Below, piece by piece: positions 1 to 64,000 of a stretch of 64,000 nucleotides of DNA. Position numbers and translations under genes: made by a program. The notes beneath the pieces are model-generated. The model saw only the letters and a program-made list of their open reading frames with translations, searched no databases and had not been told where the DNA came from. The DNA is from Branchiostoma floridae (Eukaryota; Chordata; Leptocardii; Amphioxiformes; Branchiostomatidae): positions 6,233,521-6,297,520 of the forward strand of contig NC_049994.1 in NCBI RefSeq assembly GCF_000003815.2, given 5' to 3'. Position 1 is the first letter of the stretch, and the number at the start of each line of letters is the position of its first letter.

Positions 1-2448
1 ACCAATTTAATTTCTTGGTTCACGGATTCGCTCGCTCCAATTTTTTGGAAAAAAAAATAACTAGAGTTCGGCGACCTCATACCTCCATGAAAATTTAGAG
101 CTTTTGTAAATTTCATGCAATTGACTAACACATTAACATAATTTATGCGTGGTGTTGTTCATCATTGACTAACGTACACATGTCACAAGTATAAAATTCC
201 AATCATTAGACATAAAGAGGCTTTGCAATTTTTACATAAATTATGCAAATTAGTTCCTCATTACCATATTTGGTATCTGCTTATATTCCATCTATCATAT
301 TTAATAAGTGTTACATTTATTGAAGTCCAGTTATTGCTAATAATGGTATTATACAATTTCCTCAATAATTATGCAAATAAGTCCTCATTTGCATAACATG
401 TATATCATTATGAACACCTTTGCCTAAGCTATCTGCACCCCTAAAATGATGCCAATCCGTCAATCCTTTCTGCAGTCATCCTCTTTGGAATGTCTTGACA
501 AAAACGCCCCTGCAGTTCCGAAATTACATGTTAGGGGGCTGAAATCTGCCCCACTTTGTCATGACACTACAAGCTATCTACCACCCAAATGTCAAGACTA
601 TATCATGTCCGGGACAAGAGATACATTGAAAAAACTGCTATGATAGAATATTTTCATTAATTATGCAAATTTACTCCTATTTTGCATAATAAGTATTTTA
701 TCTTGTACGACATTGTCTAAGGTACCTACATACCAAAAATCATGAAAATCCATTGTTCCCTTCTTGAGTTATCCTCTTCAGAAGTTTTTGACAAAAATGC
801 CCCTGCTATCCCAAACCTAGTCGGTAGGGGGCCAAAACTTATGTCACTTATTCCTGAGCACAAGAGCTATCTAACACTCAAAAATTGTGACCATAGCGTG
901 TTCAGAACACGAGATAGCAAAACCGGAAGTTGCGCTGCAGTACCAAGGATAGCCGCTAGGGGGCCCAAGATCTAATCACTTCCAGCTTTCATCACACCCT
1001 ACCAACACACCAAGTATGAAACCAATCCATTCAGCCGTTCTTGAGTTATCTTGTTGACAGACACACACACACACACACACAAACGCAGGGTAAACTAGAG
1101 TTCGGCGACCTCATACCTCCATGAAAATTTAGAGCTTTCATAAATTTCATGCAATTGACTAACACATTAAGATAATTTATGCATGGTGTTGTTCATCATT
1201 GACTAACGTACACATGTCACAATTATAAAATTCCCATTTTTGATCATAAAGCGGTTTTGCAATTTTTACATAAATTATGCAAATAAGTTCCTCATTACCA
1301 TATTTGGTACCTGCTTATATTCTACCTATCATAATCAACATGTGTTACATTTATTGAAGTCCAGTTATTGAAAACAATGGAATTATACAATTTACTCATT
1401 AATTATGCAAAGTAAGCTCTCATTTGCAGAACATGTATATCATTATGAACATCTTTGCCTAAGGTACCCGCATGCCTAATATGATGCCAATCCGTCAATC
1501 CTTTCTGCAGTTATCCTCATTGGAATGTCTTGACAAAAAGGCCCCTGCAGTTCCCAAATTAAATGTTAGGGGGCTGAAACTTGGCCCACTTTGTCATGAC
1601 ACTGAAAGCTATCTACGACCCAAATGTCAAGACCATATCACGTCAGGGACAAGAGATACATAGAAAAAATGGCTATGATAGAATATTCTCATTAATTATG
1701 CAAATGTAATATAATTTTGCATAATTAGTATTTCATTTTGTACAACATTGTCTGAGGTACCTACATACCAAAAATCGTGACAATCCGCTGTTCCCTTCTT
1801 GAGTTATCGTCTTCAGAAGTTTTTGACAAAAATGCCCCTGCTATCCCAAAACTAGACGCTAGGGGGCCCAAACTTATGTCACTTATTTCTGAGCGCAAGA
1901 GCTATCTAACACCCAAAAATTGGGGCCATAGCTTGTTCAGAACACGAGATAGCAAAACCGGAAGTTGCGCTGCAGTACCAAGGGAAGCCGCTAGGGGGTT
2001 CCAAAATCTAATCACTTCCAGCTTTCATCACACCCTACCAACACACCAAGTATGAAACCAATCCATTCAGCCGTTCTTGAGTTATCTTGTTGACAGACAG
2101 ACAGACACACACACAAACGCAGGGTAAAATATAACCTCCATGACATTTCATGGAGGTAAAAATAAAGATTACTACTCAGCAAATTTTCACCATTAATGAA
2201 GCCATTCACCAGCTTTCTGGTGTAGCAAATTGGCCTTTATATTATAAGCTCCTTAAAGTGTGGGTACAGGTGCTGTTACTGTACAATAGTGTAGTGTTTT
2301 TGTACTTTTTCAAGCTGAAAACTTTTTTTCTTTATGTTTTGGATAGCCGTTACCTTTACCCCAACCATTTTACAATTTTTATTTTTATTTCGCCCTCTCG
2401 CTCCTTATTTTTTGTGAAAAAATCCGTGAACCAAGAAATTAAATTGGT
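1..2448. mobile_element. Non-autonomous DNA transposon with 28-bp terminal inverted repeats
   Basis: The first 28 bases are the exact reverse complement of 2421-2448. Just inside the ends, short C/G-rich stretches (cgctcgctcc on the left, its approximate complement on the right) extend the pairing imperfectly. Most of the interior is two tandem copies of a 1.03-kb unit. Open frames inside are short and differ between the two units, so no transposase is evident and the element must be mobilised in trans if it moves. The superfamily cannot be assigned because the left target site lies outside the window. Confidence 0.75.
61..2127. repeat. Two tandem units of 1034 bp inside the transposon
   Basis: The string ctagagttcggcgacctcat starts at 61 and again at 1095, and the sequence stays closely similar until both units end in an ACACAC run followed by acgcagggtaaa. 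Each unit also contains two diverged half-copies (about 446-640 and 742-975 in unit 1), each with the core gacaaaaa-gcccctg and a taggggg motif. A hairpin reading cctccatga-catt-tcatggagg follows unit 2 at about 2131-2155. Relatives of the unit end lie at 18180-18432 and, more weakly, at 9100-9340. Confidence 0.8.
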
Positions 2449-3268
2449 GTGGCCTAATGTTACCATATATCATATACCTGGTGAACTAGATACACCTGAT
2501 AAATTAAGACCATAGCAAAGAAATATATAAATTCTAATGATACTTTTTTCCAGTGTATCAAATATTAGATACACTGTAATTGAAATCTCATAAGGCCACA
2601 CAGATTTTTGTTTTCCAGATGACATTCATGTACATGTTTATATTAACCTGCATGTTCCTCTTACTCCAAATCCCTCCCTTCAGAAGATGAGCATTGAATC
2701 AGATATGTAAGTCTACAACAGTTGCACCCTGGAAAAGTAACATGTCTCTTCAAGTCCTTCATACTAGGCCCCAGATACACAACATGATATATGCATTTCT
2801 GGTTGTCTTAGAGCATGCAGAAATTCATTTGTTTTTCGTTTTACATTCTAAGCTTATTTTCGTTCAGTTAAATGCTTAAACTTCGGAATTTGATGTCACC
2901 AGAGGCAATTATTATGTTTTCCCAAAGGAGAAAACATACTGTTTTTGTTGACATGTGTTCTTTTTCTTTCTTACTCCTAGCAAAAAAGGTTTATGGAAAA
3001 GGCTGGGCTGTGCATCAGGCCTGCCTACCTTGGCTGTCTATCTGAACTAGCTATCACGTCAGGCTACTCAGATACCCCCATTCATAGCCCTAATTCTTTT
3101 TTTTTTTACTTGTACACACTACTTTGGGTTTAATAGCCTAATGGACCAGGTATAGTAGTGTATGCGAGTAGCTTGACACAAGGCTAGAGGGAAAACATTC
3201 TGCATTTTTGCAAAAATGTTGCCTTTCTAGTCTAATGTTTGTTTTACATCACAGGGAATGACACTGGC
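2449..3268. other. Intergenic, 3' flank of the M41 gene
   Basis: AT-rich sequence with only short open frames and no recognisable domain. It lies between the transposon end and the stop codon of the minus-strand M41 gene, so it probably includes that gene's 3' untranslated region. I see no clear minus-strand AATAAA signal close to the stop. Confidence 0.4.
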
Positions 3269-6200
3269 CTACTCCTCTCTGTCCTTTCTCTTGTGCTTGA
3301 GTTCCTCACCACGGATGACCATTTTCACCTCCTCAGCAGTGAGGCTCTGGTGTTCTAACAGTGCCAGGGCGAGTCTCTCGTGCTCCACTCGGTACATTCT
3401 CAGCATTCGCGACGCTCTGTCATACGATTCCTGAAGACAAGGATGTTATAATGAATGGATAAAATTATATGGTAATGGCCGAGTGTTCGCCTTGCATTCG
3501 GTAGGTCAGGAGTTTGATCCCCAGCCAAGTCATGCCAAAGATTTTGAAAGTGGTACATTCGGCTTTCTCTGCTTAGCACTAATGAGGAAAAGTATGGGTC
3601 CCAGAGTTAGCCCAAATGGACTAGCCCCCTGCTGTAGTGGCTTGCACAAATGTGTGGCCCAAGGGCTACAGAAATGGAGACAGGCATCACCCCTACATAT
3701 TTCGGTGTTACAGAATGTATTGGCAACTTTTACTTTTAGTTTAACTTTAATTAAATATATCGTACAATACAACATTCATTTTTGAGCATTAATAGAATGG
3801 GAAACTAGTCAGAAATGTGGAATACCAAACACATCTAGTACAATGCTAAGCTTTCTCCCAAGGTATACATGAAACAAATTATCAACGACCAGTCTTCAGC
3901 TATTGATTCTGACGAAGGATGAGCTTCCATGATAATTTGAAACACTGAAAACACCTTAGTTTGTTTCCTAGGTTCAAAACCATTATGGAAGCCAAAAATC
4001 ATAACAAACAAATTTTGCATCAGAATTTATCCTGCTTGCAGTGACCATGGATCTCTAAAGGAAAAAGGTTACAGAAAGTTGAGGCTGTCCTTGGTGCTGA
4101 ATGAGTTTCAAGAACACAGCTGAAGACTTCTTGTTACCATAAGACTACTTGGCCTGTTGCTAATTATAATGTAAGCCAAAGTCATGTATTACATGCTTCT
4201 ATTCTAGTAGGATCTTGAGTCAAAGAAGATGTCACATTAGACAAATAAACAAACAAATCCCGCCCACCTGTAGAAGCTTCCTGACCTCCTGCTCGACTGT
4301 CTGTCTTGTCTCGGGCGTGGCCCCCATGGTGCCGAATGGTCCACCAATCAGAACCTGTAGACCAAGCTGATAAACAACAAACAAAAGACAGGTCATGAAC
4401 TGTCCAGGACCAACAAACAAACTTCTAAAATCTCCAAGAATATCTTTTTCGTGGCAAAATCATAACAACAAGTCCATCGGTTACTGCCTTTTTAATGGTT
4501 TTGTTCAGATGTAGCCAGGGTAGGACAATTCCACTAGTCCGATATTGTCCCGGGCAAAGTTGGGCAAGTATGATTTTATCATGAGGGAGATTTTGATACT
4601 ATTTACTTTAATCCAGCATTTGTCAACATAGAAAAATTGAGCCAATAATAAAATAAATCCATTGCTGGAATAGGAAACACAAAACCTCAAGCTCTGCCAA
4701 TTTTTCATGACCAGCAAAACATTTGGATAATTTTCATGTTAAAGAAAATGACAATTGTGGGAAATTGAAGCAAAGAGAACAGTATGATACAGCTAGCCTA
4801 TAATGCTTGGATATTTATAAGTGGCTAGTGATGTTACAGTTGTTGGCTATAATGCTCACCTTTTTGCTCATCCCATACTCTGTCACCATGCAGCTGGCAA
4901 CGTTATTGGCCATACGGAGGTCCATACTGGCACCTGAGGAAAACATTACACAAATCTTTTAAAAAACTAACTTTGGTGAACATGACACTCTAATGGATGT
5001 TTTTAAACTTGTTTCAAAACTCTATTGAACGAAACCATATAAACACAAACTTCAAATCACAGTAATGTCAAGAATACATTTTTGTGGTTATGTAGAACTA
5101 GAAGGTAAAGGAAAGTTTTTTGCAATATTTTGAAATAGTGGTTTAATCGATTCTGTAACACATTTCTCATAATATTATATAATGGTTTGCGGTGTCATAA
5201 ATTTTCAGCAGGGAGGTACCCGCAAAAATAAAATCACTGAGAAACATTTAGGACTTACCGTATACAGGGCTCAAAATACCACCTGCATAATGCAAGTTAG
5301 TGCAGGTAAAATTGGAGCAGTGCAGGTATTTCCAATGTACTTGTAGGTAATTTACACATTTGTATATTCATGTTTCATCATTGAGGATTTTCACTTGCTT
5401 CATTGATTGTTACCACCCATGAAGTATGAAAGAAATAGTTTCTGTATGATCAATTACTTCCAAAATTCTGAGTGGTGCAGGTAAAATTTGTCTGGTGCAG
5501 GTAATTTTCAATGTTACCTGCACCTGTGCAGGTATGCAGAAGAAAGTATTTCAAGCCCTCAGTTATATATTACCTTTTGTGATGTTATCAGGGCCGAAGA
5601 CCATCTCCTCTGCCACCCTGCCTGCCATGGCGATGTCCATCTGTGCCAGGAGCTGGGACTTGGTCTGCAGCATCAGCCACTTACTGCGGGGGAACTGGAA
5701 CGACACCTGCAGGACAAAACAAACAAGCTGGAATTTTTTTGTCTTGTACATTGTCTGCAACAGTTGTATTTTCTCAAATAATGTACACACTTTCTAAACA
5801 TTTTACAATCCAAAATGGGCTGCAAGTTGTTGCCAAAGTCGGTCTTAAAATAACAAGAAATTGGACAACCTGGATGCCCTTACACTGGGATTAGATTCTC
5901 TGGCAAGCAATGAACTTCTGATTGACCAGGGATGCCAGCAGGACAGTAATTTTGCCCCAAAGGATACCTTAGAATGCACCATGATTCTTGAAAACTCTAG
6001 CCTGGTATCCAGCAGTATTATAGCTCTCGAGTGTCTTCTGTCCTCTCGAGAGGACTCTGGAGCTATAATACGGCTGGATACCAGGCACCATGGAAGGTGG
6101 ATGCCCTTGGATCACCCCCACCCCCACACACACACACACAGTACATACAGTCACATCACTCACCAAGAAATTTGGACCCCTATAATAAAGTCCTAGCTAA

Positions 6201-8497
6201 AACTAGCAAAAGCCTGTCATTGAGCAATGGTACAAAGAAGTTGTCAGACCATACAAAATCTGTAAGCTGGGATTACAGAGAAAGTTAAACCCCTCTGTAC
6301 TCACATGACCCAGCGCCGGTCCCCAGGACTTGACCGAGGCCTTCTTGATGGGCGGGGAATCTGTGGTGTAGTAGGCGACCAGGGCGTGGCCTGCCTCGTG
6401 ATAGGCTGTGATCCTCTTGTTCCTGTCCCACAATGCCTTCATCTGAGGATCTGGCATGACACAAATATTATCTTCTTTTAACCCTTAACAGCCCAGCTAA
6501 TTTGAACACATGAGTATTACGGTGTAGTTAACTTGGAAGCCAGACTGGATGTGTGTATCACCGGTAGTTGATCACAATTTTCCATAAAGTATTATCAACT
6601 TTAACTCTTTGCTAATCATGTGTAAGAAATCCTTGTAAATGGTACTCAGAAAACTACACAAAAATATATTCCAAGTCCTAATCTCCCAAATACTCAGTGT
6701 AAAATACAGCTTTTAAAGGGGAAGTGTACAGTATGTGAGATTTGATTTTGCGATAAGTGAAAATTGGATTGTTCAGGGTGGTTGTAAGCTGGTAAGTTGG
6801 GACTTAGGGGTGGATAAGCAGAAGACAGAAAAAATGCTTGCAGTGTTTTTAAGTTTGCAATGAAGCAAAAACAGTAAAGTTTAATGTAAATTCACCATGA
6901 ACATTTTCAGTAGGTGTCATGCTTTGAGTACACAAGTAAGTGTCATGTTTTCTGTCCCCAAGCTAGAGGACATAGATGAATATTATAGTAACCCAAATCT
7001 ACTGGAAGATAGAGTCTGGAAGGTTATTATCTACCCACCCTCCCGTATCTTTTTTTCCCATCTGGCACTCATCATCCTGCATGCCCCTCCCACCACAGCA
7101 ATGCCGGCAGCAAGGATTGCCAGTCGCCTAAACCTGCGATGCCACCTTCCCTGCCGAACTGAAGGAAAAAGAAAAAGAAAAAATAGGTCATATTATGTAC
7201 CGAATTATCTTATACTATATGTTAGAAAATAAGTAGCCATACTCATCTATGTCTGTCTATGATAGCATGCATGATATAATAAAAGAATAGTGCTCAGCAA
7301 TTATTTCTTGCAAAAGATATATAACATGACCAAATCTGAAAGACTTATCATACGGTTATAGGTTTAACCACTGATCTTCGGATGCAAAGAAACAGCCATC
7401 ATCATCAGAAAAAGATAACTTTGCCAATGCAATGTTTTGCCCTACTATCTAGATATCTACTGACCAAGTTGGACCTGAGACTACAACTTTGTGTGTTGTT
7501 ACAATTAGAGTATTAGTATTACATCATAAGTTTACTACCAACTCACCCACTATATCTATTTTGTGCTTCTCCCCACCGACTGTGTAGACAATGGAATATT
7601 CTCCAGGCTTAGGGATAGACTTCTGTCCTGCTTCCTGTATAAAACATGGTATATCATTAGAACACTGTAGGATGATTTATAGTTGAAGAAAAAATGGTTG
7701 GTGGGACTGCAGTCTTGTAACATTGCTGCAACTTACGAAGTCACTGGGTGTTTCTTGGCTTTAAGAAAAAATACTTTTTTGAGGCAGTAGGGTGTCTTAA
7801 GGTTATGGTCAGAGCTCCTCCTCCTCCTTTCACTGCCATTTTGATACCTTCCCAACCAAAGCCAGGTATCCATTATAATACACCTGGATGGAGTAAAGGT
7901 ATCAAGTCAAGTGCCCTTCCCAAGGGTTAACCATCTATCAAGGACTGTCATGAGTCAACCCGCAAACTCTCAAACTTGTATCTGCTAGCCTAGTCACTTG
8001 ACCATTGGATGCCACACAAACACAATGGCTTTAAAAATGACAATAAATATAAATCTTACAACAATATTGTCTTACCTGAAGACCTACACCTTTAGGAGTC
8101 TCCACCACTATCTTCTCTGTAGCTTGTTTAGCCTCGTCTGCCAAGCCTCGCGTGATCCTGTGGCGTACCATCTGGGAGACTGCAGGAGAGCCTGCTAGCC
8201 TCTAAACACACAAGACACGAATTATATAATATGTAACGTTCAGTAGTAACACAGAGATTGTTAGAGTTGATTTTACTGGTTTGACTTTGACTAGTACTGT
8301 TTGATCTGATTTCTTCAGTATTTTCATTTGGTTACTTAAAATACCACGTCATCTAAGTGACTGTAAACGTCTCAATATTCTAAAGCCAGTGAAGGCAATG
8401 TGCACAGATTTATTACAGTAACTGTAGTTTGTTGGAGGTCATGCGAAGAAAGGAAAATTCTATGGATATTCACCTGAAAGCTCCGGACAGCAAGCAT
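3269..8497 (-). CDS. M41 (FtsH/YME1L-like) zinc metallopeptidase lacking the AAA+ domain
   Basis: Nine minus-strand exons, all with GT-AG ends and matching phases: 8497-8474, 8201-8076, 7634-7547, 7158-7039, 6450-6305, 5706-5574, 4933-4860, 4354-4268, 3430-3269. Together they encode 319 residues. The start MLAVRSFQRLAG plus an Arg-rich stretch looks like a mitochondrial presequence. The third exon (EAGQKSIPKPGEYSIVYTV) precedes a single membrane segment, LAILAAGIAVVGGA, at about residue 92-105. The peptidase domain then follows at once: HEAGH zinc site (residues ~138-142), AQMDIAMAGRVAEE, and GASMDLRMANN carrying the third zinc-ligand Asp. It ends with the helical C-terminus seen in YME1L. 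No Walker A/B or SRH sequence exists between the membrane segment and HEAGH, where the roughly 250-residue AAA module normally sits. By family it should be a mitochondrial inner-membrane protease; ATP-independent action is inference. Confidence 0.87.
3471..3790 (+). repeat. tRNA-derived SINE-like insertion in the last intron of the M41 gene
   Basis: The segment opens with an A-box-like tggccgagtg at about 3477 and a B-box-like gagtttgatcc at about 3510, the spacing of a tRNA-type pol III promoter. An unrelated body and an AT-rich tail running into aattaaata follow. It sits between exons 8 and 9 of the minus-strand M41 gene, in the opposite orientation. The exact ends are not resolved. Confidence 0.5.
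5999..6090. repeat. Palindromic CTAGCCTGG-type element in an M41 intron
   Basis: tagcctggtatccagcagta is mirrored by the complement ending ggctggataccaggc. Stems of about 30 bp (with a few mismatches) enclose a short loop rich in ctcgag/cctctcgag. It lies between exons 5 and 6. The same terminal motif bounds the element at 45377-45463, so both look like one small palindromic MITE family. Confidence 0.6.
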
Positions 8498-9099
8498 GAT
8501 ATTGGATTTTGTAATTCTTGTATTCTTGAAAATGATGAGACCAGCTGGAACATCAAATAACGTTGTTTAACAGACTGACAGATACGTCAAACATGAAAAG
8601 AAGTCAAAGCACCCACTACAATAAAATCACTTCCGGGTTTCAACGTTGGTATTTTGCAACCAAATCTACTCCAGAATGTACCCAGAATAGATCACTTACT
8701 TTACCACTTTCCACGTTTCTCCAATCCCACGATGTTTCTCTCCTATAGAATCACGCAGGAAATGACACAGTTAGGTGAGGCAATACATGATATAAGGTCG
8801 GTTTCATCATAAACGCACACGTACACCTTTTGTGTCAGTCGCCAAATTTGTACATGACGTCATAGGTCAGAGGTGAAGTCTTGATCCCAGAGCAGTCTGC
8901 TGTTGATCCTGGGAAAGAGAACGTGTTGTCTCTGTACTGATACAGGTGCATATTCGCGTGTGTGTAATAGTATGTGGATGACGGTAAATGTCTGCAACTT
9001 CAGTAAAATAGGATAAAATAAAGTAAAAATTTGCTTTGACTCACATAAAACTCCAGCTAGGACTACCACTTCTTGGTGGCCCTTTGCTTTAGATAATTA

Positions 9100-9142
9100 A
9101 CGTTACCTTCATGAAAAATGGAGGTATAGTTTTTGGTGTGTC

Positions 9143-9185
<43 letters not shown>

Positions 9186-9340
9186 CTGTCTGTCTGCTCG
9201 TGTTTCCGAATATTTGTGGTCAGCATATCTTTAGAACCTCTGGATGGATTGTAATGATATTTTATATCACGGTGGGTAGGTGTTGGGAAGACGAAGGTCA
9301 AGATGAATTTCGGTCTCCTGGTGTGTGACCTTGGTACTAC
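9100..9340 (-). repeat. Dispersed repeat with (TG)n microsatellite
   Basis: The segment begins with aaaaatggaggtatagtttt and carries an uninterrupted TG run at about 9141-9182 followed by tctgtctgtctg. The layout (a tggaggta end, then a CA/TG run, then a conserved body ending in a g-accttggtactacagcag motif) resembles an inverted copy of the end of the 1.03-kb unit at 1-2127. Similarity is partial, so the family link is tentative. Confidence 0.45.
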
Positions 9341-11564
9341 AGCAGAACTTGGTTGTTTTTTGTTTTGTTTTGTTTTTTTCTTTTTGTATCTCATGGTTTT
9401 ATTTTCCCATTGCGACAAACACCAAGAATCCGCATAGAAGATATTTTATTAGTCCCCTGAGTGATCCGGACAGTGTACTGGCATGGCCAATAAGTTATAC
9501 TAGTATCTAACACACAAGTGGGGCAGTTAACGTCATGATGATCGCTCCAAACAGAAATTACCTATTCTACGGGCGTCGTCTAAAATGATATTAATCTCTT
9601 TCTTCAGACGTTGCATGTGCGTCGGTCCCGGGTAGTGATTCCAATTTCAAGCTTGCTCGGAGACAGTATTCAGCCACGTAACATACCTCTCACCATCGAT
9701 CACATGGCACCTTTGGATTTGACGGAAAACTAATATTTACTTTACTTTGGTCGAGCTCCCACTCGAGCCAAGCTTGAAAGTCGTCTCCACTCCTCCCTGT
9801 CTTCCTGGCGGAAAATGGCAAGCTTAAGCATACCGTTTGCTCTCTCCATATGAAATACAAAGATCATGTACTATATTTCATTTTACTGGATCAGTGTGAA
9901 AAGCGGAGACATATAGAGATTCTTTTGGGAAAGGTTATTCCAATCTTGCTTCTCAGCACATTGTATAAAACTGAGATAATCGAAAAACTGCAAATAGATT
10001 GCGTTTAGATTTTAACAATGACTTACAATGATTTAATGCCGGGTGTTAGGAAATTTTAATATGAATTTTTATCGTATATTTGCCGTATAAGGTTGTTGTT
10101 AACGCCTTGTTATAATAAGGACGCAATGTGCCCTGCGTACAGCTACAGCTATGATTTCGTGCCTTACATTAATTGGAGCTAAGGAGCCCAATCAGCTTTA
10201 AAATTCTAATTTTTTAGTTTTTCTTTCATTTTTATCTAGCTCAGTGATTGACACGGCTTGGCCCTGCGTTGCACAAATAATAAAACAAATACTGTACATA
10301 CAGTGACCTGAAAAATTCAAATATAATATATGAAATAAATGAATAATAATGGTAATGAAAATAGTTGATAACATGCACACAAGGGGTGATCGTCTCGATA
10401 TTGTCTCGATATTCCCCTTTGTCTGATGCCGAAAAGTGTTGCTGAAAAATGTTTTTTTATTATATTTTTGATAACTGATAGCTTATGACTAAATATGCTA
10501 GCACCGCTCAGCATTATAAATGCAGAATGACTGTTTCTTAAAACCATTTTCCAACGCTACTAACCATTGCGTGTCTTTGTTGTGAGACAAAACCCCCACA
10601 ATGCTCTATCAGTGCTATCAAAAGCGAAACCGACACGAGCAGAAAGATGTAAATTGAGATCCCCATCCTCTCCATCTGTTACCTAGCAACCGCCAGGGAA
10701 CGAGGACGTTTCTTTGACGATGATTTAAAAAAAATCAATACCTGTCTTCGCGCATGGCAATAAACCACACTCCACTCCATATTCAGTCATGACCAACCAT
10801 AAAATGGGCCAATGATATGCTACCCATAATCCACCTCTCTCCTTTTCCAACGGTTTCTCTCTTGTATGTGACCGCTAGTAACCCCTACTGGGAGGTTACT
10901 GACCTAGGAAGGGAGGAGAGAGCGTGGAAATGGCCTTGAAATTTAGAGAGGCGGCCTAGTAAAATAGGATAACGACCTAATAGTGGGCGCACGTGACCCA
11001 AAATTGCGGAGGAGTCCCAGATTTGGCGGTGTATGTCCTTGACGGAGACTCGGTGCTCCAAATATCGTCTGAGGAAGGTCAACTATTTGTTCGAGTGGAT
11101 GATGGGAGATCTTGAACTTGTACCATCATGTAGTCGACGTGACATCAGCTTGAACTAGAACGTGAAAACATGGAGGATGGAAAACACGATGTTTGACAAT
11201 GGGAACAGCTAAAAATGTAGGTCTCTGTCAATGATCATCGTTGAAATGTATGTAGTAAAATATTGGAGATTTTATGGAGTTAAGAGTGGAGATTTTAATT
11301 GTGATTTTCTACATAGAAATTAGATATACAAAGACCTAAATATTGCCTTTTATTCATTTCTTGCACATTAGAAAATACTCAAGGAAGATAGAGCAAAGAA
11401 AATCTGCGCGTTGTTAGCATACGTGATTTTTTATCAAAGTGTTAATCTTGTTATGAATGTGATGAGTGTTATTTAAGTCTATGTGGAAAATAAAACAAAC
11501 TAGACACATTGCTGACAGGTCTTCTATATATCGATCTCAAATCCTTTGTGTTATCGTGTCGAGT

Positions 11565-11880
11565 AATGGAACAAATACACTTCTATTACTAGTCCTATAG
11601 CTATTTATCATAGAATTACAGATAATGAAATGTACACGCTAGCCAGTTAATGTAATGATTTTATTGATATTTTGAGGTAGTTACATTCAAAGATCTCACA
11701 GCATTTGATAAGGAATATTTGGCGCCAAAAAATGGAATAAATACACTTCTATTACGCATCCAATCTGTACATAAAATTAACAGATTATCAAAGTATACAC
11801 GATAGCTGATTTTGTAATGTTCTGAGGCAGTTACATTCAAAGATATCACAGCATTTGATAGGGAAAATTTGACTTCATAC
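11565..11880. repeat. Imperfect tandem duplication, two units of roughly 150-168 bp
   Basis: The strings aatacacttctattac, acagatta/acagata, gtacacg or tacacgctag/atagc, and gttacattcaaagat-tcacagcatttgata recur in the same order in two neighbouring blocks. No coding potential is evident. Confidence 0.5.
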
Positions 11881-12073
11881 AATAGAAGAAATCTGCCAAA
11901 ACGGTGCACAGTGGCGATGGTTTTATGGCTCTATTAAAATTGATTTTTCTATAATTATTGATAACAACGAATGCATCACGTTGAAAGTTCGTGTATAATT
12001 CAGATGCTTAAATACAACATTTTTTAGGAAATCTACAACAAAGACATTTTTCGCCTGCAGTACCACACCCAAG

Positions 12074-12267
12074 TACTGTAAACGCAGAAATGTTCGCGGT
12101 GGTTTTATGTTCGCAGTTTTCATGGTGGCCACTTTATTAAAACTTAAAACAACCGCGAATATTTTTCCATCATCGGTTTTGTCTATGGCGCTACCGCGAA
12201 CTTAAAACAACCGCGAAGACCCCATTTTCAAAATTAAATCCCCGCGAACTTAAATGCATTTACAGTA
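12074..12267. mobile_element. Palindromic MITE, TACTGTAAA...TTTACAGTA family, copy 1
   Basis: Ends read tactgtaaacgcagaaatgt and, in complement, tactgtaaatgcatttaagt. Inner blocks ttcgcggtggtttta and its complements repeat within the arms. The 194-bp element has no coding capacity. A second copy in the opposite orientation lies in the SRPBCC gene at 16801-16996. Flanking TA or GTAC suggests a short target duplication. Confidence 0.75.
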
Positions 12268-13994
12268 CGCGCCCTAGATACATGACAATGAGTGATGGGG
12301 ATTCCCTCGCACTAGATACGGGGACACGTGTGAATTCAGGCCGAGGATATGTGTTAAGATTGGCCTTGTAGTGGAATTGTGGGAAATGTCCTCGGGGTAG
12401 ACGTATGCTGCTTTGTTTTGCAATTCACTTTGTCCCAGATATCGGGACACGAAAGAAAATTTTGCTAACTCAGTTGTGCCTAGTATGAAATAAACGGTTA
12501 CCAAACTTACCAGTAGGGAGTTATTCGGCAACTGTCGCCATTATACACCTGTCACATCTGAAAATCGATCGGACGACGATTCTGCGGCAATCGCTCTAGC
12601 CTCGCTTATAATGATACCTTTATTGCACAACAATTGTTCAAGGTACAAAGTATGGCTTATATGTGACAGGGACGGTTTTCAGGTGAAAAATACGCGCAAC
12701 CCTCTGTCGATCTTAAATATGGCCGATTTTCCATCGATGTACGTCCGAAGATCGTGGATAATGTGACAGGATATTAAGGAGTTCTTGCTATCTTGTCGTT
12801 ACCCCTCTTTCTTTTCTTTATTTTTGTCCAACCTTTATTAACATTCACATAACAGTGTACAGACATGATGATACATAGAAAAGCAATTATGATCAAGTTG
12901 TGTTGATGAGATACAAAGATTGTTGTCTATTTCTATGGCGTTATATTTAACCTGTTTCTAAAATACGCAAAATTTTTTTGACGCTTTTTTCTTTACAAAA
13001 CATACATAGATACAGCATTTAGCAATTGGGATACAAATTAATGTGAGAGTGTGGTACTAAGGATGGCAGCCTTCCGATACGCCGTATATACCCTTATTTC
13101 GTCACCCTTATTTTGTTCTGAATGAAAATACATTTATACATGTTCCAATATGTTCCAATCAGTTCCAGCGGTTTTGATTCTGATAATGTGTACGTGGATC
13201 ATTCATATCAAATTATACATATATTAAAAATGGTAACGTTTGTTCATAGAGATCAAATGAGAAACCAAAAACCTTGTGCACCACCTTCGGTTTTTTACGG
13301 TTCTTAATCAATCAAATTTGTTTCTTTCCCTTTAGTTATACTGTGTGTCGTGTCAATGTGTTGACAAGAAGCTTAATCAAGCGAAACGCACTCTCGCTAA
13401 TATCTTGAATAGGCTGGCACGAATCCCAGACAATTTTACCATTACATCTAATACCGACAATGACCGACTTAATGCAGTAATGTCTGGCTCTTGGGACTAA
13501 GTACACAGGTACTTAGCTGTATGCCGCAGCTAGGATTTCCCTCAAGAACCAAAGCGATAGAGTTATCATGCTGAAAAATCTGAGGTCTGCCGTTAAACGT
13601 AAACGTACGTGGCCGCCCGCTGTTGCCTAGTTAACGGGACACACTCAGCATGTAACCTTGCCAGAGAATCATGGGTAACTCGTCTCAAGTTCGTAAAAAC
13701 GACATGTAATATTCCCCGCTTGGAATTGTGGTTAGATGAGCGAAGAACTATGGGTAAAATCAACTAAAATATCACCTTCACCTTGTATTATGATGATCAG
13801 GTATTCCTTCCACGCTAAGTACGCCAGTACCATGATGCAAGAAGGTTTTATATCAAATTCATGCCCATGGGGCTAATTGCAAGCGAACAAAATCAAATAC
13901 ATGAAGTGATTGAAACAGATAAATAATCTAAATCCTAACATGTAAAGATTAAGTGATTGTATGTACATACAGAATATCGAATACGATTCTAAAC

Positions 13995-14291
13995 CTACAT
14001 TACTATTGCAGGGTTTGACTTCTGCTTTGAAAACCTAAAAAATATAATAAAAAATATCTCAAATTTTCTATGATAGATTGATTCGATGATCTTAGTAGGA
14101 AGTGTATCTTTTGTGTGTATTTTTAACAATGAAAAGCTTGGTGTGATCTCGGACACTCTTTCAAGTAGTCTGTTTCTTTCAATATCGAATCGGAGACATT
14201 CACAGATGACATGTGTTTTATTTTCCACTGTATTCGCTGTGCACTGCTTACAAATCCTGTCTGCAATATCACGTACTGACGAAGTATGCAA
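13995..14291 (-). pseudogene. LINE ORF2 C-terminal fragment (CR1-like)
   Basis: The minus-strand frame shows the Cys/His motif typical of the end of CR1/Jockey-type ORF2 proteins: ICKQC, then ENKTHVICECLRFD, i.e. C-x2-C...H-x3-C. No reverse transcriptase core is attached. A shorter, more decayed copy of the same stretch lies at 17275-17356. Confidence 0.65.
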
Positions 14292-14479
14292 AAATTAGTT
14301 TTACGCGGAAAGTTGAAAGTGATGTGTTCTCATTAGAAGGTAAGGCCACAGCAGGTAAATTTTATACATGGATGACATCCGCGCGCTCATTAATTTTCTC
14401 CTGATTTAAGAAAAAAATGTTTTTCTTCTTCATATAGACCAAAATGGGTGAATAGGTTGTGTTGTAAGCTAATAATGAA

Positions 14480-14830
14480 TGAATGGAGACCTTTATTGCA
14501 CATATTTGCCCCACTGGGCTAAGTACAGGTCACATGGTAACAATTATAAACATGTAACAGTGTTATAATATGTGCATATAAACGTCTCATCTAATCTAAT
14601 CTAATCCAGTACATTCGACTTCCTCTCGCTTCTTGGTAATTGCATGAATGTAGCTAGCTGTATGGTTGGTTAGAGTTGGTTTATCAAAAGCTGTCAGGAA
14701 TATAAATTTCTCTCTACTATTCAAGTATCTGAAGTGCAGAAATCTCGTAACACATTGTCAAACAAAATGCTTCTATCGCTATCATACAACGGGCAATTAA
14801 AATAACAATAGATTGTACTTAGAATTAACA
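14480..14830 (-). pseudogene. 3' end of a CR1-type LINE
   Basis: Read in complement, the frame ends ITKKREEVE and then a stop. This matches the end of the ORF2 at 53284-54249, which closes ITQEREEVE. The 3' UTR carries gcaataaaggtctcc and ends in a cattcatt repeat tail at about 14480. The upstream part is interrupted by stops. It is a 5'-truncated copy. Confidence 0.6.
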
Positions 14831-15478
14831 CTAGAGAACATGGCGTGTTTATATGTGTATGGTGTTCAGCACTAATAAGGTCCTGTTTGCTTGGCTGTTT
14901 GTTTGTTTGGCTGTGTGTTGTCCGTGATAAACAGCAGGGCCAGGTTGTTCGTCTGGGTCTCTCACACTAGTGAAATGTTAGCCACATAGTGTAAGTTATA
15001 AGTTTTGAACAACTTCGGTGATGACATTATTTTGTAACATTTATCAGATAGCAGCAAAGACGCCCAGACAAAAGTGTAATTCTCATTACCTTCGCCAAGA
15101 ATTATATTTTTGGTTATGGCATTGGTGTGTGAGTCTTTATGTAGGTTAAGGCTATATAGTTCGAGAAGCTGAGTATGTCATATGTTCCTCTGACCCCAGT
15201 GAATCTGAACCAAAGTTTGTTCACCCTAGCTTGACCTATGACCCTGATCAACCGGTCCCACAGTCTCATGGTATCAATCATGACAGTCTGTGATGAAACA
15301 AATGACTTCTGACCTGATACAATTACCTGTTCACCTGTCACAATTATCTCTTGTTCAGCCCCAGATTTGGCTTCCCTGCCACGTTGGCACCTGTTCGCAA
15401 CTCTTCGGTAGGTTACTTTTCTGTTTCTTTTATGCAAACTATGTAAGAATCATTTCATTTAACCGACCTACAAGCATA

Positions 15479-15971
15479 TACAATCAAACCTATATTAGCG
15501 GCCACCTCTGCATAGCAGCCACCTGGCCATAGTGGCCACTTTTTATCGGTCCCTTGGATTCGTAATGATTAAGAAATAGGCTTAGCGGCCACCTGTCCAA
15601 CGCGGCCACGGCCACACGATTTCCGGTCCCGTTGATACAGAAACACTGCCTATTGCAACCATACTGCAGCCTTATGTCACCCTGCACCGAGTTTGAAATT
15701 GTAGTTTGCGAGGATTTGGAGTTCCTGACAGGGTCATTTTGGTGGAAGCAGAAGGTATGCATGCCTTGAGCATTAAAGTGCAAGTCTTTGTCGGTGAATT
15801 TACTGATCGAGACAATGTTACTTGGTGAGAAAGATTAGTGGGAACTGAAATCATGTGTAGCTTGCTCATGGTCAATTGATCAACATTTTCTCTATAGTGG
15901 CCACCTGCGTGTCTATAGTGGCCATATTTCTCCAGTCCCTTGAGTGGCCGCTATAGACAGGTTTGACTGTA
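15479..15971. mobile_element. MITE-like element with CAATCAAACCT / GCGGCCAC inverted ends
   Basis: The left end tacaatcaaacctatattag is mirrored by the complement of the right end (tacagtcaaacctgtctata). Several ggccac(c) and gtcccttg blocks follow inside each arm, arranged as inverted repeats over about 100 bp. The centre is unique, with no transposase. TA lies at both ends, compatible with a TA target duplication. Confidence 0.7.
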
Positions 15972-16163
15972 TCTATGATCAGTATGCAAAAACTTCAGAG
16001 CCTAATGCGTTGTATTTTGATTAATATTTTGTTTTATTTTGTAAGACATAGCGGGTAGATACTATTAAGCGTTCCTTTGAAGTAATAAAAACGTTTGCAA
16101 AATTACTAAGTTACTACGCAAGTTACATAAAAATCCATATTAATATCACTCCTTTTTGAGGCT

Positions 16164-16400
16164 TTAGGTGCAATGAGTTGTTATCCACTGTGTCTGGGCA
16201 CGGGATTGGAAGGTGGAGCCCATCCCTCTCCTACCACCACTTTTTGCAAACGCCCATTTTATTTTACAGCGGGGTGAAGGGGGAAAAGCCTTTACAAATG
16301 ACACAAGATAAGTAGCATGGCAGAATTCGAACCCGGGACGTCCATGTTCCAAGCTCAAACACTGCTCTGTTACGCCACACGACACAACTAAACAAGGCTC
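16164..16400 (-). repeat. tRNA-derived SINE, minus strand
   Basis: In complement the segment begins tggcgtaacagagcagtg (A-box-like) followed by a consensus B box, gggttcgaattc, about 40 bp later. A body rich in aaaagcctttt-type sequence follows. This is the pol III promoter layout of a tRNA-derived SINE. It lies just upstream of the first recognised exon of the SRPBCC gene. Confidence 0.65.
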
Positions 16401-16608
16401 AAACATGGCTGTGTCTAAGTAAATTCTAGTTAATATGAAGCATAATTGCTTACATCTTACTGTTACTTTCTTTTAACTTTGAGGCCATAAACTACAGTAA
16501 TTCATTGCATCTGTTGTCATATGCTCAAGGTTTTGTTTAACTTTACACCCTTTAATTACAGCTTATAAGATCTGAATGATAATCAAGTTGTGTGCTATGT
16601 TTCTGCAG

Positions 16609-19600
16609 GTTTTCATCAAAGAGAATCCAAAGACTAACAAAAAAACGACAATGTCTCTTCAGGAATTCCTTCCTCAAATCAAGGTCCCAGAAGGTACGGT
16701 AACTTTTTAGTATTTTCGTGACATAGTTTATATATTTCGGCCATTGGAGTAATTTGTTGTAGATAATATCAAAATAGAAAGTTTTCCCTCAGCGATTGAA
16801 TACTGTAAAATGCATTTAAGTTCGCGTGGATTTACTTTCGAGGTAGCAGGAAAATTGAGTTTTCGCGGTGGTTTTAAGTTCGCGGTGGCGCCATAGACTG
16901 CAGTCTCATCCCATAATGAAAACAATGTTCGCGGTGGTTTTAATTAAAGAAAACCGCGAACATAAAACCACCGCGAACATTTCTGCATTTACAGTATCTG
17001 TATACACTGTCAGGGGTGTAAATATGACCTTTATGTCAATTTGATGGGGGAACGTCTAGGAATGTAACAAAATGTGACTTTGCCAAATATATGTGAAAGG
17101 GATCATATGAAATGTTTTATAAAAGTATAAAATGTGAATAACGCATGATTGCAAAATATTACCTAAATATTAGAGGGAAATTTTTAAATGACAGAAAAGG
17201 GGGCGTTGTCACAGACAGCTATACAATGGGAAAATAGGGCAAGGGCATGTAAGTGTCAAAAGTTCAGATTAGCCTGTTTCTTTCGGCATCGAATCGGGGA
17301 CATTCACAAATGAAATATGTTTCATTTTCCACTGCATACGTTGTGCACTGCTTAAGCTAAGGGCACAACCCGCCATACGTGCAAATGTGTGCTGTCTACG
17401 TGCCAAAACGTGGGCAATCTTTTGGTATCCGTAAGTGGTACCGCCTCGAAGGGTAAGTACCGAACTCGTAGGGAACCCGATGGATTTTGGAGCACACAGA
17501 CACGCCGTAGAACTTTACATACCGGCAAAACTTTGTGTACCATCGGGCTGCGGATTCGCCCTCCGTACGTGCCGGCAGTACGGGCGACGAGCCTGCCTTG
17601 TACAGCCTGAACGTTTTCAGAATTACGTGGCGGATGTCACCCCCCCCCCCCCCTAAAAAACGTACGGACAAAAAGCACGTACGGCGGGTTGTACCCTTAG
17701 CTTTACAGATTCTTTCGGCAACAGATAGCTTTACGTGCAACGTGTTTTATTCATTACCTATACTGTGGCCTTTACAGAGTATCTGGAGTTTGGAAAGGAG
17801 ATCACCCTGTCCCGTACAGAAGTGGTCCCGGTGTCAGCGGATTTCTACTGGTCAGGATTTGATGACTTCTTCTTCTTGGAAAGCTTCATGGGCCTGCATA
17901 AGAACATGGAGGTCATCAAAGGTAAGGCCATGTTAATTTGATTATATGCATCAGTTCGGCCGTTTCCAAAAAAAGGTTTTCAACCATACTCTAAATAGTA
18001 CAAAAAAACTTCAAAATAAGCAAATATATACCGTGGATTGCAAAACTGAATATCGAAAAACGTGTACTAATCTCATAAAAATTGCAATGTCAAAGATGTG
18101 TGAAAGAAGAAAAATGAAGGATCTATTGTTCGGTATACGGAAACCATTTTTCCGTTGATCTCACAAAAACGTTTATTACCTCAATGAAATGTCATGGAGG
18201 TTATATTTTCAGTAGCATTTGTGTGTCTTTCTGTGAACAAGATAACTCAAGAACGGCTGGATAAATTGGTTTCATACTTGGTGTGTTGGAGGGGTGTGAT
18301 GAAAGCTGAAAATAATTAGATTTTGGGCCTCCTAGCGGCTTTTCTTGGTACTGCAGCGCAACTTCCGGTTTTGCTATGTCGTGTTCTGAACAAGCTATGG
18401 TCACGAATTTTCGGGTGTTAGATAGCTCTTGTTTCTTTTATAATGATTTGCAAAACTTTCATGTCATTTTTTATTCTTCTTTTCATATTCATATTTGTCA
18501 TATTGGAACGCCATTTTTTACTCTTTAAGTGGTTAGAAATTCTAACATTATCACTATTATTGGCTTACAGGAGACGGAGGGGTTGGGTCTGTGGTCGAGG
18601 TCGACCTGATGGACGAAAGGGTCCAAAAGGAGATTGTTAAGAAGGATGACGCCACTAAGACTTGGGTCGTCGCTTTCTTGGGCAGCAGCTCTCTCTTCAC
18701 TTCTTATTCAGCTACTATCAAGGTAATTATAATCATATTCCATTAAGTATGTCGCAAGTTGCATCGTTCTAAGTGCGCTTGAATTTAGGTAGTCGCTGAA
18801 TCGAACCAATGAAGTCCTCTCTTTTTGCATACATACTCTTGCTTAAAACTTCCGATTTGCAACTAAAGATGTTATTGACTCTATTCCTTATCTTACATAT
18901 ATGTTGTAATCAAAATGATCAAATTAGCCTCAAGACGACGACCAATCAGACGTTCCCATTGAATATCAGTTTTATAAGGGGTGAATGTGCCAGTTTCTTT
19001 AGGCTATATGATAATAACGTTGATGACCTCGCGCGCTTGGCTCACTCGTTGATTTTATTCTGTGACCTTTCTCATGCGGCTGTCATGATAGATCGAAGAC
19101 GAGGTCAATGAGGCAAACAGACAAAACTTGTTTCTAAAATCAGCTCCCATTTAGGTTTCCTCCAAACCACAAATTTTCACATTATGAGATACAATGATAA
19201 ATATCATAACTAGTGTTATGGACAGCAAGATATAGCATACTATAAGGCAGATCCCATTGTCCATTAAGAGATGCAAAGACTCAACATAATAATGCAATAT
19301 TTGACGATATTTGATCATGCTCTTATTGGTCATTTTCCTAATTGGCAGTTTATCATTGGTTGAACTGCTAATTATGATGGACAACCTTTTGTTTACCTCA
19401 TTGAACCCGTTTTATATCTATCATGGCCGCCGTCTGAGAAATGTGTATACTAGTAGCAGAGCACCAGGCGTTATGGCACCATGTAAACCTCAAGGCAGGT
19501 CATTATCCCTTAAGTATTTATTGCATTGAAGGTGGATGAGGATACAAGCGAGACTGCAAAAGTTACGTTGACCCTGAGGGGAGTCATCGCCCTAAAGGAC

Positions 19601-22318
19601 GACAACAGGAGGCGAGCTCACATTGCCTACCTGATGTACATGATGCGCAACCGCATCAACAAGGTATGGAACACGTATTATCGTATCTTTGTATTCAAAA
19701 TACAACACGGGGTACCCGGGTATTCCTTAATTGCTCGAGGTACGGCCCGATAGCAGAAGGCCGTCAGGCGATCCGACGTCATCGGCCAAAATCTAACATG
19801 GCGGACCACTGTACCAGATCAAGTGTATCTACCTTATTTCGTAACTGTTTTTTTTTTATTGACAGAAGTAATAGCAGACATTGTTATTCTGTCATCTACA
19901 CTTGCTGCTACATTTTCTCTGGCATACATTGACGTTTTCTGGGAATACCCTTTTTTATGGTTCCAGCCAATACATTCACATTGATGACATGACATCATAT
20001 TACGCCATAATGACGTCAAGTTTGTTACAATACTCATATTTTACGTCTACACATAGTTTACGTCTCTGAAATTTTCTACTTGATGTTCCACTTTTTAGGT
20101 TATGGCTGTTATTGCAGATAAGAAGGACGATGAGGTGCGGATCGAGCTTGATGTGGACTGCTCCTTCAAGAAGCTGTGGGGCGCAGTGGGCGCATGGGGG
20201 GACATCTCCTGGTTTATGGACGCGACAGGCGTTGAGGTCTTACCTGATTACCAAAACAACGACCTGCGAATGAAGATCACCTACGGGACGGATGTCTCTG
20301 AGTATCGTCTGGTGGAGACGATCGACGACGACGACGACGACCCGGCTATTCTGCAGTATGAGACTGTCATCCCGGGCGTTCTGTATTATCGTGGCAAGGT
20401 AAGCACATAACACATAATTTCAAACTTAAATACATCCGTGAATAGTTCCATCAGATTGGTACGCCGCTGAGGCCGTCGGGGGCCCTGTCGATGTCTCCAT
20501 GATCAGTTTAGGGCTTGGATTCGGCGTATTTTCCTACCCGAACCCCTAGTTGATTTTAAGACGGACTTTTAAAAATTAAAAATTAATGGGGGCCCAACCC
20601 GAGCTCCAAAATAGCCCGGCAGCCGCCAGGGGTCTCGCGGGGCCCCGCCGAAAGTGCAAACAATTCGCCCGTAACTTACCCGGCCGGGACCCCTTCATAA
20701 AAATGTGACGTTAGCTTAAAAGACTCTTTTTACACCCGGCTTTATTACAGCCGATGATTCGGTTACAGTCGCAATTGCCAACAGTTATGCATAACTTCGG
20801 TTAGGGCCGTCCGTTGGGGCGACAATAGCACAAACCCAAAGATCCAGCCACAGTGCTCGCTGTGTAGAGACGGAGGCGCGTTCATACCAAACGGGCTATC
20901 ATTTAATGGGAACTATACAATATTTTCAATCTTCAATGGCACATTATTCTAATCGTTACAAAACAGTTGACATACAATCTATGAAGATTCCGGCTAATAT
21001 TTTTCACAACCTTCTTACTAAAGTAACATTTATTACGTAAAGGGCTCGAAATATTTTCCCAATGGTACAAGATACAATACATCAAACATAGTATTCACGT
21101 CTTTATCAGTCTTAATCTAATCTCTGATGAACCTTTGCATATCTGTTTTGACTCCTTTAGGTCGAGCTGTTCAAGATAGATGGGAACAAGACCAAGCTCA
21201 AGTTCACCTGCTACTTTCTTCCAAAACCTGGATCAACCCCCCACGCGGACATCAAGGCGCAGACGGAACAATGGATGAAGTGGATCCAATCAACGTTTGC
21301 TGAGAAGTATGTACTTTTGCATCCTCCTATGCAGGGACATCCAACAGCAAAACTGCCTGTCTGGATGTACCCTGCTTTCTAAACCGTCACTCTTAGTTCC
21401 TGTGGACACCCCCCCCCCCCAAAAAAAAACCCAGCTGTCAGCCAATCAGAGAATAGGCCTTTCAGTTTTCAAAAGGGATCTCGCACATATTAGGGTAAGC
21501 TCATTAATATTTATTAACAGGACGGTCAGAAACTAAATTAAGAGTGACGGTTGAGAAAGCAGGGTACAGGCGGTTTCACTGTTGGATGTCCCTGCGCAGG
21601 AGGACGGTAAATTTGTCACATCTTCCTTCCTTAATGAATCATTGTATCCCAGTGTGATTGCTCAATTGACGGACGACATCACGCGCTCATCAATTATCCC
21701 CTTATTTAAAAAAAAAACAGATTGTTACTCCTTAGTGGATGATCAACATGCTGAGTCCGGAAACTCAGCATGTTGGCTTACCCAAATGGGAAATTATGTT
21801 TCGTGGTAGCCTTGATTGTACTGGTAAAAGTGACACTGGTAAAGTAGCCATGAGCGAGGTTGAAGAAGCTACACTAGTTCGGTAGTTGTAGAAGTGACAC
21901 CTGTTTGGTAGCCCTTGTAATGTAGTTAACCAATCACACAATAATGATATAGAAAAAACAAGTGTGGTTCAGCAATAGAGCCTTGAAACCTCATTATTCA
22001 AACTGAAATTAGTAAATTGGGTAAAATGTACCTGTCAGAAACCCGTTGCTATGCCAACACGGAAAAATGACAAACTCATGGTTTTTTTAGAATTGTTGCC
22101 AACAATATTTTAGGAAAATTTATTAAGTTTCGTACTCCTAGCACACGTCATTCGGCAGCTATATGACGTCAAAGTTTGCACAGGCACTGTTAGCAGCTGA
22201 CTAAGATGGAACTCTTTCTGCTCTTTTCTTCCCTCAGCTGAAGCACTTCACCTTCAAGCTGCCAGAGGGCGTTGCTGTACCTTCACAGTTGGCTGCTTTG
22301 GACCAAGGACGTTACTGA
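16609..22318 (+). CDS. Tandem SRPBCC (START/Bet v 1-like) domain protein
   Basis: Exons: 16609-16693 (ATG at 16651), 17778-17921, 18571-18722, 19532-19663, 20099-20398, 21161-21306/7 and 22238-22318. All junctions except the last are GT-AG and in phase; about 332 residues result. The second half (exon 5 onward) has the polyketide-cyclase/SRPBCC pattern: VDCSFKKLWGAVGAWGDISW, EYRLVETIDDDDDDPAILQY, a strand pair around VLYYRGKVELFKID, then a long C-terminal helix EQWMKWIQSTFAE. The first half (EITLSRTEVVPVSADFYWSG... VVEVDLMDERV... VTLTLRGVIAL) shows the same strand-helix layout with weaker similarity. Such folds bind hydrophobic ligands; no ligand can be read from sequence. The frame is open upstream of ATG 16651 to the acceptor at 16608, so an earlier start in an upstream exon is possible. 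The last junction needs one extra G (see finding). Confidence 0.72.
16801..16996. mobile_element. Palindromic MITE, TACTGTAAA family, copy 2
   Basis: Begins tactgtaaaatgcatttaag and ends cgaacatttctgcatttacagta, the inverse arrangement of the copy at 12074-12267. The internal ttcgcggtggttttaa blocks are shared. It sits in intron 1 of the SRPBCC gene, about 110 bp past the exon 1 donor. Confidence 0.75.
17275..17356 (-). pseudogene. Short LINE ORF2 C-terminal fragment
   Basis: cctgtttctttcggcatcga and ttcattttccactgcatacg closely match the 14170-14250 stretch of the minus-strand LINE fragment at 13995-14291. Only about 80 bp survive before the next MITE begins, so the MITE probably inserted into or next to this relic. 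Confidence 0.55.
17357..17700. mobile_element. MITE with CTAAGGG(C/T)ACAACCCGCC inverted ends
   Basis: The left end ctaagggcacaacccgccat is mirrored by the complement of the right end (ctaagggtacaacccgccgt). Arms continue with tacgtgc and tacgg blocks and meet near a 12-C homopolymer at about 17641-17653. Several overlapping open frames run through it on both strands because it is GC-rich, but none resembles a protein. It lies in intron 1 of the SRPBCC gene, 77 bp before exon 2. Confidence 0.72.
18180..18432 (-). repeat. Inverted copy of the end of the 1.03-kb transposon unit
   Basis: The complement matches about 1880-2155 of the left-end transposon: the tcatggaggt hairpin, ataactcaagaacggctgga, ttggtttcatacttggtgtg, and gcaacttccggttttgctat, in the same order. 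It lies in intron 2 of the SRPBCC gene. The 28-bp TIR is not seen here. Confidence 0.7.
21323..21603. mobile_element. MITE with long inverted repeats beside exon 6 of the SRPBCC gene
   Basis: Left arm cctcctatgcagggacatcc with downstream ccctgctttctaaaccgtca is mirrored by the right arm, whose complement reads cctcctgcgcagggacatcc with ccctgctttctcaaccgtca. Arms are about 70 bp, with a C-run and A-run in the centre. It starts only about 16 bp past the exon 6 donor, so it could affect that splice site. Confidence 0.72.
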
Positions 22319-22331
22319 TGTAACGTCCTTG
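22304..22331 (+). promoter_or_regulatory. Perfect 12-bp hairpin with the stop codon in its loop
   Basis: caaggacgttac (22304-22315) and gtaacgtccttg (22320-22331) are exact complements. The four-base loop is TGAT, and its first three bases are the TGA stop of the SRPBCC gene. In mRNA this would be a 12-bp stem-loop presenting the stop codon in a tetraloop. Whether it acts on termination or mRNA stability is unknown. Confidence 0.6.
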
Positions 22332-22753
22332 TTTGGACTAACCTTGAGACATTACAGATATTACTTATATATATGAAATGGTAAAGAAAAATCCAGGCAA
22401 CGTTATGTATTTCGGTTCAGTTATACGGTTTGATGGCATTGACATCTGTCTTTATTTCTTCATTGGTTAAGTTCCGTTTAATTTTAATGATATCTATATA
22501 CTAGGGCAGCAAACCTGTTTTAACGTCATCAAATGACATTACCAAGCCCATACAAAGAAAAATAACCTCCTTTCGCTCTGAAATTCTTAAGCATCTTCTT
22601 TTCCAAATCTAAAGATCTAACAAAATAATTGTAAACAGGCGTATCATGTACAAGTATTGCATTGTATTGCTTCTGAATGGACGGTTTGTATCCATTTTGT
22701 GCTTAGCTTGCAGTCTTGCAAAATAACCGATTTCTACAATTTTGTACGGTGGT

Positions 22754-22759
22754 AATAAA
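22754..22759 (+). terminator. Possible polyadenylation signal of the SRPBCC gene
   Basis: AATAAA occurs in ggtggtaataaaatgcag, about 435 bases past the stop codon and upstream of the retrotransposon. It is the first canonical hexamer I noticed downstream on this strand. Confidence 0.35.
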
Positions 22760-22915
22760 ATGCAGTGGGAAAATCTGTGTGAAGATGTTTGATTCGTGAT
22801 GTTTCTATTAGTAGATAGTATAGTACAGTACATACTATTTTAAATGCCTGTCTCTTAAGAGAGCATCTATTTTTTTTAGTACTTGACATGTTTTGTTTTA
22901 TTAACATGTTTATAT

Positions 22916-23068
22916 GGGAGAAATTCTCCCCTTGAGAGATTTCGATTAATTGTTAACCAATTAAAGACTTGGTTTGGCCCTCCGGGTCAGGTGACTCGTA
23001 TCACGTGATTCTGTTCTCGCGCTCGTCCATTTTGTCCCTGTCAGCAGGGGAGTGAGGACGTGATCTTT
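22916..23068 (+). repeat. A1 terminal split direct repeat
   Basis: 153 bp identical to 27944-28096. It contains gggagaaattctcccc and a cagcaggggag block and ends 46 bp before the gag start codon. It is presumably the element's promoter and 5' end. Confidence 0.9.
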
Positions 23069-23114
23069 AATTTCAGTTTGTTTTGTTATTTTGCTCTCGT
23101 GGTTTTAGTCAAGC

Positions 23115-24938
23115 ATGGAGAAAAAACATAGGTCCAGGAGGAAGTGTTCCGTGTGTCGCCTTCCAGTGAAGGGTCACCCGGGCCCTTGTGGCCCTGGCAA
23201 CTGTGTATACGAACAAGCGCCGGGCTCGTCTGATGAAGACTTTTTCTACCGGTTGAGGAATGAGAGGAGGCTACAAGACAGAGTCAGTCAACTCAGGAGA
23301 GAAAGTAAATTGGAGGACATTGCAAGGAGTGCATGGTCAACAGCTACTTCAGATGATGGGGAAGACAAAGTTGAATACAGACCCACATCCGTTCCTGCCA
23401 AGACATTTCCCCGGTCGCCGGGATCTTCTCGTGGGAACCAGGCTCGGCAAGCCAGGGCACGCAGTGAGCCAGCGAAGATTTCCCGCCGTAAGCCAGCGAG
23501 CACAGGGGCACAGGACGGCGAGTCGACCGAATCCGAGGACTTACAGCGCTATACGGTGAAAGATCTCAGATCGTCCAAGGGGTTGGTCAAGGAGGTGGAC
23601 CAAGTTCTGGATGATCTGTTGGACCCAACATCGCGTCCGCGGTACAAGAAGAGCGCTAGGTACAAACGCTCTGCTGGGGTTAGAGCTGAAACCCCCTCAG
23701 ATACCTCATCGTCAAGCAGCAGTGAGGACCCGGGCCCGCGCGGAGCACGCTCGGCTCGCCCGCGTAGTTCAAGACCAGACAAACACCACAAGGCACGGAG
23801 CCTGAGTCGATCAAGGAAGACAAGAGCCCATTCACCTCACAGACACAAGGTGCAGAGCTATAGCCGCCAGCCTTATAGTTCGGACACTTCGTCTTCCCGT
23901 TCGCGTGGCAACAAGAGAAGTAACAGGTACAAACGCTCCACAAGTATTCGAGCGAATGCCCCATCAAGGCCCTCTGATTTCTCGTCGACTAGCAGCCAAG
24001 AGGATCTCCCAAGCAGAGCCCGTTCGGCCCGGCCACGTTTTTCTAGACCAGACAAGTACCACAAGAAACGAAGCCCGAGTCGACCAAGGAAGTCTAGAGC
24101 TCGTACGCCTCACAGACGCAAGTCACGGACGCACGCCCGCCAGCTTAGTTCGGACACTTCGTCTTCCCGGTCACGTTCAAGGGACAGGCGAAAGAAATCA
24201 GGTAAGACCGGGCGCAACCGTACTATAAATGACTGTAGCTCGGCCCGTGTCAAAGTAGAATGGCCACAGGAGCGGGTTCATTTTCCTGGTCATGGAAAGC
24301 GTGGGGGAGTGACTTACGACGAGTTAACTATGCCTATGTTTGTACATGGTTACGTTAAAAATGTAATCGAGTCACATAGAGTTTCACATGTTGTTGAAGA
24401 CAAGTTTATTCACCTGGCAGACTTGATGTTTGATGCAGTGTATCAAGATTGGGTCACAGTAAGAGAGTTACATGCATCAATGCTATACGGTTTAGAACGG
24501 GGCACATTGAGTTGGTCAGATGCCGATTTGTTTGCTACCATCAGGGACCGACATTACCGCACACAGGGTAGCGTGTCACGAGGCGGGAACAGCGGGAACG
24601 TTCAAGGGGCGTGGTCAGTGACTGGTGGACGTGCTACCGGCGGGTATCAAAGGCCGCGCAATTGTGGCGGTTTTCAGAATGGATCGTGTTCCTTGCGTTC
24701 GGGTCACTACAGTATGAGATGGAACAGTCCCGTACTACATGTTTGCAGTGCTTGCCTACAAGTCCGCAACATTCAGGAGCATCATGCGAGCAAAGACTGC
24801 CCGTACAGAGACCCTGCCTTTCGCCTCGCGCAAACCATGCAAGCGGAGGCTGGGAGAGGCACCGCCCCTCCCCCAGCTCAGGCCGGCGGCGCCAGTGGAC
24901 AAAGACAAGGCGATCGAGTTGCATCGGGCCGTGTGTGA
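23115..24938 (+). CDS. DIRS-type Gag-like protein with RS-rich repeats
   Basis: 607 residues from ATG 23115. The N-terminus has a Cys/His cluster ([20 protein letters not shown]). Residues about 175-365 are Arg/Ser-rich and contain two imperfect repeats of about 85 residues, each running YKRS..., [25 protein letters not shown]. The folded region [20 protein letters not shown] to [17 protein letters not shown] follows. Near the C-terminus [19 protein letters not shown] forms a C-x2-C...H-x4-C knuckle. The protein should package element RNA; RS repeats could also bind splicing factors. It overlaps the RT ORF by 200 bp in a different frame. A consensus splice donor lies inside it at 24201/24202. 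Confidence 0.8.
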
Positions 24939-26583
24939 GAGCGCGTGTTACAACTTTGAAGGCGCACGTATACCGGTGAGGTCATCTTTGAATATATCTA
25001 CATGGAAGAAGTTACTGCGAGACTATAACGACAGACAGATTGTTGATTTCTTAGAATTTGGATGGCCGATTAATGTTCAAACAGAATTGTACCAGCGTCC
25101 CTTGGAAACATCAGTTCGTAATCATAATTCTGCTAATCTTTATGCTGAACACGTTGATGCGTTTATTGCAAAGGAAATGAGACTGGGAGCTTTAGCCGGC
25201 CCTTTCTCGTCAAATCCTTTTCCGTTTCCGGTTGCGCCGATACCGATGCAGACCGTAGAGAAGAGAGACAGCACTGAGAGACGGGTGGTTGTCGATTGTA
25301 GTTTTCCTGCGGGATACTCTATTAATGATGCCGTGCCCAAAGATTCTTACTTAGGACAGGAAATAAAACTCACATACCCGTCAGTGGATACATTTACGCA
25401 GATGATAGTCGACAAAGGACCCGGATGTTTATTGTACAAGACTGATCTGAAACGCGCATATAGACAGATACCAGTCGACCCGAAAGATTATGGTTATCTC
25501 TGTTATTGTTGGAGGGATCAATTATATTTTGATATGCGAGCTCCGTTCGGACTGAGAAGCAGTGCTTTGATTTGTCAGAGAACGACGTCGGCAATCACAT
25601 TTATACAACAGGAGAAAGGGTATTGTATTTGCAACTATCTGGACGATTTCGGGGGGGCAGAGCGTCCACCTGTAGCTACAAAGGCATTTGACAGTTTACA
25701 AGATACGATATACAGCCTAGGATTGCAGGAGTCAAAAGAAAAGGCAGTCGCACCAACGACCTGCATGATTTTCTTGGGAATAGAATTTGATACCGTTGCT
25801 ATGGTTAAACGAGTACCACAGTTTCGCCTCGACGAAGTACGACTCTTGATTGAGGACTGGATTAATAAGAGGAAGGCGTCTAAACGCGAGCTTCAGTCGC
25901 TGATTGGCAAGCTTGTTTTCGTGTCTGCATGTGTGCCTTCGGGACGTCTTTTTATTTCTCGCATGTTAGAATCACTACGCAGCCTTAGCAGAAACCATCA
26001 CAGACTTCGCCTGTCTCGTGACTTCAAACTGGACTTGTACTGGTGGCGGAGATTTATGAGTTCATTCAATGGAGTGTCACTTTTGACACCTAACGTGTAT
26101 TGTGTCCCAGATGAGATAGTTTCAACGGATGCGTGCCTGACTGGATGTGGAGGATTCTGTAATGGTGATTTCTTCCATGCCAAGTTCCCGACTTCAGTGG
26201 TCCAACGCTATGGTTCTAAGATACATGTCTTGGAGATGCTAACAGTTGTTGTCGCTGCCAAGAAATGGGGCCCGAACTGGAGAGGGTCTAGAATCTTGAT
26301 TAACTGTGACAATATGGCGTGTGTGTATGTATTGAACTCGGGACGTTCTAGAGATAAGGATTTGCTCCGTTGCGCGAGGGAGCTCTGGATGATCGCGGCT
26401 ATGAATGACTTCGTCTTGAAGGCTGTGCATATTCAAGGACGAGAAAACCGAGTGGCGGACCACTTGTCAAGATGGCATTGCTCACCCTGGCATCCTCACC
26501 AGTTCCATGTTTTGACACAAGAAGTCGACACTTGTGAGATAACGGTATTGCAGGAAGACTTCTCCCTGGAATGCCCTCTCTGA
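24739..26583 (+). CDS. DIRS-type reverse transcriptase-RNase H
   Basis: 614 residues from ATG 24739, in the +1 frame relative to gag and overlapping it by 200 bp; the functional start may be further in. RT motifs in order: [36 protein letters not shown] (first catalytic Asp), [18 protein letters not shown], and YLDDF (catalytic Asp pair). The RNase H domain follows: [43 protein letters not shown] and [11 protein letters not shown], supplying the acidic residues. The enzyme copies element RNA into DNA. The frame ends with consecutive stops, TGA TAA. Confidence 0.9.
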
Positions 26584-26601
26584 TAACATCACTGACATTG
26601 G

Positions 26602-27603
26602 TTGTTATGTTTTGTTACAGTTAAGACAGATCTACTCAACTTGCGAGAACAGGCACGTCGGACAAAATTTGCTGCCTTTGCTGAAGGAACCTGGTCGAAC
26701 TTACGGACACACTTGAGGACATACCTGCTGTTCTGCACGTTCTATAATGTAACTCCGTTCCCAGCAACAGTGGACACTCTCGAGACATTTGCTCAGTTCC
26801 TGAGTCGTTCTTTCCGAGCACCAGCAGCCATTAGGAATTACATCAGTGGCATTAAGACTCTGCACACCCTGTTCGGTTGGGACATTACTGCTTTCGAGTC
26901 GATGGACCTGGGATTACTACAACGAGGACTAAGCAAACAGATGCAGCATACACCTAGACAGAAGTTACCGTTCACCCCAGCAGTATTGTTGCAGATCTAT
27001 GAACAATTGGACATTTCTGTTCCGTTGCATGCGACAATATGGACTATTATTTTATTAAGTTTCTTTACATTTCAACGCATGTCAAATTTTCTAGGGAAAG
27101 GTACTTTCAATCCAGATAGACAATTTATTATGGATGATTTCGTTGTTCATAAAGAGGTATTACTTGTACGAATACGGTGGTCAAAGACATTACAGGCGGC
27201 AGAACGTTTGTTGTACGTGCCAGTAATCCGGATGCCTGACTCGCCATTGTGCCCGGTCATGGCTTTTCGTAACATGGTTCAACTCAATAAGAACACGAAT
27301 ACTAAGGCTGCATTTGTCGTTCCACATAACTCTACCTTTGTACCTCTGACTCAGCATGTATTTGACAGAGTGTTTAAGAGAGTTCTAGTTAAAGCTGGTT
27401 TAGATCCTAGCAGTTATTCCTTGCATAGTGGCAGACGGGGAGGAGCCTCGTTTGCTTTTCGTGCCGGTGTACCAGTAGATCTTATTCGTATTCAAGGCGA
27501 CTGGAAGTCTGATGCCTATTTACTGTACCTTAAGGTTCCGTTAGAGACACGTTTAAAGCTTTGCACTAGAATGGTGAGTTATATCCGTTCAGTAGATTGC
27601 TAG
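26602..27603 (+). CDS. Tyrosine recombinase of the DIRS-like element
   Basis: About 333 residues in the same frame as the RT ORF but separated from it by two stop codons. There is no ATG at the front of the frame; the first codon of the open stretch is TTG. An acceptor, ttttgttacag, ends at 26620 with a CTGAC branch-like motif upstream, so the real 5' end is probably spliced. The catalytic set is visible: Arg in FFTFQRMSN, H-x2-R in SLHSGRRGG, Trp in IQGDWKSDA and the Tyr nucleophile within AYLLYL. The N-terminal core-binding domain (FAAFAEGTWSNLRTHLRTYL) is present. It should insert the circular cDNA by recombination without target duplication. Confidence 0.88.
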   Translation: MLCFVTVKTDLLNLREQARRTKFAAFAEGTWSNLRTHLRTYLLFCTFYNVTPFPATVDTLETFAQFLSRSFRAPAAIRNYISGIKTLHTLFGWDITAFESMDLGLLQRGLSKQMQHTPRQKLPFTPAVLLQIYEQLDISVPLHATIWTIILLSFFTFQRMSNFLGKGTFNPDRQFIMDDFVVHKEVLLVRIRWSKTLQAAERLLYVPVIRMPDSPLCPVMAFRNMVQLNKNTNTKAAFVVPHNSTFVPLTQHVFDRVFKRVLVKAGLDPSSYSLHSGRRGGASFAFRAGVPVDLIRIQGDWKSDAYLLYLKVPLETRLKLCTRMVSYIRSVDC

Positions 27604-27852
27604 TTGTTATATAGTTTTCTTGTTCCTATTGAGAATATTCGTACAGCAGAATGTTAGTTGTTAATACTGCTATCTCGTTACTGTTACTGAAATTGTCACT
27701 TTACGCTAGAGTTGTATTGTTATCCATGTTCAATCTTGCCTTCCAAGATTTGCAGTTATTGTGGTGCTGGGGAGGTCAGGTCCCTGTTCCCTTGTTTTTT
27801 TTTTTCCTTTTGTTTTTATTTATTTTTGTCAAGAGGTTTGGCCTTTTCTTTG

Positions 27853-27942
27853 GCGTTTGTTTGGAAAAGTGGAAGTACATTAAAAACCTTTCCCATTTTT
27901 GGCCAAACCCTTCTACCTCTCTGTCTTTATTGTTAGATAATT
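27853..27942 (+). repeat. B1 split direct repeat
   Basis: 90 bp from gcgtttgtttggaaaagtgg to attgttagataatt. It differs from B2 at one site (aaacctttccc versus aaacttttccc). It is separated from A2 by one base, the standard B1-A2 junction. Confidence 0.88.
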
Positions 27943-27943
27943 T

Positions 27944-28096
27944 GGGAGAAATTCTCCCCTTGAGAGATTTCGATTAATTGTTAACCAATTAAAGACTTGG
28001 TTTGGCCCTCCGGGTCAGGTGACTCGTATCACGTGATTCTGTTCTCGCGCTCGTCCATTTTGTCCCTGTCAGCAGGGGAGTGAGGACGTGATCTTT
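27944..28096 (+). repeat. A2 split direct repeat
   Basis: Exact copy of A1 (153 bp). An 84-bp spacer (28097-28180) containing agttaactttaaagtaaata separates it from B2. Confidence 0.9.
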
Positions 28097-28180
28097 CAGT
28101 TTCCCTCCACCACCCCGGCGCCACCTTAGTTAACTTTAAAGTAAATAAGTTTTTCCAATATAAGTCGGAAAAGTTAAACT

Positions 28181-28270
28181 GCGTTTGTTTGGAAAAGTGG
28201 AAGTACATTAAAAACTTTTCCCATTTTTGGCCAAACCCTTCTACCTCTCTGTCTTTATTGTTAGATAATT
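28181..28270 (+). repeat. B2 terminal split direct repeat
   Basis: Second copy of the 90-bp B repeat and the 3' end of the element. The next bases, catgtagtta, are flanking DNA. Confidence 0.88.
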
Positions 28271-31184
28271 CATGTAGTTATGTTTACAAGAGTAATGACC
28301 TCTGACCCAACGCTGTTTCTGTGATTGGCTGTCAACTCAGTGCATTAATTATGATAATAAGCCCATTTCTAACATTGGCGTTGACGCTAGTAGTCTTCAC
28401 GTTCAAGTTGATCATTGAAACATCTAATTCATCATATAGTATCTAATCTATACAAAGAGGGTGTACAAAAATAATCAAACAAATTTATACTCCATGGATA
28501 GATTTAAGAAGTATCAGCCGTCGCTACATATGCGTCTGATGTAATAATTGTGTTGGTGAATGATTGAACTTGACCACAAGCAAAATGTCTTTCTTTTCAA
28601 CAGGGGACGCAAAATTAGCCTTCTATCATTAGCTTTGCGCAGAGGCGATATCATAGCCGATGAGGTTTATCCGAGGCGTGATTATTGCTAGTTGAAAACT
28701 TTTCCCAATACCCCGCCTGGAGGACGTGAAATACCGTCCACCATGGCAATTTTTGTGAGCCCCTACGGGGGCCCCAATAACTAATCAAAAAGTAATACAT
28801 GAGCATAACAGGATTGTGTAGTAAGTCCACAAGTCCTGACTTGCACCGCTTACAAAGTTACGTTGTTAACCTTGTGTGACATCCCGGACAACGTAAACAG
28901 ATTAATCTAATACAGGTGAAACAAGACAGGTGGGGTGTAGTATGTAAGGAAGAAAAGCAAGAGCAGACAGGTGCAGAACAAGGACCGAGGAAGAGGGCCT
29001 AAGATACCCGCTGCGGTTCTGTCTGGAGTCATGGCGCAGCGTCCGTGGCAGTTGGTGGTGCCCCCACCGCCCTAGCTTCAGCCCGTGCCTGCCCCAGCAC
29101 GGCAGGCTCCTCAGCCCCGCAGCAGCAGCCTGCGCAACCTCTTGCCACCGGCGCCTCAAGCCCCTCCAGCGCCGTTAGGCATATTTTATTGTTGGTTTGC
29201 TGAAGGTTTTTTTTAAACAAGTGGGACGTCAACGTATTGTATACAATGCTCTTGGGGTGGGGGCATCGGATGTGGGCCAGCAGCTTGCATGACCGGTAAT
29301 AGTTTTTCGTAAGTTAACTTGTTACTCTGTGACTGGAGGGTGACTGGAGGGTAACCTCCACCAAAAGTCTTGTAATCACTTTGTGCGTTGAGTGTTCGCA
29401 CGTATATCTTTATGTTCCGTATGCCGCAATCGCATGTGAATTGGCATGTCGTCTGTACTCCGTTGCGAAATGATGCAATTTCTTCTTTTTTTTTTCGCCG
29501 TAGCTGTTTTATTATGGATGTAATAATTTCAGTTTTCACCCCTACGCCGTCCGGTGTAGTAGCCCAGGTCTTCCTTATGATCGCGCCTTAATTTTTGTGG
29601 TAATTGGATACCGTCAAGCAGATGTCGTCCTCGTCCGAATATGGGGTATGGCAATTACTTATCTCCTAGCAGATATGGATTTATGTTAGGTCGCACCGCA
29701 GGCTGTCCCCCCCCCCCCCAGGCTGCACCATAACAGCACATTTTGTTGCCATATTGCACAAGGGGGCGTGGATCGATGATATGAAAGGAATTTGGCCACG
29801 TAATTGAAGATTTTGGACCGGGCATGGAAAGGAAGGATAAAGAAAACAGCTGATATGGAAGAAATTTGGCCACGTAATTTGGAATTGTGGACAGGCAACG
29901 GAATTATGGAATTGAAGGACAAGGAAAACAGCGGATAGGAAGGAATTTGTCCACGTTTTTGGAATTATGGACTGGATATGGAATTAAAAGGACAAGAAAA
30001 ACAGCTGATTGGAAGGAATATGTGCACGCAATTTAGAATTGTGGACTGGCCACGGGATTAGGGAATTGAAAGATAAGAAAAATCAGCGGATAATTGGAAG
30101 GAATGTGGCCAAGGAATTTTGGAATGTTGGATTAATGCATATCGAAAAGTAATTGGCTTTGGGAAAGGAATGACAAGGAAACAGCTCATGTGGAAGGAAT
30201 TTGGCCATGTAATTTGTAATTGTGTACCGGGAATTGATTTGTAATGACGCTAACATGTTGTGAACGTGATTCGGTTGGGAAAACGGTTGCTAAGTAAGAT
30301 GAATGTAAACCAAATACATGTATTGGGAAATCCGGACGAGGGGAATGATATCGATAACGCCACGCTAAGTTGTATTGAGCGCAAATTTTCAATCTTCCAA
30401 ATTTCTGTTATTCATGCATTTCTTGGGGGAGGCGGGTAATTGCATTAGACTCTTGGTGTAATAGAGTGTCAAAGTAGAATGCGGGTGGTACTGCAAGTTT
30501 CTGATAACTTGTTTTGTTGATACGGAATGCGGTGTGGACACATGGTGACAGATAATTTCATTATTGTAGGATCTCCCGATGTTACAAAGGCTGGAGGCCC
30601 TGGAGAGGGCGTATATGGCGGATGGGGTGAGGGAGGCCCTGGAACAAGTACTTGACCTGGCTAAGGCGCCGTCTTAAGTGGACCAGACCATGATGATACC
30701 AGCTTTGAGAAGGCTTGAGGAGAAGGCGCGGCTTGCAGGCTAAGGGGAGCTCCCAAGTACTCCACCACCTTATGACATGCTCTAAGGAACGATAGAGACC
30801 CCTTACTGGGCGAAATGATTCTGAGTTCGTTAGGATCTGAGATCAACAAACAGCCGACAAACAGCCGGTGTCCGCTCGACTTCAGAGCCCGACCGGTGCC
30901 TTAAAATTTATATTTTGAAATACCAGTAGTATTCACAAAGACTACACGCAATTTTCGCAATTAAGAAAATTTCACATCTTTAGATTTTTTACTTTTGTTT
31001 TGTTAGTCACACTATATCGTTGCCGTGTGCTTATCTGCACAAGGAAACGGGTTATAAAGTACATCGATTTTATTCAGCACTTAAGCGGGTTTTAGCGATC
31101 AGAAACTGGAAAGATCTGTCCGTTGATTGTGTTTCATGCTAATTTGTCTAATAAGCGAATTTCACATCTTGAGGCTTTGTTTCA
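28271..31184. other. Region without a supported gene
   Basis: Holds a GC-rich stretch (about 29000-29180), the A/G-rich minisatellite at 29784-30240, and one exon-like piece at 30572-30676. That piece runs from a ttattgtag acceptor through MLQRLEALERAYMADG and ends in a TAA after 35 codons. I could not attach it to other exons. The rest has only short frames. Confidence 0.4.
29784..30240 (+). repeat. Degenerate minisatellite, about six units of 75-95 bp
   Basis: Each unit has ggaaggaatttggccacg, then a (t)ttggaattgtgga block, then aaggacaaggaaaacagc with a following tgat or ggat. Unit starts lie near 29784, 29856, 29938, 30016, 30098 and 30192. Units differ by substitutions and small indels, so this is an old array. 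Confidence 0.7.
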
Positions 31185-31469
31185 TTAGCCACACTTCACA
31201 CTGTTGTGTGTTGTCACTCCTGGACGCAGGTTATGAAGAACACAAAGGTAATAGCTGACTATCGATTTACAAAACTTTAGATGAAGTTGTTCGATGGGAG
31301 AATTGTTATTCAATCTGCTCTTGCCCCATACCTCTGCACCGTAAGTTAATATTGGGACTGCACAGGCATCAAATATTTTACAATACACTGACGCAGAAGG
31401 ATTGCAGTCTCCCAGGGTTGTTTTGATGCTGAACAGAGCCCTGGAAGCCTTTTTTTGCAGTGCATGCAT
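31185..31469 (-). pseudogene. CR1-type LINE ORF2 fragment
   Basis: The minus-strand frame has KKASRALFSIKTTLGDCNPS and CAVPILTYGAEVWG followed by HLKFCKSIV. This aligns with 53284-53480 of the CR1 element (FGVRQSLDKADAP, CVKPILLYGSEIWG, HVKFCKQSLN). It is the post-RT region, truncated at both ends. Confidence 0.65.
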
Positions 31470-31959
31470 TTAGTAAACACATCAATACACAGACATTATC
31501 ACATGAAAAGATTGTATTTGTACAAGCGTGTGTTACGGATTTTCATGTGTATTATGAACTGAAATTGTTAAATAAACTCACTAGCGAGCTTGTGTTGTCT
31601 GCTCAGATATTACCATATTGTGAAGCAGATACAAGCTTGCATTGGTTGGTTTACCTCAGTTGAATGCAACTTGGAAGACAGAGAAGTCATGGAACGTCTG
31701 GCTCTTGCGAAGGCAAGAACTCCTAAAAGGAAGTTCAGTTTCGTTCGCGGTCGTGATGACAACCAGCGCTTCCGCAGTCCTTTAAGCCAGAAGATACAGC
31801 GTGACAACACGGATTCAGGTGTAACGGGTAAACCAGAGGCGGCGGCACCATTTTTTAGTTGTGGGGGCGAAAATTTCTCATATCACTAAATCGAGGGCCG
31901 AAGGCCCGAGGCGTCGCGCCGGAGGCGCGACCCTTCTAGGGGGGTCCGGGGGCATGCAC

Positions 31960-32740
31960 CCCCGGAAAAATTTCAAATCTAAACCCTCTGAAACGCTATT
32001 TCCTGTATTTTGAGGGGCAAATTTTGCTGCCAGACTAAGCTAACTTCAATGACATTTCTATCAAAAATACACATAGTTTTAGCTTTAGTTATTCAGGGCG
32101 ACACCCCCAACATATTTTCACCATCTCGAGCGGCGAAGGTACGAGCCGTTGCAAAGTAGGTTCTGGAAATTTTTGAAATCTAGACCCTCTGAAACGCCAT
32201 TTCCTGTATTTTGAGGGACAAATTTTACAGACAGACTAAGCTGAATTCAATTAAACTTCTAGTAGAGAAAAATTTTTGAGGGCGACGACCCACGCACCAA
32301 CATATTTTGCACTACGTCGTCGTGAGCCCCGAAGACGCAAGCCGCCGCAAGGGAGTTTTGAAGAAATTTTTAAATCAGGACACTTTGAATGCCATTTCCT
32401 GCATTTGAGGGGAACATTTTGCTTATAAACAAAGCTAAGTTTGATAATGAAATTTCTGCTAGAAAAAGGTCGTGGGGGACGACGCTCCGGTAGCATTTTC
32501 CCACCATGTCCAGTGCCGACGGCGCGAATCCTCACAAGGGAGGTCCTTTGAAATTTTGAAATCTGGACCCTCTGAAACGTCATTTCCTGCATTTTCAGGG
32601 CCAAATTTTGCCAGTAGACTAGCGAGATTTGATGAAATTTCCATTAGTGAAAATATACACAAGGGCTACAGCTTGAGTTTGAGTGTTTCAGCTTATTTTA
32701 TCGTGGGGGCGTCGCCCCCACGACCTATTTTTTGTGGGGG
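31960..32740 (+). repeat. Four tandem units of 188-204 bp
   Basis: The core aaatct-gaccctctgaaacg followed by ccatttcctg(t/c)attttgaggg recurs at about 31968, 32172, 32365 and 32553. Each unit also has a G-rich block (ggggcgac-ccccacg type). It ends in gtgggggcgtcgcccccacg and a ggcggccgccccc palindrome just before the SWIM-like ORF. This could be a decaying satellite or intronic array. Confidence 0.65.
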
Positions 32741-32779
32741 CGGCCGCCCCCACTGCCCCCATGGTGCCGCCGCCACTGT

Positions 32780-33715
32780 AAACAGTCTGGCAAACGACAG
32801 AAACTTCACTTTGAATCCGCGAGTACGTCCGTAAGCGATCCACTGGCTGCGTACAAGATGAACCTGCGGACAAAAGGAGAGATCTTTGAAGTTCAAGATG
32901 GAGCAAGGGTCTGGGTCATCCGTGACTGGAATGGAAGTAAGTTGTTGGAAGGAAAGTACGTTGTTGTGGAGAAAACGGACACGATTTTCAAACGTTCCAG
33001 TGACCACAACCGCAGTCATTCATTCTGGGTGTGCTCCTGTCGAGAAGCCATCAACCAACGACGACGTCTTGTCGAAACAAGTGAAATCATCACGGAAGAC
33101 TTTGAACAGTTTGTCTGTAGAGAGGAGGCTCTGTACTGCATCCACTGCCGCTTGATCAGTACGTTTGGCGGGGACAATGTTGCGGTACTTGAAAATAACA
33201 ATGAGAACGAAGATGAAGATTCGCACAACGTCGTGCACTTCATCAGGGCGGAGCCGCTACTGGCATTTGTTTCATGTACCGACAGCAGTGGTCTTGTAGG
33301 TATAACGGCGCGCCAGCGATACCTACATTGCCTGACTTGTGACTACGGTATCCGTAGCTGTTCCCATGTCAGAACGTACAGAGAATGGCTCAAGGAGGAG
33401 GGCCTCGACGAGCCCGTAGACGAGGGAGAGAAGTCGGCGACAGTTACTTCGGCAAAGTCGTAGAAAGGCATACCCTACCCCCTTCCAGACGACTTACGGG
33501 AACTCCAGCAGGACTATGACTCAGAAACGTTATCAACCGGGTTATCCAAGACAGTCTCCGCCGGACCATCAGAGTCCGTTCTCGCCACGAAAAAGCAATC
33601 CCATAAGAGAACTGGCATCGTTCGGCAGCCAAGCAGTAGGAAGCGGCTTGCGACCATTGAAATTGGACCTGTAAATCTAACGAGTTGGAACTTTATTTGC
33701 ACAATCACTGAATAA
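32780..33715 (+). pseudogene. Cysteine-rich SWIM-like protein exon with an in-frame amber codon
   Basis: An open frame runs from a likely acceptor (actgtaaacag, about 32780) through ATG 32858. It has VWVIRDWNGSKLLEGKYVVV, FWVCSCREAINQRRR, YCIHCRL and YLHCLTCDYGIRSCSHVR, a C-x2-C...C-x-H arrangement like SWIM fingers. At 33461-33463 a TAG interrupts it. The same frame then continues 83 codons (KGIPYPLPDDLRELQQDYDS...) to TAA 33713-33715, which overlaps an AATAAA signal. Cys clusters followed by an IPYPLP stretch recall KDZ-transposon-linked or HMGXB3-like proteins, but that is a guess. Either a disabled copy, an assembly error, or true readthrough. Confidence 0.5.
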
Positions 33716-34825
33716 AAAATACATATGCAGGCATGAGAGAATGGAACTCTTAGACTAGTTAGCATGTTTGTTAAGCATATGTTCGGAACTCAACATGCTA
33801 GTATACTTCTCGATTGATTATGTTGTTAATTTTGTTGATGTTTTATTATCAACTACTAATACTGTTATAGTGTATGGCACTTATTTGGGGGGGGGGGGGG
33901 CTGGGAAGGTCTTCATTTTTGTCCATTCTCGTTGAAGCGTGCAACTGATTGCATATATTGTTTTTTTTTCAAAGCAGTTCTCAATAAAAAGTCAAGAATA
34001 GAAGATGCTGTGGTTTATGACTTGTCTATATGCATCTGGCAAGTGAAAGGAAGACTATTATGAACCCACTGTGAGCCATGTGATCACTCCTACTCAAACC
34101 CCTCTATTTTAGAAGACTAGTCCTGTTACGTCATTCTGGTGCTAAGAATCCTGGAGGAAAAACATTAAACCATGTAGCTCTTCAAAATGTCCAGTGTGCG
34201 TCCAGTTCTCTACTATTCATGAAGCAAGAACATAACAGTAATGTTTTCCTTAATTGTGTTGCAGGGTGAAAAAAAAAAAAAAACTTTACGTGTGAGTTTT
34301 TGGGTAGGGAAAATCTCAGTACGAGTTTTTCTGCGTAGCATTCTCAGTATGATGAGGGTCTCCATGAGGTTTACCTGTTTGGAAAATTCTCCTGTGTGGG
34401 AGTTTCCTGTGTGGAAAATTCTCCTGTGTGAAGGTTTTTCCTGTGTGGCAGTTTCCTGTGTGGAAAAATCTCCTGTGTGGAAGTTTCCTGTGTGGAACAT
34501 TTCCTGTGTGAAAAGTTCTGTGTGAAAATGTTCCTGTTTGAAAAGTTTTTTTGCTTAAAATAAGTTGCTTTGTAGACAGCTTCTGTGTGGATGTTCTCGG
34601 TGTGGATGTTTTCTGGGTGAGGATCTGTGTCGGGGCTATTTAAAAAAATGTGGGTTGGAGAGTGTATAACGTGTCCCTTCAGTACCCACTGCAGGATGAA
34701 ATGCTGTGCAGTTTAGTGAAGCATCAATCTATATATAATTTAATGAATGATCTGTGTGGTGGAGAGAACTTAGTTAAAAAAGTGCCAGTAGACATTATAT
34801 GTTGCTGATGTAGAACATTCTGTCC
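33716..34825. other. Non-coding spacer with GTGTGGAAA minisatellite
   Basis: Contains a G homopolymer near 33887-33900 and an A homopolymer near 34268. At 34375-34620 there is an imperfect 15-18 bp repeat of the type cctgtgtggaaaattct. No protein-coding signal was found. Confidence 0.5.
34375..34620 (+). repeat. GTGTGGAAA-type minisatellite
   Basis: About a dozen imperfect copies of cctgtgtggaa(a/g)(a/t)ttt in a row, decaying toward the right into ctgtgtggatgttctcgg. One frame reads a monotonous Val/Trp/Lys repeat, which is not evidence for a protein. Confidence 0.65.
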
Positions 34826-35401
34826 TTGCAAGACCTGTGCAAGATGGTCCAAGACCTTCAGACAAAGGTTGATGGATACGAGAAAGGAAAACAGAGTGTG
34901 AGGGCGCTCCTGCGAGACATCAGGGCCATGACAGCCAGGCCTGACAGCATGTTTGACCCGACAGCCGAGCTCTACACCTTGTGGAGGAAGGAAACCACAG
35001 CAAGGAAGGGAAAACACAGGAAGGCTGGCGAATCTAAGGCCGCGGCGGATGAGTTACGTTACCGCAGATTCCACAAAAATTTGAGATCAGCAATGAAGGA
35101 CGTTTTTGCCACGGAAGCTGAAAGGAAGGTCAACCAGAGAGTCCAACCTCACATCAACTCATCTCCACGGCCTCAGGAAAACCCGGGTCAAGGGCAGTTC
35201 GTCCCGAGGAGACGTGGTTCGCGGTACACTCCTAGGTATCACTTTCATCCCAGGACATGTTACGGGTGTGGAAGTTCAGATCATTTTGTAGCGGATTGCC
35301 CAAACCCTTACAGGAGGTCTCAGGCTTCCACTTCGGGCGGTAGAGGAAGGGGGAGAGGGGCGGAGATAAATGAGATTGTAACAGAGTATTTTGAAGTATG
35401 A
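34826..35401 (+). CDS. Gag-like protein with CCHC zinc knuckle
   Basis: The open stretch runs 34814-35401 with first ATG at 34844, preceded by an acceptor-like ccttgcaag. It begins with a helical region (MVQDLQTKVDGYEKGKQSVR), continues with a Lys/Arg-rich stretch (KETTARKGKHRKAGESKAAA) and AELRYRRFHKNLRSAMKDVF-like helices. It has one C-x2-C-x4-H-x4-C knuckle, CYGCGSSDHFVADC, near residue 150, and a Gly/Arg-rich tail. The layout matches Gag proteins of tyrosine-recombinase or LTR elements. No linked RT follows; the nearest recombinase relics are at 41690-42440 and possibly 36750-36860. It looks like an isolated gag exon rather than a host gene. Confidence 0.5.
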   Translation: MQDLCKMVQDLQTKVDGYEKGKQSVRALLRDIRAMTARPDSMFDPTAELYTLWRKETTARKGKHRKAGESKAAADELRYRRFHKNLRSAMKDVFATEAERKVNQRVQPHINSSPRPQENPGQGQFVPRRRGSRYTPRYHFHPRTCYGCGSSDHFVADCPNPYRRSQASTSGGRGRGRGAEINEIVTEYFEV

Positions 35402-35689
35402 AATGTTGTAGAATGGCAAAGATTTTGAGCACGGTCAGGGCAATTTCAAGAGTGTTGTCATCATATATAAGAACCTCAAGTCATCTAGCTTTCAGAGAAT
35501 TGTTATGAGTTTTTTTTTTTGATGATACGATGGTATCCGCAATTGGTCTGACACGTAAGTTTATGACTTAACAAACTTAACTTCATATACTAATTCTGAA
35601 TGCCCTGCAATGCAGTATTTCGTTGTTTGAATAGCAATACATATTCATGTAGTTCAAAGTCTTCCCTTTTACATACTCACAGCCAAACA

Positions 35690-35881
35690 GATCATAAAAT
35701 GGTTCCAAAGCATGAGAACCGACTACTTCAACCTGAAGCGGAAGGTGGCTGGGAAGTCGGGACAGGGACAAACGAAACTAACACCCCTACAGGACTTCAA
35801 GTTGCGACGTTACAAGTTCCTCGATGCTCACTACCGTGGCAAAGCGGTCTCTAGAGAACCAGTATACGCCAATACAGAATG
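35690..35881 (+). pseudogene. Second half of a MADF-domain module
   Basis: After the acceptor catactcacag the frame reads KQIIKWFQSMRTDYFNLKRK, then LQVATLQ-equivalent sequence in other frames because of one indel. Copy 2 reads cleanly: LTPLQDFKLRRYKFLA. The first half of the MADF domain is preserved only at 46049-46174, whose donor phase (one base) fits this acceptor. MADF domains are Myb/SANT-related DNA-binding modules common in host regulators and some DNA transposons. Confidence 0.5.
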
Positions 35882-35894
35882 AGACTAGAAAAGA

Positions 35895-36260
35895 ACATAC
35901 CAAATTGCCTGAGGATTGGCAATGCTATCATCTAGGTGAGATATGTAGGACAACAACAGGTATGCAACAATTGTGGGAAGAAAGATCACTACTATGAACA
36001 ATGTCCGTATAAGAAATGTGGCAAATGAAGGGGAGATAAGTTGTCCAATTTGTAACGATCAAGCGCATACCAAGAGGAATTGACCCAAATCCTATGCCGG
36101 AATCACTTCTCCAGGGAATACTTGGACAAAGAGACATGAAACAAAATCAGCAAATGAGAATGATGAAAGTGAAAATGTATCTCAGAAAAATGCGGAGTCA
36201 GGAATGCAAGTAGCCAAGTCTATATCCACCAGAGCTAAGGTCATGAAAGACTCAGCTGAA
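35895..36260 (+). pseudogene. Decayed ORF1 zinc-knuckle remnant
   Basis: In one frame tatgcaacaattgtgggaag gives CNNCGKKDHYYEQCPYKKC, a CCHC knuckle. After a stop, SCPICNDQAHTKRN and KSYAGITSPGNTWTKRHE follow. The pattern (CCHC, second Cys pair, then C-P-K-S-Y) matches the ORF1 of the Tx1-like LINEs at 43.7 kb. Stops and indels break it. Confidence 0.5.
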
Positions 36261-36274
36261 GAGACTTTCATCCG

Positions 36275-36595
36275 GTGATGAACTGTGGAATTGAGTATGC
36301 AGTGGGCGTTAATGAGTATGCAGCATGCCATGTGTGTACCGAAGAGGTAAAGACAGATATCGATAATTGTAACATGTGGATGCCGCCGCCTGTCCTGAGA
36401 GTAAGAACGCGTTCTGCATTGAGGCTTTTCACAAGCTGGGACCCCCAACTATTATACATACCCCAGAGTAATGTTCAAAGGCAGCATACAACACTATGGA
36501 CCGACACTTTGAATAATCTTACCGTAGAACATCCACTTGAGAGTTTCAGTACGTTAAAGGAATTCAAACGTGGACTGATTTCGAACAAGGACTGA
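36275..36595 (+). pseudogene. LINE ORF2 C-terminal domain remnant (CR1/Jockey-like)
   Basis: RVRTRSALRLFTSWDPQLLY and LWTDTLNNLTVEHPLESFST resemble the end of the ORF at 40626-40931 (RARTRMAVKMFADWDPHQLN, LWNKLSLKHRKTLG). This is the Leu/Trp-rich tail typical of CR1-like ORF2. The paralogous stretch in copy 2 (49600-49900) is more broken. Confidence 0.55.
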
Positions 36596-36749
36596 TTTTA
36601 ATACGGATCTTACCCATAGATAGGAATTTCAGAGATTCACTGATTAAAATAGTAATGGTGGTAATTTGATGCAGTAACCTAAGACAGAGAAATGCAGTGC
36701 TGATGTTTCAACAACACAAGATATGTTTTGCTCTCAACCAATAGCATTC

Positions 36750-36860
36750 ACGTTCAAGGTGATTGGCGTGGCGGACAGAACGCTACAGACTATCTGGGTA
36801 GAGATGCCTCGGTCCAGCTGAACACAGAGGGACAACGACTGTATCATTCTATATGAAGCT
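36750..36860 (+). pseudogene. Possible C-terminal remnant of a tyrosine recombinase
   Basis: One frame reads IHVQGDWRGGQNATDYLGRD. It resembles the final W...Y segment of DIRS recombinases (IQGDWKSDAYLLYL at 27.5 kb). Only about 35 codons are open, so this is tentative. Confidence 0.3.
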
Positions 36861-37119
36861 TCGACTGCTGTATGTTCTGGAAGGTAAGAATATAACTGTA
36901 ATTGTAACAAGACTTTATTTAACGATACAAGACAGAACTTCGTAAGGGCGCGGTCACATAAATCTTGCGGCTGTCGTACGATCGCTAAATCAGTATTTTG
37001 GGGGGCAACCGTGCAAGTGTGCGTCCTGCAAAATTCAGCTGTTTTGCTACACGAAGACTGCCGTACATCCTTGTCTGTGCTTGTGCCTGTGGCATCAAAA
37101 TCGTACGATGATGACGGCG

Positions 37120-37720
37120 TTAGCATTCTGTCTCATAAGACAATAGATTTCGCGTCGTGGTCAGTTCAGGTAGTAGTTGGGTTACAGCGCCTGGTGTGAC
37201 TGTAGAGGCTAATCCTGGAGTTGTGTAACCCGTGTCTGGCTGTGTGAGGGCTGTTGCTGGTCTCCGCTGTCTACGCTTCCTTTTCTCCTCCCACTGGTTC
37301 TCTCTCCTCTTCTCGTTGGTTCTAATGTCAGCCTTGACAGCATGCCGCCAGCTGCTGCGGTTAGGGGCCACTGCCTCCCAGTTTGTTGGATTGATATCGA
37401 CTGCCTAGATTCATCAGGACGTCCTTGCAGCGGAGTGGCAAGGTCACCATACAACACATCCTTTGGTATTCGGGGGTCACACATTCGCCTAACATGGTCA
37501 AGCCATCTCAGTCGCCTCTTGCTGAACATGCTGGGCATTCCCGCCTGTGTCAGGACATCCTTGTTCGGGACACGATCTTGCCAGCTGATGCCCAGTATTC
37601 TTCTGAGGCAGCGCATGTGGAAGGTGTTGAGTCGGCGTTCTTGGTGAGAGTACAGTGTCCAGGCTTCACTACCCTACAAGAACGTGCTAAGTACACAAGC
37701 CTGGTATACCACTATTTTTG
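37120..37720 (-). pseudogene. RTE/endonuclease-RT-type LINE C-terminal fragment
   Basis: Minus-strand frame: SEAWTLYSHQERRLNTFHMR, CLRRILGISWQDRVPN, RRLRWLDHVRRMCDPRIPKD, VLYGDLATPLQGRPD, then a basic tail. This order (WTL...RRL...ILGISWQDR...RWLGHV-R) is diagnostic of a large family of RTE-like ORF2 C-termini. One frameshift separates the upstream part. No RT core is attached. Confidence 0.7.
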
Positions 37721-37949
37721 GTGTTGTCCCATACGCGCTACGAAGGCGAGCCAATGCTGTTGCTTCTTGGCCGATGCGCGCTAGGTTGCCCCTTCCCGAA
37801 AATGAGTACTGATCTGCCTCAATCATGCACACTTTGCGATCTTGCAAATTAAGTTATCATATCTAGAAGTTACTTATTCATTGTCTAAAGACAATGAAAA
37901 AGTAACGTCATGTATTTGCTCATCGGTGATTGTTACAATTTCACACTTT

Positions 37950-37950
<1 letters not shown>

Positions 37951-37986
<36 letters not shown>
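37951..37986. repeat. (CA)n microsatellite
   Basis: Eighteen or so uninterrupted CA repeats followed by caaacaaac, in the 5' intergenic region of the methyltransferase gene. Confidence 0.85.
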
Positions 37987-37990
<4 letters not shown>

Positions 37991-38470
37991 AACAAACGAC
38001 AAACACACTTCTTACATTATCTCCTGGCTGGGTGCTCATCGGAACAAATTCTAACCACATGTGCGTGACAGGTCATTAGTTAAACTGATAAACTTTTCTT
38101 TGTGGTCTTCGGACTAGAAACCGGGTAAAGTGAAACATGAGGACACCATGCACTCTGTTTAACACTCTTGTAATGCAGATAATTTCTCAACTTTCCTCAT
38201 TAATTATGCAAATTAGCTCCTGATTTGAATAATTAGTTTATGCTTCCGAGTGCTTTAGTTGCTAGGTCATTGTTTTGATTGGTTTAATGTTATCTACGCC
38301 TATGGGCACGACCATGGTCAACCGGACCAAGGAGCAAGCTGGTCTAGTTACCACTGCACAGTCGTGACCAGCCATAAATTACTTTGATGATGGCTTATAT
38401 TTGTTATTTACTGTTGAACTAACGTTGGATGTACTAACTGGTTGTTCAATTTCTTATCTTAACATAGAAA

Positions 38471-39792
38471 ATGGACACAACGAAACCTGAGCACTATACC
38501 CAGAACAGCTCCTTACAGTACAGTATAGGAATTCGGGCGCTGCAGAAGTATATGGAATGGGAAGGAGACGACACAGTTTTGGACGCAGGATGTGGCACAG
38601 GGGAGATCTGCATGTTCATCTCCCAACAGCCAGGGGTAGCTTCTGTGGTGGGCTTTGATGTGTCACCTGACTTCGTAAGGTAATTCCTGGCTTTTGAAAT
38701 GGGCACTTACCACAATGTATCTTGAATGATTTGATTGTTAGAGATTAGTCACCAACAACACCTGTCACGTGCACTGTCTCAAATGATCAGCAAATTATTA
38801 AGTTTCAAAAGTCATGTTTTAAGTTCCACCCAGTCAGTCGGATAATTGTACACTCAGGCTACTGTCAGACATACCTATGTCACCATAATGTGGAATCAAT
38901 CAATTGGAAATAAAATCAGTTGACCCCAAAGTTGACCTAGAACTTTATCAATTACTACATAGGAACCAATAGTTACCAAGGCATTATTCCCATCATGCAT
39001 CATTGGATTGTAAATAGTCCATGTATTTGCTCATCGGTGATTAATTGTTACAAATTTAGTAGATTTTGTGTACATAAAGATGTGGTCTTTTAGAAATAAC
39101 ACTCGCCTCTGGACAAAAATATGGCTTGAAGTTGTACAAAGGGGTCACATTTTCATATGCAAAATTAGTAAGGCAAGTTTGTGAATATTTGTTGTTGTTT
39201 TTTCAGCTATGCCAGTCAGCAGAACTCCTCCACAAACATTCTCTACCACGTAGCTGACGTCTCTGACTTGTCCACCATTAAGCCAGAGTGGCAAGGTGCT
39301 TTCAGTAAGGTAGTTTCTTTCTCAGTGCTACACTGGGTGAGGGATAAGGTTACAGCACTGAAAGCACTTCATTCGTGCCTGAAGCCTGGTGGAGAAATCG
39401 TAATGGTCTTCGCCACTGATGAAAGCAAGATTATCCCAAATTACTTGAAGATGGCAGCGCATCCCAGGTGGGCAATCTACTTTAAAGATTTCTCGCCCAA
39501 CTTGTTTCCATGGCCTTCCAGTGATCTCGTGAACCACAGTAGCCACCTTCTGGAGGAGTGCGGTTTTGAGGTCCTCTCTTGTCATACCAAAGAGCACCAG
39601 CACCTGTTCGAGTCTGAAGAAAAGCTGAGGGACACTCTTTTTGCTATGTACCCCGACCTTCGCTATATTCCCCGAAACAAGCACGAAGAATTCTTGCATG
39701 ATTTTGAAAACATGGCAAGAGAGGCCCAAGTGATATCTGAGGATTGCAAAATAACCGAATTTCTTTCATTCGTTCAAGCTCGAAAGTTGTGA
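38471..39792 (+). CDS. SAM-dependent methyltransferase, juvenile-hormone-acid-methyltransferase-like
   Basis: Two exons, 38471-38679 and 39207-39792, with a 527-bp GT-AG intron joined in phase 2 give 264 residues. Class I methyltransferase motifs: VLDAGCGTGEICMFI (SAM-binding motif I, residues ~38-52), VGFDVSPDFV (post I), FSVLHWV (motif II region) and LKPGGEIVMVF (motif III). The start MDTTKPEHYTQNSSLQYSIG, with a conserved-looking Gln/Tyr region before motif I, and the C-terminal aromatic-rich half resemble insect JHAMT and the many deuterostome proteins named after it. The substrate is unknown; deuterostomes are not known to make juvenile hormone, so a small carboxylate is plausible. An acceptor-like cttaacatag ends four bases before the ATG, suggesting an upstream non-coding exon. 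Confidence 0.85.
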
Positions 39793-40559
39793 ATTAATTC
39801 AGTGCTGTGCCACCGGTAGTGCCTTACCCCTCCCTCGATGAATGGCAAAATTTTATCTCTACTTATCTTCTACTTCTACAGCCCCAAATGAAAAAAAAGT
39901 GTAGCAATACAAACGCACTACCATTATGACAGAGTTACGATTTATATATTGTTATATGTTTCTAGTGTTCTATTTATGTAAATCACCCAGTCACACTAAA
40001 TCTGTATGTACAATGTTAAAGTCCAGACTTTCTGATATATATATATTCAAACTTTAAGTCATAATTTGAGTATGGATAACGAAAAGTTAAGGTTTTATAA
40101 GACATGTAAAATAGGATATGCTATGGAAAATATCTAGAACTAGATGATTTTCAGCTACGCTGTGCAATAAGCAAAAGTAGAATTAGTGCCCACCCCCTTG
40201 AAATAGAAAAAGGGTGGTATAAGAAGTTACCTGTCTGCAAAACGAACTTGTACGTTAGATACGGTAGAAGACGAACCCAATTCTATTTCAAACTTGCCCT
40301 TCTATGATCAAGACAGAGGGGAGCTTTTTAAAGAGGCCACCAAATTCCACCCCAATCTCTCCACGTTTACAGAAAAAAGAAAACTACCCTCCTCTTGACA
40401 AAACCCACACATTATCGAAAAGTGGAAGCCGTCGTCTTCTAATGTCTCCGAAAAATAAGCCAAGTCCAAAGCTACGTTTATTGGTTTGTTTTGTATTGGT
40501 TTGTTTTGTTTATTTGAATTTATCACTAGAAGTAGTCGCATGCTGTAAACTGTTTACCA
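39793..40559. other. 3' flank of the methyltransferase gene
   Basis: AT-rich sequence that should contain the 3' UTR. No canonical AATAAA stands out in the first 300 bp, and no protein-coding frame beyond 90 codons is present. Confidence 0.4.
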
Positions 40560-41125
40560 GTTATTGAAACTGTTTACACACTCCGGGATCATGTCCCAGT
40601 TGGTAAACTGTTAGCGGAGGCGGGGTTGGTGTCGGTGAGAAATCGGGCGGAAAAAATCAGTCTGGCCACAGTTTTCAATGCTGTACGAGGAAAAGCCCCT
40701 TTGTACATATCTGAAATGTTCAGGTGGAAGTCACCACCAACTATAAGAGCTCGCACCCGCATGGCTGTTAAAATGTTCGCTGACTGGGACCCTCACCAGT
40801 TGAACTGTCCCGTAGCAAGCCTGAAGTGCTACGAGGGAAGCTTAAAATCTTTTGGCCCCCAACTGTGGAACAAACTGTCACTGAAGCACCGCAAGACTCT
40901 GGGACTGGTTAAGTTTGTCAAGGAACTGTGAGGTCTAGATGGAAATGACAAGTGAAATTGTGAGTTTTGATATGTCGTTTTGTGGTTATGCACTATTGTA
41001 TGTGTTATTGTAATATTGCAAAGTTTTAAATTGTATTTTTGTTTACCCAGCATTGCCTGAAAAACAGGTTGTTCTGTACCTGAGTGTTACTGCTGGTAAA
41101 ATAAATAAACTGAAACTGAAACTGA
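40560..41125 (+). pseudogene. 3' end of a CR1-like LINE with ACTGAA-repeat tail
   Basis: The frame at 40626-40931 has KAPLYISEMFRWKSPPTIRA, RTRMAVKMFADWDPHQLN and LWNKLSLKHRKTLGLVKFVK before its stop, the usual end of CR1/L2-type ORF2. The 3' UTR ends aataaataaactgaaactga-aactgaaa, a short tandem tail typical of this clade. Confidence 0.7.
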
Positions 41126-41689
41126 AAACAATGGATCATTGAACAAGATATATCAATTATTATGTTCTGCTCACAAACGCGTTTGCTGCAAGTGTAAATA
41201 AAAGTACATGCTGTAGTGTTGACTTAGTCTGTTGACTTTTTTGAGAGAGTAAGTTTCATTGGATAAGTATGACAAGCATGCTATTTGATCATTCAACAAT
41301 TTGCAAGCTGAATTATGAGCCCTTTTGGGACTTGGCCACGAGGAACTGGATTCCGGTTGATCTGAGATGTAGACCTCTGGAGGCACTTTCCCTGGGTGTA
41401 TTTGTACTTTGCCAATTTGGCACGACATTTTTGCAGGCACTTAGCCAAGCAAAGAGGAAATTGGTTCTCGCATTTATTTGCATTAATATACTTTCAATGG
41501 TTTTATTTACATTGAAGGTTGCACAAATACTTAACTTTTGTGTTTTCTGTTACTATTTTATTCTATAAGCAAGAAAGCACAGTGAAAACTAGATGTTTCT
41601 CAGAGGAATATGTGCTGGTGGTTTATTTTCTTTTTGGCTAATTATATATCAACTGTAATATTTGTATTCTGTTTCAGATGTTCTAAAAG
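41126..41689. other. No supported gene
   Basis: One 99-codon frame (41269-41568) with several hydrophobic stretches lies here, but neither codon pattern nor motifs support a protein. An aataaaagtacatg string at about 41197 could be a poly(A) signal of a retrocopied transcript. Confidence 0.35.
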
Positions 41690-42440
41690 AAGGATTTTAG
41701 AGGGATACAGATTAAGTTCATAATTCTTATCTGGACAAGCTGCTGTCGGTAGCATTGGCAAGCAGAGCAGAGGGAATAGTGGACCAATGCAGGATGGCAT
41801 TCATTAAGTAGAGACAATTGGCCTCAAAAGTTTACAACTTCCCAGAGACTGTCCCTTTTACAGCAGTACCTTTATATGTTACTCTGTATTTGTTAGAGAT
41901 AATCCAGATCATTCATTCAGTTGCAGCAGTCGAAGAAGCATTTAACACTCTTAGGTGGGCACATTTACAGGCATTCACCTGCAGATAATAAAGGTAGTAG
42001 GTAATACCTTAGCTGCATCTAAGTATCCTCTAGTAAAGAAAAAAAGTGAAGAAAGAGGCGATGACACCAGATTCATTGTGTAAACGTATGACTGTACATG
42101 GACATAAAGATGATTTGGAAACAGTACGTACATTGACGTTGATTCTCGTTTCGTATGAAGGTTTTCTCAGGGTTTGACGAGGCAGCCAACATTAAGTGCC
42201 AGGACATTGTGTTTGCAAAGAAATATGTCACAGTGTTCATTGAATCCAGTGAAACATATAAATACAGAGAAGATAATCAAGATACCGTTCCTGCAGCAGA
42301 CGTATTCCCTTAAAGGCGTGTGGTGTGTAACTGTATTTGCATCTTGGAGAAAGGGTTTAAGGTACTTTAATGCAGAAAATACAAATTTCCAGCGTTTGAC
42401 CGTCATTAGCGTGAAATTCACTTTCTGCATAAACACACAG
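41690..42440 (+). pseudogene. Degenerate tyrosine recombinase (integrase-like)
   Basis: Reading across several frames: LDKLLSVALASRAEGIVDQC, SKVYNFPETVPFTAVPLYVT, LYLLEIIQIIHSVAAVEEAF, then GHKDDLETVRTLTLILVSYE-GFLRFDEAANIKCQDIVFAK, KYVTVFIESSETYKYRED, and PAADVFPLKACGV. This is the core-binding domain and the first-Arg region (FLRFDEA) of a XerD/Crypton/DIRS-type recombinase. Multiple stops and frameshifts disable it, and the H-x-x-R...Y end is missing. A short piece of its right part recurs at 49985-50040. Confidence 0.65.
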
Positions 42441-42473
42441 GTGACCGTTGATGACCAGGTGGTGAGCAGGTGT

Positions 42474-42570
42474 TAGGAGAGGAGAAAAGGTGGACTGAAG
42501 GATGGATCTTCATTCGAGGCCTTGCTTCCAGGCACTACAGCCTTAGCTATAGCCGATGAGTTTGAGTAGC
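42474..42570 (+). pseudogene. Gag-like remnant shared with 54590
   Basis: gagaaaaggtggactgaagg and tcttcattcgaggccttgct match 54590-54640 almost base for base. The frame there reads SSFEALLPGTT. Here it ends at a TAG after about 25 codons. Its position directly after the recombinase remnant suggests the two once belonged to tandem copies of the same element type. Confidence 0.5.
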
Positions 42571-43099
42571 TGACATATCGATAAAAAGACGGATTAGAAG
42601 TGTGAGGGAGGAGGGGTGCAATCTTCCCTCTTAATCGGATTGCAGTGGTTTCAGCATTGCCACGTTTAGACAGGCAGGGCACTCTGTTCGCGAATTGCTG
42701 CTTAGGTGCCGTGAGTATAACTTATTCTAATGAAGTAATCCCAGGCGCAGGTGTGTAAAATTAACAAATCTCATCAAGAACAGGTGAAATAAGTGAGGCT
42801 TGCCAAGTGTATACAGGGGTATAATATGCAAAGAGAACAAAGGCAATCCATGCAGACAGTCCAAGTGAATGCCGAGCACAGGAAGGTAATATGGAAGCAA
42901 GGACACAAACAGTTAAGGGGACTAAGTTAATAGATGGATAATTTGGTGGAGGAAGAGGAAATGGGGACACCTTTTTAAAACCGACCTGCCCACCCTCTGG
43001 TATTTCTCGTTGCTGAGAAGGTTTTCTTCGCCAGTGGAGGACGTCCCACTAACACCCGACATCAATCTCCATACCCAACATACTTGGTTAGGATAGGGT
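42571..43099. other. Unassigned mosaic sequence
   Basis: Short open frames on both strands, no recognised domain. Segments such as gggattgcggtg/ggattgcagtgg recur near 55530, so this is probably part of the 5' region of the retroelements on either side. Confidence 0.3.
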
Positions 43100-45240
43100 A
43101 TTTTTATTATCATTTTGTCTTTGTCTGAAATTCCCACCCGGGCATCCGGGGCTACATTAGCATTTCAAAGAGCTCCACGTGTGCTGAGGATTTTCATGTT
43201 GGAGTTGATTTTTTTCTTCATTCTCTTCTTTTGTTCTACAAAATCTACTTCGATGAACGAATCCTTTCACAAGACGGTGAGTGTGCGTTTTGATAATTAA
43301 GAGGATGATGGTACAAGACATTTGTTGGAAGAAATCTATACAATTGAGGTATCGATGTAACACTAATTTTCGATGTGTCCGTCAAATAAGAATTGTTTTA
43401 AGGTTACATTTTCCACGCTTAGAAGAGGTTACATTCTCCACGCTTGGAAAGAGAAACAGTCATGTCACGAAGCTGAAAAGCACCTTTTCCAGATAACTCA
43501 ATCACTGGGTTTGGTCCGAGAACGGTAGTCACATGCACATAATGTTCATGCATATTTGAGTGAGGGAGCTATGCAAGCTGCCTTGTCTTTGAATGGTAAA
43601 GTAATAAGCGTTAAGTACCCCACGTACCCTCCCCCTTTCAACAACATAGACATAAAGGGGTATAGGATGCAATTGGACAAGAATACACCGTATGGTCTGA
43701 GAGTGAGGAACAGCATTATCTATGTCAGGTACCTTGGGCAGGTAAAAGTGTGTAATAAGTGTGGAGACAAGGGCTATTTGTATGCTGAATGCCCTGAAGT
43801 GAAATGTTCCCGGTGCCTGCAGTTGGGATACAGGTCTCAAGAGTGTGAAAATGATGTCACGGTGGTTTGATCCATATGCGGTGCAGAGGGACATGTTTTC
43901 AAAAATTTTGTGTCCGAAGTCTTACTCTAAAGTCGCTATCCCGGTTAGTACGTGGATGAAGGTAGATGACGAAGAAACAGACTAATCAGAAGAAGCTGAA
44001 AAGAAAAAAAAGGAACCGGTTCTTGTAGATTCGGAGAAACATGAAGTTAGTAATGAGACGGTAGATGCAGACGACGACATGGAACTGTAGATGAGGTGCA
44101 TTAATTGTCGAAAAGGTATTGTTTGCTATTGGGAAAATGAAGTACCTTGTTCTGAATGTTCAAAAACAGAATTACTGCAGGAATGTTTGCTCAGAAAATG
44201 CAAGGAATGCGATGGGGAAAATGCTTTCATATGTGACGATTGTTACGAGTCAAAGCTACATGATCAGCGTACGCGTGTTAAGACAGCAGCTGAGGCTGAA
44301 AAAACTTGACAGTCAGCCTCAAGGCTCTTCGGTGCAAGGTACAGAAAAATGGAGGTCAGTTCTCCACATCAAACAGTGAGTCAGAAAGTATGAAAAATCC
44401 TCAATTGGTCGTTTTTCATCTACAAGTTGTAATTAAAATGCAATGAAAGGGATAACAAAGAAGCGTGGTCATCCAACATCGGAAGAGTCAGGTGAAGAAA
44501 AGAAGACCAAACAGAAAAAGAGCAAACCTGTATAAGCTAAGGAGAGGTTTAATGATTGTAAAGTTGCCAAGGATAAGGGTTTCAGTATATCATGCTCTTT
44601 CTTTAAAACTAAGCCATATTGCGCCTTTGAGACAACGAGCTGTAACGACATGAAAGTTCACCTAAAAACAGGCATAAACTGATAAAGGTAAACCACAAAG
44701 TTTACCGTTTATAGTTCTATCATGTCACGAAAGAGCTAGACGTCCTGTGGTGTGGCTCAACCATGTTTGTGAAAGTCATCCTATGGCCATGACTCCTTTA
44801 GCTGACGAGAATTGGTTTTCTGGTCCGCACTTTTATTTCCCTAATACATGCTAATGTCTTATGTTACTAAATATGTGTTTTTCTTTCTCCAAATTTGTCT
44901 CTTGGCTATATGTATTATAACTTTGAATGTTAACGGGTTGAGAAAGCATTACATAAGATAACAAGAGTTTAATTTTTTAAGGAAGGAGAAATTTGACATA
45001 ATTTGTTTGCAAGCATGCCATGTGGGGGATGGGGTAGAACAAGCAAAATGGCCCCAAAATGGGGTAGGCAGGCCGTGTAAAATATGGGGCCCACTAAATC
45101 ACGTGAAGTTGTAATTCTTTTTTCTAGGCACACAAGAGATATGCAAGGAAGAATATTGGCAGTAGATGTGATGAAAGGTCTATGTGTAAGATATGTAATA
45201 TTTATACACCAAATTAACACAATAAAAGAAAAGAGTTTGT
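43100..45240 (+). pseudogene. Tx1-like LINE, copy A (ORF1 and start of ORF2)
   Basis: Degenerate but continuous layout. ORF1 N-part has KTVSVRFDN, then the stretch around FDNEEDDGTRHLLEEIYTIE (frameshifted). The RNA-binding region at 43556-43870 contains KNTPYGLRVRNSIIYVRYLG, followed by knuckles VCNKCGDKGYLYAECPEVKC and CSRCLQLGYRSQECEN. A Cys-rich stretch (44091-44309, CINCRKGIVCYWENEVPCSE) and a C...C-x12-H-x4-H finger-like module (44590-44680) follow. ORF2 then starts with LNVNGLRKHYIR, FDIICLQACHVGDGVEQAKW, the beginning of an APE endonuclease. It breaks off about 45240. Many stops: not functional. Confidence 0.6.
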
Positions 45241-46048
45241 TAACGGAAGTTTAAGAAAAGGAATGCAAAGATAATCTTATGTGGGTATTTTGATAGTGTG
45301 GAAAGCATAGAATTAGACGGGGAGGGGGGGGGGGGGGGGCAATGCCACATTAGAGAATTCTGAGGCTAAGGAGATTCCTAGCCTGGGTACGTATACCCTC
45401 CTATTTCTACCGGGGCTCCTTACACTCCCTTCCCTAAAAAATATTTTTGGTACCCAGGCTAGGAGATTCCGTCGTTTTGTCAGGGTTTTTGATCTAGAAG
45501 ACTTGTATGTGCAGAAACGAGAACTGTTATGATAGAACGTATAGAAGATTAGACTTTTAGGAATCATTTCTATACGGAGTTATTCGCTTTGCTGGTGATC
45601 AGCGTCGTCTCGTGTTTCCCCCTGAGAGAGAACCTCACCCCGAGACGAGGTGACAGGACGAGGTGACGCGAACATCCAGGAGCATAGTACTAGCGGCTTG
45701 TTGAAAAAGTTTTAAATATTTTTTCTCCTTTATAGATGATCATAATCACACAAAAAATTGATTAATCTCGCTATCCCTGTGCACGGTTTAGTTAATTTCT
45801 ATTAGTTCTCTAGTTTTCCCGGCTTTCCTTTCCAAGCCGCACGACAGGAGAACCGTTGAGTCACCCAGACGACCAGCTGACCGGCATCTACAGCGACGAG
45901 AGGAAAAAGGAACCCCGCTATCTTGGAAAGCACATGATGCATCTTTAGAGGAGGACAACAGACAGAGCGGGGTAAGAAGGCATTGGGTAGCTAACAGCAA
46001 CAACAGATCATACAGAAGCTAGCCTGTCATCGGTGAGGAACAGGATAA
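45241..46048. other. Spacer with G-run and 5' block shared with 62.9 kb
   Basis: After a G homopolymer (about 45322-45340) and the palindromic element at 45377 comes 45800-45935 (ttgagtcacccagacgacca, catctacagcgacgagagga, atcttggaaagcaca). This is a relative of 62960-63090. The two copies precede MADF modules at 46.05 kb and 63.5 kb, so this block is probably the 5' part of the MADF composite. Confidence 0.5.
45377..45463. mobile_element. Small palindromic element CCTAGCCTGG...CCAGGCTAGG with target duplication
   Basis: Ends cctagcctgggtac and gtacccaggctagg are perfect inverted repeats, 87 bp apart. gagattc stands on both sides (45371-45377 and about 45462-45468), giving a 7-8 bp direct duplication as expected for hAT-type elements. 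A related palindrome lies at 5999-6090. Confidence 0.65.
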
Positions 46049-46174
46049 ACAAATTGCCGCATTCATTGAAAGCCACTCGGCTTTTTATCACATAGCAACG
46101 CCTGAGTACAAGAACAAACTACAGAAAGACGCGTGGCTTAAGGATGTATCCTCCGCAATTGGTCTGACGCGTAA
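46049..46174 (+). CDS. First half of a MADF-domain exon
   Basis: After a possible acceptor (gaggaacag) the frame reads DKQIAAFIESHSAFYHIATP, EYKNKLQKDAWLKDVSSAIG and ends LT followed by one base at a gtaagt donor (46175). This matches the first helices of MADF domains (Lys/Glu-rich helix, P-x-Y-x-n-K, W-x-x-v). The continuing half is the exon after 48966, now 2.8 kb away because a LINE sits in the intron. The donor phase fits the copy 1 acceptor at 35690 but not copy 2 without a small deletion. It may be part of a host gene or of a Harbinger-like transposon accessory ORF. Confidence 0.5.
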
Positions 46175-46202
46175 GTTTATGACTTAACAAACATAGCTTC
46201 AT

Positions 46203-48893
46203 ATATGGAGAACATTCCTGACATAAACGCCTTAACCGAAACATTCATGACAACCCTTTCTACAACGATCGCGCGGTTTGTACCCAGCAAACAGGTCACA
46301 ATCCGACCAAGAGACCAACCTTGGATGACGTGTGAAATTAGACAAATGCTAAGGAAGAAGAAACGAATGTACCGTAAATACAAGAAAACTAATAGGCCAG
46401 AGATATACAACACGTTCAAGCATATCCGTAATAGTTGTACAAAGTTAATCAGAAAGGCGAAGCACAACCACAGACTCGGTCTTTGTCTCGACCTGGCAAA
46501 TCCATCCTCGAACCCAAAAAAGTGGTGGTCCGTTTCTAAAGAAATATTCATGTGTAAGATAGATCGAACGTTACCACCCTTAGTCGAAGATGAATCTACT
46601 ATTACGGACGACAAGACCAAGGCCAATGTCTTTAATCGCTACTTCGCTTCTCAATCAAATCTAGACACAACAGGCGCCTCTCTTCCCTTGTTTACAAGTA
46701 GAACTGACACGGCCATCGACTGCATTATCTGCTCCCCCTCTGAAGTTTATGAAATTTTGTGTAACCTTGATGTTAACAAGGCCACAGGTCCTGATGGTCT
46801 TGGTAACAGGCTTTTAAAAAATGTCGCCCCATCATTGGCTAATCCACTTTCAAAATTATTCAATATCTCCATACAGCACGGGTGCTTCCCGGACATTTGG
46901 AAATGCTCGAACGTAGTGCCTGTACATAAGAAAGGCGACAAGCAGACAAAGGAAAACTACAGACCCATATCCCTCCTATGTTGTGTATCCAAAGTTTTGG
47001 AACGAGTAGTTCACAGCTATCTTTCCTCTTACTTCCGCCAAAACAAGCTCCTTACTGATCGTAACGCCGGGTTCGCCCTTGGAGATTCTACCGTAAACTC
47101 CTTAACATACCTTGTTCACAAAATTCATCAAGCACTTGACCAAGGACTTGAAACCCGCGCAGTCTTCCTTGATATTTCCAAAGCCTTTGATAAGGTTTGG
47201 CACATCGGCTTACTCTTTAAACTACGACAACTTGGAGTCACTGGGTCTCTGTTGGCATGGATAGAGTCGTATTTAAGTAACCGAAGGCAAAGAGTCGTCA
47301 TCAATGGAGTGTGCTCTGAATGGCTACCTATCAATGCAGGTGTTCCTCAGGGATCCCTCCTTGGCCCCTTACTTTTTCTTGTATTTATAAATGACATTGT
47401 TGATGACTTATTAACAGACTCCCGCCTTTTTGCGGATGATACTGTACTACTAGAGATAATTACTGACCCTGTTGCCTCAGCGGACAGGTTAAACCGTGAT
47501 CTCACATCAGTTTCGGAATGGGCTGCTCAGTGGCTTGTTACATTCAATCCCCAAAAAACAGTATTGATGACGTTCTTCCTGAAGAAAAACAAAGTCCGAC
47601 ATCCCCCCTTATACTTTAAAGGTGTTCAGCTCACTGAAGTCGACTCCCACAAACACCTTGGCCTACATCTCACTAGAGACCTTTCATGGTCACTTCACGT
47701 GTCAACCCTGGTGACGAAAGCAATGAAACGCATAAATCTACTGAAAAGAATTTCTTGCTTTGTCCCACGGAAAACACTCGAGACTCTGTACAATGCCATG
47801 ATACGTCCCTTGATTGAGTATGCCAACGTCGCCTGGTGCGGTATTCTTAAGAAAGACTCTGACTCACTCGAATCAGTACAGGTGTCCGCGGCCAAGGTCT
47901 GCACGGGCGCACTAAGGGGGACGAATCACAGCCGTATATTAACGGAGGTCGGTTGGGACACACTTGCCACCAGACGGGAAAAGCATGTACTTATTCACTT
48001 CTATAAAATGGTCAGCGGCTCCGCACCAAATTATCTCCATGAACTGGTACCTCCACTTATCCGTGATTCCACCCCTTATGGCCTTCGAGATGACCAGAAC
48101 TACCTCCCTATTGCCCTAAGAACCGAAAAGTACAAAAGATCCTTTTTACCCGCCGCAGTTTTCTCCTGGAATCAACTTCCTTTGTCCGCCAAAACATCAC
48201 TATCTATTAGTATTTTTAAAAGAGAACTGGAGTCTTTCTTTGACAGCCCGCCCAGACACACCCACTACTCCCATGGCCACGGACGCCCTGCAGTTCACTT
48301 GACCAGACTCAGACTCGACTTCAGCCAGCTTAACTCACACCTATTCAAACACCATTGTATATCTAGCCCTACTTGTAAATGTGGGAACTCAGACGAGACA
48401 ACTGAGCACTACTTGTTGCACTGCGAACTATACAATAGCGAAAGGACTCATATGTTGCACTCTATATCCCTTTTAAACCTAGAAGAATTACTCTCGCCTG
48501 ACCCCCTTAACTCATCTGACAATACTTTATGCACCCTTCTCACTATGGGCAGCCCTTTCCTTCCACACTCGACAAATTGTAACATCTTTGACTATGTTCT
48601 TAATTTTATCAAAATGACCGGAAGATTTAGTTAATTTGATTTGAAATTGATTGGTAATGCCAGCCTTGTATGCGCCTTAGCCCGTTTTTGTTGTTAGTAT
48701 TTATGTTATTCTTATGTTGCAAAATGATGTTTATGTTCATGTCATTTTAAGTTATACGTTTCGTTATAATCTCAATTTTGTTACTTTTGTTTGTCATTGT
48801 ATGTAATATAGAGCAGAAGACCCCCATAAGCTCATTGTGAGCTTCTTGTCCAATGCTCTAAAAACGAATGCGAATAAAATAAAATATATATGC
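46203..48893 (+). mobile_element. 5'-truncated LINE inserted in the MADF intron
   Basis: Sequence left of 46203 (ttaacaaacatagcttcata) and right of 48893 (tgctaattctgaatgccctg) is contiguous in copy 1 at 35570-35606. The insert is therefore a clean addition of about 2.69 kb. It ends gaataaaataaaatatata and has ATATAT at both borders, compatible with a short target duplication. Most of it is one RT ORF; the endonuclease part is missing, so the copy is 5'-truncated. Confidence 0.8.
46205..48634 (+). CDS. LINE ORF2: reverse transcriptase (CR1/Jockey-like), open 809 codons
   Basis: The frame opens at ATG 46205, right at the insertion border, so the true N-terminus with the APE endonuclease is lost. 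Visible: linker DQPWMTCEIRQMLRKKKRMY; RT motifs NKATGPDGLGNRLLKN, VVPVHKKGDKQTKENYRPIS, FLDISKAFDKVWH (first Asp), GVPQGSLLGPLLFLVFINDI and RLFADDTVLL (FADD catalytic pair); then RPLIEYANVAWCG and a C-terminal CKCGNSDETTEHYLLHC zinc-knuckle-like motif. No stop or frameshift interrupts 809 codons, which indicates a young insertion. It can no longer transpose by itself without the endonuclease. Confidence 0.88.
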   Translation: MENIPDINALTETFMTTLSTTIARFVPSKQVTIRPRDQPWMTCEIRQMLRKKKRMYRKYKKTNRPEIYNTFKHIRNSCTKLIRKAKHNHRLGLCLDLANPSSNPKKWWSVSKEIFMCKIDRTLPPLVEDESTITDDKTKANVFNRYFASQSNLDTTGASLPLFTSRTDTAIDCIICSPSEVYEILCNLDVNKATGPDGLGNRLLKNVAPSLANPLSKLFNISIQHGCFPDIWKCSNVVPVHKKGDKQTKENYRPISLLCCVSKVLERVVHSYLSSYFRQNKLLTDRNAGFALGDSTVNSLTYLVHKIHQALDQGLETRAVFLDISKAFDKVWHIGLLFKLRQLGVTGSLLAWIESYLSNRRQRVVINGVCSEWLPINAGVPQGSLLGPLLFLVFINDIVDDLLTDSRLFADDTVLLEIITDPVASADRLNRDLTSVSEWAAQWLVTFNPQKTVLMTFFLKKNKVRHPPLYFKGVQLTEVDSHKHLGLHLTRDLSWSLHVSTLVTKAMKRINLLKRISCFVPRKTLETLYNAMIRPLIEYANVAWCGILKKDSDSLESVQVSAAKVCTGALRGTNHSRILTEVGWDTLATRREKHVLIHFYKMVSGSAPNYLHELVPPLIRDSTPYGLRDDQNYLPIALRTEKYKRSFLPAAVFSWNQLPLSAKTSLSISIFKRELESFFDSPPRHTHYSHGHGRPAVHLTRLRLDFSQLNSHLFKHHCISSPTCKCGNSDETTEHYLLHCELYNSERTHMLHSISLLNLEELLSPDPLNSSDNTLCTLLTMGSPFLPHSTNCNIFDYVLNFIKMTGRFS

Positions 48894-49929
48894 TAATTCT
48901 GAATGCCCTGCCTTGCAATATTACGTTGTTTGAATAGAAATACATATAGTTCAAAGTCATACTCACAGCTAAACACATCACGGTTCCAAACCATGAGAAC
49001 CGACTACTTCAAGCTGAAGCGGAAGGTGGCTGGGAAGTCGGGACAGGGACAAACGAAACTAACACCCCTACAGGACTTCAAGTTGCGACGTTACAAGTTC
49101 CTAGCTTGATGCCCACTACCGTGGCAAAGTGGTCTCTAGAGAACAAGTATACGCCAGTACAGAATGAGACTAGAAAAGAACATACCAAATTGCCTGGGGA
49201 TTGGCAATGCTATCATCTAGGTGAGGTATGTGGGACAACAACAGGTATGCAACAATTGTGGAAAGAAAGATCACTACTATGCACAATGTCCGTATAAGAA
49301 ATGTAGCAAATGAAGGGGAGATAAGTTGTCCAATTTGTAACGATCAAGAGCATACCTAGAATTGTCCCAAATTCTATGCCAGAATCACTTCTTCAGGGAA
49401 TACTTGGACAAAGAGAGATGAGACAAAATCAGCAAATGAGAATGATGAAAGTGAAAATGTATCTCAGAAAAATTCGGAGTCAGGAGTGCAAGAAGCAAAG
49501 TCTATATCCACCAGACTGAGAGGGCTGAGGTTATGAAAGACTCAGCTGAAGAGACTTTCATCCGGTAATGAACTGTGAAATGGAGTATGCAGTGGGCGTT
49601 AATGAGTATGTAGCATGCCATGTGTGTACCGAAGAGGTAAAGACAGATATTGATACGATAATTGTAAGATGTGGATGCCGCCGCCTGTCTTGAGAGTAAG
49701 AACGCGTTCTGCATTGAGGCTCTAAACAAGCTGGGACCCCCATCTATTATACACACCCCAGAGTAATGTTCAAAGGTAGCATACAACACTATGCATGGAC
49801 CGACACTTTGGAATAGACTTACAGAAGAACATCTTCTCGTAGAGTTTCAGTACGTTAAAGGATTTCAAACGTGGACTGATTTCGAACAAGGACTGATTTT
49901 AATACGGATCTTACCCATAGATAGGAATT
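48893..49929 (+). repeat. Composite duplicated block, copy 2 (right part)
   Basis: Continues the block of copy 1 (35587-36629): the MADF second half (MRTDYFKLKRKVAGKSGQGQ at about 48991), zinc-knuckle remnant (49245-49330) and LINE C-terminus (RVRTRSALRL at about 49695). Small indels differ between copies. The last shared bases are agataggaattt. Confidence 0.78.
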
Positions 49930-49984
49930 TAATATGTAATCCTGCATTGTTGGTATATAGAGAGAAATCTCTAGTGAAAGAATA

Positions 49985-50041
49985 ATTTCTAGCGTTTGAC
50001 AAAGTCATTAGCGTGAAGTTCGCTTTCTGCATCAACAGATT
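49985..50041 (+). pseudogene. Short tyrosine-recombinase remnant
   Basis: ctagcgtttgacaaagtcat and cgtgaagttcgctttctgca correspond to 42393-42432 of the degenerate recombinase. It abuts the SGNH ORF directly, marking the breakpoint where the CR1 element is truncated. Confidence 0.5.
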
Positions 50042-51142
50042 GTGTGGAGTTGTGCACAGGTGACAATTATAGAAGTCCTATACCCCTCTAAACGAGTGGA
50101 AAAGGAACTGACCTACAACTTGTCACAAGCTACAACTTTCGTTCGGAGTTCTAACATACCAGATCCCAAAGTTATCTTATTCCACGTCGGAACGAATGAC
50201 ATTCGTGCCACGGCGGACCCGACAGTTGTGTCCGAGAACTTCAGGAAGCTGATACAGGTATCCCATGACAAGTACCCCCAAGCCGCCCTGGTTTTCTCCT
50301 CAATTTTACCGAGATGTGATCGTGACCTGCAGGAAGTTGGTGACGACGTGAATACTTTCCTGAGGGTTGTAGCGGAGGAAACTAGCTATGTTCACGTCAC
50401 GGACAACACTGGCCTGGCGCACATGGGGTCGCCAAAGGCAGACATGTACAACTCAGACGGCTACCACCTGAACAGGTTCGGGGTCAGTGTGTTGGTTTCC
50501 AACATTAAGAGAGTGGTCAATCCTATCCTAGGACTTGGTCAATACGCCAGCAGGGGTGCAAGGTCAACTCAAGGTCAGCTCACGGAGCCTCGAGCTCCCA
50601 GATTCTCTCAGCATCCTGTCCGGGTTCAGGAGAAACCTGCTCGCTCAACCAGGCATGTGTCCTCATCAGGACAAAGCCAAGTTGCGTCCAAAGCAATGCC
50701 GAATGCGCCTGCAGCCAACCAATCTCCTGTGCAAGTGCAGAGCCGCACTTCAATGGATTCAGCTCAGTTAGCGCCTTCAGAAAAACCAGAAGACCAAGGC
50801 TCAACGCGATCTCCTGGTTCTCCAACGCCAAACTCCCATTCGCCGTGTCCGTGGAGCAGACCGCCGCCGAGCCAGCTGCAGACGGGACCGTGGAGCAGAC
50901 CGCCGCCGAGCCAGCTGCAGACGGGACCGTGGAGCAGACCGCCGCCGAGCCAACAGACAGGACCTTGGAACAGACCTCCAACGAGTCTGCAGACGGGACC
51001 CTGGCCGCCCATGTTCAACCATCCACCTGCTCCTTGGGGTCTTCCACCTCCGAACAACGCCATGAGGAACCAGCCTCCCCGAGTGCCCCCACCGCCTTGG
51101 CCCTGGCATCCTGCGCTGATGTGGCCGCCCATGGTGTGGTAG
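50042..51142 (+). CDS. CR1-type LINE ORF1 with SGNH esterase domain, 5'-truncated
   Basis: 366 open codons without an ATG at the front (first codon GTG at the repeat junction). The SGNH hydrolase core is clear: VILFHVGTNDIRATADPTV carries the GTND block (block III), and DMYNSDGYHLNRFGVSVL carries the D-x-x-H of block V. The block I GDS with the nucleophilic Ser should lie upstream and is lost. The C-terminal half is Pro-rich, with three near-identical repeats of GPWSRPPPSQLQT at about 50847-50950. SGNH esterase domains are known from ORF1 of CR1-type LINEs. ORF2 follows 190 bp downstream on the same strand. Confidence 0.8.
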   Translation: MWSCAQVTIIEVLYPSKRVEKELTYNLSQATTFVRSSNIPDPKVILFHVGTNDIRATADPTVVSENFRKLIQVSHDKYPQAALVFSSILPRCDRDLQEVGDDVNTFLRVVAEETSYVHVTDNTGLAHMGSPKADMYNSDGYHLNRFGVSVLVSNIKRVVNPILGLGQYASRGARSTQGQLTEPRAPRFSQHPVRVQEKPARSTRHVSSSGQSQVASKAMPNAPAANQSPVQVQSRTSMDSAQLAPSEKPEDQGSTRSPGSPTPNSHSPCPWSRPPPSQLQTGPWSRPPPSQLQTGPWSRPPPSQQTGPWNRPPTSLQTGPWPPMFNHPPAPWGLPPPNNAMRNQPPRVPPPPWPWHPALMWPPMVW

Positions 51143-51405
51143 GATAAGCGTCTGTCAGTTACCGTAGAACAAGTGAAAAATCTCTGCAACATGATTATTA
51201 GAACTTAACGTAATAGTATGTCTTAGTTTGTTTCCTTCCTTTTAACCTCCTGCTAACCCGATATGTTTTGAGAATACGTTTTGAATCTGTTTCTGTATAC
51301 ACTGTTTGCACATTTTAGTTTAAACCGATATGAATGTTGTTAGATATTGTATTTGAATGCTCGAATAAGGACACTATTTTACTTATAGTACTTCTTTTTT
51401 CCGAT

Positions 51406-52830
51406 ATGAAAACATTCCAAAATGAAATCAAAAGCTTTGGCTTTTGGAATGTTCACGGATTAGGTTCCAAACTAGAGGATTCTGATTTTCTCTCACATGT
51501 CAAAAAGTTCGACTTCTTCTCGCTTTTAGAAACCTGGAGTACAGAAAACACCATAATTAACATTCCCAATTACAGCTATTTTCATCAACATAGACAAAAG
51601 AGTAAGAGAGCGAAACGTTCTTCGGGAGGTATTGTCTTTCTATATAAGAACGAATACAAAGGTTATGTAAAAAAAGCACCATCTCAATCAACAGACGCCC
51701 TTTGGGTACAAATCGACCGCCAACTACTCGGTTTACCCAAAGATCTATTCATATGTTCTCTCTATATTAGCCCCGGAGCATCCACTGCTCACAAACATTC
51801 AGAAAAACATATTATAGACACTTTAGAAGATGAAATCTCTAAATTCAGCTCCGTCGGGTACGTTTTATTAGGTGGTGATTTTAATGCCCGTCTCGGAAAT
51901 CTACCTGATTACACAACCGATTCTCATATTGACGACGATTCCGACAGCTCCCCATACTTCACTGACAGACAACACATGGACAAAGTTTCTCCCAACAAAT
52001 TCGGTAGACTAATCACAGACTTGTGTATTCAAGCAAATCTTAGAATATTAAATGGTAGAGTTGTCGGTGACCTACAGGGAAAATTCACGTGTCACCAACC
52101 AAATGGCAGCAGCACAGTTGATTTAATGATTTGTAGTAAGTCCTTTCTCCAGCAAATTTTATCATTCCGTGTCAATCCTCTAACAGTATTCTCTGATCAT
52201 TGTATGATATCTACATTAATTCGCTCAAAACCACCAATACATACTTTTCAGGAAAAATATAAAAGCTCACACACCAGGCCTCTTCCTAAACATTTTCACT
52301 GGAACGAGAATTCTGCTCAGACATTTCTTCTTTCTCTCAGTCAGCCCGACATTGTAAAACGATTAGTTGCTCTAAAGGACTCTAACAACATAACATCTGC
52401 GGCAGAAATTGAGAATTATGTTTCTGAATTTAGCTCAATTCTGAGAGAGGCGGGTAATAAGTCACTCTGTTTAAAAAGAGCTAGAAAACGTCCACCGAAA
52501 AGACAAAATAAGAAATGGTTCGACAAAACGTGTATTGAAATGAAACGTGAAATGAAAAATTTAGCCTATTTACTAGAAAAAAAACCATCACATCCAGAAG
52601 TGAGGGGCAGTTTCTTCAGGAAGAAAAAAGAATATAGAAAATTATTGAAAAAGAAAAAACGTGATTTTCGTCAACAAATTATGAATCAACTATCCACCCT
52701 TCAGGAAAAGAATCCAAGTGCATTTTGGGACCTTGTCAATAAATTAAAACCCGAGAAGGCTCAAGAAAATAGCCAAATCTCCAGCGAAGACTGGTTAAAC
52801 CACTTTAGTAAAGTTGACAAATCATCCGAC
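51406..52830 (+). CDS. CR1-type LINE ORF2, APE endonuclease and linker, cut by assembly gap
   Basis: The frame is open from 51334; ATG 51406 is the likelier start because GFWNVHGLGSKLEDSDF, the usual APE opening, follows at once. Further endonuclease motifs: FFSLLETWS (catalytic Glu), SGGIVFLYKN, LGGDFNARLGN (D-x-N), STVDLMICS and VFSDHCMIS (S-D-H). A Lys-rich linker (KRARKRPPKRQNKKWFDKTC) precedes the RT. The frame runs into 100 N at 52831. Confidence 0.82.
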
Positions 52831-52930
52831 NNNNNNNNNNNNNNNNNNNNNNNNNNNNNNNNNNNNNNNNNNNNNNNNNNNNNNNNNNNNNNNNNNNNNN
52901 NNNNNNNNNNNNNNNNNNNNNNNNNNNNNN
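52831..52930. other. Assembly gap (100 N)
   Basis: Exactly 100 N, a conventional placeholder of unknown size, in the RT region of the CR1 element. The 170 bp right of it do not continue the LINE frame. Confidence 0.95.
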
Positions 52931-53099
52931 GGCTGTCATGGCGGCTTATTTGTGCAATGAGTCTCCGCCAGTCTCTAACAGACCTCCCATTTAAGCCAGA
53001 AAAAAATGCAGAAAGCGGCCAAAAATTACCGATAATTGGTAGGGCTAGGGGGATGTAGTTTGACTCGTAGAAAACGATGAGGAGGATTGACTCCTAATA

Positions 53100-54249
53100 T
53101 TCTGATCTGGTCAATTGCGTAACCTTTTTATCTTGGAGGTTGAAAGTCAACCTAAAAAAGACAAAAATCGTAGTTTTCACCAAGGGTGGTCGTTTACCAT
53201 GAGACTGCTCCTTCTCGTTTAATAATAATGTAGTAGACATTCAAGCCAATCACAAATACCTATACAACAAGGGGCTAAGAGCTTTGTTTGGAGTCAGACA
53301 ATCCCTTGACAAAGCTGATGCCCCGTTGTCTGTTAAAAACAAGTTATTTGACTCCTGTGTCAAACCAATTTTACTTTATGGGTCGGAGATTTGGGGCTCC
53401 TTCAAAAGTTCAAAATCTTGTTCAATCGAATCCGTACATGTAAAATTCTGTAAACAATCCCTCAATGTCCCCAAAACAGCTAGCAATCTTGCTGCACGGG
53501 CGGAATTAGGGAGGTACCCCTTACACTTGGAGGCCTCCCTAAACGCCGTTAAGTTTTTCACTAGAGTTTGCTTGAATGTGCCGGCTGATAGTCTCCAGGC
53601 AGATGCACTCTTATGTCAATTAGAACTAGACTCTTTAGGTAGTAAATGCTGGGCTTCCGGTGTGCGGAAAACTTTAGAAGAATGCGGTTATGCCTTTGTT
53701 TGGCATTCTCCACACTCAATTGTTTCAAAAGTGCCCTCAATCATCTCTGCTATTCAACAACGTTTAAAGGACATCTACTTTCAGACATTCCTACGCGAAA
53801 TCCATAATGACAACAAAGGCAAATTCGCAAGGAACAAATTACGCTCATACAGACTGTTCAAATCCACCTACAACGAAGAAGAGTACCTTAAAATTCCGAA
53901 CGAACGTCAAAGATCTATTATCACCAAACTACGAATTAGCTGCCACAAACTCCGTGTTGAATCAGGGAGGCACAACCGCACACCTCTGGAGCAAAGAATT
54001 TGTCAGTTCTGTAACCTGAACAAGGTCGAAGATGAAACCCACTTTTTATTAGATTGTAGTTTATATAGTAACGATAGAAGTATTCTTTTTAGCTATATTA
54101 TAGGAAAGTTCCCTCGCTTTGAATATTTGTCTAGTGTTGAAAAATTCATTTTTCTTATGAGTTTTGATCAGACGATATTATACGCACACATCTCTAGCTA
54201 CATATTTAACATTACCCAAGAACGAGAAGAAGTCGAACAAATGTATTAG
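53100..54249 (+). CDS. CR1-type LINE ORF2, C-terminal part
   Basis: 53105-53215 reads LKVNLKKTKIVVFTKGGR, the post-FADD part of RT, with a stop at about 53200 and an internal loss before 53270. From 53272 the frame is open to 54249: LFGVRQSLDKADAPLSVKNK, CVKPILLYGSEIWG, then the terminal motif ICQFCNLNKVEDETHFLLDC and the end ITQEREEVEQMY. The RT catalytic core falls in the gap or is deleted. Relatives: 14480-14830 and 31185-31469 (both minus strand). Confidence 0.75.
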
Positions 54250-54252
54250 ACT

Positions 54253-54589
54253 NNNNNNNNNNNNNNNNNNNNNNNNNNNNNNNNNNNNNNNNNNNNNNNN
54301 NNNNNNNNNNNNNNNNNNNNNNNNNNNNNNNNNNNNNNNNNNNNNNNNNNNNNNNNNNNNNNNNNNNNNNNNNNNNNNNNNNNNNNNNNNNNNNNNNNNN
54401 NNNNNNNNNNNNNNNNNNNNNNNNNNNNNNNNNNNNNNNNNNNNNNNNNNNNNNNNNNNNNNNNNNNNNNNNNNNNNNNNNNNNNNNNNNNNNNNNNNNN
54501 NNNNNNNNNNNNNNNNNNNNNNNNNNNNNNNNNNNNNNNNNNNNNNNNNNNNNNNNNNNNNNNNNNNNNNNNNNNNNNNNNNNNNNNNN
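54253..54589. other. Assembly gap (337 N)
   Basis: N run immediately after the CR1 ORF2 stop codon. It probably hides the LINE 3' UTR and the left part of the gag remnant. Confidence 0.95.
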
Positions 54590-55177
54590 AGAGAAAGGTG
54601 GACTGATGGATCTTCATTCGAGGCCTTGCTTCCTGGCACGACATCTACAACAGAAGAATTTCTCGAGATGGCATCAGCACAAGATATTAAGAAGGCACAA
54701 CCGCGGCTTTTCAGCTAGCCATCGAGAGGAATAATGCAGCCCTTCTTCACGTGGTGACCGGTCTGTTCAACGAGGAGCTGGGTGACTTGAAGAGAGCTCA
54801 TGAGTTAGCCGCTGATAAGCAGCTTTTAGAGATTTAGAGACTGGAGAAGGAACAGCCCCCCCCCCCCCCCCCCGAAGTCCAGGCAGCTACAACAAGGTGA
54901 ACAATCTCTTGTTGATAGACAGAAGTTGATTCTGTTTGCTGATATGTCAGAGAATAGCCGAGCGATGGTACAGGAGTACGTAAAGAATCACTTAGCAGAG
55001 AAGCGCATTTCTCAGGTAGAAATTTCATAGTTCAACCTGGGAGTGTTTTGGGTGAGACCACCAAATCGTCAGTTGCAGGGAATGTTTCAACCTGGTAACT
55101 GTTTTGCATGTGGTAAAACGGGACACTGGAGAATGCGCTGCCCTAAGATTGATGCCTTCAGTAAGAAGGAAAACTAA
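54590..55177 (+). pseudogene. Gag-like remnant with CCHC knuckle
   Basis: Frames: SSFEALLPGTTSTTEEFLEM, then AFQLAIERNNAALLHVVTGL, FNEELGDLKRAHELAADKQL, a C-run, and after further stops GMFQPGNCFACGKTGHWRMR with C-x2-C-x4-H-x4-C, ending FSKKEN. It is similar in order to Gag proteins of tyrosine-recombinase retrotransposons, and its start matches 42474-42540. Several stops and one homopolymer indel disable it. Confidence 0.55.
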
Positions 55178-56176
55178 TTGATTGGTTTTTCGGTTAGACC
55201 ATTTTTCTCTGTGTATTTTTTTCTTCATTTTTGTAGATGACAACATAGACTGACTGGATTCCACATGTGATTGTTTTGCAAGTCATTGGGACATTCCTGG
55301 AGTTTCTTCGGTGAAAGAATTTACGTCCTTACATAAGTTCGAGTAAGAAGAAGGCCAAACTAATATTTCTGTCGTGGCAGATTGCGCAGAGGCGATTATC
55401 ATAGCCGAGTAAACGTTGAGTCAAAATGTGAAGTATTTTGTTTTTTGGGCAGTTATCTATCTTCTGCTTTGGATTTGGAGGACCGAAGAAGGAAAAAGCG
55501 AGTGGGAGGCGGCTTTCCGTCCATCCATGGGATTGCGGTGATCGCAACAGTGCCGTGGTGGGTAGGTGGAGTAGTCTGATCGGGAGCTTTTGCTAATTGC
55601 AGGGTTGCCATTTGCCGTCAGTAGATTTTTCTTTTTGTTCTTTAATCAGGTTATTTGCCCGGAACTCTGCCCTCGGAATTTGCCGAGAGCATTAGCATTT
55701 CAAAGAGCTTCACGTGCTGTAGTTTTTACGAGTAGCGGAATTTGTTCTTTGGAGAGACACTTGGGAGCAGAATTTCTTATCCCTTTTCTCTTCCTGTGTC
55801 TTACAAGATGTCAAATTCGGACGAATCTTTGCATATGACGGTTAGTATGCGTTGTGATAATGAAGTAGATGTTGGTACAAGACATTTCTTGGAAGAAATC
55901 TATACATTGTTGAAGGTTTCGATGTGACTACTGATTTCCAATGTGTCCGTCAAACAAACAAGAATTGTTTTGAGGTTACATTCTCCACGCTTGGAAAGAG
56001 AAACGGCCATGTTACGAAGCTGAAATCACACTTCCCAGGTACTTCAATTACTGGGTTTGGATAGGAAACGGTGGTCGCATGTACAAATGTTCCTGCATAT
56101 TTGAATGAGGGAGCAATGCAGGCAGCCTTGTCTTTGTATGGTAAGGTGAAATATCCAACATACCCTCCCCTTTCAA

Positions 56177-56800
56177 CAACGAAGAGTCGCGGGGAATTTA
56201 AAGATGGCGACGGTGATGTGCATCCCTGCGGATGGCAACGATGAAGCTATCCAAGAGGTGGGAACAAAAGTCTCTGCAAGATTCCGAGGGCCCCTTGTCG
56301 CCTACTGTGAGGCAAAGGTACTCAAAATCGAAGAAACTCTTGAATATGAGGTCACGTTTCCAGAGAACCCCAAAAAGAAGGGCAGTTTTTCATGAAGGAA
56401 AAGGAACATATCGAGGTCGAGACAAGGCATGGTCTGAGAAAAGCTTTCCTCCATAGATTTCACGACAATAGTGAGTACACAGTAGAATTTGAGGATAGTC
56501 TGGTAAGCAGCATGGGGCGAAGCAAGATAAAACCTGTGAAACCTGATCCTGGAAAGAATAAACAAGTCCATTTACTGAAGAGAAAGGTGTCAGCCCAGCG
56601 AGAGAGGCTCCCACAGACACAAGCACAGTTGTCTGAGTGGGAGGCTAAGTTGGAAACCTTAGCATCACTTGTTGACTGACTGGCTGACACTGAAGAACTT
56701 GTGGCAAATCAGAAACCACCATCGCCTTGAGTTTAAGGTCATTGAAGTACAACTGCAGGAGAAAAAGCTGCTTAAGAGAGAGTGGAACGTACAGAAAGAG
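56177..56800 (+). pseudogene. Tudor-domain fragment resembling the N-terminus of ARID4 (RBBP1-like), within LINE copy B
   Basis: ATG 56204 opens MATVMCIPADGNDEAIQEVG, then TKVSARFRG, CEAKVLKIEETLEYEVTF. ARID4 proteins begin with a similar VGTxVSAKYRGAFCEAK Tudor segment. After a TGA and a frame change, KEHIEVETRHGLRKAFLHRF and SEYTVEFEDS look like the next Tudor-like strand set, followed by a Lys-rich coiled stretch (KRKVSAQRERLPQTQAQLSE) to a TGA at 56677. No introns are evident, so it may be a retrocopy. Frames are broken. The ARID4 link rests on motif resemblance only. Confidence 0.4.
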
Positions 56801-56861
56801 GTGAGGCAGTAAAGAATAGAACTGGACAAGAACATCCCTTATGGTCTGAGAGTGGGGAAAA

Positions 56862-57127
56862 ATCGTGTGCGTACAGCCGACACTTTTGTGTCGCGTGTTT
56901 CCAGTGACCTCTGACATGTCGACAGTAATCAGACAGTACCCGGTGGATCCTATGGCAGCTCCCTATGGAACCTAGCATGGCATGGAGTATGGATTATGAT
57001 TTTATTTAAGTAACGGATTATTGCACACCTCGAATATGTACCGAGACAGTCTTCACCGGCAGCAGAGTACTCCCGAAGTGCCATAATTATAGTCATCTAG
57101 ACTGTGGGCGCTGAACGGAAGAAGAAG
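56862..57127 (+). repeat. SINE-like insert with (GAA)n tail in LINE copy B
   Basis: About 265 bp with no relation to the LINE ORF1 on either side, ending cgctgaacggaagaagaaga before ORF1 sequence resumes. A short GAA tail and compact size suggest a non-autonomous retroposon; no pol III boxes were identified. Confidence 0.4.
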
Positions 57128-57329
57128 AAGTGTATGTGAGATACCTCGGACAAGTAAATGGATGTAACAAGTGTGAGGAGAAGAGGCATTTAATGCTGAA
57201 TGGCCTAAGGGGAAGTGCGCTCGGTGTTTATAGTTAGGTCATCGATCTCAGGAGTGTGGTAACGTTAGGTTGTCTGCTCCATGTATGTGTGCAGAGGGGC
57301 ATGTTTACAAAATGTTTCCAAAATTCTAT

Positions 57330-58390
57330 CCAACTTTCTGCTGAGGCCAAGTTCCAAAAACTGGTCCAGGAACGAAAAGTTCAACGTACGTGACCTGCGA
57401 AGGGCCTACTGGCAATACTTTTAAGAGACCATTACTCCTGAAAACAACGAGAACAGTGAAATCTTTAACAGTATGAAGACGTTCTGGAAGTTTATAAAGT
57501 ACCAGCGCACTGACCACTCAGGGATCGCATCTCTGAAAGACCATGGGAAACTTACTACAGACCTACAGCAAAATGTTGAGATCATGAATGCACAGTTTCA
57601 GTCAGTATTTACCAGAGAAACTCCAAACATACCAAATCGACGAGGCAGAAGGACAAAGCTATATTGCCAAGGATCAACATCTTCCGACTAGAAATACTAA
57701 TTCTACTGCAGACGCTCAACCCTGGAAAAGTCAGTGGTCCTGATAGCATAAGCTCCCGCATCCTTAATGAACTTTTAAACAAAATTGCAGACCCTCTGAC
57801 TCGCATGTTCCAGAAACCCCTCAAAGAAAGAACTGGAAACATGCGAATGTTGCCCCTATATTCAAGAAGGGCCAGAGGTACGACAAGGCCAACTATAGGC
57901 CGATCAGCCTACCTGCATTTGTTCAAAGATTATGGAACACATTATCTGTAGTAGTTTGATGAAACATGCTGAACATCACGATCTGTTCTACAAACTACAA
58001 AATGGCTTCAGGTCTGGAAGATCTTGTGAGACGCAACTTTCGAATTTGTCCATGAAGTCACCACCAATTTGCATAACGGCCTCCAGACGGACATCTGCTT
58101 ACTGGACTTGTCTGAAGCATTCGATAAGATTTGTCACAAAAAACGTCTTATCAGAAAGTTGCAGTGGTACGGAGTAGAAACAGAAACCAAGGGACTGCAT
58201 CGATGGGTTTCCCTTCAAACGTACTCAGTATAAAGTGGTCGTCGAGGGTTTTATGTCAAGTAAATTAATGGTGATCTCAGGCGTCCCTCGGGGCTCCGTA
58301 CTCGGACCATGTTTATTCCTATTCTATATAAATGACATAGCTCAAAACCTACGTCCCACCCCAGTGTCTGAGGCCTCAACTAAATAAGGT
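57330..58390 (+). pseudogene. LINE ORF2 fragment (linker and RT), frameshifted
   Basis: Across frames: RDLRRAYWQYF, NSMKTFWKFIKYQRTDHSGI, ASLKDHGKLTTDLQQNVEIM, TLNPGKVSGPDSISSRILNE, ANYRPISLP-like sequence, KLQNGFRSGRSCETQLSN, LDLSEAFDKICHKK, and ISGVPRGSVLGPCLFLFYIN. These are RT motifs 1-5 up to the G-x-PQG region; the catalytic FADD is absent. At least four frameshifts. Confidence 0.65.
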
Positions 58391-58439
58391 TTTATTTTAA
58401 GAAGTCACTTTTCCGATAGTAAGTCGATAAAGGTAGAAG

Positions 58440-58904
58440 ACGTGGAAGCAGACAGAGCAGAAGAATCTGAAAATGGTGCAGAGTGCTGGAAAGAGACGGT
58501 GCGCATCAAACGTAAACTCAATGTCTTCCAAAATAAGTGCTTACGCAGTATCCTGACAGTTTTCTGGCCTAACAGAATATCAAATAGAAACCTCCATGTA
58601 AGAACAGGGCTCATTCCAGTTGACAAAGAAATCGAGGTGCGCAGGTGGAGATGGCTTGGTCATGTTTGCCGCATGAAACATGACAGCCTACCAAGAGTCG
58701 CACTGCCATGGACTCCGCAAGGAAAAAGACCGAGGTGAAGACCGAAGGAGAACTGGAGACGCTGTGTCGATAAGGAAGTAAAGAGGAGGGGTTTCCCCCT
58801 CGATAAGGCACCCAGAATCGCTGCGGACAAAGAGAAATGGAGGGACTTCCTGATGCCTCAAGTACTAGCGGGTACCGAAAAGGACTGCATGAATGAGTGA
58901 GTAT
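58440..58904 (+). pseudogene. RTE-like LINE C-terminal fragment
   Basis: VRIKRKLNVFQNKCLRSILT, RISNRNLHVRTGLIPVDKEI, RRWRWLGHVCRMKHDSLPRV, ALPWTPQGKRPR, then NWRRCVDKE and KEKWRDFL in shifted frames, and a gaatgagtgag tail. This is the same domain as 37120-37720 and 61399-61786. The next sequence is LINE copy C. Confidence 0.65.
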
Positions 58905-59148
58905 AAGAAGTGTTCGTTTTGATAATGAAGTGGATGTTGGTACAAGACATTTGTTGAAAAAATCTATACAATTGAAGGCATCGATGTGACTACTGATTTT
59001 CAATGTGTTCGTCAGACCAAGAAGAATTGTCTTGAGGTTACTTTCTCTACGCTTGGAAAGAGAAACAGTCATGACACGAGGCACATTTTCCAGATACCTC
59101 AATTACTAATCAGGTACCTTGGTCTGGGAACGGTAGTCACATGAACAA
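58905..59148 (+). pseudogene. Tx1-like LINE, copy C/D left part
   Basis: gttcgttttgataatgaagt, ggatgttggtacaagacatt and acgcttggaaagagaaacag parallel copy A from 43279. It ends at cacatgaacaa, the point where copies A and B continue into atgttcctgcatatttga. The continuation is found at 60347. Confidence 0.65.
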
Positions 59149-60346
59149 TTATTTATGATCTTATTTTCTTATTTCCTTGCAGAGATTGATCCTAACGAAC
59201 GCCATTGCCGAGAAGGAAGCTGCCAAAATGCCTGATGGCGCTTCCGGTGACGTTAAGGTAGTCACGTCATGAAACGTCATGTGAACATAAGTTAGGAGCA
59301 GTATATAAACATTAGAGGAATCCAATTCGATAGTTTTACCACTTTCTCTTGTCGAGTGCGCTCGTGCTCGAAATATATGCAACATTACTCTATTAAAAAA
59401 TATTGGGCTTTCAATGATGTAATCTGTTTTGTTATGTATAGATCTATCGGGTGGAGGGCATGGACAAAGTGGAAATTGACGAAGCCCAACATGGCATCTT
59501 CTTTGGAGGGGACAGCTACGTCATCCAATACGACAATCCGGGAGCAAACGTCAAGATTGTGTACTTTTGGCAGGTATTGTGACTGCCGATTGTTCTTCTT
59601 ATAGAGTTATATAGTTACGGCCACTAGCATTCCATTAAGATGATTATACTTACTAAAATGGTATGTATTCCCCCTCAGTCATGGCTCATGACGGGTAGAT
59701 TTTTTTACAATAGTGTTAACATTAACATTTGACTAGATATCTAAATCCTGATGGTAATCGTGAAAAAAAACATGTGTTAGTGTTGAAAACATACCGAAAT
59801 ACGGTATTAAGTTGAACTCTTATCATTGTTTTGCAGATGTATGCACATTATTTGGAATAAAGACAGAGCTAAAATGTATTTTTTTTCAACTAGGGCTTGC
59901 GCAGCAGCACAGATGAGAAAGGAGCCTCGGCCCTGCTTGCGAAACAAATCGATGAGGAAGAATTTGGCGGCAGGGCGACGCAGGTAGACACGCGCACACA
60001 TTAAACTTGCTAATAAGCTAAGCAAAGCAAAGCTGAATCCAAGATTATCATATTTGAATCATTAAAACATGAATGTTAATCGATTCCCATCTATTATATT
60101 CCCACTACTATGTATTACCGTCATATATCCAAGTCGATTTCATGTAGCATTTTTCAGTTCAAAACGTCACGCTTAATAAAACTGGATAATGAATAAAAGG
60201 AGACGATTCAGCACTACAAGTGAGACTATCTATTATAAGAGACATTGGATTATTTATACAGTACATAACTTTTGAAATTTGTTTACAGATCCGTGTTGTG
60301 CAAGGCAAGGAACTTTCTCCGTATCTTCAAGGGCAAGATGATCATT
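59149..60346 (+). pseudogene. Gelsolin/villin-like gene fragment with introns, embedded in a LINE
   Basis: Four exons with GT-AG borders and phase 0: 59183-59257 (ends KMPDGASGDVK), 59442-59573 (IYRVEGMDKVEIDEAQHGIF, FGGDSYVIQYDN, IVYFWQ), 59894-59983 (GLRSSTDEKGASALLAKQID, FGGRATQ) and 60289 onward (IRVVQGKE, then after a frame change FLRIFKGKMII). The order W/Y-RVE, F-x-GDSYV, YFWQG-x-x-S-x-DE, Q-x-RV-x-QGKE, IFKGK is that of a gelsolin repeat, most like domain 4 of villin/gelsolin. These proteins bind and sever actin. The fragment starts in an intron and breaks inside exon 4 at LINE sequence. Retained introns show it moved as DNA. Confidence 0.7.
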
Positions 60347-60930
60347 TGTTCCTGCATATTTGAGTGAGGGAGCCATGCAAGCTGCCTTGTCTTTGTAATG
60401 TATTAAGCGTTAAATATCCCACGTACCCTCCCCCTTTCAGCAACATACATAAAGGGGTGAGGCAGTATAGGATGGAATTGGAAAAGAATATGCCGTATGG
60501 TCTGAGAATATGCCGTATGGTCTGAGAGAAGGGCTATTCATATGCCGAATGCCCTGAGGTGAATGTTCTCGGACCCTGCAGTTAGGGCACCAGTGTGAAA
60601 TGATGTGGTCTGTTCCATATGCGATGCAGAGGGACATATGTTCAAAATGTGCCCGAAGTCATACTCTAAAGTCATTACCCCGGTAGTACGTGGGTGAAGG
60701 TTGGTGACGTAGAAACAAGTCAAGACAAGTTATACGAAGTTGAAAAGAAAAAAAAGAATCGGTTCTTGTGGACTCGGAGACACATTCAGTAGGTAATGAT
60801 GAGACAGTAGATGCAGAAGACGACTTGGAACAAGAAATGAGGTGTATGAATTGCGAAAGGATATCGTTTGCTAATGGGAGAAGGAAGTACCTTGTTCTGG
60901 ATTTTCAAAAACGGAAATAATGCAGGAATG

Positions 60931-61807
60931 TTTGTTAAAAAAACAAAGCAACCCGAGCTCACGGGTTTTGTACTTAAACCAAGAAAGAGCAGTAGACACC
61001 CAGCCGAGTTACTAACTGACACAGATTTTGCAGATGATATAGCCCTTACTTCGAACATAGTACTAGAAGCACAGACATTGTTGCACAAGGTTGAAAATGC
61101 CTCCAAAATTGTTGGACTACATGCCAACGATGCAAAAACTGAGTGTATGGTGTTCACTCAACTTGAAGGAACTCTGGTCTCAACAAAAGGCCAGGCACTT
61201 ACCTGCGTGCAAGAATTCAAGTACTTGGGTTCGTGGATAAGAAAGTCTAGTAAAGATGTGGATGTTAGAATTGCTCTAGCTTGGGGAGCCATGAGTAAGA
61301 TGTCAGTTATCTGGAAAAGTGATTTAAGTCCAACAACTAAAATAAAAAATCAGTTTCTTTAGAGCAGCAGTAGAATCAATTCTCCTCTATGGGTCAGAAT
61401 GTTGGACGCTGACAAAAGCCCTAGAGAGAAGACTCAACGGCACATATACGAGAATGCTGAGATCTGTCCTAAACATCACATGGAGACAACGAATTTCAAA
61501 CAAAGTCCTTTACAAGGATATACCGCCGATAGTCGAAACTATTCGGCAAAGGAGACTGCGTTTTGCAGGTCACTGTTGGAGGACAAAGGATGAAGTAGTG
61601 CACAAACTGTTACTGTGGAATCCGAACCACGGAAACAGAGGCAGGGGAAGACCGCGGAAGTCGTTCATTAAGCAGCTTGCTGAAGACAGCGGTTTGGACC
61701 TGCAGCAACTTCCCGCAGCGATGGACGACAAAGAAGGGTGGAGGAAACTAGTTATGGGGAGATTCCGAGCTCGCTCGCAGGAGTGAGTGAGTGAATTTGT
61801 TAAAAAA
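60931..61807 (+). mobile_element. 5'-truncated RTE-like LINE with 12-bp target duplication
   Basis: tttgttaaaaaa stands at 60931-60942 and again at 61796-61807, flanking a roughly 850-bp insert that ends in gagtgagtgagtgaa. Removing it restores the copy A sequence order. This is a textbook target-primed insertion with tandem GAGT tail. Confidence 0.8.
60943..61786 (+). pseudogene. RTE-like ORF2: end of RT and C-terminal domain, one frameshift
   Basis: First frame: LLTDTDFADDIALTSNIVLE with the FADD catalytic motif, NDAKTECMVF, FKYLGSWIRKSSKDVDVRIA. At about 61345 a frame change leads to ESILLYGSECWTLTKALERR, MLRSVLNITWRQRISNKVLY, RRLRFAGHCWRTKDEVVHKL, GRPRKSFIKQLAEDSGLDLQ and a stop at 61786. 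One indel thus separates two otherwise open halves. Confidence 0.75.
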
Positions 61808-62750
61808 TGCAAGAAATGCTATGGGAAATGTTTTCACCTAGGACGGTTGCTACGAGTCAAAACTAAATGATCAGCGTCTTAAGGAGGCAGCTGAGGCTAA
61901 AAAACTTGCCGGTCAACCTCAAGGTTCTTTTGAGCAAGATGTAGAAAAAATACAGGAGGAACCTTCCATAAGTCAATTTCCACATCCAAAAGTAAATAGG
62001 AGAGTGTGAAAAAATCATCAATTGGTCACTTTTCTACAAGTAGCGATCTTGGAAATGTAATGAAAAAGGCAACGAAGAAGCGTGGACACCGAGCATCAGA
62101 AGAATCAAGTAGATTAAAGATGACCAAACAGAAGAAGAGCAAACATCTAGAAGCAAAGGAGAGATTCAAAGATTGCAAAGTCAGCAAGGATAGGGTTTTA
62201 GTATGGCATGTTCCTTCTTTAAAACTAAGCCATATTGCTCTTTTGAGACAACGAGCTGGAACGACACGAAAGTCCATCTAAAAAACAAGTATGATGGCAA
62301 ACCGCAAAGTTTACCGTGTCTAGTTCCCTCATGCATATATGCAATGACAGAGCTATACGTCCTGCGGTGTGGCTTACCATGTCCGTGAAAATCACCCAGA
62401 GGCTATCTTTGCCTTAAAGTTTACTCCTTCATCAGCCATTGAGAATTTTTTTTGGTCCGCATTAGATTTGTTTCCCTGATCCGCCATAATGCCTTCTGTT
62501 ACTAAATCTATTCTTTTCATTCTTCAAGGTTGAGTCTCATGAGTGATTACATAAGATACCGAGTGTTTGATTTTTTAAGGAAGGAGAAATTTGACTTAAT
62601 TTGTTTGCCAGCCTGCCATGTGGGGGATGGGGTGGAGCAAGCAAAATGGTTCAAACATGTCTGGGTAATACAACATGGTGGTCGCCTAAGTTTTTTCCTA
62701 CGACAAATTGTGGAAGAAGTTGTGAATTTCTGCATTGCTCGGTGAGTTAG

Positions 62751-63480
62751 TGGCTCTTTTAGCCCCGGAAGTTGCTACCGGTTGTTCAGCACATCCAGGG
62801 CAAGCAGGGCCGCAGCTTTTAAAGACATTCCTGGTCAGAAAGAACAGGAAAGGAGACGGGTACATGTACATGACCCAACATGACGTCCAGGTCAAGCGCC
62901 GCAGACCACATAGAAGAGGACTGTCGAACTAATATCATTATTCTTGGAAGCGTTGTTAGTAGTTTTCCCGCCTTTTCCTTCCCGAGCGGCACGACGGCAA
63001 GACATGCAGTCACCCAGACGACAAATTTAAAGCTGCCCGGCATCTACAGCGGCGAGAGGAAAAAGAACACCGCCATCTTGGAAAGCACCAGGCACAGCTT
63101 TCTGACTCCCTGCCGGTTGCTGTGTTGCGTTAGTTTATAGTAGGTATACATTTATGAGTGCTCTGAGATTGCCTTTCGTGTAGCGCTAGTGCTCTGCTTG
63201 ATTAGGAGAACGATTTGTTAAGCGAACATTTCTTGATCCCAATTTTTTCTGCTGCGCGCCGAGTGTTCCGATATAATATAGTGTGATATTAATATTTTCC
63301 CTGTGTGCGGCCGGGATTTTCTATTGTAGGATATTACTTAGAGATTCATAGGTATCTATTCAGTACTTTATAGTGTTCATTAGTTAAGAATTGCTTCGTT
63401 GTATTGGAGGATTAAGGCTTAGGTCACAATTGGAAAAAGGGGCCTGCCGGACAGTTCACGGACTACTTTTTTTTTTGCAC
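62751..63480. other. Spacer with 5' block related to 45.8 kb
   Basis: 62960-63090 (cagtcacccagacgacaaat, gcatctacagcggcgagagg, atcttggaaagcacc) resembles 45840-45935. The remaining sequence to 63480 is AT-rich and lacks open frames. As at 45.8 kb, a MADF exon follows. Confidence 0.45.
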
Positions 63481-63935
63481 TTTCGGTTTATGTCTTAACA
63501 CAACTTAACTTCATATGCTAATTCTGAATGCCTTGCCTTGCAGTATTTCGTTGTTTGAATAACAATACATATAGTTCAAAGTCTTCCCTTTTACATACTC
63601 ACTGCTAAAAACAGGTCATAACACGGTTCCAAACCATGAGAGCCGACTACTTCAAGCTGAAGCGGAAGGTGGCTAGGAGGTCGGGACAGAGACAAACGAA
63701 ACTAACACCCTATAGGACTTTAAGTTGCCACGTTACAAGTTCATCGTTCCTCACTACGAGCAAACCTGTAGAAGCAAAGGAGAGGTTCAAGGATTGTAAA
63801 GTTACCAAGGATAATGGTTTCAGTATGTCGTGCTCTTTCATTAAAGCTAAGCCATATTGCGATTTTAAGACAACGAGCTGGAACAATATGAAAGTCCATC
63901 TAAGAAAGAAGCATAAAAGTAAGGCCATGTTGATT
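63481..63935 (+). pseudogene. MADF exon, copy 3, fused to a LINE finger-like module
   Basis: tatgctaattctgaatgcct to gttccaaaccatgaga and the frame MRADYFKLKRKVARRSGQRQ repeat the MADF second half. From about 63760 it switches to the Tx1 module: AKERFKDCKVTKDNGFSMSC, SFIKAKPYCDFKTTSWNNMK and VHLRKKHKSK, seen also at 44570-44690 and 62150-62290. The junction lacks the zinc-knuckle part present in copies 1 and 2. Confidence 0.55.
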
Positions 63936-64000
63936 TGATTATATGGATGACATCCTATGGAAACTCCAAAACTGATGCGAGCGAGCGAATAAAAAAAAAG

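Follow-up and report, generated by a model that had tools for sequence, protein, structure and literature searches.

A gene of the lancelet Branchiostoma floridae encodes a complete peptidase M41 domain of the YME1L type within an intact open frame that lacks a detectable AAA+ module. We hold it to be an even call that its product is a membrane-tethered, ATP-independent M41 peptidase facing the intermembrane space, encoded by an old YME1L duplicate without the motor. The window analysed comprises 64,000 nt of contig NC_049994.1, and the coordinates of the gene, hereafter the window gene, are positions in this window. A preliminary description of this DNA had proposed an intact, AAA-less YME1L-type gene, which agrees with the open frame, the full M41 domain and the lack of a Pfam AAA match; what is new is that the genome retains a normal YME1L and that the missing part corresponds to a symmetric phase-1 exon block.

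Results

Structure of the window gene

The window gene lies on the minus strand (8497-3269) and comprises nine exons with an open frame of 323 aa, or 972 nt with the stop (Table 1). The exons join in phase, as first described; the length of 319 residues given at that time has to be corrected. All eight introns are GT-AG and measure 272-837 bp, and the 323 codons run without stop or frameshift and the eight introns without a broken splice site.

Table 1. Features of the window gene and its predicted product
Feature	Position	Strand	Description
Exon 1	8474..8497	-	MLAVRSFQ; ATG and GT donor; putative start
Exon 2	8076..8201	-	basic presequence-like N-terminus; GT-AG, phase 0 to 0
Exon 3	7547..7634	-	no recognisable domain; GT-AG, phase 0 to 1
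Exon 4	7039..7158	-	encodes the membrane segment; phase 1 at both ends, like its YME1L counterpart
Predicted single membrane segment	7067..7123	-	residues 92-110, Kyte-Doolittle
Intron 4	6451..7038	-	588 bp; counterpart position in YME1L holds five AAA exons
Exon 5	6305..6450	-	first M41 exon; starts in phase 1 and ends in phase 0, as the YME1L M41 exon
HEAGH zinc-binding motif	6386..6400	-	residues 137-141
Lys156	6341..6343	-	equivalent of human YME1L Lys618, by alignment
Exon 6	5574..5706	-	M41
Exon 7	4860..4933	-	M41; 74 nt, equal to YME1L
Asp217	4920..4922	-	distal zinc-ligand position; invariant column in 6 aligned sequences
Exon 8	4268..4366	-	M41; loop longer than in YME1L
Exon 9	3269..3430	-	end of M41 and stop

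Exons 5-9 match the M41 exons of the YME1L gene of the same genome with E values of 5e-15, 5e-12, 0.003, 4e-4 and 3e-7, respectively; since each of them matches a YME1L M41 exon, with equal intron positions and phases, chance is ruled out for these five. Exons 1-4 are predicted with weaker support, from the open frame, the splice sites, GC content and the likeness of exon 4 to YME1L. The GC content of exons 2 and 4 is above that of the introns (5/654 and 0/663 intron windows were equally high), while that of exons 1 and 3 is not clearly so (68/816 and 102/712). Exon 4 and the YME1L membrane exon both run from phase 1 to phase 1, at 120 and 129 nt, and both encode a hydrophobic segment. For exons 1-3, no homologue backs the prediction.

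The predicted protein was searched against Pfam, with matches up to E 1 taken in. Peptidase_M41 (PF01434) was found at E 2.1e-46, over residues 128-307 and profile positions 5-190 of 191; the other match was Reprolysin_3 alone (E 0.19, short of its cut-off), and no AAA+ module was found in the 323 residues. The full-length domain, the HExxH motif and the distal Asp place the protein in family M41, whose zinc site is described as HExxH plus an Asp as third ligand (PMC12994072). The gene does not have the Walker-bearing AAA+ module of an i-AAA protease. At the N-terminus, the first 33 residues hold 6 K/R and 2 D/E, and the membrane signal is modest, with a peak hydropathy of 1.78 over 19 residues; about 17 residues link the end of this segment (110) to the start of M41 (128). 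The order first read from this DNA, a mitochondrial-like N-terminus, a single membrane segment and then M41 with HEAGH and the distal Asp, is recovered here as a basic N-terminus, a single hydrophobic segment and M41.

Intron 4 and the missing AAA+ module

Intron 4 had been described as 588 bp free of AAA coding sequence; the length was confirmed, all three frames hold stops, and similarity to AAA is at chance level. Throughout the 64-kb window, intron 4 included, AAA matches did not rise above chance level, and the best local score between intron 4 and the AAA stretch of the same genome was 27, a value equalled by 173/300 shuffles, which leaves decayed AAA remnants in the intron unsupported.

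We considered whether the AAA exons are real, but lost from the assembly or brought in by splicing from another place. The assembly may hold errors, given a 1-nt frame offset within one M41 exon of its YME1L. In addition, with human, Sinorhizobium and Methylocystis sequences as queries, three alignments overran exon 5 by about eight residues of intron 4, which face the last part of the AAA lid; the intron also holds a single AAA-like match of 14 residues (E 7.5). These matches, however, are at chance level: besides the shuffling result, the nine residues before exon 5, in the best of three registers, were equalled by 34/4049 intron nine-mers. Moreover, intron 4 is continuous, holds no N and is of ordinary size for this gene, and in YME1L the AAA lid end and the M41 start sit either side of an intron. 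Such an artefact is, in our judgement, very improbable.

An ordinary YME1L in the same genome

An ordinary YME1L, AAA exons included, lies on the same contig of this assembly, 1.2 Mb from the window gene. The intron positions and phases of the five M41 exons are identical in the two genes. The AAA module of lancelet YME1L is made of five exons, 789 nt in all, flanked by two phase-1 introns, so that removal of the block leaves the frame whole; the window gene joins its membrane exon, of phase 1, straight to a phase-1 M41 exon. The shared M41 introns and phases, together with this direct join, point to an intron-bearing YME1L paralogue minus the AAA block. A retrocopy origin was rejected, as the M41 introns are common to YME1L. 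Because the original YME1L is kept elsewhere in the genome, the window copy would have been freed.

In its M41 domain the window protein is 52% identical (98/189) to YME1L of the same genome and 48% (91/188) to human YME1L, in a sequence consistent at Glu600 and at seven further numbered positions; its best PDB match is yeast YME1 (E 2e-35). In M41 phylogenies, as suggested with the preliminary description, the window domain sides with animal YME1L, with support of 99/96 in one tree and 100/99 in another; yeast YME1 was not firmly joined, being united with them in 22% of the bootstrap trees of the latter. Within the animal cluster, the window gene falls outside lancelet plus human YME1L with support of only 86/52, and a topology that unites it with lancelet YME1L was not rejected (AU p 0.239); the duplication may be older or younger than the split between lancelets and vertebrates. 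The window gene evolves fast: in the tree with 100/99 support its branch measures 1.24 against 0.19 for YME1L, about six times longer (0.94 in the tree with 99/96), which could mean relaxed constraint and makes the placement less sure.

An AFG3L2/paraplegin origin was rejected on the 34% identity to AFG3L2 and on the tree, and a bacterial origin because the trees place the gene with animal YME1L. Bacterial and archaeal genomes were scanned twice: of 33 stretches matched in the first scan, none was confirmed as a relative, whereas the second, with an alignment query, gave at least 578 confirmed relatives. Among the best 80 of these, Walker A lies in the same frame in 78, and the remaining two frames start at a contig edge. 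In titles and abstract openings of the open-licence literature, an animal M41 protein without AAA was not described among the matches listed.

Selection and constraint

Over 189 codons, the pairwise dN/dS between the window gene and YME1L of the same genome is 0.21-0.24 (NG86 0.414/2.017, LWL85 0.395/1.634), with dS of 1.6-2.0 near saturation and the YME1L branch contributing to the pairwise value. A ratio near 1, named at the outset as a sign against a functional gene, is not what this near-saturated comparison gives; the constraint seen may in part be older than the loss of the motor. Among positions on which the lancelet and human YME1L sequences agree, 28/34 columns conserved in bacterial FtsH are kept in the window protein, versus only 56/97 others (Fisher p 0.012). 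With the best 80 of the at least 578 relatives as the bacterial FtsH reference set, 38 columns are at least 95% conserved, and 30 of them are kept in the window protein, 30 in human AFG3L2, 34 in human YME1L and 32 in yeast YME1. Six columns that are at least 95% conserved in this set and common to lancelet and human YME1L are changed, three near the active-site strand (I159V, P161S, R162W) and three elsewhere (G196A, S254T, E298Q).

The long branch and these six changes would fit a non-functional or newly disabled gene: a fast-evolving full-length paralogue from which the motor has only lately gone and which now drifts with its frame still unbroken. A gene with no stop, frameshift or bad splice site and with a pairwise dN/dS near 0.2 speaks against such drift. 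In neutral-decay simulations, 0.2 substitutions/site gave 5.3 expected stops and 0/400 open runs, and 0.3 gave 1/400 open; any drift must be recent, since at 0.02 substitutions/site about half of the simulated sequences already carried a stop. We regard a drifting gene as quite unlikely.

A different role is suggested by Lys156. Human Lys618 is reported to be salt-bridged to Asp575, a residue of the AAA module (PMC12994072), and the matching lysine is kept although the window gene is AAA-less; FtsH relatives are also described as building mixed hexamers, with protease-domain residues affecting partner choice (PMC9020784). Rather than being an enzyme in its own right, the product could act on full-length YME1L, as its partner or as a brake on it, by binding YME1L subunits via M41 or via the membrane segment; the hexamer would then be altered or poisoned. 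However, the lysine may be structural, as its column is at least 95% conserved in the 80 bacterial FtsH, and a brake has no need for an intact zinc site. In the YME1L architecture as described, the AAA ring adjoins the membrane and the protease ring lies beyond it (PMC12994072); a motorless subunit with its linker of about 17 residues would be held at the wrong level if that linker did not stretch. We consider this role unlikely, if still a serious contender.

Discussion

Taking into consideration the gene structure and the phylogeny, we favour the motorless peptidase, at the even chance given above. The animal i-AAA gene YME1L would have been duplicated long ago, introns included, and the five-exon, 789-nt AAA block deleted from the copy; the present structures of both genes are observed, and the deletion is the event that would connect them. 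Once imported into mitochondria, as proposed, the product would be anchored by its one membrane helix, with a zinc-loaded M41 domain positioned in the intermembrane space. Its substrates would be those that need no unfolding, such as flexible tails, short peptides and membrane-proximal loops, and it would act without ATP, like OMA1 or ATP23. More tentatively, we put forward that in a chordate the loss of one frame-neutral exon block made a motorless, ATP-independent peptidase of the intermembrane space out of a processive ATP-driven protease, and that selection kept it beside the original; it would be a natural FtsH-family enzyme without motor in an animal.

M41 domains might oligomerise by themselves; for bacterial FtsH, the protease domain in isolation is described as able to form hexamers (PMC9020784). 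In a study of human YME1L, engineered hexamers failed to degrade beta-casein when ATP was absent, and the core without its membrane span ran as a monomer (PMC5095350), so that a lone M41 domain may be inactive on proteins.

The window gene resembles YME1L/Yme1 in M41 sequence, in M41 introns and phases and in having one predicted membrane segment, and differs in the missing AAA+ module, a different N-terminus and the roughly sixfold longer branch. The bacterial FtsH protease-domain structure 2di4 (a 238-residue chain), a sequence match of the window protein, is also M41 without motor; it is a laboratory construct of a motor-bearing enzyme (Aquifex), whereas the window gene occurs naturally. 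A putative chloroplast metalloprotease of Arabidopsis, VIRESCENT3, reportedly has an M41-like domain without AAA; it differs in being a plant plastid protein.

OMA1 is an ATP-independent mitochondrial metalloprotease of family M48, and the ATP23 family is M76. The proposed product would be like both as a zinc protease of the inner membrane/intermembrane space that works without ATP, but these belong to other peptidase families, and the window protein is above the Pfam cut-off for M41 only. ATP23 is described as ATP-independent (PMC12994072). Plant FtsHi1, 2, 4 and 5 are reported to be without HExxH (PMC9020784). These pseudoproteases are, like the window gene, FtsH relatives minus one of two activities; unlike them, the window gene keeps HExxH and is without AAA, and so is not of the FtsHi type.

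In FtsH-family proteases, the AAA motor is described as necessary for substrate feeding. A natural motorless M41 protease beside its motor-bearing parent gene in one genome would, if true, offer a direct test of the capacities of M41 on its own. The exon phases suggest that a whole motor domain may be lost in one step, and the window copy may show a route from a motor-driven to a motorless protease.

Gene structure and product

The nine minus-strand exons join in phase, with GT-AG borders at all eight introns, into 972 nt including the stop, encoding 323 residues and not the 319 of a preliminary description, whose exon coordinates and 588-bp intron 4 were exact when the exons were re-joined. 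Pfam finds Peptidase_M41 in the product over almost the entire profile (E = 2.1e-46) and no second domain above the cut-off; by sequence, the best solved relative is yeast YME1 (6az0, E = 2e-35). Residues 1-33 contain six Lys/Arg and two Asp/Glu, and the 19-residue segment at 92-110 has a hydropathy of 1.78; mitochondrial import and topology of the product are putative.

Absence of an AAA module

The window was searched by tblastn with five bacterial FtsH proteins, human YME1L and the AAA stretch of lancelet YME1L, the motor-bearing gene of the same assembly. The FtsH/YME1L queries recovered the M41 exons, while over the whole window their AAA parts gave only E ≥ 0.2. Exon 5 alignments with human, Sinorhizobium and Methylocystis sequences continue into intron 4 for about eight residues, which align with the end of the AAA lid. 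The nine residues preceding exon 5, scored in whichever of three registers was best, were equalled by 34 of 4049 intron nine-mers. On its sense strand, intron 4 holds one AAA-like match of 14 residues (E = 7.5). Its best AAA score, 27, is ordinary, being equalled or exceeded in 173 of 300 shuffles; relative to their own shuffles, introns 1 and 3 outscore it (11/100 and 10/100 reach the score). These AAA-like matches in and beside intron 4 are read as chance. With an ordinary score and stop codons in all three frames, the earlier claim that this intron holds no AAA coding sequence stands. That the motorless structure is an artefact ranks last among the explanations considered, and we regard it as very improbable. 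Judged from sequence, the product is an M41 protein derived from YME1L, without the AAA module that is a criterion of the i-AAA family.

M41 loci of the assembly and exon phases

In the 513-Mb assembly, where the window occupies C16:6233521-6297520, 15 M41 matches at E ≤ 0.001 were grouped by us into five places. Lancelet YME1L is 55-88% identical to human YME1L in the matched stretches from the AAA module onward. Two loci on contig C6, near 19.12 and 2.17 Mb, each with AAA and M41 matches, look like m-AAA genes, and the locus on C9 is a partial copy.

Exon 4 of the motorless gene (120 nt) has phase 1 at both ends, and exon 5 likewise begins in phase 1. The gene's M41 exons (146, 133, 74, 99 and 162 nt) are identical in position and phase to those of lancelet YME1L (152, 126, 74, 84 and 144 nt). 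Because the exon phases match, the present structures of the two genes differ by one frame-neutral block. Similarity of the N-terminal exons to human YME1L was not found by tblastn, and their putative homology to those of YME1L is based on position and phase only.

Coordinates of the features described (window positions unless prefixed; C16 carries the window)
Feature	Position	Strand	Description
Motorless M41 gene	8497-3269	minus	nine exons
Intron 4	7038-6451	minus
Intron 6 stretch	5261-5579		71% identity to C16:5039809-5040152, in a different intron of lancelet YME1L; likely dispersed repeat
Repeated unit	61-2060		~1-kb unit twice, direct order, just past 3' end of the motorless gene (by eye)
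Adjoining long open frames	23109-27603		one matches reverse transcriptase (PF00078, E 2.9e-7), others without Pfam match; layout recalls a DIRS-type element
Open frame	39172-39792		methyltransferase match (PF08241, E 1.7e-6); probably exon of a host gene
Reverse transcriptase frame	46175-48634		Pfam, E 2.8e-31; probably LINE-type
GDSL-lipase frame	50012-53058		Pfam, E 2.2e-9; probably LINE-type
Lancelet YME1L	C16:5029.5-5043.4 kb	plus	N-terminal-domain, membrane, AAA and M41 exons
Paired stretches	C16:5031225-5032135		two consecutive, both similar to a single region of the N-terminal domain of YME1L; might be alternative exons
Membrane exon	C16:5032745-5032873	plus	129 nt, phase 1 to 1
Five AAA exons after it			171, 153, 196, 113, 156 nt; total 789 nt
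First M41 exon	starts C16:5038377	plus	phase 1 start
126-nt M41 exon	C16:5039082-5039207		1-nt frame offset in this assembly; perhaps sequencing error
Partial paraplegin-like copy (L110-L112)	C9:15552024-15553926		stretches 80-98% identical to C6 2.17-Mb gene; M41 exons include HESGH exon with altered flanks; Walker A motif not found in 29 kb examined, which has N gaps (one at 15553928); perhaps decayed duplicate or misassembly

Ancestry

An M41 phylogeny, proposed in the preliminary description, placed the gene with animal YME1L. Bacterial rows came from the best 80 of at least 578 confirmed relatives. In a first tree of 24 rows, including 18 hand-chosen from these 80 loci and human YME1L, the M41 domain grouped with human YME1L (support 99/96). 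In a second tree of 15 rows, with lancelet YME1L added and eight bacterial loci, it formed one group with human and lancelet YME1L (100/99); the latter two paired at 86/52, and the alternative pairing of the motorless gene with lancelet YME1L was not rejected (AU p = 0.239). Yeast YME1 joined this animal group weakly (22% of bootstrap trees unite them). Long-branch flags were set by the tree program for the motorless gene, AFG3L2 and yeast YME1; in the second tree the end branch of the motorless gene measured 1.24, that of lancelet YME1L 0.19 and that of human YME1L 0.23. The trees and branch lengths indicate that the gene is a paralogue of animal YME1L that evolves fast and whose age is uncertain.

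Constraint and proposed function

Against lancelet YME1L, over 189 codons, dN was 0.414 and dS 2.017 (NG86), or 0.395 and 1.634 (LWL85), dS being near saturation since 31 of 49 four-fold sites differ. Among columns where lancelet and human YME1L agree, with conservation counted in the 80 bacterial FtsH, the gene kept 28/34 of those conserved at ≥95% and 56/97 of the others (p = 0.012); at ≥90% the figures were 32/41 and 52/90 (p = 0.031). In simulated neutral decay, about half of the sequences had acquired a stop by 0.02 substitutions per site. Taken together, these findings speak against a pseudogene that died long ago. Part of the constraint may be older than the loss of the motor, so selection on the motorless form itself is putative. 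A recent loss of function is unlikely in our estimate, ranking after a role as partner or brake of YME1L.

HEAGH, Asp217 and Lys156, the equivalent of human YME1L Lys618, are retained. The changes at 95% columns are I159V, P161S, R162W, G196A, S254T and E298Q, the first three in the strand following the zinc helix. Nucleotide binding to FtsH reportedly changes an edge strand that lies above the active site, and YME1L shows signs of a similar change (PMC12994072). The two strands may correspond; if they are one and the same, I159V, P161S and R162W fit release from motor control.

According to PMC5095350, casein is not degraded by engineered YME1L hexamers when ATP is missing, and the core of YME1L minus its membrane span is monomeric, which counts against an ATP-independent peptidase. 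The main rival reading, in which the product acts as partner or brake of YME1L, is possible, at perhaps one chance in four. Hexamers that isolated FtsH protease domains can form, described in PMC9020784, count in favour of such a peptidase. The most likely reading, with about an even chance of being right, is a membrane-tethered peptidase that works in the intermembrane space without ATP: the tether would place the M41 domain there, where it would cleave substrates that need no unfolding.
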